DNA from: an uncultured Burkholderiales bacterium
Lineage (GTDB): Bacteria > Pseudomonadota > Gammaproteobacteria > Burkholderiales > Burkholderiaceae_C
Direction of reading: 5' to 3'
Length of the DNA: 46,455 nt
Assembly: GCA_903844775.1 (NCBI GenBank)
Contig: CAIMUZ010000089.1
Location: 1-46,455, forward strand
The stretch's first letter is position 1. Every line of letters starts with the position of its first letter. The position numbers were made by a program, and so were the translations under genes. Positions 1 through 46,455 of the stretch are shown here, piece after piece. The notes beneath the pieces are model-generated. The model was not told the origin of the DNA. It made no database searches and saw only the letters and a program-made list of their open reading frames with translations.

Positions 1-935
1 AATTGACTCACACCCATGAAACTTGCGACGGCCAGGCACATGCCCGCCAGCCATGTGCGGGGCAGGTCAAAGCGCCGAATGGCCATGAGCCAAAGGGGAA
101 GTGACAGCGCACCTGATAAAAAGTAAGCGCCCAGAAATAAGGGGACATGGGCCGCACTCGCGCGTATTTGATCTTCAACAAAAAACAAAACCAAACTGGC
201 GGGCACCGCGCTGGCAATGCCATTCACAACAAAAATCAACAACAGGCTGAAAAATTGTTTTTGCTGAAAGGGCTCGAACAAGCCCAGCGCTTGTTGACTG
301 GGCGGACTTTCAACAGGGTGCGCCGCTTGAATTGAAACCGCCTGATCTTTCCAAGCAAGTCGCCAACTGACAAGCCCCAACAAAAGTAAGAGCGCCAAAA
401 GCAAGGCATTGAGCGTCCAACCTAGCCACAGTGGCAACATGGCCGCCAACACCACGCCCCAAAGTCCCAAGCCCTCTCGCCAGGCCAAGACTCTACTTTG
501 AAGCGCTGCCGTTCCTCCCAAGCGCGTGACCCATGCTTGATGAACGATGCTCAAAACGCTGAAGCACAAATGGCATACCGTGACACACACAGCAACCCAA
601 ACTGCAAACGAAGCCGCATCGCTCAACGCAGGGGGGTTGAACAGGGCCGCAAAGGACAAAGACAAAATCGCAGAAAAAATAAGGCCTGCGATCAGCACCG
701 CCTGCGCTGACTTTGCATATAACCAGTCACTGAAGCGGCCTAAAAATGGATCGGTGAATGCATCAACCAGGCGACTGCCCAGCAACACCAGGCCCAACAA
801 GGTTAAGGGCACCGCATACTGAGTGGCATACAAGTGCGGCACATTGACATACATGGGCAAGGCGACAAATGCCAAAGGCATTGCAAGCCATCCATAAGCT
901 GCGCATTGAAGATGTGATATCGGCAAACGGTTCAT
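1..935 (-). CDS. MFS transporter, GPH/sugar:cation symporter-like (partial; C-terminus beyond window start)
   Basis: Not in the ORF track as a complete ORF. Minus-strand ATG at 935 opens MNRLPISHLQCAAYGWLAMPLAFVALPMYVNVPHLYATQYAVPLTLLGLVLLGSRLVDAFTDPFLGRFSDWLY..., open to the window edge with many hydrophobic segments. Start overlaps the upstream gene's stop (ATGA). Confidence 0.85.
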   Translation of the reverse strand, partial: MNRLPISHLQCAAYGWLAMPLAFVALPMYVNVPHLYATQYAVPLTLLGLVLLGSRLVDAFTDPFLGRFSDWLYAKSAQAVLIAGLIFSAILSLSFAALFNPPALSDAASFAVWVAVCVTVCHLCFSVLSIVHQAWVTRLGGTAALQSRVLAWREGLGLWGVVLAAMLPLWLGWTLNALLLALLLLLGLVSWRLAWKDQAVSIQAAHPVESPPSQQALGLFEPFQQKQFFSLLLIFVVNGIASAVPASLVLFFVEDQIRASAAHVPLFLGAYFLSGALSLPLWLMAIRRFDLPRTWLAGMCLAVASFMGVSQ

Positions 936-1480
936 GGGGTGCCCATCCACGCTCGCCTGATGGCGGGAGCCGAGGTGGCCTCATGCAACCAGATACCGAA
1001 AAAAAGTTTTGCAAATTGGGGGTCTGAAATCACGCCCAAAGGCTTCTGATTGATCCAAAATTCTGCGCCTTCGTTCGGCCTATAAACGCCCAACAACTTG
1101 TCGCCATTGCCCACAGTTGGAAAAGTATCTGACATGGCCTTGAACCATGCCTTTTGTTGTTCGGGGCTCATTTGACCGATGCGCTTCATCTCATCGATCG
1201 AGCTCTTTGCAATGTCTTTGCCCTCCACTTTGCGCAAGTAGGTTATTTCGAGGCCAAAGCTCTGAGACGTAAACTGCTGAACTGAAAAAGCAGCCTTGGT
1301 CCATAGACGTGCATCGTAAATTTCAAAGCCCCAAATTTTCAAGCGCTGTGGCTCGGAAGGTCGAAATCCAGGCAAGATAAGTTCGCTGGCATTTCCAACC
1401 ATGCAGGCCGCCGACAGAATGCCGGCCGACATGGCCAGGCGCCAAGCCTTGGGCAGCTGATTGGATTCAAGCACAGTCAT
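932..1480 (-). CDS. Chalcone isomerase-like periplasmic protein
   Basis: 182 aa with signal-like N-terminus; '...LRIWGFEIYDARLWT...' style fold typical of the chalcone-isomerase-like family found beside CFA synthase genes. Confidence 0.75.
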   Translation of the reverse strand: MTVLESNQLPKAWRLAMSAGILSAACMVGNASELILPGFRPSEPQRLKIWGFEIYDARLWTKAAFSVQQFTSQSFGLEITYLRKVEGKDIAKSSIDEMKRIGQMSPEQQKAWFKAMSDTFPTVGNGDKLLGVYRPNEGAEFWINQKPLGVISDPQFAKLFFGIWLHEATSAPAIRRAWMGTP

Positions 1481-1505
1481 TGACCTTGAAGTTTCTGGGT
1501 TCTAG

Positions 1506-2729
1506 TTAGCCACGCTTTTGAAGCGTGAACTGAATCACATCTGTATTGGCTTCATCAAATGCGGCCTCGCAATACGCCAAATAAAACTCCCACAGGCGCA
1601 TGAACTTTGCATCAAAACCCAACTTCAGCACGTGTGTTTCTTGCGCCATGAAATCATGTCGCCAACGCCTCAGGGTTTCGGCATAGTCAGGGCCAAACTT
1701 CAGCTCATCAATCACTTCAAGGCCGGCCATTCGCGCTTGACGCCTAAACTCTTTGGGGCTGGGCAGGCAGCCACCGGGGAAAATGTATTGCTGAATGAAG
1801 TCCGTTGATTTGACATACCTGTCAAATAAACCATCCTCAATGACAATGCTTTGAATGCACGCCTTGCCGCCTGGCTTGAGCAACTTGCTGATGGTTTGAA
1901 AATAGGTTGGCCAGTAAGACTGCCCCACCGCCTCGATCATTTCAATCGAACAAATGGCATCGTAAGGGCCGTCCTGAATGTCTCTGTAATCTTGCAAGCG
2001 TAAATCGGCTTGCGCTGATTTGCCATTCCATTTCATGCGGGCATTGGCAAAGGCCAGCTGCTCAGTCGACAAGGTAACGCCCGTGACTTTTGCGCCAAAG
2101 TCCACGGTGGCCATTTCAGCCAAAGCGCCCCAGCCGCAACCAATTTCTAAAACACGGCTTCCCAACTCCACATCCGTCATGCGCAGGGCACGTCTGACTT
2201 TGGCTCTTTGTGCGGCGCTCATTTCCTGATCAAAGTCGCCTTCAAACAAAGCTGACGAGTAATTCATAGTGCCGTCAAGCCAAAGCTCATAAAAGGCGTT
2301 GCCTAAATCGTAGTGCGCATGGATGTTTTTTCGGCTGTTCGTTTTATTGTTTCGGTTGAGCAAATGCCGAATTCGGTACGCCATGCGCCCCCACCACGAG
2401 CCATAAATAAGATCCTCAACGGCGCGTCGATTCTGAATCATGACTCGCAGTAAATCGCTCAGCGAAGGCGTGCTCCAATCACCCGCCATATAGGTTTCAG
2501 CAAAGCCGATGTCGCCTGACTTCATGCTGGCAGAAAACACGTTCCAGTTTTTCAAGCTGATGGCCGCATGGGGCAATGCTGAATTTCCATAGACTTTGGT
2601 ACTTCTATCGGGAAATTGAATGGTCAATGTGCCGTGCTCAATTTTTTCTAGCAAACGCAAAACGCGACGCGCAGAACTGGGTGCCGATTGAATGGCCAAA
2701 TCAGATTGTGTTGATGTGGAGGAGTTCAT
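1506..2729 (-). CDS. cfa: Cyclopropane-fatty-acyl-phospholipid synthase family SAM methyltransferase
   Basis: 407 aa; 'IHAHYDLGNAFYELWLDGTMNYSSALFEG' and 'VLEIGCGWGALAEMA' motifs. Confidence 0.93.
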   Translation of the reverse strand: MNSSTSTQSDLAIQSAPSSARRVLRLLEKIEHGTLTIQFPDRSTKVYGNSALPHAAISLKNWNVFSASMKSGDIGFAETYMAGDWSTPSLSDLLRVMIQNRRAVEDLIYGSWWGRMAYRIRHLLNRNNKTNSRKNIHAHYDLGNAFYELWLDGTMNYSSALFEGDFDQEMSAAQRAKVRRALRMTDVELGSRVLEIGCGWGALAEMATVDFGAKVTGVTLSTEQLAFANARMKWNGKSAQADLRLQDYRDIQDGPYDAICSIEMIEAVGQSYWPTYFQTISKLLKPGGKACIQSIVIEDGLFDRYVKSTDFIQQYIFPGGCLPSPKEFRRQARMAGLEVIDELKFGPDYAETLRRWRHDFMAQETHVLKLGFDAKFMRLWEFYLAYCEAAFDEANTDVIQFTLQKRG

Positions 2730-3562
2730 ATTCCGCTGGATTTCGAAGGTTCAATAGAAGAGGGTTGGCCGCGTGTCACAAAACGCGAAGGGGGTTCTGG
2801 TTTGGTAAAAAATGGCACGCGCTTGAACCAAAGCAGCAACGCATGCCAGTGGATTCGAACCACAACCGCCAATGTGAAAAAAGGAAATTGCCACAATGCA
2901 CGCCTCAACGCCTTCGCGGTGGCAGGTATCAATGTTCCACTCAAACTGGTTTGAATGAGCGGGCCTTTATCGTCAAAATGATCGATCCTTGCGACCAAGC
3001 GTTCATGGCCATTCAAGAGGGTTCTCATGAATCGAAATTGGTAATGCCCTTTCACCTCACAAAAGGGTGACACATGAAAAACTTTGCTTGCCACTTCTGT
3101 GCGGCCAAATTTTGGCGCTTCCAACAAATAACTGTGTCGCTCGCCAAACGTGTTGTGGACTTCTGCAATCACGGCTGACAAGCTCCCGTCGGATCGGTGG
3201 CAGTACCAAAAACTCACGGGCTTGAAGGTGTAGCCAAAAACTCGCGGAAATGTTTGCAGCCAAACCTCTCCGCTGGCATCGTTGATGCCCTCTCTGGCCA
3301 ATATTTCTGTGACCCAAGCCAACGCGCCGCCTTGTTCGGGCAAGCGGCCATCCCCATGGTCGACGTCGTGAAAGGACAAAAGGCCGGGCCGATTGAACGG
3401 TAAGTCAAACTCAATGGCCTTGGTATTTTGGGCGGCCTGACTTTGCATGCGCCGCATGGGCAACATCAAAAAATAAGCGCCATAGTTGAAGGCATGCACA
3501 GCTGGGCGCAGACGCGCATGCCTCACTTGGCCAAAACCAATCAGTGCGCCACCGAGTTTCAC
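2726..3562 (-). CDS. DUF1365 family protein
   Basis: 278 aa; 'GQVRHARLRPAVHAFNYGAYFLMLPM' and 'PKVFGYTFKPVSFWYCHRSDGSL'-type motifs; 4-bp overlaps with both neighbours. Confidence 0.88.
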   Translation of the reverse strand: MKLGGALIGFGQVRHARLRPAVHAFNYGAYFLMLPMRRMQSQAAQNTKAIEFDLPFNRPGLLSFHDVDHGDGRLPEQGGALAWVTEILAREGINDASGEVWLQTFPRVFGYTFKPVSFWYCHRSDGSLSAVIAEVHNTFGERHSYLLEAPKFGRTEVASKVFHVSPFCEVKGHYQFRFMRTLLNGHERLVARIDHFDDKGPLIQTSLSGTLIPATAKALRRALWQFPFFTLAVVVRIHWHALLLWFKRVPFFTKPEPPSRFVTRGQPSSIEPSKSSGI

Positions 3563-4860
3563 CGATGAAGCTCCAAGAGGAGTTCTCTGGCAACACCCAG
3601 GCCCGCTTTTAAACCATCTTCATGAAAACCATATCCCATCCACGCCCCAGCAAACCAGGTGTGGTGTTGGCCTTGAATTTCATGAATGTGCTGTTGCGCA
3701 TCGATGGCCGCCAAATCAAACACGGGGTGGGCGTACTCTATGCTGCTGATTATTTTGGCAGGATCAATGGGCTTGATCGGGTTCAATGAAACCACTACCG
3801 CTTGCTCGAAGGGCAGGGGTTGAAGTTTGTTTAACAAGTAATGCAGGCAAACTCTGGCACTTTCTTGGCCTTCATCTGCGGCACGCTCATAGTTCCACGC
3901 GGCCCAGGCTTTTTGCCTAGAGGGCAACACACTTTCGTCCGTGTGCAATACGGCCACATTGTCTTGATACCTGATGGCCGACAAATGGATTTGCTCTGCT
4001 TGTGAGGGCGTTTTTAGCATCTGCAAAGCTTGATCTGAGTGCGTACAAATGACCACTTCATCAAATCGCTCGGCACGCCCTTCGGTCACGACTCGAACGC
4101 CGGACTCATCTCTTTCAATTAACTGAACAGGCGAGTTCAATCGTTTGTCTGGCACCTCGTTGACAATTTTTTGAACATAGTTTCTGGAGCCGCCCTTGAC
4201 TGTGAACCAACGAGGGCGGTTGGTCACTTGAATCAAACCATGGTTGTGGCAAAACCGAATCATGGTGGCCACTGGAAACTTCAGCATTTGATCGGTTGGG
4301 CAACTCCATATGCAGCCCATCATCGGCAAGAAATACCAATTGAGAAAGGCCTCGTTAAAGTCATGGTGCTTTAAGAATTCAGAAAGCGGCTGTCGCATTT
4401 CATTTTCTTTTTGCGCTTCGGCAATTCGCGTGCATATTTTGTTAAAACGCATCACATCGGCCAGCATTTTTAAAAAGCGCGGCCGCAGCAGGTTTCGACG
4501 TTGCGCGAACACGGTGTCTAAGTTACTGCCACTCCACTCCAGTGCTTCATCACCCCAAACTTGGGGGGCTTGAACCGAGAAGGACATGTCTGACAGCGCT
4601 GTTTCAACACCAAGCTCGGCAAACAGATTGATCAAGTTGGGATAGGTTCTTTCGTTGAAAACCAAAAATCCTGTGTCAACGCCATAGGTGACGAGGCCTT
4701 TGTTGGTGGGCAGGCTGATGTCCACCGTATTGGAGTGCCCGCCAAAGTAATTGCCGGCCTCAAAAAGGGTGATGTCTGCGTGACCTTTCAAGCTATGCGC
4801 CACCGCTAAGCCGGAAATGCCCGACCCCACCACCGCTATTTTTTTATACTTCATGTTCAA
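3559..4860 (-). CDS. NAD/FAD-dependent amine oxidase-like protein (COG2907)
   Basis: 433 aa; N-terminal dinucleotide motif 'IAVVGSGISGLAVAHSL' and 'FGGHSNTVDI'. Confidence 0.9.
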   Translation of the reverse strand: MNMKYKKIAVVGSGISGLAVAHSLKGHADITLFEAGNYFGGHSNTVDISLPTNKGLVTYGVDTGFLVFNERTYPNLINLFAELGVETALSDMSFSVQAPQVWGDEALEWSGSNLDTVFAQRRNLLRPRFLKMLADVMRFNKICTRIAEAQKENEMRQPLSEFLKHHDFNEAFLNWYFLPMMGCIWSCPTDQMLKFPVATMIRFCHNHGLIQVTNRPRWFTVKGGSRNYVQKIVNEVPDKRLNSPVQLIERDESGVRVVTEGRAERFDEVVICTHSDQALQMLKTPSQAEQIHLSAIRYQDNVAVLHTDESVLPSRQKAWAAWNYERAADEGQESARVCLHYLLNKLQPLPFEQAVVVSLNPIKPIDPAKIISSIEYAHPVFDLAAIDAQQHIHEIQGQHHTWFAGAWMGYGFHEDGLKAGLGVARELLLELHR

Positions 4861-4861
4861 T

Positions 4862-5449
4862 TCACGGCGCCTTCATCGCCAGATTTTTTTCTATGGCTTT
4901 TACCAAGCTGCTGCTTTCAGGGCTGGTCATGCTGTTGTAACTGTCGATCAACTTACCATCACGACCAATGAGGTATTTGTAAAAATTCCACTTGGGTTTT
5001 TGGCCGGGGTCTTGCGCTAACTGCTTGAAGAACGGCACAGCGGATTCGCCGGTCACAGAGGTTTTGGTGAACATGGGGAACTTCACGCCAAAGGTGCTCT
5101 CGCAAAAATCAGCAATGTCTTTGTTATTGCTTTTTTCTTGCGCAAAATCATTCGACGGAAATCCCAAAACCACCAGCCCTTTGTCTTTGTATTTGCTGTA
5201 AACGCTTTCAAGTCCTTTGTATTGAGAAGTGAATCCGCAATAGCTGGCGGTGTTCACAACCAAAATGACCTTGCCGCTGTATTGGCACAAGGACTGCGCC
5301 TTTTCATCTTGCAGCCTCGGAAACGTGTGGTTTAAAAGCGCCGGACACGCATGCCCTGAGGCGTTTGTTGTCGGCGCCGTCTGAGCAAGGCTGTTTAGCG
5401 CCCAGAACATCCCAAACAACCCCAAACCCAAGCTTTTAAGTTTTGTCAT
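4862..5449 (-). CDS. Glutathione peroxidase family protein with signal peptide
   Basis: 195 aa; 'VILVVNTASYCGFTSQYKGLESVYSKYKDKGLVVLGFPSNDF', 'KWNFYKYLIGRDG'. Confidence 0.92.
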   Translation of the reverse strand: MTKLKSLGLGLFGMFWALNSLAQTAPTTNASGHACPALLNHTFPRLQDEKAQSLCQYSGKVILVVNTASYCGFTSQYKGLESVYSKYKDKGLVVLGFPSNDFAQEKSNNKDIADFCESTFGVKFPMFTKTSVTGESAVPFFKQLAQDPGQKPKWNFYKYLIGRDGKLIDSYNSMTSPESSSLVKAIEKNLAMKAP

Positions 5450-5451
5450 TG

Positions 5452-5483
5452 AACTGTCCGTTCTGTTTTGTGACCGGACAGTT
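5452..5483. promoter_or_regulatory. Perfect 9-bp inverted repeat AACTGTCCG-N14-CGGACAGTT next to the gpx start
   Basis: Arms 5452-5460 and 5475-5483 are exact reverse complements; 2 nt from the gpx ATG (5449). Confidence 0.55.
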
Positions 5484-5516
5484 TACTTCGGATTTCTTAG
5501 CTTGTCACGAAATGAT

Positions 5517-8267
5517 TCAAAGGCCCTTTTCGCTGGGGAATACAGCCTGCCAAAGCGCAGAAATGGCGGCCCTTTCGTTTTCCAAGGTGGCCCAGGGCAC
5601 TTGCGTCGGCTCTTCGTTCAGCCGGGCCTTGTGCTGCACGCGCCGAAGCTCCCGGTAAGCTGCCGACGCGGCCACACCGACACCTGACGGCAACAAACCC
5701 ACCGCCTCCGCCCTTTGAAGCAGTGCAATGTTGCCGACGTTATCGGCCAACTCCGTGTGCGCGGCGGTGTGCACCAGCACCAAATATTGAACCGCAAATT
5801 CAGCATCCACCATGCCGCCCACACTGTGTTTCACATCAAAACGGCCCGCTTTGATCGGATGGGCTGACCTGACCCGATTCCGCATGCTCACAATTTCTGT
5901 TCGCAAGGACGCTTCGTCGCGGGGCGCACTGATCACGCCACGCCGGACCTCATCAAAACGAAGCCTCATTTGGGCATCCCCCATCACAAATCGTGCTCGG
6001 GTCATGGCCTGATGCTCCCAGGTCCATGCCGTATTGCTGCCTCGTTGTTGCTGATAGCCGGCATAGGCGTCAAATGTCGTGACCAGCAGGCCGGCGCCGC
6101 CGTTAGGCCTCAAAGCGGTGTCAATCTCAAACAAATCACCCTCCGCCGTTTTGACGGTGAACCAGTTGATCAGTTTGCGAGCAAAACCGGCATAAACCTC
6201 TTGGGCTCTTTCGTCTTCATCTTCATACACAAAAACGATGTCCAAATCGCTGCCATAACCCAACTCTTTTCCACCCAACTTGCCATAAGCAATGATGGCA
6301 AATTGTGGCGCTTCGCGGTGACGATTTTTCAAACAAGACCAACACCACCTGGCCGTCACTCGCAAGACGGTATCTGCCATGGCGCTCAGGTCGTCTGCGA
6401 CTTGCTCAACCGTCAGCCGGCCCTCGACATCACGCGCCAGGGTTCGGAAAACCTCGGCATGGTGTGCGCGTCGCAGCAGGTTCAAAAGGTTTTCTTCATC
6501 GTCTTCACCCGTTCTTGCCAATGCATTTCGGCGCGCCTCTAACTCCGCCTCAAACTCATCCGATACAAAACGCTGTAGCAAAACATCGCCATTTGCCAGT
6601 TCATCAATGACACCAGGGTGCTGAACCAAGTAACGTGCCGGCCACTTGGCTGCACCCAACAACCGCAGCAATCGCTCATGAACCTTTGGGCGCTCAAGCA
6701 TCATGGCCAAGTAGCTTTCTCGGCGCATCAAAGGCTCCATCCAATCTGCCATTCGAACCACTGCGGCCTGCTCAACTCGTCCCTCTTGAAGCCATTGGGC
6801 GGTTCGCTGTAACAGGCGCATCAAACGCGCCCTCGCATCATCGCGGAGGCTCTTCACTTTGGGGCTGTCCTGCCAATGGGCCAAGCGTTCACGTGCCTCG
6901 CCATCGAACAAATCTAAAACCGCTTCCAGTTCAGGCCTTTCTCTTGGGCCTTGCGTTTGGCAACCCTTGCACTCTCGATCGCCCCCCAAAAGAATGTCAA
7001 ACTCATGCGCAACGATTTCGCGATGCGCATCTAGATCGGTCAATAAATCACAGGTGTTGGCGTAACCCATCGTCAGCGCAAGCCACAACAAATCTTCATC
7101 TTGCGTCGGCAAGACATGTGTTTGCTGATCGTCAAGGTACTGAATTCGATGCTCTACTTTTCTTAAAAAAATATAGGCCTTGGACAAAGCATCGGCGGTG
7201 TCTGGCGGCATCAGCCCTGCTTTGGCCACCCTCTTCAATGCATCCAAGGTGGGGCGTGTTCTGAGCTCGGGAAATTGTCCGCCGCGGACCACTTGCAGAA
7301 GTTGAACGGTGAATTCAATTTCACGAATTCCACCGCGTGACAATTTCACGTCATTAGCGCGCTCTGGGTGGCCCGCACTTCGCTTCGCCGCATGATCGCG
7401 GATTTGCTGATGCAAGATACGGAGCGACTCAAATACGTTGTAGTCAAGATATCGTCGAAAAACAAATGGGAGCACCACGCCACGAAGACTCAATGCAGAC
7501 CCATCTTGAATGGCGCTTTGCGGCGCAATGACCCGGCTTTTCATCCATGCAAATCTTTCCCACTCACGGCCTTGAACCAACAAATATTCTTCCAATGCGC
7601 CCAAAGAAACCACACTGGGGCCCGAGTTTCCATTGGGCCTCAGCGCCAAATCCACTCGAAACACAAAGCCATGCTCGGTGGTATCCCCCACCAAGGTGAA
7701 GATGGCTTTCACGGCGCGGCTAAAGTACTCATGGACAGAGATTCGGGCCAGCCCCTGGGCATCACCTGCCGTTTCACCATCTTCGTCGTAGACATAAATG
7801 AGGTCAATGTCACTGGACACATTCAATTCGCGTGCGCCCAACTTGCCCATCCCAACGACCCAAAACTTAGCCCGCGTGCCCGCCTCGGTTAACGGTGCTC
7901 CGTGACGTGCATCGAGGTCTTGGAACGCCTGTTTGCAGGCCTCGTCTAAAGCGATTTCTGCCAAATGGGTGACGCTGCGAGTAATTGTTTCAAGCGCGGC
8001 GCCTTCCTCACAATCTAAGCGCAAAAGGCGATACATCGTCCACTGACGAAGCACCCTCAGTGCGGCGCCAACCTCTTGGCCTTGGCCGCGCAATTGGGCG
8101 TAGGCCTGTTTGAGTATTTCACGATGGGGAATCTCATTGGGCAGCGTGGCAAAAACTTCAGCGTAGCGCCTCTCTAGCCTCTGAAAAAACCGTGAACCCC
8201 CCGCCAAGGGCTTTTGAGAACGTGTTTGATTGGCATTTCCAGTCTCAAACGGGTGTATGGCGGTCAT
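5517..8267 (-). CDS. glnE: Bifunctional glutamine synthetase adenylyltransferase/adenylyl-removing enzyme
   Basis: 916 aa; two nucleotidyltransferase modules ('WVVGMGKLGARELNVSSDIDLIYVY' and 'IIAYGKLGGKELGYGSDLDIVFVY'). Confidence 0.97.
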   Translation of the reverse strand: MTAIHPFETGNANQTRSQKPLAGGSRFFQRLERRYAEVFATLPNEIPHREILKQAYAQLRGQGQEVGAALRVLRQWTMYRLLRLDCEEGAALETITRSVTHLAEIALDEACKQAFQDLDARHGAPLTEAGTRAKFWVVGMGKLGARELNVSSDIDLIYVYDEDGETAGDAQGLARISVHEYFSRAVKAIFTLVGDTTEHGFVFRVDLALRPNGNSGPSVVSLGALEEYLLVQGREWERFAWMKSRVIAPQSAIQDGSALSLRGVVLPFVFRRYLDYNVFESLRILHQQIRDHAAKRSAGHPERANDVKLSRGGIREIEFTVQLLQVVRGGQFPELRTRPTLDALKRVAKAGLMPPDTADALSKAYIFLRKVEHRIQYLDDQQTHVLPTQDEDLLWLALTMGYANTCDLLTDLDAHREIVAHEFDILLGGDRECKGCQTQGPRERPELEAVLDLFDGEARERLAHWQDSPKVKSLRDDARARLMRLLQRTAQWLQEGRVEQAAVVRMADWMEPLMRRESYLAMMLERPKVHERLLRLLGAAKWPARYLVQHPGVIDELANGDVLLQRFVSDEFEAELEARRNALARTGEDDEENLLNLLRRAHHAEVFRTLARDVEGRLTVEQVADDLSAMADTVLRVTARWCWSCLKNRHREAPQFAIIAYGKLGGKELGYGSDLDIVFVYEDEDERAQEVYAGFARKLINWFTVKTAEGDLFEIDTALRPNGGAGLLVTTFDAYAGYQQQRGSNTAWTWEHQAMTRARFVMGDAQMRLRFDEVRRGVISAPRDEASLRTEIVSMRNRVRSAHPIKAGRFDVKHSVGGMVDAEFAVQYLVLVHTAAHTELADNVGNIALLQRAEAVGLLPSGVGVAASAAYRELRRVQHKARLNEEPTQVPWATLENERAAISALWQAVFPSEKGL

Positions 8268-8287
8268 AATTCCCTGCCTAACTTCAT

Positions 8288-11200
8288 ATGTTCCATCGCT
8301 CGATCCGAATGTTTCAATTTTCTTCTTTGTCTAAATTGATGGCCACTGTGCTGCGCATCAGTGCTTGGGCATTTTTGGTCATTGGCCTGGTCTTGGGCAT
8401 GGCATGGGCGGCATTGCATTTTTGGATTGTGCCGCGAATTGAAGATTTCAGGCCTAAATTAGAAAGCTTGGCCAGCCAAACCATCGGGGTTCCCGTTCAA
8501 ATGGGCAAATTGGTAGCGGTTTCTTCTGGCTGGGTGCCCACTTTTGAAATTCATGATCTGACATTGCTGGACCCAGAAGGTCGTCGAGCATTAACTTTAC
8601 CCAAAGTCGTTTTTGCCATCAGCGCGCGATCGGTCTTGGATTTGGGTGTCGAGCAGCTGGTCATTGATTCGCCTACGCTGGACATTCGTCGAACAGCGGA
8701 CGGGGAATTGCTTATTGCAGGCTTGGCCGTCAAGAATAACGACAAACGTGACTCAGCCGCAATGGATTGGGTTTTCTCTCAAAAGGAAATCGTCATTCAA
8801 CACGGCACCGTGATTTGGACGGATGACTTCAAGGCGTCACAAAAGGAAACGCCTTCATTGACTTTAAGCGATGTTTCTTGGGTGTTACGCAACTCCGCTC
8901 GGCATCATCAATGGCGGCTAGATGCCACGCCGCCTGCAGGGTGGGGCGACCGGTTTGTTCTCATGGGTGACCTTCGCCGCAACTTACTTTCTACACACCC
9001 CGGTCGATTTAAAGATTGGAGCGGTCAGGTTCACGCTCAATTTCCGGATGTCGAGCTTGCGCAGCTGAGTCCACACTTGCCGTGGAAAGTCAGTGCAGCG
9101 CAAGGCAAGGGCGCGTTGCGCATTTGGGTTGACTTGAGCAACGGCATCTTCAAGCAAACCACAGCCGATCTTTTTTTAGAAAATGCCAAAGCGCAGCTTG
9201 GCGCTGAGTTGCAAGCCCTGTCATTTAAAAACATTGCCGGGCGTGTCTCATTCAAACCGCTGCCCAATGGTTTTGATTTTTCGACTGAAGGCCTGCGTTT
9301 TGATACCACCGACGGCCTTCACTGGCCTGGCGGTAATGTCAAGGTCTCTTTGACAGAAGCCGGGAACGGGCAGGGAACCAAGGGCATTTTTCTCGGTGAC
9401 AAGTTAGATCTCTTCGCCGTTCGCAACATCGCGCTGCAGCTGCCTCTGCCCTACAAAGTACGCCAAACTTTGCTCGAACACCCGGTCAATGGTTTGGTCC
9501 ATACCCTGAACGTCGAATGGCTTGAGTCTTCAACGGCAGACGGCAACGCCATTCAAATCAAAGTGGCCAACGGTCGCTTCGACAACTTTAGTTTTGAAGG
9601 TGGGAAAGCGGGTACGGATTCTGAAAATTTACCCGGCATTGAAAATGCAAACATTAGCTTTGATATGGGCCCAGATGGCGGACAGCTCAAAGCTAACATT
9701 GAAAAAGGTGCGATCAACATCCATCGCATTTTTGAAGAGCCCCGCATCCCTTTGAACAAAATGCAGGCCTCCGTCAAATGGCTCAGCACAAAAGGAAAAC
9801 TCACGATTCCAGAATGGCAGCTTAGTTTGAGCAATGCCGACCTTGCAGGGGAGTGGCATGGCAGCTGGCGCCCTAGCGAGCTTCCAAACAGTTTGGGCGT
9901 CATCGATTTGCAGGGCAATATCGCAAGAGGCGATGCCACGCGCGTGCATCGATATTTACCAACAGCCCTTTCCCAAGATGTTCGTTATTACGTTCGCGAC
10001 TCCCTTTTGAATGGAAGCCTTCAAAACATTGCGGTCAAAATGAAAGGGGATCTTCTCAACTTGCCATTTGCCAATCCCAAGGATGGCGAATTGAAACTCG
10101 CTGGAAAAATCAAGGACGTTCAATACGCCTACGTACCCCCTGCCGCATTGGGCAACCCCAATCGAAACACCCGTTCGGATAACGTTTGGCCTGTCATGAA
10201 CAATGTGAATGGCGACCTTGTTTTTGATCGCCTTGCTTTGAAATTAAATGGCGCGTCTGGCAAATGGGGCGCCATACCGTTTACTCAAATCAAGGCCGAA
10301 ATTCCAAGGCTGGGCAGCAATGCTGTGGTCAATGTCGAAGGTGAGACAAAAGCCACCGCCAAGCAAATGCTGAACGACCTTCGTCAGTCGCCCGTCAACA
10401 ACATGATCGGCGGCGTGCTTTCTCAAGCAACTGGCACTGGCGCGCTTAGCACTCGCCTCAAATTAAGCCTGCCCTTGAAATCTCTTGAAAAAACGACCGT
10501 TCAAGGTACTGTTACTTTTTCGGGAAATGACATTCGCATCTTGCCATCCGTGCCCACATTTGAAAAAACACAAGGTGGCATTAACTTCACAGAAGGCGGC
10601 TTCACATTGGTGAACGTTAACGCCCAGTTTTTAGGGGGCCCCATCAAGTTGGATGGCGGTACACGCAAGCTCCCCGCAAAAAGCACAGAGGCCAATCCGC
10701 TGATACGAATGCAAGGCCAAGTGACCGCTGGCGGCTTGCGGCAAGCCCTTGAAATACCCGCTCTGAATTTACTCGCGCCGCACGTCTCAGGCGCAACAAC
10801 CTACACAGCAAGTCTTGGCATCAAGGGTGGCCAAAGTGAATTGAGCGTTCAATCGCAGCTGCAAGGGTTGGCTCTGAATTTGCCTGCGCCCTTGAACAAA
10901 CGGGCGGAAGAGATCGTGCCCGTCAAGTTTGAAAATGTCGTTCAAAGTCTCAGTGCCGCATCAACCAACAAAGCGCAGCGCGACTTGTTGCAATTCACCT
11001 GGGGCCGCACGTTTTCTGCAAGCTACAACCGCGATGTCAGCGGCAATGAACCACGCATTTTGAATGGCCGATGGACCGTCGGTGAAGCGGCGGGGGCCAC
11101 CAATAACTCTGAATCGGGCGTTGTGGCCAATGTCAATTTGCCAACTTTTTCATTGGACGATTGGCTTCTGATCTTTGTACCGCCTAAGTCGAGCCCGCAT

Positions 11201-12355
11201 TACAGCGTTGCACAAAATACCACCCTTGGCGCCGTTGCTCATGCCTATTTGCCAACTCGCATGAACTTTAAAAGCAACGAGTTGTTGGTTCAAGGTCGCA
11301 GCCTCAACAACGTCATGATCAACGGTTCACGGGACGGTTATGTATGGCGCACCCAACTAGATACCAAAGAACTGAGCGGCTATTTGGAATACAGACAACC
11401 CAACAACCAAAATACCGCAAGAATTTATGCGCGATTGGCTCGCTTGAGCCTGCCCCCCTCTGCAGATCAAGCTGTTGAGTCTTTGCTTGAAGACTCGCCA
11501 GTTTCTATTCCCGCCCTGGACATTGTGATAGAAGAGTTAGAGCTTCGCGGCAAAAAAATGGGTCGCGTTGAAGTTGAGGCCGTCAATGTCGACAGCGGCC
11601 CTGCGCGGGTCAATTCTGGGCGTGAGTGGCGACTCAATAAACTCAATATTACCGTGCCGGAAGGAAGCTTCAAGGCCAACGGCAAATGGCTGACCTCCCG
11701 CGAAGGGACTCAACAAACCAGCACTGAAATGGTTTTTAAACTCGATGTCTTTGATGCAGGAGAATTATTAAATCGTCTTGGCACCAAAGACGCCCTCAAG
11801 GGCGGCGGCGGAAAACTGGAAGGCCAAGTGAGCTGGCAGGGTTCGCCCCTGACCTTGCATTACCCCAGCCTCAGCGGTCGTTTCAACGTCAACATTGGAC
11901 GGGGTCAGTTTTTACAAGCAGAGCCTGGCGTTGCAAAGCTGCTGGGCGTTTTAAGCTTGCAAGCTTTACCACGACGCTTGTTGCTAGATTTTCGCGATGT
12001 CTTCAGTACTGGTTTTGCTTTTGACAGCATCCGCGGCGATGTCACTATTCAACAAGGCATCGCAGCCACACAAAACTTGCAAATGAAGGGCGTCAATGCT
12101 GTCATTCAAATGGAGGGGCGTTCTGACATCGCGCGTGAAACTCAAAATTTGCGCGTGTTAATTCTTCCCGAGGTCGATGCGGTAAGCGCTTCGATTCTTG
12201 CTGGATTGGCCTTGAACCCCGCCATTGGGCTCAGTGCATTTCTGGCGCAATTGATTTTAAAACAGCCCCTTAGCCGCGCTAACTCTCAAGAGTTTACGAT
12301 CGATGGCACTTGGACCGACCCCAAGGTGACCAAGCTTGCAAGTGTTGCCCCCTAA
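8288..12355 (+). CDS. yhdP: YhdP family AsmA-like envelope protein (DUF3971)
   Basis: 1355 aa; one N-terminal TM segment then long beta-rich AsmA-like sequence; C-terminal 'NPAIGLSAFLAQLILKQPLSRANSQEFTIDGTWTDPKV'. Start codon uncertain. Confidence 0.9.
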   Translation: MFHRSIRMFQFSSLSKLMATVLRISAWAFLVIGLVLGMAWAALHFWIVPRIEDFRPKLESLASQTIGVPVQMGKLVAVSSGWVPTFEIHDLTLLDPEGRRALTLPKVVFAISARSVLDLGVEQLVIDSPTLDIRRTADGELLIAGLAVKNNDKRDSAAMDWVFSQKEIVIQHGTVIWTDDFKASQKETPSLTLSDVSWVLRNSARHHQWRLDATPPAGWGDRFVLMGDLRRNLLSTHPGRFKDWSGQVHAQFPDVELAQLSPHLPWKVSAAQGKGALRIWVDLSNGIFKQTTADLFLENAKAQLGAELQALSFKNIAGRVSFKPLPNGFDFSTEGLRFDTTDGLHWPGGNVKVSLTEAGNGQGTKGIFLGDKLDLFAVRNIALQLPLPYKVRQTLLEHPVNGLVHTLNVEWLESSTADGNAIQIKVANGRFDNFSFEGGKAGTDSENLPGIENANISFDMGPDGGQLKANIEKGAINIHRIFEEPRIPLNKMQASVKWLSTKGKLTIPEWQLSLSNADLAGEWHGSWRPSELPNSLGVIDLQGNIARGDATRVHRYLPTALSQDVRYYVRDSLLNGSLQNIAVKMKGDLLNLPFANPKDGELKLAGKIKDVQYAYVPPAALGNPNRNTRSDNVWPVMNNVNGDLVFDRLALKLNGASGKWGAIPFTQIKAEIPRLGSNAVVNVEGETKATAKQMLNDLRQSPVNNMIGGVLSQATGTGALSTRLKLSLPLKSLEKTTVQGTVTFSGNDIRILPSVPTFEKTQGGINFTEGGFTLVNVNAQFLGGPIKLDGGTRKLPAKSTEANPLIRMQGQVTAGGLRQALEIPALNLLAPHVSGATTYTASLGIKGGQSELSVQSQLQGLALNLPAPLNKRAEEIVPVKFENVVQSLSAASTNKAQRDLLQFTWGRTFSASYNRDVSGNEPRILNGRWTVGEAAGATNNSESGVVANVNLPTFSLDDWLLIFVPPKSSPHYSVAQNTTLGAVAHAYLPTRMNFKSNELLVQGRSLNNVMINGSRDGYVWRTQLDTKELSGYLEYRQPNNQNTARIYARLARLSLPPSADQAVESLLEDSPVSIPALDIVIEELELRGKKMGRVEVEAVNVDSGPARVNSGREWRLNKLNITVPEGSFKANGKWLTSREGTQQTSTEMVFKLDVFDAGELLNRLGTKDALKGGGGKLEGQVSWQGSPLTLHYPSLSGRFNVNIGRGQFLQAEPGVAKLLGVLSLQALPRRLLLDFRDVFSTGFAFDSIRGDVTIQQGIAATQNLQMKGVNAVIQMEGRSDIARETQNLRVLILPEVDAVSASILAGLALNPAIGLSAFLAQLILKQPLSRANSQEFTIDGTWTDPKVTKLASVAP

Positions 12356-12367
12356 GTTGTCAAGCCT

Positions 12368-14446
12368 TTGATTCGAATGCTCCACGTTGGCACCACTTTG
12401 CAACCGCTCCTAAAGCCCATATGGCTTTTTTTTACAACGGCTGCACGCTCCTTTACAGACCGTCGCGTCTCTTTGTGGTTTGCATTGGTCGGCCTTGTGG
12501 GCGCCGTATTGGTCACTTTGGTTTGGTTGGCCGGCCGATATGAGGCCAGCCAATACCAAGCAGAGCTAGACCGCGACACCAGCGATGCCGCCAGCGATAT
12601 TCGCAGAAGCTTCAGCCGTCACGCCCTCAGTTTACAAAGCCTGAACGCCAAATCATTGAGTCAAAAAAACTGGCTCAGCGACGTTGAGGTTTTATTGAGT
12701 CAAAACCGAGAATGGTTACGTGTCGAAAAACGCGACCTTCAAGGCTTGGTCAGCGTGTTTGTCAATGCGCCCTACCGCACGCCTCTTTTTGAAACAAACG
12801 TGCGCCTCAATGAGCAAGCTGAGATCGTTCAGACCTGTCAACGCGCCAAGCGATTAAACGGCCCCGCTTATTCACGAACTTACTTTGTTCCACAGTCAAG
12901 CGGTATTGGTTTTGAGGTGATGGAAATGTGTTTGCCCATCATTGAACACAGTATCACGGTTGGCTACTCTGTTTTAACCTACAGTTTGCAAGAAATTCTG
13001 TTCGCCCAACTTGGTGAAACATACGGTCGACGAAATGAAATTTCTTTTGTAGAACCGGATGGCACTCGGCTGGCTGTTCACGGCACACTGCCTCGCAGTA
13101 AGCGACTTTTTACCGCCACCCAATTGATGGACCTGCCTGGCAACACCTTGATGCTGCGCATGGATGGTCGAAGAGCGGGGCCCGACCTTTTCCCAAATGT
13201 TTTACCTGCGCTTGTCACCGCCATGTCGATTGCGTTGGTCTCTGTGCTGGTGTTGTTGGTCAAAGATTCTCGAAGGCGCCTCAAAGCGGAACAAGACTTA
13301 GCAGACGCGCTGGCATTTAGAAAAGCCATGGAGGACTCTCTGGTGACAGGTCTCCGTGCTCGTGATCTCCAAGGACGAATCACTTATGTCAATCCTGCTT
13401 TTTGTCAGATGCTTGGTTTCAAAGCGGAAGAACTCTTAGGCGCTTCTGCGCCAATGCCCTACTGGCCTTCAGAAATGGCCGAGGAATATCAGCAACGACA
13501 GGCCGTTCGACTCGCTGGCAATGCGTTGTCGCGTGAAGGCTTTGAGTCAGTGTTTGTCAGGCAAGATGGCTCTCGTTTTCCCGTTCTTATTTTTGAAGCC
13601 CCTTTGATCAATGTCCTGGGAAAACAAACGGGATGGATGAGCGCATTTTTGGACATCAGCGAACAACGTCGCGTTGAAGAGCTGTCTCGCGCAAGTCAAG
13701 AAAGACTTCAAGCCACCGCGCGTTTGGCCACCGTCGGTGAAATGGCCTCCCTGCTTAGTCACGAGCTAAACCAACCATTGGCGGCCATCTCAAGCTATGC
13801 AACAGGCTCTTTAAACCTCCTCCATGCGCAGCAGCGGCCGGGTCATTTGACGGATCAACATGACTTGCGCGACCTTCAAATGGCGCTTGAAAAAATTGCC
13901 GCCCAAGCGGGGCGGGCGGGCAAAGTCATTAACAGCGTTCACGATTTTGTAAGGCGCAGGGATCAAGATCGAGAAGCCGTCAGCCCACAAGCCTTGATTG
14001 ATGCAGTTTTACCCCTGGTTCAGCTGCAGGCACGGAAGTTGAGCGTCCGATTAGAGATTAAGCTTGAAGAGCGATTGGCGCCCATTCTTTGCGATCGAAC
14101 CATGGTTGAGCAGGTGATCCTGAATTTAGCGCGCAACGGTATGCAAGCGATGGATCACCCAGCATGTCATCAGAGAACCCTCACATTACAGATTAAAAAA
14201 GCCGCTTCCAACTTAGCGCATGGCTGGATTGAGTTTGCCGTCATCGACTTGGGTGTTGGGATCGCCGCGGATGTTGCCAAGAATCTGTTTACGCCATTTT
14301 TCACCACCAAAACCGAAGGGATGGGCTTGGGCTTGAGTCTCTGCAGGACCGTCGTTGAACAACATGGGGGGCATCTGGAGTTTGAACCGTTCCAGCCATG
14401 TGGTACCTTGTTTCGGTTTACGCTTCCCGCAGCATCAACTGTTTAA
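12368..14446 (+). CDS. PAS-domain sensor histidine kinase (FixL/DctB-like)
   Basis: 692 aa; TM, PAS 'RDLQGRITYVNPAFCQMLGFKAEELLG', H-box 'LSHELNQPLAAISSYATG', G-box 'MGLGLSLCRTVVEQHGG'. Confidence 0.93.
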   Translation: MIRMLHVGTTLQPLLKPIWLFFTTAARSFTDRRVSLWFALVGLVGAVLVTLVWLAGRYEASQYQAELDRDTSDAASDIRRSFSRHALSLQSLNAKSLSQKNWLSDVEVLLSQNREWLRVEKRDLQGLVSVFVNAPYRTPLFETNVRLNEQAEIVQTCQRAKRLNGPAYSRTYFVPQSSGIGFEVMEMCLPIIEHSITVGYSVLTYSLQEILFAQLGETYGRRNEISFVEPDGTRLAVHGTLPRSKRLFTATQLMDLPGNTLMLRMDGRRAGPDLFPNVLPALVTAMSIALVSVLVLLVKDSRRRLKAEQDLADALAFRKAMEDSLVTGLRARDLQGRITYVNPAFCQMLGFKAEELLGASAPMPYWPSEMAEEYQQRQAVRLAGNALSREGFESVFVRQDGSRFPVLIFEAPLINVLGKQTGWMSAFLDISEQRRVEELSRASQERLQATARLATVGEMASLLSHELNQPLAAISSYATGSLNLLHAQQRPGHLTDQHDLRDLQMALEKIAAQAGRAGKVINSVHDFVRRRDQDREAVSPQALIDAVLPLVQLQARKLSVRLEIKLEERLAPILCDRTMVEQVILNLARNGMQAMDHPACHQRTLTLQIKKAASNLAHGWIEFAVIDLGVGIAADVAKNLFTPFFTTKTEGMGLGLSLCRTVVEQHGGHLEFEPFQPCGTLFRFTLPAASTV

Positions 14447-14465
14447 TTCCACCTGAAATTTCACC

Positions 14466-15110
14466 ATGCAACCCATGCTCAATGCTTGTGTCTACATCGT
14501 TGACGATGACGAAATCGTTCGCGATGCGATGGCCTGGTTGCTTCGCTCTCGGCATGTCACTTGCGAGTCCTATGCGAGCGCTGATGCCTTTGAGCGCATG
14601 TTGGACGAAAAGTTTTCTGGGCCAAACAGGCCCGCACCCCAACAGCCGGCATGCATTTTGTTAGACGTCCGAATGCCTGGACAAAGTGGTCTGTCTTTGT
14701 TTGAAACACTCATCGGCAATGGTTTGGCTCATCGTTGGCCAGTTATTTTTCTAACGGGTCATGCCGATGTTCCCACTGCCGTGGACAGCGTAAAGCGTGG
14801 CGCTTTTGATTTTTGCGAAAAGCCTTTTTCTGACAATGCATTGGTTGATCGAATAGAGCAGGCGCTGGCTTTGTCAAATGAAAGACTGATGTCGCATCTT
14901 CAAACCGCAAGTTTGGCCTCCAAACTTTCCGACTTGACGGAGCGTGAGCGGGACGTTATGCACCTGGTGGTTGCAGGCTTGCCCAATAAATTAATTGCCG
15001 ATAAGCTGAGCATCAGCGTTCGGACCGTTGAAGTTCACCGATCGCGCGTGTTCGAAAAAATGGCCGTTAAATCTGCCGTTGATTTGGCCAACTTATTGCG
15101 GGAGGTATGA
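14466..15110 (+). CDS. FixJ/NarL-type response regulator with LuxR HTH
   Basis: 214 aa; 'VYIVDDDEIVRDAMAWLL', 'CILLDVRMPGQSG', HTH 'LTERERDVMHLVVAGLPNKLIADKLSISVRTVEVHRSRV'. Confidence 0.94.
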   Translation: MQPMLNACVYIVDDDEIVRDAMAWLLRSRHVTCESYASADAFERMLDEKFSGPNRPAPQQPACILLDVRMPGQSGLSLFETLIGNGLAHRWPVIFLTGHADVPTAVDSVKRGAFDFCEKPFSDNALVDRIEQALALSNERLMSHLQTASLASKLSDLTERERDVMHLVVAGLPNKLIADKLSISVRTVEVHRSRVFEKMAVKSAVDLANLLREV

Positions 15111-15132
15111 CGCCAGATGCGAGTATCTTTGT

Positions 15133-15282
15133 TCATTCTGTGTCCGACTTTTTTTCTTGGGCAACCTCATTTTGACGGTCAGACTTTAGCTCGCCTTTTT
15201 CGCGACCTGAAAACATGGTCCACCAAACAATCAGCAACAACAACAACAATGCGAGCAAAGCTTCTAACAAGATCAATCCCAT
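15133..15282 (-). CDS. 49-aa single-pass membrane microprotein, divergent from mltA
   Basis: MGLILLEALLALLLLLLIVWWTMFSGREKGELKSDRQNEVAQEKKSDTE. Shine-Dalgarno AAGGAG seven nt before ATG (GAACCAAGGAGTTTTTTCATGGG). C-terminal part of the 140-aa ORF at 15133..15555, whose upstream part is probably only antisense to mltA. Confidence 0.8.
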   Translation of the reverse strand: MGLILLEALLALLLLLLIVWWTMFSGREKGELKSDRQNEVAQEKKSDTE

Positions 15283-16435
15283 GAAAAAACTCCTTGGTTC
15301 ATTGATTGTAGGTAGCTTCCTCATTTTGTCTTCAGGGCTCCTGATCTCTTGTAGCTCGCCGCCCAAAGCACCTCCCCCTGTCAGCACACAACCCGCGCCG
15401 TTCACCGTACCCGTCCGCCCCGATTTGGCCCCCTCGCTGCAACAAGCGAAAAGCCGCTGGGTTTTGGCGTCGTGGGCCGATTTGCCGGGCTTTAACGAGG
15501 ACAAGCTGGGCGAGGCCTGGGCCGCCTGGCTAGAAAGTTGTTCAAGAAGCAACACCAGTCACCAGAGTTTGTGCCCAGAGGTGAAACGCTTGGCAAATCA
15601 GTCGGCCGAAAACCAGCGCGAATGGCTTCTTCGAAACCTTCAGCCTTATCGGGTTGAAAGTCTAGGCGGCGGCCCTGGCCCCGCCAATGGCTTGCTCACC
15701 GCGTATTACGAGCCCGTCTTTGAGGGCTCCCGCGTGGCAAAACCTGGTTTTGAAGTGGCCCTCTACGGTCCTCCCGCCAACTTAAAAAGCCGGTCACCTT
15801 GGTATTCCAGAGAAGAGATTTCAAAGCTGCCAGCAGCACAAAATGCGCTGAAAGGGAAAGAAATTGCGTTCATTGCAGACCCCGTTGACGCCTTGATATT
15901 GCAAATCCAAGGCTCCGGGAGGCTGTGGATCACCCACAGCGATGGCCGGCGTCAACAAATTAGGCTGGCATTTGCGGGCACCAACGATCATCCTTATCAA
16001 AGCATTGGTCGGTGGTTGCTTGATCAAAACCTCACCAAAAACGCCACATGGCCGGGCATCAAAACTTGGTTGGCACAAAACCCCCGCCGAACTCAAGAGC
16101 TGCTGTCGAAGAACCCTCGTTTTGTGTTCTTCAAAGAGGAAGCACTTCATGGCATCGAAGCACAGCTGGGGCCCAAGGGCGCCCAGGGCGTTCCACTGAC
16201 GCCTGGGCGCTCTATCGCTGTCGACCCTGGCAGCATCCCCTATGGCACGCCGGTTTGGCTGTCTAGCAGCGGGCCACAAACCCAGCTCAACCGACTGGTT
16301 TTGGCACAAGACACCGGCAGCGCTATTTTGGGCGCTGTCCGGGCGGACTACTTTGTCGGCTCTGGCGACCTGGCGGGCGACTTGGCTGGCCGACTTAAAC
16401 AAGACTTGAAATTATGGGTTTTGCTTCCACGATAA
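15281..16435 (+). CDS. mltA: Membrane-bound lytic murein transglycosylase A (lipoprotein)
   Basis: Start revised from ORF-track 15215 to 15281: MKKLLGSLIVGSFLILSSGLLISCSS gives a signal peptide with lipobox. MltA motifs 'GLLTAYYEPVFEGS', 'ILQIQGSGRL', 'RSIAVDPGSIPYGTPVWL', 'AQDTGSAILGAVRADYFVGSG'. Confidence 0.95.
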   Translation: MKKLLGSLIVGSFLILSSGLLISCSSPPKAPPPVSTQPAPFTVPVRPDLAPSLQQAKSRWVLASWADLPGFNEDKLGEAWAAWLESCSRSNTSHQSLCPEVKRLANQSAENQREWLLRNLQPYRVESLGGGPGPANGLLTAYYEPVFEGSRVAKPGFEVALYGPPANLKSRSPWYSREEISKLPAAQNALKGKEIAFIADPVDALILQIQGSGRLWITHSDGRRQQIRLAFAGTNDHPYQSIGRWLLDQNLTKNATWPGIKTWLAQNPRRTQELLSKNPRFVFFKEEALHGIEAQLGPKGAQGVPLTPGRSIAVDPGSIPYGTPVWLSSSGPQTQLNRLVLAQDTGSAILGAVRADYFVGSGDLAGDLAGRLKQDLKLWVLLPR

Positions 16436-16483
16436 GCCGACACGACCTACACTGCGACTCAATGCCCTTAAAGGTGAATCATC

Positions 16484-19400
16484 ATGAACGCTCCACTGCC
16501 TGAACATTTGCGACAAGCGCTTGCCAACGTCACCTTGGACGACAAGTACAGCCTCCAAACGGGGCACGCTTTTATGAGCGGGGTTCAAGCCCTTGTGCGC
16601 TTGCCCATGCTGCAACAAGAGCGCGATGCCGCGGTTGGGAAAAAAACGGGCGCGCTCATCAGCGGGTATCGTGGGTCCCCTTTGGGCGGTTATGACCAAG
16701 CGCTTTGGAAGGCCAAGCCCTATTTAGAAAAACACAATATTGTTTTTCAGCCGGGTGTCAACGAAGAATTGGCCGCAACGGCATTGTGGGGAACCCAGCA
16801 ACTGGGTTTTGCGCCACCTGGCAGTCAAAAGTTTGATGGCGTTTTTGGGATTTGGTATGGCAAGGGCCCCGGGGTTGATCGATGCTCTGATGTTTTTAAA
16901 CATGCCAACATGGCCGGCACTACGCCTTGGGGCGGCGTCTTGGCCGTTGCGGGCGACGACCATGTGGCCAAGAGTTCCACCGCCGCGCACCAAAGTGATC
17001 ACATCTTCAAGGCTTGTGGCTTGCCCGTGTTCTTTCCCGCTTCTGTTCAAGAGGTTTTGGATTTGGGTGTTCATGCCATTGCATTAAGTCGGTTTGCGGG
17101 CGTTTGGTCGGGCATGAAAACAATTCAAGAAATTGTGGAGTCGAGTGCCGCGGCAGACATCCAAGCCGATCGCGTCAAAATTGTTTTGCCTGACTTCGAA
17201 ATGCCACCAGGTGGGGTTCACATTCGTTGGCCAGACGGGGCACTTGAACAAGAGGCGCGCCTGTTTGACTTCAAGTGGTATGCCGCTTTGGCCTACATCC
17301 GTGCCAATCGTTTAAACCACAACGTCATTGAGGGCCCTCATGATCGGTACGGCATTATGGCCAGTGGCAAGGCCTACAACGACACGCGACAAGCGCTGAT
17401 TGATTTGGGCTTAGACACAGCCGCGTGCCATCGATTGGGTATTCGCGTTCACAAGGTTTCTGTGGTCTGGCCATTAGAGGCTCATTCAACACGTGAGTTT
17501 GCCCAGGGCTTGAAAGAGATTTTGGTCGTTGAAGAAAAACGCCAAGTGATCGAGTATCAATTAAAAGAAGAGCTCTACAACTGGCCCGATGCGATGCGTC
17601 CTCGCATCGTGGGTAAATTTGATGGGTTGGACGGCGACGAGTCGGGTGGTGAGTGGTCTGTTCCAAACCCGATGGCCCATCGCTTGTTGCGTGCTAACGC
17701 CGATTTGACGCCCACCTTGATTGCCAAAGCGCTAGCCAAGCGTCTCCAGAAATTGGATTTACCGGCCGATATTTTGACCAAAATAGAGGCGCAGCTTCAA
17801 ATCATTGATGCCAAAGAGCGTGCTCAAAACAGTTTGGTTTTAAATCCTGCGATAGACCGCACACCTTGGTTTTGCTCTGGTTGTCCACACAACACCAGCA
17901 CCAAAGTGCCCGAAGGATCACGGGCCATGGCCGGCATTGGTTGCCACTTTATGAGCTTGTGGATGGACCGAAGTACCACCGGGTTTACACAAATGGGCGG
18001 CGAAGGAACCCCATGGATTGGTCAACAGCACTTCAGTCATGAGAAGCATGTGTTTGCCAACATTGGCGACGGCACCTATTTTCACAGCGGTATTTTGGCC
18101 ATCCGACAAAGCATCGCTGCGGGCGTCAATATCACTTACAAAATTTTGTACAACGATGCGGTCGCCATGACAGGCGGTCAACGCATTGGTGAGCGCGCTG
18201 AAGGGCATACGGTTGTACAAATTGCACAAAGCATGCGTGCTGAAGGTGCCATGGTCATCAAGGTCGTCACCGATGAGCCCGAAAAATACGATGGTGTGGC
18301 GTTGGCAGAGGGCGTTTTGGTTCATCACAGAGATGAGCTCGATGCGGTTCAAAGAACACTTCGCGAAGTCAAAGGCTGCACGGTCATTATTTATGACCAA
18401 ACCTGTGCAACCGAAAAGCGCAGGCGTCGTAAGCGCGGGACCATGGTCGATCCTGCCGTGCGCGTGATGATCAATGAGCTGGTTTGTGAGGGTTGTGGTG
18501 ACTGCGGCGTTCAATCTAATTGTTTGTCGATCGAGCCGTTAGAGACTGATTTTGGTCGCAAGCGCACGATCAATCAAAATAGTTGTAACAAAGATACCAG
18601 TTGCCTGAAGGGCTTTTGTCCCAGCTTTATTTCCATCGAAGGCGGCCAATTAAAGAAAAAAACAAAGGGCACAAAATTTGATGTGTCAGCCTTGCCAGAA
18701 TTGCCAATGCCAACGCTTCCTAATTTGAAAGATTCTGTTTATGGCATTGTGGTTGCGGGTGTGGGCGGCACCGGAGTGATTACCATCGGTCAACTGTTGG
18801 GGATGGCGGCGCACCTTGATGGCTTAGGTGTTGTGACTCAAGATTCAGCAGGCTTGGCGCAAAAAGGTGGGGCGACTTGGAGCCATGTTTTGTTGGCGCA
18901 GCAGCAAGACCAAATTCAAACGACCCGTGTCAGCATGGCGGCCGCTGATTTGGTATTGGGTTGCGACCCCATCGTGAGTGCGGGCAAAGAAACGCTCTCT
19001 CGAATGCTGGAGGGTCGAACTCGCGTTGCTTTAAATTCTCACGGGACACCGACGGCAGCGTTCGTTAAAAATACGCTCTGGCAAAACCCAGCTGACGAAT
19101 GTGCCTCTGAAATTGGTTCTACCGTTGGTTTGGCCAGCCTCGCCGCTTTTGATGCAGAAAAATTCTCTTCTCATTTAATGGGTGACACGATCTTCATCAA
19201 TCCCATGCTTTTGGGTTATGCATGGCAAAAAGCTTGGATTCCACTAAGCCTGGAAGCATTGCGTCGTGCGATCGAACTCAATGAAGTGGCTGTTTCAAAT
19301 AATTTAGCCGCGTTTGAGTGGGGCCGCCATGCTGCTCACCATTTACATCTACTTGATGCATTAGTTTCACCTGGTCACATTGTTGAATTTAAGAAACGTC

Positions 19401-20032
19401 CTCAATTAGACGACTTGATTCAACAACGCGTTGGCTTTTTAACAGCCTATCAAAACACGGCTTATGCCAACGTCTATGAAAACTTTGTCCAAACTGTAAA
19501 AGCAAAAGAGGACGTGTTTGGACAAACTTTGTTGACAGAAACAGTTGCCCGTCAACTTTTTAAACTGATGGCTTACAAAGACGAATACGAAGTTGCACGC
19601 TTGCACACCGATAAACAGTTCCTAGAACGCGTTAAAACCCAGTTTGAAGGCGATTTCAAGGTTTTCTATCACCTAGCCCCTCCCTTGCTTGCAAAACGCA
19701 ATGAGAAAGGCCAGCTTATCAAACAAAAAATGAGCCCTCACATGCTTCTGGTGTTTAAAGGGTTGGCCAAACTAAAGTTCCTAAGAGGCACTTTCTTTGA
19801 CATTTTCGGTCGAAGCGAAGAACGACAAACAGAAAGAGCACTCATTCAGGAATACATGGATGCCATTAAAGAAATACTGTTGTCCCTGACGCAAGAAAAC
19901 CATGCCTTGGCTGTGAACATGGCAAATGTCCCTGAACAGATCAAAGGTTTTGGTCATGTGAAAGAAAGACACATTGCGGCAGCCATGATTCAGTGGCAAA
20001 ACCACATGGATCTTTTTAGAAAATCAACTTAA
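16484..20032 (+). CDS. Indolepyruvate ferredoxin oxidoreductase (fused alpha/gamma-type subunits)
   Basis: 1182 aa; TPP/pyrimidine-binding region, Fe-S cysteine cluster 'CEGCGDCGVQSNCLS', C-terminal 'VAGVGGTGVITIGQLLGMAAH'. Confidence 0.95.
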   Translation: MNAPLPEHLRQALANVTLDDKYSLQTGHAFMSGVQALVRLPMLQQERDAAVGKKTGALISGYRGSPLGGYDQALWKAKPYLEKHNIVFQPGVNEELAATALWGTQQLGFAPPGSQKFDGVFGIWYGKGPGVDRCSDVFKHANMAGTTPWGGVLAVAGDDHVAKSSTAAHQSDHIFKACGLPVFFPASVQEVLDLGVHAIALSRFAGVWSGMKTIQEIVESSAAADIQADRVKIVLPDFEMPPGGVHIRWPDGALEQEARLFDFKWYAALAYIRANRLNHNVIEGPHDRYGIMASGKAYNDTRQALIDLGLDTAACHRLGIRVHKVSVVWPLEAHSTREFAQGLKEILVVEEKRQVIEYQLKEELYNWPDAMRPRIVGKFDGLDGDESGGEWSVPNPMAHRLLRANADLTPTLIAKALAKRLQKLDLPADILTKIEAQLQIIDAKERAQNSLVLNPAIDRTPWFCSGCPHNTSTKVPEGSRAMAGIGCHFMSLWMDRSTTGFTQMGGEGTPWIGQQHFSHEKHVFANIGDGTYFHSGILAIRQSIAAGVNITYKILYNDAVAMTGGQRIGERAEGHTVVQIAQSMRAEGAMVIKVVTDEPEKYDGVALAEGVLVHHRDELDAVQRTLREVKGCTVIIYDQTCATEKRRRRKRGTMVDPAVRVMINELVCEGCGDCGVQSNCLSIEPLETDFGRKRTINQNSCNKDTSCLKGFCPSFISIEGGQLKKKTKGTKFDVSALPELPMPTLPNLKDSVYGIVVAGVGGTGVITIGQLLGMAAHLDGLGVVTQDSAGLAQKGGATWSHVLLAQQQDQIQTTRVSMAAADLVLGCDPIVSAGKETLSRMLEGRTRVALNSHGTPTAAFVKNTLWQNPADECASEIGSTVGLASLAAFDAEKFSSHLMGDTIFINPMLLGYAWQKAWIPLSLEALRRAIELNEVAVSNNLAAFEWGRHAAHHLHLLDALVSPGHIVEFKKRPQLDDLIQQRVGFLTAYQNTAYANVYENFVQTVKAKEDVFGQTLLTETVARQLFKLMAYKDEYEVARLHTDKQFLERVKTQFEGDFKVFYHLAPPLLAKRNEKGQLIKQKMSPHMLLVFKGLAKLKFLRGTFFDIFGRSEERQTERALIQEYMDAIKEILLSLTQENHALAVNMANVPEQIKGFGHVKERHIAAAMIQWQNHMDLFRKST

Positions 20033-20039
20033 TTTAAAG

Positions 20040-20350
20040 AGGGACTTATTCTTTGTATTCTTCTTTTATATAGATTAATACATAGTAGTAGTAGATAAGG
20101 GGAGGCTTGTTCTGTGGACAAGTCTCTTTTTTCTTTATAGATCAACCAAGTAAATAACTTTGAAGGGTGTGTACCACACTGCTTCTTTGGTGTCATGGTT
20201 CTATGAACAACTTCTTTAATTTTTAAATTCTGTGGATAACTCATTGCTTATCCAAAATCTTTCCACAATGTTATTCATTGACAGATTGAAGGAAGTAAGC
20301 ACTTTTTTAGGCGTGTGCGCTCATTTTTTTAATGACAATTGATATTGCAA
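20040..20350. other. oriC: Candidate chromosomal replication origin (oriC)
   Basis: Intergenic AT-rich region with AT-rich stretch (20043-20082), TAGTAGTAGTAG (20083-20094), GC-rich GGGGAGGC (20099-20106), DnaA-box-like TGTGGACAA (20113-20121), perfect DnaA box TGTGGATAA (20231-20239), TTATCCAAA (20248-20256) and CTTTCCACA (20259-20267). parABS lies a few kb away. Confidence 0.8.
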
Positions 20351-20356
20351 TGCATG

Positions 20357-21238
20357 TCACGGCGTAAAAAGACCGGCTCTGAAATCATCGACTGCCTGCA
20401 TCAACTCTTCACGCGTATTCATCACAAAAGGACCATATTGAGCGATAGGTTCATTCAGAGGTTTCCCAGAAATTAAAAGAACCTGACTGCCAGCAGAGGC
20501 GCTAATCTCAACACCATGACCTTCATTTTGAAGGATGGCCATGCGGTGTAATTCAACAGATGTCTCTTGCTGCTCACTCACAACCGCGACCTTGCCCCGA
20601 TAAACAAAAATGAAGGCGTTGTGTTCAGGATTCAATGCTTGTTGAAAACTTGTCGTCTTTGTAAAGTGAATGTCTAAATAAAGTGGCTGAGTCGGAAATA
20701 AATGGGCGGGTCGGCAAACGGCACCTTGAACGCCTTGTACTTCGCCAGAAATGATGCGAATTTTGACGCCCTTTGTTAAATTTAATTCGGGAACCTTGTT
20801 GCTCTGAATGTCCTGATAGCCAGGCGGGCAAAGTTTCTGGTGCGATGGCAAGTTAAGCCACAACTGAAAACCCTCCATCACGCCCTCTTCTTGTTCGGGC
20901 ATTTCGCTGTGGACAACACCACGGCCCGCGGTCATCCATTGCACGCCACCGTTTTGCAACAAGCCCTCATGGCCTGCGCTATCACGATGACGCATCCGCC
21001 CGGCAATCATGTAGGTGACGGTTTCAAAACCACGATGTGGGTGGTCTGGAAAACCGCCACCGTAATCATTGGGATCATTGCTTCCAAAATTGTCCAGCAT
21101 CAGAAAGGGGTCAAGTCGCCGTTGGTGAGCCTGGGTTAAAACCCGCGTGAGCTTGACGCCATCGCCATCTCGTGTGGCTTGGCCAATGACTTGTTGTTCG
21201 ACAGATCGGCCGTGAAAGGGTGTTGAGGGAGCGGTCAT
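20357..21238 (-). CDS. Pirin family protein
   Basis: 293 aa; 'RVLTQAHQRRLDPFLMLDNFGSNDPNDYGGGFPDHPHRGFETVTYMIAGRMRHRDSAGHEGLLQNGGVQWMTAGRGVVHSEMP'. Confidence 0.96.
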   Translation of the reverse strand: MTAPSTPFHGRSVEQQVIGQATRDGDGVKLTRVLTQAHQRRLDPFLMLDNFGSNDPNDYGGGFPDHPHRGFETVTYMIAGRMRHRDSAGHEGLLQNGGVQWMTAGRGVVHSEMPEQEEGVMEGFQLWLNLPSHQKLCPPGYQDIQSNKVPELNLTKGVKIRIISGEVQGVQGAVCRPAHLFPTQPLYLDIHFTKTTSFQQALNPEHNAFIFVYRGKVAVVSEQQETSVELHRMAILQNEGHGVEISASAGSQVLLISGKPLNEPIAQYGPFVMNTREELMQAVDDFRAGLFTP

Positions 21239-21353
21239 GTTTCAGGTTTTGCGTTGGTTTCTTGATCTGTGTCATTTTCTGACGGGCAAGGTAGCTTCAA
21301 ACTGTGACGGTGTTCTTAACTCTAATCCTTGATTGTGTATTAGGAAAGATGAA

Positions 21354-21935
21354 ATGATGAAAAAAAGAAGCCTCCACATAATTCGTGATGAACATGCCTC
21401 TTTGGCCGCCATGCTTCGGTCAATGAGTCTGCTGGTTGAGCGGGGGTCCGACAAAGACCCACGTCAGTTTTTCGAAGTCATGCGTGCTATGTTGTTTTAC
21501 ATCGATGAGTTTCCAGAACAACTTCATCACCCCAAAGAGTCGAACTTATTATTCCCCAGAGTTGCCAAAAGGGCACCAGAAATGATGGGCGCCATTGATC
21601 GTCTAGAGCGAGACCACATGCACAGTGAAAAAGCCGTGCGTGACCTGCTTCATTTGCTTTTGGCTTGGGAACAAGTGGGAGCATCGCGGAAAGCAGCCTT
21701 TGTAGACGCGTTTGGCCCCTATGTAGAATCTTATCTGGAGCACATGCGGCTGGAAGAAACGCTGGTGTTGCCAGCAGCAGAAGCGGCGCTTTCTGAGGAG
21801 GACTGGGCGGCGTTGGACTTGGCATTTGATCAAAATGCCGACCCCTTGACGGGTAAATATCCGCCAGGGCCGGCCTTTGAAAAGCTCTTTAGCCGCATCG
21901 TGTCGATTGCACCTTCACCCATTGGCTTGGGTTAA
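21354..21935 (+). CDS. Hemerythrin domain-containing protein
   Basis: MMKKRSLHIIRDEHASLAAMLRSM...; HHE-type pattern 'HHPKESNLLFPRV', 'RDHMHSEKA', 'YLEHMRLEETLVLP'. Start moved to ATG behind an AGGAAAG Shine-Dalgarno; the ORF track used an upstream alternative start. Confidence 0.88.
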   Translation: MMKKRSLHIIRDEHASLAAMLRSMSLLVERGSDKDPRQFFEVMRAMLFYIDEFPEQLHHPKESNLLFPRVAKRAPEMMGAIDRLERDHMHSEKAVRDLLHLLLAWEQVGASRKAAFVDAFGPYVESYLEHMRLEETLVLPAAEAALSEEDWAALDLAFDQNADPLTGKYPPGPAFEKLFSRIVSIAPSPIGLG

Positions 21936-22039
21936 TTGACCAACTTGCGCAATGGCCGCGTTGCACCTACTATTCCAACCATAGCGCGTAAGCCAGAGCA
22001 TGATGAGTCCGGGTGCGTGTCTGGGCCTTTAAAAAGTTC

Positions 22040-23299
22040 ATGTCTCAAAACATTCGTTTTTCAACATCATTGTGGTTGGCAGTTTGCGTTTCTATGGCGG
22101 CGGCTGTGTCGCTTGGCATGACGCGATTTGCTTATGCGCTTTTGTTGCCGCCCATGCGGGATGACTTATCGTGGAGCTACACCCTCGCCGGCGCAATGAA
22201 CACGTTCAATGCCCTTGGCTATTTGGTTGGCGCGCTTATAACGCCATGGACACTTCGTCGGTTTGGTGCGGTCAGCGTCTTAATCTGGGGCGCCTTGGCG
22301 GCAACGCTTTTTATGGCCTTAACGGGGTTCATCACTGATACATCGCTCTTATTGCTGCAGCGGTTTTTAGCGGGCCTTGCAAGCGCCACCGTGTTTGTTT
22401 CGGGGGGTCTGTTGGCCGCCAGGCTGGGCGAGCAGCTGCCATCGCAATCGGGCTTGTTATTGGGCATTTACTATGGCGGAACCGGATGGGGCATTGTCTT
22501 GTCTGCGTTGGTCGTTCCAGCTTCTTTGGCTTTGGCACATGCTGAGGCCTTACCCCATCCGTGGTCATGGGCGTGGTGGTCACTGGCGGCACTTTGTTTG
22601 ATGTTGTCGGTGATGCTTGCGATCATTCGCAAACACCTGAATCGTTGGATGCCAGAACTGCCAAGCGATCCGACGCGAGCCGAGCAAAACCCCGCGCAAG
22701 CCCCGGCGTCTATCAAAGCCAGCAACACGTGGCGTCAGTGGTCTGCAGGCCTGTTGGGCTACGGATTGTTTGGCGTTGGCTACATTGGCTACATGACGTT
22801 TGTCGTGGCCTTGTTGCGCGAACAAGGCGCGACTTCCTTTGAGATTACCTTTTTCTATGCCATGCTGGGTTTGGCCGTGGTGTTGTCTTCCAGACTTTGG
22901 GCGGGCTTGTTGAATCACTATCGTGGTGGACAGGCGTTGGCACTGCTAAACGCCTTGCTCAGTGTGGCGACAATCATCCCTGCAATCACCTCTGCTTTGC
23001 CCATGATGATGTTGTCCGGCTTGTTGTTCGGCGCGGTTTTTTTGTCAATCGTGGCCTCAACCACCGCCATGGTGAAACATAACTTGCCGCCAACATCGTG
23101 GGCGTCTGGCATCAGCGCATTTACGGTGGTTTTTGCAATCGGGCAAATTGTGGGCCCTACCGTGGTGGGCTGGATTGCCGATGGCCCAGGCGGCCTACAA
23201 CGCGGCCTGTTCTTTTCTGCCGCCGCGCTGTTGCTTGGCGCGCTTATCGCTTGGCAACAAAAACCCTTGAGAGAAGACCGCTTATTGTCGGCACCTTAG
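22040..23299 (+). CDS. YbfB/YjiJ family MFS transporter
   Basis: 'MAAAVSLGMTRFAYALLLPPMRDDLSWSYTLAGAMNTFNALGYLVGAL' typical N-terminus; about 12 hydrophobic segments. Confidence 0.9.
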   Translation: MSQNIRFSTSLWLAVCVSMAAAVSLGMTRFAYALLLPPMRDDLSWSYTLAGAMNTFNALGYLVGALITPWTLRRFGAVSVLIWGALAATLFMALTGFITDTSLLLLQRFLAGLASATVFVSGGLLAARLGEQLPSQSGLLLGIYYGGTGWGIVLSALVVPASLALAHAEALPHPWSWAWWSLAALCLMLSVMLAIIRKHLNRWMPELPSDPTRAEQNPAQAPASIKASNTWRQWSAGLLGYGLFGVGYIGYMTFVVALLREQGATSFEITFFYAMLGLAVVLSSRLWAGLLNHYRGGQALALLNALLSVATIIPAITSALPMMMLSGLLFGAVFLSIVASTTAMVKHNLPPTSWASGISAFTVVFAIGQIVGPTVVGWIADGPGGLQRGLFFSAAALLLGALIAWQQKPLREDRLLSAP

Positions 23300-23337
23300 G
23301 CGACACATCCTTGCATTGGCCACGCGCGCGCAGGGGA

Positions 23338-24123
23338 TCAAACGTCATAGCCTGGGTTGTCGCGATTTAATTTTCGAAGCAAAGAGGGCCACACAAAAGA
23401 GCCACCCAGGCCACCTGTTTGAACCTTCATCGCATGCGCAACACCCGTCAAAATTTGTGGATTTATCGCCGTCAGATCGGACTTGCTTGGCTGACCAGAC
23501 AGCGCATCCACCTGAATGCGGCAGGTGTTTTCAAAGATGTACATTTGCAAGAAGGCATCCGCAATGGTATTGCCAACGGTTAACAGGCCGTGATTGCGCA
23601 GCATTAAATAGTTTGCCTTGCCAAGGTCGGTTTGCAGGCGTGTTTTTTCTTCATCACGAATGGCCACGCCTTCGTAGTCGTGATACGCGATTGAAGCCAG
23701 CACAAATGTGCTTTGCTGGCTGATGGGCAAGACGCCGTGCTGTTGCGCGCTCACCGCCACGCCGGCCCTTGTGTGCGTGTGAAGAACGCACACCGCATCG
23801 GGGCGTGCTTCGTGCACGGCGCTGTGAATGACAAAGCCCGCCGGGTTAACGGGATGTAGATTGTCTGCGTCGAGTTTGTTGCATTGCATGTCCACCTTCA
23901 CAAGGCTTGACGCGGTGATCTCATCAAACATGAGCCCGTAGGGGTTAATCAAAAACTGATGCGCATTCCCCGAAACAGAAGAAGGCAGCTTGGCGCTAAT
24001 GTGTGTGAAGACTAAATCGCTCCAACCATACAAGGCAACCAAACGATAGCAAGCGGCCAAGTCCACGCGCAATTGCCATTCGTCAAGATGAAAGCGTTCT
24101 TGTTGGCGTTGATTTGGGCTCAT
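23338..24123 (-). CDS. Class II aldolase/adducin family protein
   Basis: 261 aa; 'ACYRLVALYGWSDLVFTHISAKLP', 'VLHTHTRAGVAVSA', 'LMLRNHGLLTVG'. Confidence 0.94.
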   Translation of the reverse strand: MSPNQRQQERFHLDEWQLRVDLAACYRLVALYGWSDLVFTHISAKLPSSVSGNAHQFLINPYGLMFDEITASSLVKVDMQCNKLDADNLHPVNPAGFVIHSAVHEARPDAVCVLHTHTRAGVAVSAQQHGVLPISQQSTFVLASIAYHDYEGVAIRDEEKTRLQTDLGKANYLMLRNHGLLTVGNTIADAFLQMYIFENTCRIQVDALSGQPSKSDLTAINPQILTGVAHAMKVQTGGLGGSFVWPSLLRKLNRDNPGYDV

Positions 24124-24324
24124 GGGTCATCCTTTAAAGCATTGCCCCTGCCGCAGTGTGCAGACAAAATGGGAGGCAAGCCCTCGTTGGTCGAGCTTAT
24201 CGCGAAGCATGATTCTGTCTGAGTCGCGCATGGAACACTTGATGCAGATAAAATCAGGCTCCTGGGCCACGGGCCTCTCACGGCGCGAGCAGCGCCGGCC
24301 TCTCGGTATTGGACTGGTTATTGA

Positions 24325-26349
24325 ATGCTTTACCCACAAGAATTTGACGTGATCGTAGTCGGCGGTGGCCATGCGGGTACCGAAGCCGCGCTTGCCTCTG
24401 CGCGCATGGGCTGCAAAACGCTTTTGCTTTCGCACAATATTGAGACGCTGGGCCAGATGAGTTGCAATCCGTCCATTGGCGGAATTGGCAAGGGGCACCT
24501 GATCAAAGAGGTTGATGCTTTGGGGGGTGCAATGGCCTTGGCCACGGACGAAGGCGGTATTCAGTTTCGAATACTGAACAGCTCGAAAGGGCCGGCTGTC
24601 CGCGCCACGCGGGCTCAAGCAGATCGCATTTTGTACAAGGCCGCCATTCGTCATCGATTAGAAAACCAAGAGAATCTCTGGTTATTTCAACAAGCCGTCG
24701 ATGACCTCATGGTAGAGTCAAATGGTACGGAAGACCGCGTGGTGGGCGCTGTAACGCAAGTGGGTGTTCGCTTCCGCTCAAAAACAGTGGTTTTAACGGC
24801 GGGCACCTTTCTAGATGGCAAGATTCATGTTGGCTTAGAAAACTACGCTGCGGGCAGGGCGGGTGATCCACCGGCGGTCAGCTTGTCCGCACGATTGAAA
24901 GAGCTCAAACTGCCACAGGGCAGACTGAAAACCGGTACACCCCCAAGATTGGACGGTCGAACCATAGACTTCAGTCAGTGCCAAGAGCAGCCAGGAGACG
25001 GCATGCCAGGGGGCATGAATCCTGATTTGGGCGTTCCCGTTTTTAGCTTCATGGGGCGAGCGGAAATGCATCCGGCGCAAATGCCCTGTTGGATGACGCA
25101 CACCAATGAGCGAACGCACGACATCATCCGCTCAGGGTTTGACAGAAGCCCCATGTTTACAGGGAAAATTGAGGGTGTCGGCCCTCGTTATTGTCCAAGC
25201 GTTGAAGACAAGGTCAGCCGTTTTGCCGACAAAGACAGCCATCAAATCTTTTTAGAGCCGGAAGGCTTGACCACCCACGAGTACTATCCGAACGGCATTT
25301 CCACTAGCCTTCCATTTGACATTCAATACGCCCTTGTCCGCTCCATGAAGGGTTTGGAGAACGCGCACATCCTGCGGCCCGGTTATGCCATTGAGTACGA
25401 CTATTTTGACCCTCGCTCTTTGAAGAGCAATTTTGAGACGCGCCAAATTGGCGGTCTTTTCTTTGCGGGCCAGATCAATGGCACGACGGGCTATGAAGAG
25501 GCTGCGGCGCAAGGCTTGTTTGCTGGTATCAATGCCGCGCTGCAATGTCGCGCCTTATCGGGGCTGCCCAATGACATGGGTGGTGCTTGGTTGCCGACGC
25601 GAGACCAAGCTTATTTGGGGGTTTTGGTGGACGACCTGATTACCAAAGGCGTGACCGAGCCTTATCGAATGTTCACCAGCCGGGCTGAGTTTCGCCTTCA
25701 ACTCAGAGAGGACAACGCCGATTTGCGTTTAACCGAAGCAGGGCGCGCCATGGGCTTGGTTGATGATGCGCGGTGGACCTCTTATTGCACCAAGCGCGAG
25801 GCTGTTTCACGTGAAACAGAGCGGCTGAAGTCCACTTGGGTCAATCCGCGCAACTTGTCGGCCAATGAGTCGGAGCGAGTTTTGGGCAAGCCTATTGAGC
25901 ATGAGCACAACTTGTTCGACTTGTTGCGTCGACCCAATGTTGGTTATGGCAAGTTGGTGGGCATGGACGCGGGGCGGTTTGTCTCTCAAGATGTTTCACG
26001 TGAAACTTTGGGTGTTTTATCGGAGGCGGTGATTGAGCAGGTAGAGATTTCCGCCAAGTACTCTGGCTATATCGACCGCCAAAAAACAGAGGTGGAGCGA
26101 GCATCACACTTTGAAAACCTGAGACTGCCCGCAAAGCTGGACTACCTACAGGTTTCCTCCTTGTCTATCGAGGCGCGGCAAAAACTAGACAAGCATCGAC
26201 CTGAAACGCTTGGAATGGCGTCGCGTATTTCCGGAATCACCCCCGCAACCATCTCTTTGTTGCTCATTCATCTGAAGAGGGGTGGCTTTAAGGAGTTTAT
26301 GGCGGCAAAACCTGAGTTGGTAGAGGGCGCAGAAGGCCTTTCCACATGA
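24325..26349 (+). CDS. mnmG: tRNA uridine-5-carboxymethylaminomethyl modification enzyme MnmG (GidA)
   Basis: 674 aa; '[29 protein letters not shown]', '[23 protein letters not shown]'. Confidence 0.98.
25803..25818. promoter_or_regulatory. parS: parS site TGTTTCACGTGAAACA (exact consensus)
   Basis: Perfect 16-bp palindrome inside mnmG (codes V-S-R-E-T). Confidence 0.95.
25992..26007. promoter_or_regulatory. parS: parS site TGTTTCACGTGAAACT (15/16)
   Basis: Second near-perfect parS in mnmG, again coding VSRET. Confidence 0.92.
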
Positions 26350-27041
26350 TCGATGGGGGCACTGATTCTTCGGGGCGGTTGGCCAAGGTCTTGTCGGAGG
26401 GGGTTTCTGAACTGGGTTTGACCTTGAAAGATGCAAAACAGGCCCAGCTGTTGAGCTACATGTCGCTCATTCAAAAGTGGAACAAGGTTTATAACTTGAC
26501 CGCTCTTCGAAGCCCAGAGGAAATATTGACCCACCATTTGCTCGACAGTTTGTCTGCCGTTGCCCCTTTGTCGCGAGAGCTTGAACGGATTCAAATAGGA
26601 GTTTTGGACGAGCCCTCTTTATTGGATGTTGGTTCGGGCGGGGGATTGCCAGGCGTCGTGATTGCGATTTGCTGCCCTCATGTCAAAGTCACGTGTGTTG
26701 ATGCGGTTTCTAAGAAGTCAGCCTTTGTTCAGCAGGTGGCCGCAAGTTTGAAGCTGTCCAATTTGAAGGGCGTTCATTCAAGGGTTGAAAATTTAACAGG
26801 CCCATTTGATGTCGTCTGCTCTCGGGCATTTGCCGCTTTGCCTGACTTTGTGTCTTGGTCGGTCAATGCTTTGTCGGATGCGGGTGTTTGGATGGCCATG
26901 AAAGGCAAGCGACCGACCGAAGAACTTGCTGCTTTACCGCCCTTTGCTTCGGTGTTTCACGTGGAACCACTGCAAGTTCCCGGTCTTGATGCTGAGAGAT
27001 GCATCGTGTGGATGAAAAAATCGTCTGGATTGACGGAATAG
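26346..27041 (+). CDS. rsmG: 16S rRNA (guanine527-N7)-methyltransferase RsmG (GidB)
   Basis: 231 aa; '[29 protein letters not shown]', '[17 protein letters not shown]'; 4-bp overlap with mnmG. Confidence 0.97.
26953..26968. promoter_or_regulatory. parS: parS-like site TGTTTCACGTGGAACC (14/16)
   Basis: Inside the 3' end of rsmG (codes V-F-H-V-E-P); two mismatches to consensus. Confidence 0.75.
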
Positions 27042-27096
27042 GCAAGCGTGATTTCGTTTTCGCCCATTACACTTGGGCTAAATAAGAAAGCCTTGC

Positions 27097-27711
27097 ATGT
27101 TTGGAATCTCTGATTACGGTGCCTTTGTGGCCGCTTTTGTGCTTCTTTTGTTTTTGCCTGGACCCGGTAACTTGGCTTTGATTGCCTCTACAGGCAGTGG
27201 TGGAATGAGGGGCGGTGTTGCCTCGGTCATGGGCTTGTTACTGGGTGATCAAATATTATTGTGGATGACGGTGGCGGGTGTGGCAGCCCTTCTTCAGACC
27301 TATCCTCATTTGTTCTTGGCCTTGCAGTGGGTGGGCGCTGCCTATTTGGCCTTGTTGGGTGCTCGAATGGTTTGGGCCAAGCCAGGCGAGGGCCCCACAC
27401 TTAACATAACACCCGGAAAATATTTCAAAGAAACCATGTTCATTACCTTGCTCAACCCCAAGGCCATCATGTTTTACTTCGCGTTTTTCCCACAGTTCAT
27501 CGACCCAACGCAACACCTGGGAATGATTACGTTCTCATTCATGGCGGCAACCATTGCTGTTTTGGGCTTTGTGTATTGTTTTGGTGTGGTGTTGATCACT
27601 CACACCATGGCTGAACGAATTCGCGCCAATCCAAAAGTTTCCGGGTTTTTGCAAAAAGTAGCCGGACTGTGTTTGATTGGATTCGGCCTGAAATTGGCCT
27701 TGGGCAAATAA
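27097..27711 (+). CDS. LysE family translocator
   Basis: 204 aa; 'LFLPGPGNLALIASTGSGGMRGGVASVMGLLLGD', 'TLLNPKAIMFYFAFFPQF'. Confidence 0.93.
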   Translation: MFGISDYGAFVAAFVLLLFLPGPGNLALIASTGSGGMRGGVASVMGLLLGDQILLWMTVAGVAALLQTYPHLFLALQWVGAAYLALLGARMVWAKPGEGPTLNITPGKYFKETMFITLLNPKAIMFYFAFFPQFIDPTQHLGMITFSFMAATIAVLGFVYCFGVVLITHTMAERIRANPKVSGFLQKVAGLCLIGFGLKLALGK

Positions 27712-27743
27712 ACGCTTCAACTGAAAATTAAGAAGAGTAAGTC

Positions 27744-28514
27744 ATGGCAAAAATTTTCTGTGTTGCAAATCAAAAGGGCGGTGTTGGCAAGACAACGTCA
27801 GCGGTTAATTTGGCCGCCGGTTTGGCCCAGGTCGGGCAGCGGGTTTTGTTGGTTGACTTGGATCCGCAGGGTAACGCCACCATGGGTTCAGGTGTCGACA
27901 AACGACAGTTGGAACTCAGTGTTTACGATGTTTTGTTGGAGTCTGCCACCCTCCATGAGGCGGCCATTTTTTCAGAAAAATGTGGTTATCACGTCTTGGG
28001 CGCCAACCGCGAATTAGCGGGCGCAGAGGTAGAGTTGGTCGACCTTGAAAGGCGCGACCAACGCTTAAAGTTGGCGCTCGATGTCGTGGACAAAGACTTC
28101 GATTTCATCCTCGTCGACTGCCCACCTTCTTTGTCCATGCTCACCTTGAATGGCTTGTGTGCTGCCAATGGTGTCATTGTGCCGATGCAATGTGAGTATT
28201 TTGCTTTGGAGGGCCTCACTGATTTAGTGAACACCATCAAACAAGTTCATGCCAATTTGAACCCTGATTTGAAAATCATCGGCTTACTTCGTGTCATGTT
28301 TGATCCCCGAATTACCTTGCAACAACAAGTGAGCGAACAGCTCAAAGCGCACTTTGGCGACAAAGTTTTTAACACGGTCATACCGCGCAATGTGCGTTTA
28401 GCGGAGGCGCCAAGTTACGGCTTGCCGGGCGTGGTGTTTGATCCTTCGGCCAAAGGCAGTCAAGCATTTGTCGAGTTTGCCAAAGAGCTGGTGGAACGCA
28501 TACCCACGCTTTAA
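27744..28514 (+). CDS. parA: Chromosome partitioning ATPase ParA (Soj)
   Basis: 256 aa; deviant Walker A 'CVANQKGGVGKTTSAVNLAAGLA', 'VLLVDLDPQGNATMGSG'. Confidence 0.97.
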   Translation: MAKIFCVANQKGGVGKTTSAVNLAAGLAQVGQRVLLVDLDPQGNATMGSGVDKRQLELSVYDVLLESATLHEAAIFSEKCGYHVLGANRELAGAEVELVDLERRDQRLKLALDVVDKDFDFILVDCPPSLSMLTLNGLCAANGVIVPMQCEYFALEGLTDLVNTIKQVHANLNPDLKIIGLLRVMFDPRITLQQQVSEQLKAHFGDKVFNTVIPRNVRLAEAPSYGLPGVVFDPSAKGSQAFVEFAKELVERIPTL

Positions 28515-28517
28515 GGC

Positions 28518-29087
28518 GTGAAAAGCAAGCCAATGCAAAATAAAACTGTCCTTATATTACCTGGCCGGATGGGAAGTGGGCCCTTACATTGGCAAAGTTT
28601 ATGGGCTCAACAATTTGGCGATACCGTGGTTGAACAGCACGATTGGATGCGACCCCTCAGAGGCGATTGGCTGGCGCGATTGGAAGAGGTGCTTGCTGAT
28701 CTAAGCGCCCCCGTTTACTTGGTCGCGCACAGTTTGGGTTGCATTCAGGTCGCTGCCTGGGCGGGCATTTCTACGAACACCCACAAAGTCAAAGGCGCGC
28801 TTTTGGTGGCGCCCGCAGACATTGAGGCGCCTCATTCGGCCGATGTTTTATCAAGTTGGCGGCCTATCGAAATGAAGCCGCTGCCGTTTCGTGCGTGCGT
28901 GGCGGCAAGCCAAAATGATCCTTTTTGCGCAACAGAGAGAGCGCAGGACTTTGCAAAAGCATGGCACGCCAATTTGATCCACGTGGGATCCATTGGGCAT
29001 GTGAATGCAGACTCTCAGTTAGGCGATTGGCCGGAAGGCCGCGCTGTGTTGAATGATTTCATGAAAGAAAAAGAAGATGGTCACTAA
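28518..29087 (+). CDS. RBBP9/YdeN family alpha/beta hydrolase
   Basis: 189 aa; 'LILPGRMGSGPLHWQSLWAQQFGD', 'VYLVAHSLGCIQVAAWA', 'GSIGHVNADSQLGDWPEG'. Overlaps parB by 11 bp. Confidence 0.92.
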   Translation: MKSKPMQNKTVLILPGRMGSGPLHWQSLWAQQFGDTVVEQHDWMRPLRGDWLARLEEVLADLSAPVYLVAHSLGCIQVAAWAGISTNTHKVKGALLVAPADIEAPHSADVLSSWRPIEMKPLPFRACVAASQNDPFCATERAQDFAKAWHANLIHVGSIGHVNADSQLGDWPEGRAVLNDFMKEKEDGH

Positions 29088-30003
29088 AAAACCGAAAGGT
29101 CTGGGTCGTGGGCTTGAAGCTCTTTTGGGGCCCAAAGTTCAAAGCGAAGCCAGCTCGCCTCAAGCGGTTGAAGCGGCAGCCAACCGCACGCCCTCCACAT
29201 TGGCCTTGAGTGAGTTGGTGCCTGGCATGTATCAACCGCGAACACGGATGGACGAAGGCGCGCTGTATGAGTTGGCAGAGTCCATCAAAGCCCAGGGCAT
29301 CATGCAACCTATTTTGGTTCGCAAGTTGAGTGATGGTCCCAACACGGGCAAATATGAAATCATTGCTGGCGAAAGACGATTCCGTGCTTCGCGTTTGGCA
29401 GGTTTGAATGAAGTTCCCGTGTTGGTTCGGGACGTGCCCAACGAGGCTGCGGCAGCGATGGCCTTGATTGAAAACATTCAGCGTGAAGACCTCAACCCGC
29501 TCGAGGAGGCCCATGGCCTTCAGCGCTTGATCAAGGAGTTTGGCTTAACGCATGAAACGGCGGCGCAAGCGGTTGGACGCTCAAGGAGTGCGGCCAGCAA
29601 TTTGTTGCGCCTGCTCAATTTGGCAGAGCCCGTGCAGACCATGTTGATGGCCGGTGACATTGACATGGGCCACGCGCGCGCGCTTTTGGGGCTTGAAAAA
29701 GCGGCTCAAATTACGGCGGCAAATCAGATCAGCGCCAAAAAAATGTCGGTACGCGAAGCAGAAAGCTTGGTCAAAAAACTGAGCGCTGAATTTTCTTTAG
29801 TTCAACAAAAACCTAAAAAAGAAAAATCACGCGATATCAAACGCGTGGAAGAAGAGCTTTCGGATTTGCTCACGGCCGAGGTCGAAGTGCGAATTAAAAA
29901 ACGAGTGAAACGTCACGGGCGGTTTGAGGAAATGGGGGAGCTGTCTATTCAATTTGGATCGCTTGATGAACTCAATGGACTCATCGACCGACTTCGCAAT
30001 TAA
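29077..30003 (+). CDS. parB: ParB/Spo0J/Noc family partition protein
   Basis: 308 aa; 'KPKGLGRGLEALLGPK', 'YEIIAGERRFRASRLAGL', 'ALIENIQREDLNPLEEAHGLQRL'. Confidence 0.97.
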   Translation: MVTKKPKGLGRGLEALLGPKVQSEASSPQAVEAAANRTPSTLALSELVPGMYQPRTRMDEGALYELAESIKAQGIMQPILVRKLSDGPNTGKYEIIAGERRFRASRLAGLNEVPVLVRDVPNEAAAAMALIENIQREDLNPLEEAHGLQRLIKEFGLTHETAAQAVGRSRSAASNLLRLLNLAEPVQTMLMAGDIDMGHARALLGLEKAAQITAANQISAKKMSVREAESLVKKLSAEFSLVQQKPKKEKSRDIKRVEEELSDLLTAEVEVRIKKRVKRHGRFEEMGELSIQFGSLDELNGLIDRLRN

Positions 30004-30014
30004 CAAGACAGCGG

Positions 30015-30041
30015 AAAAAAAGGGCCTCAGGCCCTTTTTTT
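30015..30041. terminator. Bidirectional rho-independent terminator between convergent parB and FAD-linked oxidase
   Basis: AAAAAAAGGGCC-TCA-GGCCCTTTTTTT: GC stem flanked by A and T tracts; the oxidase stop codon lies in the T tract. Confidence 0.9.
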
Positions 30042-31464
30042 AATGAAAGATTTTCCCGGGATTCATGATGTTGTGAGGATCAAGTGCCTGCTTGATGGTT
30101 CGCATCATGTTGACGGCGCCGTCGCCTGCCTCCGTCACCAAGAAGTCCATCTTGTGCAAACCAATGCCGTGCTCACCGGTGCAGGTGCCGCCCAAACGCA
30201 AGGCTCGACTGACCAGTTTGTAGTTGAGGTCTTCAGCAACTTCTCGCTCTTTTGGGATGTCGGGATTGATCAAATAACCGAAGTGAAAGTTACCATCGCC
30301 TACGTGGCCGACCAAGAAATAGGGAAGTCCGCTGGCATCTGTTTCTGTAATTGAATCCAGTAGACAATCTGCCAGCTTGCTAATGGGAACGCAGGTGTCG
30401 GTGCTAATGGCGCGGCAGCCCGGCTTGCTTTGAAGCGCTGCAAAGTAGGCGTTGTGACGGGCGGTCCATAAGCGCGTGCGCTCTTCTGGCGTGGTGGCCC
30501 ATTCAAAGGCATTTCCGCCGTATTCGCTGGCAATTTCTTGCACAGTTTCTGCTTGCTCTTTAACACCCGTCGGCGACCCATGAAACTCCATCAACAACAT
30601 GGGCTCTTCGCGAAGTCCAAGCTTGGCGTATGCGTTGACCATGCGCACGGCGTTGTGATCTATCAACTCAACACGCGCAATGGGCACACCCAATTGAATG
30701 ATTTGAATCACCGTTTGAACCGCGGCCTCAATACTGGGAAAAGAGCAAATGGCAGCAGAAATTGCTTCAGGCAAGGGATAGAGGCGAACCGTGACTTCGG
30801 TCAGTACGCCCAAAGTACCTTCGCTGCCGACAAACAAACGCGTTAGGTCATAACCGGCGCTGGATTTTTTAGCACGTGTGCCCGTGCGAATGACTTCACC
30901 AGAAGCAGTGACCACTTCAAGTGCCAAAACATTTTCACGCATGGTGCCATAGCGAACAGCGTTGGTACCACTCGCACGTGTCGCACTCATGCCCCCAAGG
31001 GTGGCGTCTGCTCCGGGGTCAATGGGGAAAAACAAGCCAGTTGATTTAATTTCTTCATTCAACTGTTTGCGCGTGACGCCGGGTTGAACCGTGACCGTCA
31101 GATCTTCTGCATTGATCGACAAGACCTTGTTCATGCGCGTGAGGTCAATGCTGATGCCCCCTTGAACCGCTAACAAGTGACCTTCCAAGGAGGAGCCCAC
31201 ACCAAATGGAATCACGGGGACCTTGAAATCGCTGGCCAATTTAACAGCGTCTGACACGTCTTTCGTGGACTCTGCAAAGACAACCGCAGACGGGGGTGGA
31301 ACCGGCGCAAAAGCAGACTCGTCACGGCCGTGTTGTTCACGTATAACGAGTGCGGTAGAGCAATTCTCGCCAAAGCGGGTTTTTAAGGCGTCTAAAAATG
31401 CCTGAGGAACAGAGCGAGCCTGGACGACTGGCGCTAAATGGGCCGCATGGGTAGGTGCATTCAA
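30040..31464 (-). CDS. FAD-binding oxidase (D-lactate/glycolate dehydrogenase-like)
   Basis: 474 aa; 'VPVIPFGVGSSLEGHLLAVQGGISIDLTRMN', 'VGHVGDGNFHFGYLINP', 'GTCTGEHGIGLHKM'. Confidence 0.94.
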   Translation of the reverse strand: MNAPTHAAHLAPVVQARSVPQAFLDALKTRFGENCSTALVIREQHGRDESAFAPVPPPSAVVFAESTKDVSDAVKLASDFKVPVIPFGVGSSLEGHLLAVQGGISIDLTRMNKVLSINAEDLTVTVQPGVTRKQLNEEIKSTGLFFPIDPGADATLGGMSATRASGTNAVRYGTMRENVLALEVVTASGEVIRTGTRAKKSSAGYDLTRLFVGSEGTLGVLTEVTVRLYPLPEAISAAICSFPSIEAAVQTVIQIIQLGVPIARVELIDHNAVRMVNAYAKLGLREEPMLLMEFHGSPTGVKEQAETVQEIASEYGGNAFEWATTPEERTRLWTARHNAYFAALQSKPGCRAISTDTCVPISKLADCLLDSITETDASGLPYFLVGHVGDGNFHFGYLINPDIPKEREVAEDLNYKLVSRALRLGGTCTGEHGIGLHKMDFLVTEAGDGAVNMMRTIKQALDPHNIMNPGKIFH

Positions 31465-31622
31465 GATTTGGCTCCTGGTGAAGGCTGCGTGGGGTCATTC
31501 ATCTGTTGGTTGCAAGTCGCTTTGGTGAATCTAGGCAAGCGAAATGTGGCCAAACTCGGTCAAAATCGTAGTTTACGCTGAGACCTCCATTTTTGCATTC
31601 GTCTCAGTACAGGGGAAACACC

Positions 31623-32177
31623 ATGGGTAACCGGCTTACACAAATTGCAACCAGAACCGGTGACGAGGGCACAACCGGCTTGGGCAACAACCAGCGCGTG
31701 TCTAAGAACAGTTTGCGCGTTCACGCCATGGGCGATGTGGACGAGCTGAACTCCAACATCGGCCTTCTACTCTGTGAAACCATGCCAGAGGACGTTCGGG
31801 CCCTGTTGGTCGAGGTGCAGCACCAACTTTTCAATTTGGGCGGTGAGTTGTCAATTCCGGGCTTTGAGCTTTTAAAGCAAGAGGCCCTTCTGGTTCTAGA
31901 CCAGGCGCTTGAAAAATACAACGCGCACCTTCCAAAACTTGAAGAGTTCATTTTGCCCGCAGGGACCCGCGCCGCTTCACTGGCCCATGTCTGCCGCACC
32001 GTCGCAAGGCGCGCCGAAAGAGCGTGCGTTGCCCTGGGCAATGAAGAAGCTTTGAATGAAACACCGCGGCAATACTTAAACCGCCTTTCTGACTTGATGT
32101 TTGTGCTCTCACGGGTGCTTAACCGCATGGACGGCGGCAAGGATGTTTATTGGCAAAGTGAACGCATGAAGAAATGA
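31623..32177 (+). CDS. Cob(I)yrinic acid a,c-diamide adenosyltransferase (PduO type)
   Basis: MGNRLTQIATRTGDEGTTGLGNNQRVSK...; 'DVDELNSNIGLLL', 'CRTVARRAERACVAL'. ORF-track start shortened to ATG 31623. Confidence 0.95.
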   Translation: MGNRLTQIATRTGDEGTTGLGNNQRVSKNSLRVHAMGDVDELNSNIGLLLCETMPEDVRALLVEVQHQLFNLGGELSIPGFELLKQEALLVLDQALEKYNAHLPKLEEFILPAGTRAASLAHVCRTVARRAERACVALGNEEALNETPRQYLNRLSDLMFVLSRVLNRMDGGKDVYWQSERMKK

Positions 32178-34372
32178 ATACTCGCCTTAATCCCTCCTTG
32201 TCGCCCTATCATCGGACCCTTGATGAACTGCCAAAGCAGGCCCCCAAGGCGCCGTTCGATCATGTGCCACAAATACGGCTGTATCAAAATTGGTTAAAGC
32301 AAAGTCGCGGCCTGTCGTTTGACCAGTATGACGCCTTGAGACAATGGTCAATTACCGACCTGGATGCCTTTTGGCAAAGCATCTGGGACTACTTTGATTT
32401 ACGTTCACCAACGCCGCACTCCGCAGTGTTGGCAAAGAATGCAATGCCCGGCGCGGTTTGGTTTCCGGGTGCGCAAGTCAACTATGCGAGCCAAATATTC
32501 AGGCATGTTGACCCCGCGCATGCCGCTGGCTTTCCCGCGTTGATTGCGCAGAATGAGCAAGGCTTGCGACAAGAGATTTCATGGCCAGAGCTCAAACGTC
32601 AAGTGGCGTCGTTGGCCTTGCACTTAAAGGCGCAGGGCCTTCAGCCGGGGGACCGGGTTGCCGCCTACTTGCCAAACATTCCCGAGGCAATGGTTGCCTT
32701 TTTGGCCACCATCAGCTTGGGCGGTGTTTGGAGCATCTGCGCGCCCGACATGGGGACCTTGGCGGTATTGGATCGTTTCAAACAAATTGAGCCCAAAATT
32801 TTGATTGCGTGTGATGGCGTGACCTACGGAGGCAAGGACTACGACCGGATGGGCGTGGTGCAAGAATTGAAAGACGCGTTGCCGTCTGTAGAGCATGTCA
32901 TCGTGCACCACAATTTAGGCGTGGCGGACTTGGCCAGCAATGATGTGGCGGCCTCGATGCAACTGTCGAAAACCACGGCCAGGCACGGCGATGAGGTGGA
33001 CGCATTTGAGCCTATGTCCTTGCCCTTTGATCACCCTTTATGGATTGTTTATTCCAGCGGCACAACAGGCTTGCCCAAACCCATTGTGCATGGCCATGGC
33101 GGCACCTTGATTGTCGCAATGGCACTCAAGGTCTTACACAACGATATTGGTTGTAGCTATCACCCCAACACGTGGGGTGAGCGCTTTCATTGGTACAGCT
33201 CAACAGGTTGGGTCATGTGGAATGCGCAAGTCGGCGGCTTGCTCAACGGCACCACGTGCGTTATTTATGACGGCAACCCCGGCGGTAGCAAAGACAACCC
33301 TGACTGGGGAACTCTGTGGCGTTTTGCAGCGGAAAACAAAGTGACATTTTTTGGCGCTGGCGCCGCATTTTTTGCCAACTGTCAAAAGTCGGGCATTGAC
33401 CTCATGCAGTGTGGCGACCTATCGCGTGTTCGTGCGCTGGGCACAACCGGTTCACCCTTATCACCAGAAACTCAAAACTGGGGCAACCAACAATTTAAAC
33501 GCATCCAAGCACACCACCAACACACGCCACATCTTCAGCGTGAGGCCGATGGCGATATTTGGTGGTGCAATATTTCAGGCGGGACCGATTTTTGTGGCGC
33601 GTTTGTTGGCGGCAATCGAGAGCTACCGCAAGAGCTCGGCGTGATGCAGTGCAGATTTTTAGGTTGTGCCGTTGAGGCCTGGAATGAAGCTGGTGAGCCC
33701 GTTCACGCTGAGGTGGGAGAACTGGTCTGCACGCAACCCATTCCATCCATGCCTCTGTATTTTTGGAATGACGCTCAAAACGCACGCTACCTGGCCAGTT
33801 ATTTTGAAATGTATCCACCAGGGCATGGTCGTCAACCCGGTGGCGGCAACACCGACGCTTCTCGGGGCGGTGTTTGGCGGCACGGCGATTGGCTGCGAAT
33901 TGGTGCACCCGATCAAGGGCGTGACGGCGGTCAGGGATGCGTGATTTTTGGCAGAAGCGATGCCACCATCAATCGGCATGGATTGCGAATGGGCACCAGT
34001 GAGCTTTACAGCGCCGTCGAAGCCTTGCCAGAAGTCTTGGACAGCATGGTGGTTGATTTGGAATATTTGGGCCGTGAAAGTTACATGCCCTTGTTTGTTG
34101 TTTTAAAGCCTGGACTTGCGCTTAACGATGACGTTAAAAACAAATTGAACAGCGCCATCAAAACAGCACTGAGTCCGCGCTTTGTGCCCAATGAAATTTT
34201 TCAAGTCGCAGAAATTCCGCGCACCTTGTCGGGAAAAAAACAAGAGTTGCCCATCAAGAAACTCATGTTGGGCCAAGCTTTGGAAAAAGTGGTCAACAAG
34301 GATGCAATGGCCAACCCAGCCTGTTTAGATTGGTATGTTGAACTCGCCCAGAAGCATCTGGCCCGCAGTTAA
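32174..34372 (+). CDS. Acetoacetate--CoA ligase (acetoacetyl-CoA synthetase)
   Basis: 732 aa; '[13 protein letters not shown]', '[21 protein letters not shown]', '[24 protein letters not shown]'. Confidence 0.95.
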
Positions 34373-35352
34373 TTTTTGTGCAAGTCGGCATTCAAGCTGC
34401 CCCAGCTTTCAGTGCGAGGGATGGCTTGAACAGCACCACTTTGTGAATCGCGGCGGAACAAAATGCCATTCTGACCTGACAAGTCACGCGCCTTCACAAC
34501 GCTGCCGTCTGGCATTTTGACGCGCGTACCGCCAGTGACGTAGCAGCCAGCTTCTACAACGCAGTCATCGCCCAACGAAATGCCAATGCCTGAGTTAGCG
34601 CCTAGCAAGCAACGCTTGCCAATCGAGATGACTTCTTTGCCGCCACCCGACAAAGTGCCCATGATGGATGCGCCACCGCCAACATCACTTTGGTCGTCAA
34701 CCAGTACGCCTGCGCTGATGCGGCCTTCAACCATCGATGCGCCCAAGGTGCCCGCATTGAAGTTACAGAAACCTTCGTGCATGACGGTGGTGCCAGATGC
34801 TAAATGGGCGCCCAATCGAACACGGTCAACGTTGGCAATGCGAACGCCAGAAGGCACCACGTAGTCAGTCATGTAGGGGAATTTATCGATGGCTTTGACA
34901 TCCAGCACAACGCGCGCCGCTCTTGCGCGCAGACGGGCAGATTCCAATTGGTCGAGTTGGCAAGGCCCCATCGATGTCCATGCTAGATTGGCCAGCATGC
35001 CAAAGATGCCGGTCAAGTTGGCTTGGTGCGGCTTCACCAAGCGGTGGCTGAGCAAGTGCAAACGTAAAAAAACGTCGTGAGTGTCTTTGGCCGGCTCGGC
35101 CAAAGTTGTAATGCTGGTTTTGACGGCGACCACGTTCACACCGCGCAATTCACAGGGGCCAGTGGCTTTCAAAAAAGACTCGCCCAGATGGGCTTTGGCC
35201 TCAGCCTCACTCAAGATTTGGGTGCCGGTTTCTTGAAGACCTTCGGCCAACTGAGGCGCGGGGTACCAAGTGTCTAAGATGGAACCATCTTTGGCCAAAG
35301 TGGCCAAGCCATAGGCAACAGCGCCGCTTTGAATCATGGGTGGAGTTTGCAT
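34369..35352 (-). CDS. dapD: 2,3,4,5-tetrahydropyridine-2,6-dicarboxylate N-succinyltransferase, long-form DapD
   Basis: 327 aa; hexapeptide-repeat C-terminus '[92 protein letters not shown]'. Confidence 0.92.
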
Positions 35353-35410
35353 GTTTGGGGTGTAAAAAATTCAAAAATGAGATTATCGGGCTTTGTCAAG
35401 AACCTTGCAT

Positions 35411-36499
35411 TTATTGCAAGTCGGAGAGCTTGATATTTTCTTTGAGAAGCCATTCCCCTTGTGTACTTTGAAAGCCCAGTTGCACCTGCCTCTTTTGCCA
35501 ATCAATATCGATCAAGGCAAAGTGATTCTGCGTGACCAAACTCCCTAGGCGGTTGGGGCCGGCTTCTTTTGCATCAGACCATGCATGTGTCATGCCGCTA
35601 GAAGTGAGCTCAAACAAGGGGTAGCCTTGACTTGGCACGCTTTTGTAAACAGCACCGATGTGCCGGTCACCTGACAGAAATACCACGCCGTTTGCTTTCG
35701 TGGCTATCAGAAGTCGACGCAACTTCTCTTGCTCTAATGGAAAGTTATGCCAACCTTCCCATCCATGTCCTTCTACGACGACTTGTACGCCGGAGACAAT
35801 GAAGCGAACATCTGCCGGCTGCTTCAATTGGGCCTCAAGCCACTGCCACTGTGCATCGCCCAGCATTGTTTTTTGAGGGGCTGTATCGGCAACATAACGT
35901 TCTTTGCCGGGCGCGTCTCGTTGATCGGTAACGCGAGGACGAGAACGAAACCAGCGCGCGTCTAACAAAATGATTTGTACGCGTTGTCCTGGCGGGCCAA
36001 AAGCCACGGCGTGATAAAGCCCCTCCCGGTTTCGGCGTGGGTCGTCTTCGGGCAGGCGCCAAAAGTCCATGAATGCATTCTTCGCAGCTTGCTTGTGAGG
36101 AAACTCGGCACCGCCATCGTTCAGCCCCATGTCGTGGTCGTCCCAGATGGCCACGTGTGGAACCTGTTGGCGCAGCTTGGCAAAGCCCGCTTGAGCCGAT
36201 TGTGTGGCGTAGGCATTTTCTAAGTTGGCGAGCAGCCAGGGTTGGCGACTCGCGTAGACGTTGTCACCCCCAAAAATAAACAGGTCAGGCTTGGCGGCCA
36301 AAATCGGCGTCCAAATGGGTTGCGCTTTGTTTTGATCAAGGCATGACCCAAAGGCAATTCTTTGAATTTGCTTTGGCCAGTCGGGAAGCGCCGCGGCCGA
36401 TGCCGCGCTTTGTTGGAGCGAAACGCCGCCTGCGCAACCGACGACCCCCGAAAAAAGGGCGGTTAAGCTGGCGGTTTTGAGCAATTGGCGACGGTCCAT
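35411..36499 (-). CDS. PhoD-like alkaline phosphatase/phosphodiesterase
   Basis: Start set to ATG 36499 (MDRRQLLKTASLTALFSGVVGCAGG, exported N-terminus); 'AFGSCLDQNKAQPIWTPILAAKPDLFIFGGDNVYA', 'AIWDDHDMGLNDGG', 'VFLSGDRHIG'. Confidence 0.93.
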   Translation of the reverse strand: MDRRQLLKTASLTALFSGVVGCAGGVSLQQSAASAAALPDWPKQIQRIAFGSCLDQNKAQPIWTPILAAKPDLFIFGGDNVYASRQPWLLANLENAYATQSAQAGFAKLRQQVPHVAIWDDHDMGLNDGGAEFPHKQAAKNAFMDFWRLPEDDPRRNREGLYHAVAFGPPGQRVQIILLDARWFRSRPRVTDQRDAPGKERYVADTAPQKTMLGDAQWQWLEAQLKQPADVRFIVSGVQVVVEGHGWEGWHNFPLEQEKLRRLLIATKANGVVFLSGDRHIGAVYKSVPSQGYPLFELTSSGMTHAWSDAKEAGPNRLGSLVTQNHFALIDIDWQKRQVQLGFQSTQGEWLLKENIKLSDLQ

Positions 36500-36605
36500 G
36501 GGGAAGTTCCTGTTGGCCAAAGAAGGCAAGAGCATGAAGGTAAACGTGTAGGATATTTTATGACCCAACAGTTCATTTGCGCAGATCAATCGTTAAAATC
36601 AGAAC

Positions 36606-37274
36606 ATGACCTCCCCTACTGAGACCGTCAAAAAATCATTCAAAGCACAAATGCTGGATGCCAGAGAACTGGCCATCACCGCATCCGTGAATCGACTACT
36701 TTCTGAAAAAGGTTTCGATGCCATGACAGTGGATGAAGTGGCCGCAGAGGTTGGGATTGCCAAAGCCAGCTTGTACAAACACTTCAGCAGCAAGGAGCAA
36801 TTGGCGTGTGCGGCCATGGTGCAGGCCATGCAAAAGGCGCAAGCATTTTTAGAAGCGCTCGACAAACAAGTTGGGCCTGACACAGCCATCGACCAGGATC
36901 TAACGGCCGGCAATACGGCCCTGCACAAGCTCATGGCCTCAACACGCTGGACCCTTCAGTTGAAACTGGCAGGAGAAATGCCAACACTGCCGAGCCAGAA
37001 TTCCAGTTTGCGCGCCACCCTGATGGCCAGTCGCCCCTACATGGACGGCCTCATGAAAGTGAGTGACTTATTGGGGGGGTGGATTGTTCAAGCCCAGAAA
37101 GACGGCGCCATCAATCCTGCGCTGCCCCCCATTGCCGTTTTGTACACCCTCTTTGCAAGAGCATGCGACCCCGTGGTTGAGTTTTTGAAGATGAGTGAAC
37201 TTCACACCGATGAAGAAATCGTTGAGATGGTGATGACCACTTGTTTTGCGGGCCTGAATGCCCGAAACAATTAG
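36606..37274 (+). CDS. TetR/AcrR family transcriptional regulator
   Basis: 222 aa; HTH 'ITASVNRLLSEKGFDAMTVDEVAAEVGIAKASLYKHFSSKEQLACAAM'. Confidence 0.95.
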   Translation: MTSPTETVKKSFKAQMLDARELAITASVNRLLSEKGFDAMTVDEVAAEVGIAKASLYKHFSSKEQLACAAMVQAMQKAQAFLEALDKQVGPDTAIDQDLTAGNTALHKLMASTRWTLQLKLAGEMPTLPSQNSSLRATLMASRPYMDGLMKVSDLLGGWIVQAQKDGAINPALPPIAVLYTLFARACDPVVEFLKMSELHTDEEIVEMVMTTCFAGLNARNN

Positions 37275-37283
37275 TCGAGCGCC

Positions 37284-38111
37284 TTAAGTTTGAACGTGCA
37301 AAGTTTTCTGCGGATCAAAAGCCCGCTGCTCATTCTTTTTGGCGTAACCCAAGGGGTTGGCCACAACGCGACAACCATTGTGGACATAATCATGCGCGCA
37401 ATGCAAATGCCCGTGTAACCAGAGCGTTGCATGCGGCAACAAATGATCCAGTGCATTGCAAAACCCTGCGGTCCCGGGAGTAAGCCCATATCGAGGGTCT
37501 GCACTTTTGAGGCTTGGTGCAAAGTGTGTCACGACAACGGTGGGGCCCTCAAACGGCATTGACAGCGCCTTAGTTAACCAAGCTTGATCAGACAATGCCA
37601 GCGATCTCACCGCATCCGATAAAAAAGGCGCGCCCTTGAAAAGAGTGCCGGTTTTTCGCAGATAGAAATCAGCGGCACGTTCGGCTTTTTCTCTGGCTTT
37701 AAGCTGCTGAGTCAATGCGCCAGATGTTGGCACAAGGGCTTCAAAATCACTCCACAAGGTGCAGCCCACAAAGCGCACGCCACAAAAAACTTCAACGCGC
37801 TGATGCAAGAAAGTAATTTGCAGTCGATCACACGTTTCTTTTAATCTCTCATGCGCCTCTTCAAAGTGCATGCCATCGTATTCATGGTTGCCGGGCACAA
37901 AGAAAACCGGCACAGGCCAAGCCCCTAAATCTTTGCGAGGCGAAAATCGCGCCAAGCCAAAGTCTGTGTCTTTTCGCGCGTGCAGCATGGAACCCGTTTG
38001 ATAGGAGCCGATGTCACCGGCCAGAATGAGGACCTGGGCCGAAGGAGAAACTTCAGGTACAAAATTCGGATGCGTTTCTAAGTGCAGATCAGACAGAAGT
38101 TGAAGATTCAT
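37284..38111 (-). CDS. Metallophosphoesterase
   Basis: Start set to MNLQLLSDLHLETHPNFVPEVSPSAQVLILAGDIG (38111); 'VPGNHEYDGM', 'LWLHGHLHCAHDY'. 4-bp overlap with the upstream LysR gene. Confidence 0.92.
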   Translation of the reverse strand: MNLQLLSDLHLETHPNFVPEVSPSAQVLILAGDIGSYQTGSMLHARKDTDFGLARFSPRKDLGAWPVPVFFVPGNHEYDGMHFEEAHERLKETCDRLQITFLHQRVEVFCGVRFVGCTLWSDFEALVPTSGALTQQLKAREKAERAADFYLRKTGTLFKGAPFLSDAVRSLALSDQAWLTKALSMPFEGPTVVVTHFAPSLKSADPRYGLTPGTAGFCNALDHLLPHATLWLHGHLHCAHDYVHNGCRVVANPLGYAKKNEQRAFDPQKTLHVQT

Positions 38112-39103
38112 GACAGCCGATCTTCCTTGAAAACCTCGTATGCAACGCTGAGTAATATTTTTCTTAACCAAATATGCCCACTTTGCGAATGCTGGCGCCG
38201 ATGCCACAGCGCATCGACATGAAGCGTGGGCACTTTAAAGGGCAGATCGCACATGAACAGCTCATTGGCAATGCCCGTGGTCGGTACAAAGTGCTTTGGT
38301 AACACGGTGATCAAATCAGAGTTGACCACAACGCGGCCCGCCGTGAAAAATTGATTCACGGTCATCACGACCCGCCGCTGCCTGCCGATGGAAGTCAAGG
38401 CCTCATCAATGAAGCCGTAGGGACGCCCCGAAAAACTCACGAGCAAGTGTCGTGCGTTGCAAAACGCATCGAGGCTGATATTTTTTTGGGCCAAGGGATG
38501 ACCGCGTCGCATGACACAAACATATTCGCCGTCATACAGCCGTTGGTGCTCAAAAGCCACGGCCTCGCCCGATTGTGCTTTGGCGGTCAGGTCGGACAAC
38601 ACAGCAGGAAAGTAACCCAATGCAAGATCGGCCACGCCCTCGTTGAGCATGCTGCGAGGGTCGCGGGTCGTCAGTGGCAGCACCCGAATCGACACCTGGG
38701 GCGCATGGTGTTCAAGTGCTTGGCCCAGGCCACCCATTAACTCGGCCGCAGTGGCATCGGCCATGGCCAAGACAAAGGCGTTGCGCGCTTCTTCGGGAAT
38801 GAATGGCTGGGGTACCAATGCAGATTGCAATTGGTCTAGAGCTTGTCGAACATGGGGCCAAAGCATTAAAGCAAAAGGTGTCGGCGTAATGCCGTGCCCT
38901 TCACGCCGGACCAAATCATCGCCCAGGGTTTCGCGCAGTCTGCGCAAGGCATTGCTTACTGCCGGCTGTGTGATCGACAAGTTGCGCGCGGCTTTGGTCA
39001 GGCTTTTTTCAGCCATGACCTCGTCAAAGACCCGAAGCAAGTTCAGGTCTAGCGTCCGGAAGTTGGTGTGAATGGGCTCAATCATTTCTGTTGTGAATGA
39101 CAA
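38108..39103 (-). CDS. LysR family transcriptional regulator
   Basis: 331 aa; 'LDLNLLRVFDEVMAEKSLTKAARNLSITQPAVSNALRRLRETLGDDLVRREG'. Confidence 0.95.
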   Translation of the reverse strand: MSFTTEMIEPIHTNFRTLDLNLLRVFDEVMAEKSLTKAARNLSITQPAVSNALRRLRETLGDDLVRREGHGITPTPFALMLWPHVRQALDQLQSALVPQPFIPEEARNAFVLAMADATAAELMGGLGQALEHHAPQVSIRVLPLTTRDPRSMLNEGVADLALGYFPAVLSDLTAKAQSGEAVAFEHQRLYDGEYVCVMRRGHPLAQKNISLDAFCNARHLLVSFSGRPYGFIDEALTSIGRQRRVVMTVNQFFTAGRVVVNSDLITVLPKHFVPTTGIANELFMCDLPFKVPTLHVDALWHRRQHSQSGHIWLRKILLSVAYEVFKEDRLS

Positions 39104-39148
39104 GCATCATGTATATAAAGTTGAATAACACTAGAGTAAACCCTAAGA

Positions 39149-39163
39149 TTGACACATGGTCAA
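39149..39163. promoter_or_regulatory. LysR-type operator candidate (T-N11-A dyad)
   Basis: TTGAC-ACATG-GTCAA, perfect 5-bp dyad with inner TGAC-N5-GTCA = T-N11-A, between the divergent LysR gene and the 39228 ORF. Confidence 0.5.
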
Positions 39164-39227
39164 GCCAAAAGTGGTTTTCACTTAAAGCTAAGACCCTTGA
39201 ATTCAATCTCATGATGAGGAAACCAAC

Positions 39228-39722
39228 ATGAACCACCATTTTGTTCACCTAGAGTACCCAACAAGCCACCCTGGTGTGGTTCGCGCCGAGCAGGCTGTGG
39301 CCAATATCAAGCGCATGGGTGAATCATTCAGCCCCACTCGCACTTTGGCCGCCATGTTGCTGGCGGCGGTGGTCGCTGCCTTTGTGGTGGTTGCAGATCA
39401 AATGATCGACACCTGGGCTGACGGTCACTTGTTGGCCGCTTGGGTTGCCCTGTGGTCGGTGGCGTTTGCCGCCATCGGTTTGTTTGCCGGCGTTTCAAAA
39501 AGAGGGGCGCTGCAAATTAAAAATGGGTTGGACGCTTGGTCTGCCAGCGTTGCACAAAGCCGTGCAGATGAGCGCATGTGGGCCATTGCGCAAACAGATG
39601 CGCGACTGATGGCTGACTTGCAGTCTGCTATTGCGCGCGATGCAGGCGCTTCTTTGTTGAATGCAAACCCCACCCAGCGACGTGTATCGCGCTTGCTGCG
39701 AAACCGCCAGTTTTACATTTAA
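39228..39722 (+). CDS. Uncharacterised membrane protein (two predicted TM segments)
   Basis: 164 aa; ATG behind a GAGGA-like Shine-Dalgarno; hydrophobic segments 'LAAMLLAAVVAAFVVVA' and 'LLAAWVALWSVAFAAIGLFAG'. Confidence 0.8.
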   Translation: MNHHFVHLEYPTSHPGVVRAEQAVANIKRMGESFSPTRTLAAMLLAAVVAAFVVVADQMIDTWADGHLLAAWVALWSVAFAAIGLFAGVSKRGALQIKNGLDAWSASVAQSRADERMWAIAQTDARLMADLQSAIARDAGASLLNANPTQRRVSRLLRNRQFYI

Positions 39723-39756
39723 TGCGCCTGATAGAAAAAACATCTTCTGAAGGCGT

Positions 39757-40641
39757 TCATCTTTCAGTGTGCAAAGTGTCATCAGGGGGCCGTTGAGAGG
39801 CCAAAAAAATACCGGGAAGAATAAGAACTGCGCCAACCGCATGGTGCAAACCCAAGCTTTCGTTCAATAAGAACCAGCCCACCAAGCTGCCATACAAAGG
39901 GCCCAGGTAAAGACTTGCAGCGACTCTACTGGCCCCCAGGGTTTTTTGGCAAAAACCATAGGCCCAGTAAGCCCCCACGCCTGGGAAAACCGCCGCCAAT
40001 AGCACCAATGCCGTTGCATTGACCGACCAATCGGGATGACTGGTTGCAAACCACTCGAACAACGCAAATGGCAGCAAGACAGCACTTCCGCCGATGCAGG
40101 TTGCGGCCAAGCGGGCTGTCGAACTTAAGGGGCTGGGCCATTTTTTCAAAAGCAGGGCATAGGCGGCCCAGGACATCATGGCAATCACGATCAGTCCATC
40201 GCCCACGACCCAAATGACCTGCGATAAAGCAGCCCACTGTCCTTTCACGACCACATGCAAAACGCCAAGCAAAGCGATGAAAATACCCACGCCCTGCTTG
40301 AAAGAAAACCGTTCTTTCAGACCTAAAACGGCGCCTAAAGTGATCAAGACGGGCGAGGCTGAATAGATGAGCGCAATGTTAATGGCGGTGGTTGTTTCGC
40401 CCGCCCAATAGACCCAAGCCCCGCAAATGAGCATGCCAAGAAAGCCCAAGGTCAGGTACTGCGGCCATACCTTGAGTGTGCCGGCTCTTTCGCGCCAGAG
40501 CTCTTCGCGCGCAATGAACGCCAAAATCAGGCCCGCCAGCGACCATCTCCCTAATGCCAGAACATGCGGGGAGATGATGCCGGGCGCGATCTTGGCCACA
40601 GCGTAGTTCACCGCCCACATGGCAGGTGTGAACCATAACAA
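39757..40641 (-). CDS. DMT/EamA family transporter
   Basis: 294 aa; about 10 hydrophobic segments with duplicated EamA pattern. Start at 40641 is TTG; the true start could be slightly upstream, near the pckG stop. Confidence 0.88.
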   Translation of the reverse strand: MLWFTPAMWAVNYAVAKIAPGIISPHVLALGRWSLAGLILAFIAREELWRERAGTLKVWPQYLTLGFLGMLICGAWVYWAGETTTAINIALIYSASPVLITLGAVLGLKERFSFKQGVGIFIALLGVLHVVVKGQWAALSQVIWVVGDGLIVIAMMSWAAYALLLKKWPSPLSSTARLAATCIGGSAVLLPFALFEWFATSHPDWSVNATALVLLAAVFPGVGAYWAYGFCQKTLGASRVAASLYLGPLYGSLVGWFLLNESLGLHHAVGAVLILPGIFLASQRPPDDTLHTER

Positions 40642-40676
40642 AGCTTGCGCCAGTTTTTGGCGGGAGGCAGCGCTGG

Positions 40677-42548
40677 TCAGACGGCTGCTAAGCGTTGTTC
40701 TAACGCTGCTTTCGTGTCAAGCAATGCTTTGGGCATGTTGTAGGCCAACTGCTCAAAGTGCGTGTTGTGCAATTGCAATTCTTGTTGCCATGCGGCTTTG
40801 TCGATGCTGGTGACAGTTTTGAATTGGTCAGCGGTAAAGCTCAGTCCAGTCCAGTTCAATTCACCGTAATTAGGCGTGATGCCGAACATGGTTTCTTGCC
40901 CCTTGGCCTGACCTTCTAGACGGTCGATCATCCATTTCAAGACGCGCATGTTGTCGCCATAACCCGGCCACACAAATTTGCCAGCCTCGTCTTTGCGAAA
41001 CCAGTTGACGCAGAAAATGCCGGGCAACTTGTGGCCGCCGGCTTGGATTTTGGCACCCACGTCCAACCAGTGCTGGAAGTAGTCGCTCATGTTGTAACCA
41101 CAGAAGGGCAGCATCGCAAACGGATCGCGGCGAACCACACCTTGCGCGCCAAAGGCGGCTGCTGTGGTTTCAGAGCCCATGGTGGCGGCCATGTAAACGC
41201 CCTCGGTCCAGCTGCGTGCTTCAGTGACCAAGGGCACGGTGGTGGAGCGGCGACCGCCAAAGATGAAGGCATCAATTGACACACCTGCAGCGTCGTCCCA
41301 AGCCGGGTCGAGCGCGGGATTGTTGATGGCAGATACGGTGAAGCGCGCATTGGCGTGAGCCGCTTTGGCACCCGTTTCTTTGGCAATCTGAGGGGTCCAG
41401 TCTTTGCCTTGCCAATCGATCAAGTGGTCGGGCAATTTGCCAGTGTCTTTCTCCATGCCTTCCCACCAGACATCGCCATCATCCGTCAATGCCACATTGG
41501 TGAAAATGACGTTTTTGTCCAAGCTGGCCATGCAGTTGGGGTTGGTGTGGTGGTTGGTTCCAGGGGCCACACCAAAGTAACCTGCTTCGGGGTTGATGGC
41601 CATCATCTTGCCGTTGGCTTGCGGCTTGATCCAAGCAATGTCGTCGCCAATGGTGGTGACTTTCCAGCCATTGAAGCCTTCGGGCGGCACCAGCATGGAG
41701 AAGTTGGTTTTACCGCAAGCGCTCGGGAAAGCCGCAGCCACGTGGTACTTTTTACCTAGAGGATTGGTCACGCCCAAGATCAGCATGTGCTCAGCCAACC
41801 ACCCTTGCTCGCGTCCCATGCTTGACGCAATGCGCAAGGCCAAACATTTTTTGCCCAGCAAAGCGTTGCCGCCGTAGCCAGAACCATAAGACCAAATTTC
41901 GCGCGTTTCAGGGTAGTGAACGATGTACTTCACAGTGGGGTTACAAGGCCAAGACGTGGTGTCTTTGGCGCCATTGACCAGAGGTGCGCCCACAGTGTGC
42001 AAGCAGGGTCCGAACTCGCCATCGTGACCAATCACATCAAAAACGGCTTTTCCCATGCGGGTCATGAGTTTTTGGTTGACGGCCACATAGGCACTGTCGG
42101 TCAACTCAATGCCGATGTGGGCAATGTGTGAACCCAAAGGGCCCATAGAGAAAGGCACAACGTACATTGTGCGGCCTTGCATGCAACCATCGAACAAGGG
42201 GTTCAAGGTTTGGCGCATTTCTGCTGGCGCCATCCAATTGTTGGTGGGGCCAGCGTTTTCTTTCTTTTCGGAGCAGATGTACGTGCGGTCTTCCACGCGG
42301 GCCACATCGGACGGGTCTGAGCAAGCCAAGAAGCTGCCGGGCCGCTTGGCGGAGTTGAGCTTTTTGAAGGTGCCATTGTCAACCAAGAGCTGGCAAAGGC
42401 TGTCGTATTCTGCCTCTGAGCCATCGCACCAATGCACATTGGCAGGCTTGCACAAGGCCGCCATTTCTGCCACCCACGCAATCAGCTTGGGGTTCTTGAC
42501 ATAGGCGGGGGTGTTCAGGTTCAAGCCCTGCATCAAGGGTGAGTTCAT
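40677..42548 (-). CDS. pckG: Phosphoenolpyruvate carboxykinase (GTP)
   Basis: 623 aa; '[34 protein letters not shown]', '[20 protein letters not shown]'. Confidence 0.98.
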
Positions 42549-42572
42549 AAAAGCTGCTCCAAAGTTTAAAAA

Positions 42573-42640
42573 TCGTTTTTTGGAAAGATCAGCATGCCAC
42601 TTCGAGTTATCGGTGGCTCACTGTGCTTTTCAAAAAACGA
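42573..42640. repeat. Inverted repeat TCGTTTTTTGGAAAG / CTTTTCAAAAAACGA upstream of pckG
   Basis: Arms 42573-42587 and 42626-42640 match 14/15 as reverse complements, 38-nt spacer. Confidence 0.6.
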
Positions 42641-42821
42641 CTGACGGTAAGCGAGGGACTCAACGCCGAGGGGTTGCGGAACATGTACCCGCTTTGTAAC
42701 CAACCCTGAATTTTAGGGAGGCTGAAGAAAAAAGGGTGCTGGATGTCCTGAAAACCCCTTAAAAACTATGCAAAACATGCATGAGGTTATGTGGAGAGAC
42801 TCTGCTGAATCAGGGGTGCGT

Positions 42822-42846
42822 AAAAAAACCCGCCAACAGCGGGTTT
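42822..42846 (-). terminator. Rho-independent terminator downstream of the 44-aa small ORF
   Basis: Minus strand reads AAACCCGC-TGTTG-GCGGGTTT followed by TTTT. Confidence 0.85.
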
Positions 42847-42900
42847 CAGTCAATAAGCCAAGATAACTTAGAGAGAAGACCCCCAAAGGGGCTTTGGGCT

Positions 42901-43035
42901 TCAAGCCATGAAGATGGCGATGAAAGCCAACAGAAAAATTAAAACCGCACCGACGACAGGAATGACGATGGGGATGTGTTTAACGACGCCTTCAACGGGA
43001 TCTTCGGAAGCGTGTGAATCGTGGTGAGCAGACAT
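42901..43035 (-). CDS. 44-aa small single-pass membrane protein
   Basis: MSAHHDSHASEDPVEGVVKHIPIVIPVVGAVLIFLLAFIAIFMA; GAGG Shine-Dalgarno 8 nt upstream, terminator downstream. Below the ORF-track size cutoff. Confidence 0.82.
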   Translation of the reverse strand: MSAHHDSHASEDPVEGVVKHIPIVIPVVGAVLIFLLAFIAIFMA

Positions 43036-43062
43036 TGAAAAAACCTCATTGAGTTCAGCTGG

Positions 43063-44931
43063 CTATTTTAGCTGAACACGACACACTTGCAAAACCTCTT
43101 GGCCGTAGGCTTCCAACTTTTTAGCGCCAATACCGCTGATGCCATGCAAATCTGCCAGATTTTGGGGGTTGGCAGCGGCAATGTGGGCCAGCGTGGCATC
43201 GTGAAAGATGACATAAGCCGGCAGGTTGTGCTCTTTCGCCACTTCGGCGCGCCAGGCTTTCAGATTGATGTACCGAACCAAACCATCTTGGTTTAAGTTG
43301 GCTGCAGCAGGGCCGGGTGCTTGGGGTTTACGGCTTCGCTTTTCAGGCTTGTGGCTCACAGACTCACGCAGCATGACCTTCACATCGCCCCGAAGTACGG
43401 CGCGAGAACCTTCCGTGAGTTGCAATGTATTGAACACTTGTCCTTGAACATTGAGCGCACCCATTGCAATGAGCTGGCGCAAAACGCCGCGAAGTTGGGT
43501 CTCGCTGAAATTGGCGCCAATGCCAAAAGTGCTTAAGTGAGCATGACCAAACTGTGCAATCTTTTCGGTGGACTTGCCGCGCAAAATGTCCATGATGTGG
43601 CCGGATCCGAAGGAAAACCCGCTGAGTTGTTCAGCTCGGAAAACCGTGGACAACAATTTGCGGGCAGCGTCTGTGCCATCCCAAACAGCGGGCGGGTGGA
43701 GGCAGTTGTCGCAGTTGCCACACGGCTCACTGCGTTCATCAAAATAAGCCAGCAATCGAACACGTCGGCAGTCTGTGGCCTCGGCCAAGGCGAGTAAGGC
43801 ATCCAGTTTGCCGCGCAGCAGTTGTTTGAAACTTTCTTCAGCAGGACTTTCATCAATCATGCGTCGCTGGTTGACCACATCTTGCAAGCCGTAAGCCATC
43901 CATGCGTCAGCGCGAAGTCCATCGCGACCGGCGCGCCCTGTTTCTTGGTAATAGCCTTCAATGTTTTTGGGCATGTCGAGGTGGGCCACAAATCGCACAT
44001 CGGGCTTGTCAATGCCCATGCCAAAGGCAATGGTGGCCACCATAACGACGCCTTCATCGCGTAAGAACCGATCCTGATGTCTTTGTCGAATGGCGGAATC
44101 TAAGCCTGCGTGATAAGGCAATGCATCCATGCCTGCTTGCTTCAAAAGCTCGGCAACTTCTTCGACGCGTTTGCGCGATTGGCAATAAACCACGCCCGCC
44201 TCGCCCTCATGCTCGCGCTCAATGAAGCGAAGCAACTGGGCACTGGCATCCTTTTTCTCAACAATGGTGTAACGAATATTGGGGCGGTCAAAGCTGCTGA
44301 TAAAGAGACGTGCGTCTTCCAGTTGCAAACGTTCGATGATGTCGGCGCGCGTCAGTGCATCGGCCGTGGCCGTGAGGGCGACGCGGGGCACGTTGGCATA
44401 GCGCTCGTGAAGAAGGGTGAGGCCGCGATACTCAGGCCGAAAGTCATGACCCCATTGACTCACACAATGGGCCTCGTCGATGGCGAAAAGGCTGAGTGAG
44501 TTTTGGCTGTAAAGCGAATCAAGCAGGGCTAAAAATCGGGGTGTTGTGATTCTCTCTGGGGCTGCATAAAGCAGCGTGATTTCTCCGCGGCGCAAACGCT
44601 GCTCAACATTCTGAGCCTCGTCCATGCTTAAAGTGGAATTGAGAAAAGCAGCGCTGACCCCGGCCTCATGCAGTGCGCCGACCTGATCGTGCATCAAGGC
44701 AATCAAGGGAGACACCACAATGGTGATGCCCAGACCGGCACTTTGCCTGGCGATGGCTGGAATTTGATAGCACAAGCTTTTGCCACCGCCGGTGGGCATC
44801 AGTACCAGCGCGTCGTGGCCGCTGGTCACATGCTCGATGATGTCGCGTTGCGGCCCTCGAAACGACTCATAGCCAAAGACCTCGCTGAGGATGCTCAGAA
44901 TATTGGGGGCGTTAAGGACATCAGTAGACAC
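43063..44931 (-). CDS. recQ: ATP-dependent DNA helicase RecQ
   Basis: 622 aa; '[20 protein letters not shown]', '[19 protein letters not shown]', '[10 protein letters not shown]', C-terminal HRDC domain. Confidence 0.98.
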
Positions 44932-45042
44932 AGCTTGTATTGTCTCCGAAGCACTGCATTGCTTTTGCAGCCATTTCGCCCAATTTCAAGGTATTTAATT
45001 GCATTGGGCTTCAAGCGGCTTTATGTTTTTTACAATAGGCGC

Positions 45043-46089
45043 ATGAAACCTATGAACTACACGCGAGCTCAAGCGCTGCCGGCCATCCTGGAAAAACGCA
45101 TTGCCATTCTTGATGGGGCCATGGGCACCATGATTCAGCGCTTCAAATTGAGCGAGGCTGATTACCGCGGTGAGCGATTCAAAGACTTCCCCAAAGACGT
45201 CAAGGGCAACAACGAACTGCTCAGCCTGACCCGCCCCGATGTGATTCGTGACATTCACGAAGGCTACTTGGCAGCAGGCGCTGACATGATTGAAACCAAT
45301 ACCTTTGGCGCCACCAGCATTGCGCAAGAAGATTACAAAATGGCCGACTTGGCCATTGAAATGAACCGTGTGTCAGCCGCTTTGGCCCGCGCTGCCTGCG
45401 ACAAGTATTCAACGCCAGACAAACCCCGCTATGCCGTGGGTGCCCTGGGCCCGACCCCCAAAACAGCCAGCATCAGCCCCGATGTGAACGACCCTGGCGC
45501 GCGCAACGTGGATTTTGAAACTTTGCGCAAAGCCTATTTCGAGCAAACACAAGCCTTGGTCGAGAGCGGCGTCGATGTGTTGTTGGTGGAAACCATTTTT
45601 GACACGCTCAATGCCAAAGCCGCCTTGTTTGCCATCGAAGAATATTTTGATCAAAGCGGTGAGCGCTTGCCCCTCATCATCAGCGGCACAGTGACCGATG
45701 CATCGGGCCGCATTTTGAGCGGCCAAACCGTCACAGCGTTTTGGCACAGCGTGCGCCATGCACGTCCTTTGGCGATTGGTTTGAACTGCGCATTGGGCGC
45801 CACCTTGATGCGCCCCTACATTCAAGAGCTGGCCAAAGTGGCGGGAGACACATTCATCAGCTGCTACCCCAACGCCGGCCTGCCCAACCCCATGAGCGAC
45901 ACGGGCTTTGATGAAACGCCCGATGTCACCAGCCGCCTGTTGCATGAGTTTGCGGCCGAAGGCTTGGTGAACATTGTCGGTGGATGTTGCGGCACCACGC
46001 CAGAGCACATTGGCGCCATTCAAAAGGCCGTCGGGCCCCTTGCGCCAAGGGGATTGCATGTTGGGGCGTTTTACAAAGAAGCAGCGTGA
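45043..46089 (+). CDS. metH: Homocysteine S-methyltransferase module of split methionine synthase
   Basis: [46 protein letters not shown]...[15 protein letters not shown], stop at 46089. The ORF-track start 44668 runs antisense into recQ and is not credible. Confidence 0.95.
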
Positions 46090-46123
46090 ACAAACTGAAT
46101 TAGCCAGTTAAAATACGCACATT

Positions 46124-46223
46124 CCCAAGGAGCGTTGCAGCCCGCCAGCCATTTTGGCCGCGGGTCAGGCTTGGGGCTCAATGCGGGGCATGACCCCCTT
46201 CCTATTGCAAACCACGCTCACCT
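46124..46223 (+). ncRNA. S-adenosylhomocysteine (SAH) riboswitch
   Basis: CCCAAGGAGCGTTGCA...TCAGGCTTGGGG...TGCAAACCACGCTCACC: GAGCGT/TGCA pair with TGCA/ACGCTC (P1), and CCCAAG pairs with CTTGGG, matching my recollection of the SAH riboswitch architecture. Confidence 0.88.
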
Positions 46224-46242
46224 GCGATCCAAGGGGTGAGTT

Positions 46243-46455
46243 TTGTTGTCTGCTTCAGTCTCTAATGCTGTTTCTCCGTTAAAACTGTCGGGCCTTGAGC
46301 CTGTTCAAATTGGCACAGACGCGCTGTTTGTGAACATTGGCGAGCGCACCAATGTCACCGGCTCCAAAGCCTTTGCACGCATGATTTTGAATGGCGACTA
46401 CGAGCAAGCGCTTGCAGTAGCGCGCCAACAAGTAGAGAACGGCGCGCAGATCATC
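46243..46455 (+). CDS. metH: Methionine synthase pterin/cobalamin-binding portion (partial, runs off window end)
   Basis: In-frame '...[57 protein letters not shown]'; likely TTG start (46243 or 46246) behind AAGGGGTGAG. Confidence 0.9.

Follow-up and report, generated by a model that had tools for sequence, protein, structure and literature searches.

The DNA analysed here (the window, 46,455 nucleotides) is one contig, C89, of a MAG (G000) of 2.52 Mb in 235 contigs and about 78% completeness. The source organism is a Limnohabitans MAG; among named relatives, its oxidoreductase is closest to that of Limnohabitans. The window contains a non-coding gap in which an indolepyruvate oxidoreductase-type gene and a pirin gene converge (Table 1). 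This gap has a GC content of 32.7% over 324 bp, compared with 52.3% for the 46-kb window, and it includes the lowest-GC 150 bp of the whole window, in agreement with the AT-rich non-coding gap of the preliminary description. In a stability computation with stretches of 30, 50 and 80 bp, the window had its least stable stretch of each length in the gap (50-bp minimum of -50.8 kcal/mol, against a window mean of -73.0 with sd 4.4 kcal/mol).

Table 1. Coordinates in the window of the gap, its predicted elements and the neighbouring genes
Feature	Position	Strand	Remarks
Indolepyruvate oxidoreductase-type gene	16484-20032	+	POR, TPP and DUF6537 domains; 3′ end at gap
Predicted oriC-bearing gap	20033-20356	.	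Between convergent oxidoreductase (+) and pirin (-) genes; lowest GC and least stable of window
AT-rich tract, predicted DNA unwinding element	~20047-20082	.	Least stable 50 bp of window starts at 20047
CTACTACTACTA, four predicted DnaA-trio units	20083-20094	-	3′-GAT-5′ on + strand
Spacer GAACAAGCCTCCCCTTAT	20095-20112	-	18 nt (14 nt, TTA, one extra base)
Terminator-like hairpin	20097-20131	+	Covers box 1; would end oxidoreductase transcript
DnaA box 1, TTGTCCACA	20113-20121	-	Adjoins trios; invariant in 12 relatives
AAGTTGTTCAT motif, possible weak DnaA site	20202-20212	-	Constant position between box 2 and box 1
DnaA box 2, perfect TTATCCACA	20231-20239	-	118 bp from box 1
Weak DnaA box TTATCCAAA	20248-20256	+	Inverted; flanks box 2
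Weak DnaA box 3, CTTTCCACA	20259-20267	+	Inverted; 28 bp from box 2
Pirin gene	20357-21238	-	3′ end at gap
mnmG	24325
rsmG	26346		Named from translation
parA	27744		Named from translation
parB	29077		Named from translation

Read on the minus strand, TTATCCACA is followed after 118 bp by TTGTCCACA, the 18-nt spacer, CTACTACTACTA and the AT-rich tract. The boxes, GC spacer, trio and AT tract named in the preliminary description are all present, as are the perfect TTATCCACA and two weaker boxes that it had placed at a distance (20231, 20248 and 20259). As expected of an oriC, an intergenic cluster of DnaA boxes, two strong and two weak, lies beside an easily melted AT-rich element. Dinucleotide shuffling of the gap, repeated 3000 times, never attained the observed box count or the (CTA)4 run; the window contains a single box-spacer-trio motif, that of the gap. 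A search of the window for an IHF site gave only matches with 1-2 mismatches.

Two other roles were considered and rejected: that of a promoter region, because the flanking genes converge, and that of an RNA element, as an Rfam search of the gap gave no match. Near the window end, an SAH riboswitch (Rfam RF01057) is found at 46121-46226 on the + strand.

The neighbouring genes mnmG, rsmG, parA and parB, together with parS, are present in the window as first described. mnmG lies 4 kb from the gap, on a side that varies among congeners. Three parS sites (25803, 25992 and 26953), of which one is perfect and the others have 1 and 2 mismatches, are located within mnmG and rsmG, 5.7-6.8 kb from the predicted origin. 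The 46-kb window contains no dnaA, as had been noted; in the MAG, dnaA is a fragment on a separate contig (C219), beside rpmH and rnpA. In six Limnohabitans congeners, dnaA is 82-183 kb from the origin module, and the predicted origin is hence not adjacent to dnaA. The only dnaN found in the MAG is on contig C175 (L176, 2779 bp), which has a box-trio motif of its own beside that gene. A second origin there was rejected: the contig is probably a contaminant, because it is nearer to another genus (G212, 87.6% identity) than to the Limnohabitans genome G006 (only about 80-82%).

Conservation and GC skew among Limnohabitans

Conservation of the gap follows its predicted elements. Across 12 close relatives, no change is seen in box 1, 11 of the 12 trio columns and 8 of the 9 box 2 columns are invariant, and identity reaches 98% over the AT tract at 20052-20082; in contrast, identity is 58% at 20240-20247 and 50% at 20283-20300. 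The layout of the module, searched with a pattern related to the family-wide one given below, is present in 68 of 81 congeners (control, about 6). A second Limnohabitans lineage retains the three-box layout with distances of 119 and 28 bp, the latter, between boxes 3 and 2, being equal to that in the window. In this lineage the module is located about 2.1 kb past the oxidoreductase gene and upstream of minCDE (named from translations), and the mnmG-par block is found on the opposite side. Inversions around an origin would be expected to rearrange genes about a fixed point in this way. At one locus of this lineage (L087, 13630-15800), the predicted origin is directly upstream of the division-site genes minCDE, the two sharing a single gap. 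Other Comamonadaceae loci with the same oxidoreductase have no such box cluster nearby.

The hairpin over box 1 shows a paired A-T to G-C change in two congeners, G006 and G003, which would suit a gap that, between its two convergent genes, serves only as a conserved terminator or a small-RNA region. That reading would leave the trio, the AT tract, boxes 2 and 3, the 118/119-bp spacing and the skew described below all unexplained, the gap has no counterpart in Rfam, and at the second-lineage module upstream of minCDE no terminator-like hairpin was seen by eye; we therefore consider it barely credible. Judging from the overlap of hairpin and box 1 in this lineage, one sequence may serve both ends, terminator and origin.

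The preliminary description had placed the origin in this gap, uncoupled from dnaA, and had proposed GC skew, a scan for DnaA boxes and conservation in related genomes as checks. Within the 46-kb window alone, the skew minimum is at 16.5 kb (support 8-17 kb), 3.6 kb from the gap, which lies outside the support; this offset is tentatively attributed to the gene block left of the gap, which is transcribed towards the origin. As the MAG is fragmented, chromosomal skew was followed in congeners. G006 is a single-contig congener of 2.95 Mb, in which skew was sampled in 40 stretches of 20 kb. It is negative in all sampled stretches from 60 to 340 kb and positive in all from 340 kb to 1.76 Mb, and the opposite switch occurs at 1.76-1.87 Mb, a range that includes the antipode of the gap homologue at 1.818 Mb. 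A two-segment model places the switch at 335 kb with support from 332 to 343 kb. At 343.4 kb, 8 kb from the optimum, the homologue of the gap falls at the edge of the support (delta lnL -2.9). In G033, from the second lineage, the box cluster at 377.5-377.7 kb falls inside the skew support of 374-381 kb. The chromosomal skew minimum is thus at or beside the homologous element in both congeners.

These data bear on two further explanations. In the first, the origin would be another gap within about 10 kb, near 16.4 kb or upstream of mnmG, and the present gap an accessory DnaA site. The offsets of the skew optimum in the window and in G006 are in its favour, as is a single perfect box upstream of mnmG in G006 (349281). 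However, in 400 contiguous kb of G006, which include dnaA, the gap homologue is the sole site with at least three boxes in 400 bp, holds the sole box-trio motif and has the lowest-GC 150 bp, and the G033 skew matches the cluster to about 1 kb. An origin in a nearby gap is therefore very unlikely. In the second, the origin would reside beside dnaA, its position in many bacteria, and the gap would be a DnaA-titration or reactivation site similar to datA or DARS. This would accord with the dnaA-dnaN location of the module in other family members, and with a lone perfect box upstream of dnaA in G006 (261512). However, skew excludes dnaA as the switch both in G006 (dnaA at 261 kb, delta lnL -41) and in G033 (dnaA at 229 kb, 148 kb from the cluster, -16), and the dnaA region of G006 has neither a box cluster nor a trio. 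An origin at dnaA was rejected on this skew, and we see hardly any likelihood in such an arrangement.

Taken with the computed elements, spacing and stability, the conservation and congener skew support the original placement; neither of the outcomes named beforehand as refuting it, a skew minimum at dnaA or a lack of conservation in relatives, was observed. We regard the gap as almost certainly the single chromosomal oriC of the source Limnohabitans.

Putative origin modules across the family

Family genomes were searched with the pattern TCCACA-N109-116-TCCACA-N8-26-TACTA, the reversed pattern serving as control. The pattern matches 190 of 301 genomes and the reversed control about 9 of 301. 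The short motif TCCACA-N-CTACTACTA alone was discarded as a marker, being unspecific: its reversed control also matches many genomes. Spacing was analysed in the 48 distinct modules that have an upstream box at a distance of 112-124 bp: boxes 2 and 1 are 119 bp apart in 33 of them, 118 bp in 14 and 117 bp in one. The first YTA triplet follows the box after exactly 14 nt in 45 of the 48, and 22 of those 45 carry an extra base before the remaining trios. Among the matches listed, the AAGTTGTTCAT motif occurs at the same position after box 2 in most. Going beyond the preliminary description, the 118/119-bp distance between boxes 2 and 1 is, as judged from these modules, a family-wide constant.

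The position of the module relative to dnaA varies. It is 0.2-0.3 kb from the dnaA end in 12 sampled genomes, being between dnaA and dnaN in some genera, and 8-181 kb from dnaA in 8 other genomes outside Limnohabitans. In four genomes with displaced modules, from four other genera (G061, G097, G220 and G258), a module lies within the skew support and dnaA is excluded; in G097, another module is found 1 kb beyond the support set. A module alone is no proof of an active origin, because in G194 and G140, where it is located at dnaA, the skew points 20-118 kb elsewhere.

Two to three origin-like modules 0.4-29 kb apart are found in G061, G097, G220, G065, G128, G215, G233, G246, G282 and G339. Such close modules may be parts of bipartite origins, or duplicates at an intermediate stage of relocation.

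One reading of these patterns is that Burkholderiaceae origins consist of one rigid module (TTATCCACA, 118/119 bp, TTRTCCACA, 14 nt, YTA, often plus one base, then CTA repeats) that has moved as a whole, and repeatedly, between the dnaA-dnaN gap and sites at a distance of 8-180 kb; skew would follow the module and not dnaA, and the one-base trio slip would be tolerated or functional. We consider the case for this reading evenly balanced.

Predicted mechanism and known origins

A mechanism can be proposed by analogy with the basal unwinding system (BUS) in incC of Bacillus subtilis, in which a DnaA box, a spacer and 3′-GAT-5′ trios are likewise followed by unwinding (PMC6669920, PMC8287927). 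DnaA predicted to bind box 1 would guide polymerisation onto the 3′-GAT-5′ trios of one strand, and the resulting filament would open the adjoining AT-rich tract. Box 2, box 3 and the weak sites, at least 118 bp away, could hold a second DnaA cluster, whose looping back in a constant helical phase would raise local DnaA. The constant distance of the distal box, about 11.3 turns, would point to a single preferred loop size. By this analogy, DnaA is predicted to bind and form a loop at the gap, where the DNA would unwind and the helicase be loaded. A distal box is also found in B. subtilis, where it is active at several positions with helical phasing, and is thought to act via a loop (PMC6669920, PMC8287927); in the gap, by contrast, the distal box is fixed at 118/119 bp.

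The order of box, spacer, trio and AT tract that was initially likened to a BUS is borne out. A BUS calls for at least three 3′-GAT-5′ trios opposite the TTATCCACA strand; the gap carries four, read as CTA on the strand of the box. The spacing departs slightly from the published rule, in which trios are at most 16 bp from the box, with a peak at 10-13: the array begins at 18 nt, with a lone TTA at 14 nt. A distance of more than 16 bp is allowed with a second degenerate box between (PMC8287927). The gap further differs from the B. subtilis BUS in the one-base slip after the first TTA and in its location away from dnaA.

Escherichia coli oriC is located between mnmG (gidA) and mioC, away from dnaA, with a box oriented towards the unwinding element. 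The gap shares with it proximity to mnmG, separation from dnaA and a box facing the unwinding element; it differs in its box array, and in that its mnmG is 4 kb off and variable in side. The location of E. coli oriC is also given for Yersinia (PMC10225481). For CHR1 of Cupriavidus metallidurans CH34, the published account puts dnaA about 90 kb from the skew switch, which adjoins a short stretch that has three perfect DnaA boxes (PMC2864759). Both there and at the gap a skew switch distant from dnaA, and of the same order, lies beside boxes, a likeness of arrangement; trios and a fixed module do not seem to be described for CHR1 (PMC2864759). Ori-Finder and DoriC predictions use skew, boxes and trios (PMC10225481, PMC6323995), the same kinds of evidence as the present analysis. 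Literature searches found no paper on a Limnohabitans origin, although DoriC may list complete Limnohabitans genomes, and none on a two-box 118/119-bp module. Origins distant from dnaA are already known from E. coli and C. metallidurans, and the part that may be new is the rigid, relocating module.

The present analysis locates the replication origin in an abundant freshwater genus; rotation or annotation of its chromosomes at dnaA would set the origin 80-180 kb off. More widely, one module at varied distances from dnaA offers a natural series for the box spacing and trio register that are needed, and bears on whether the distance between origin and dnaA matters for the control of initiation.
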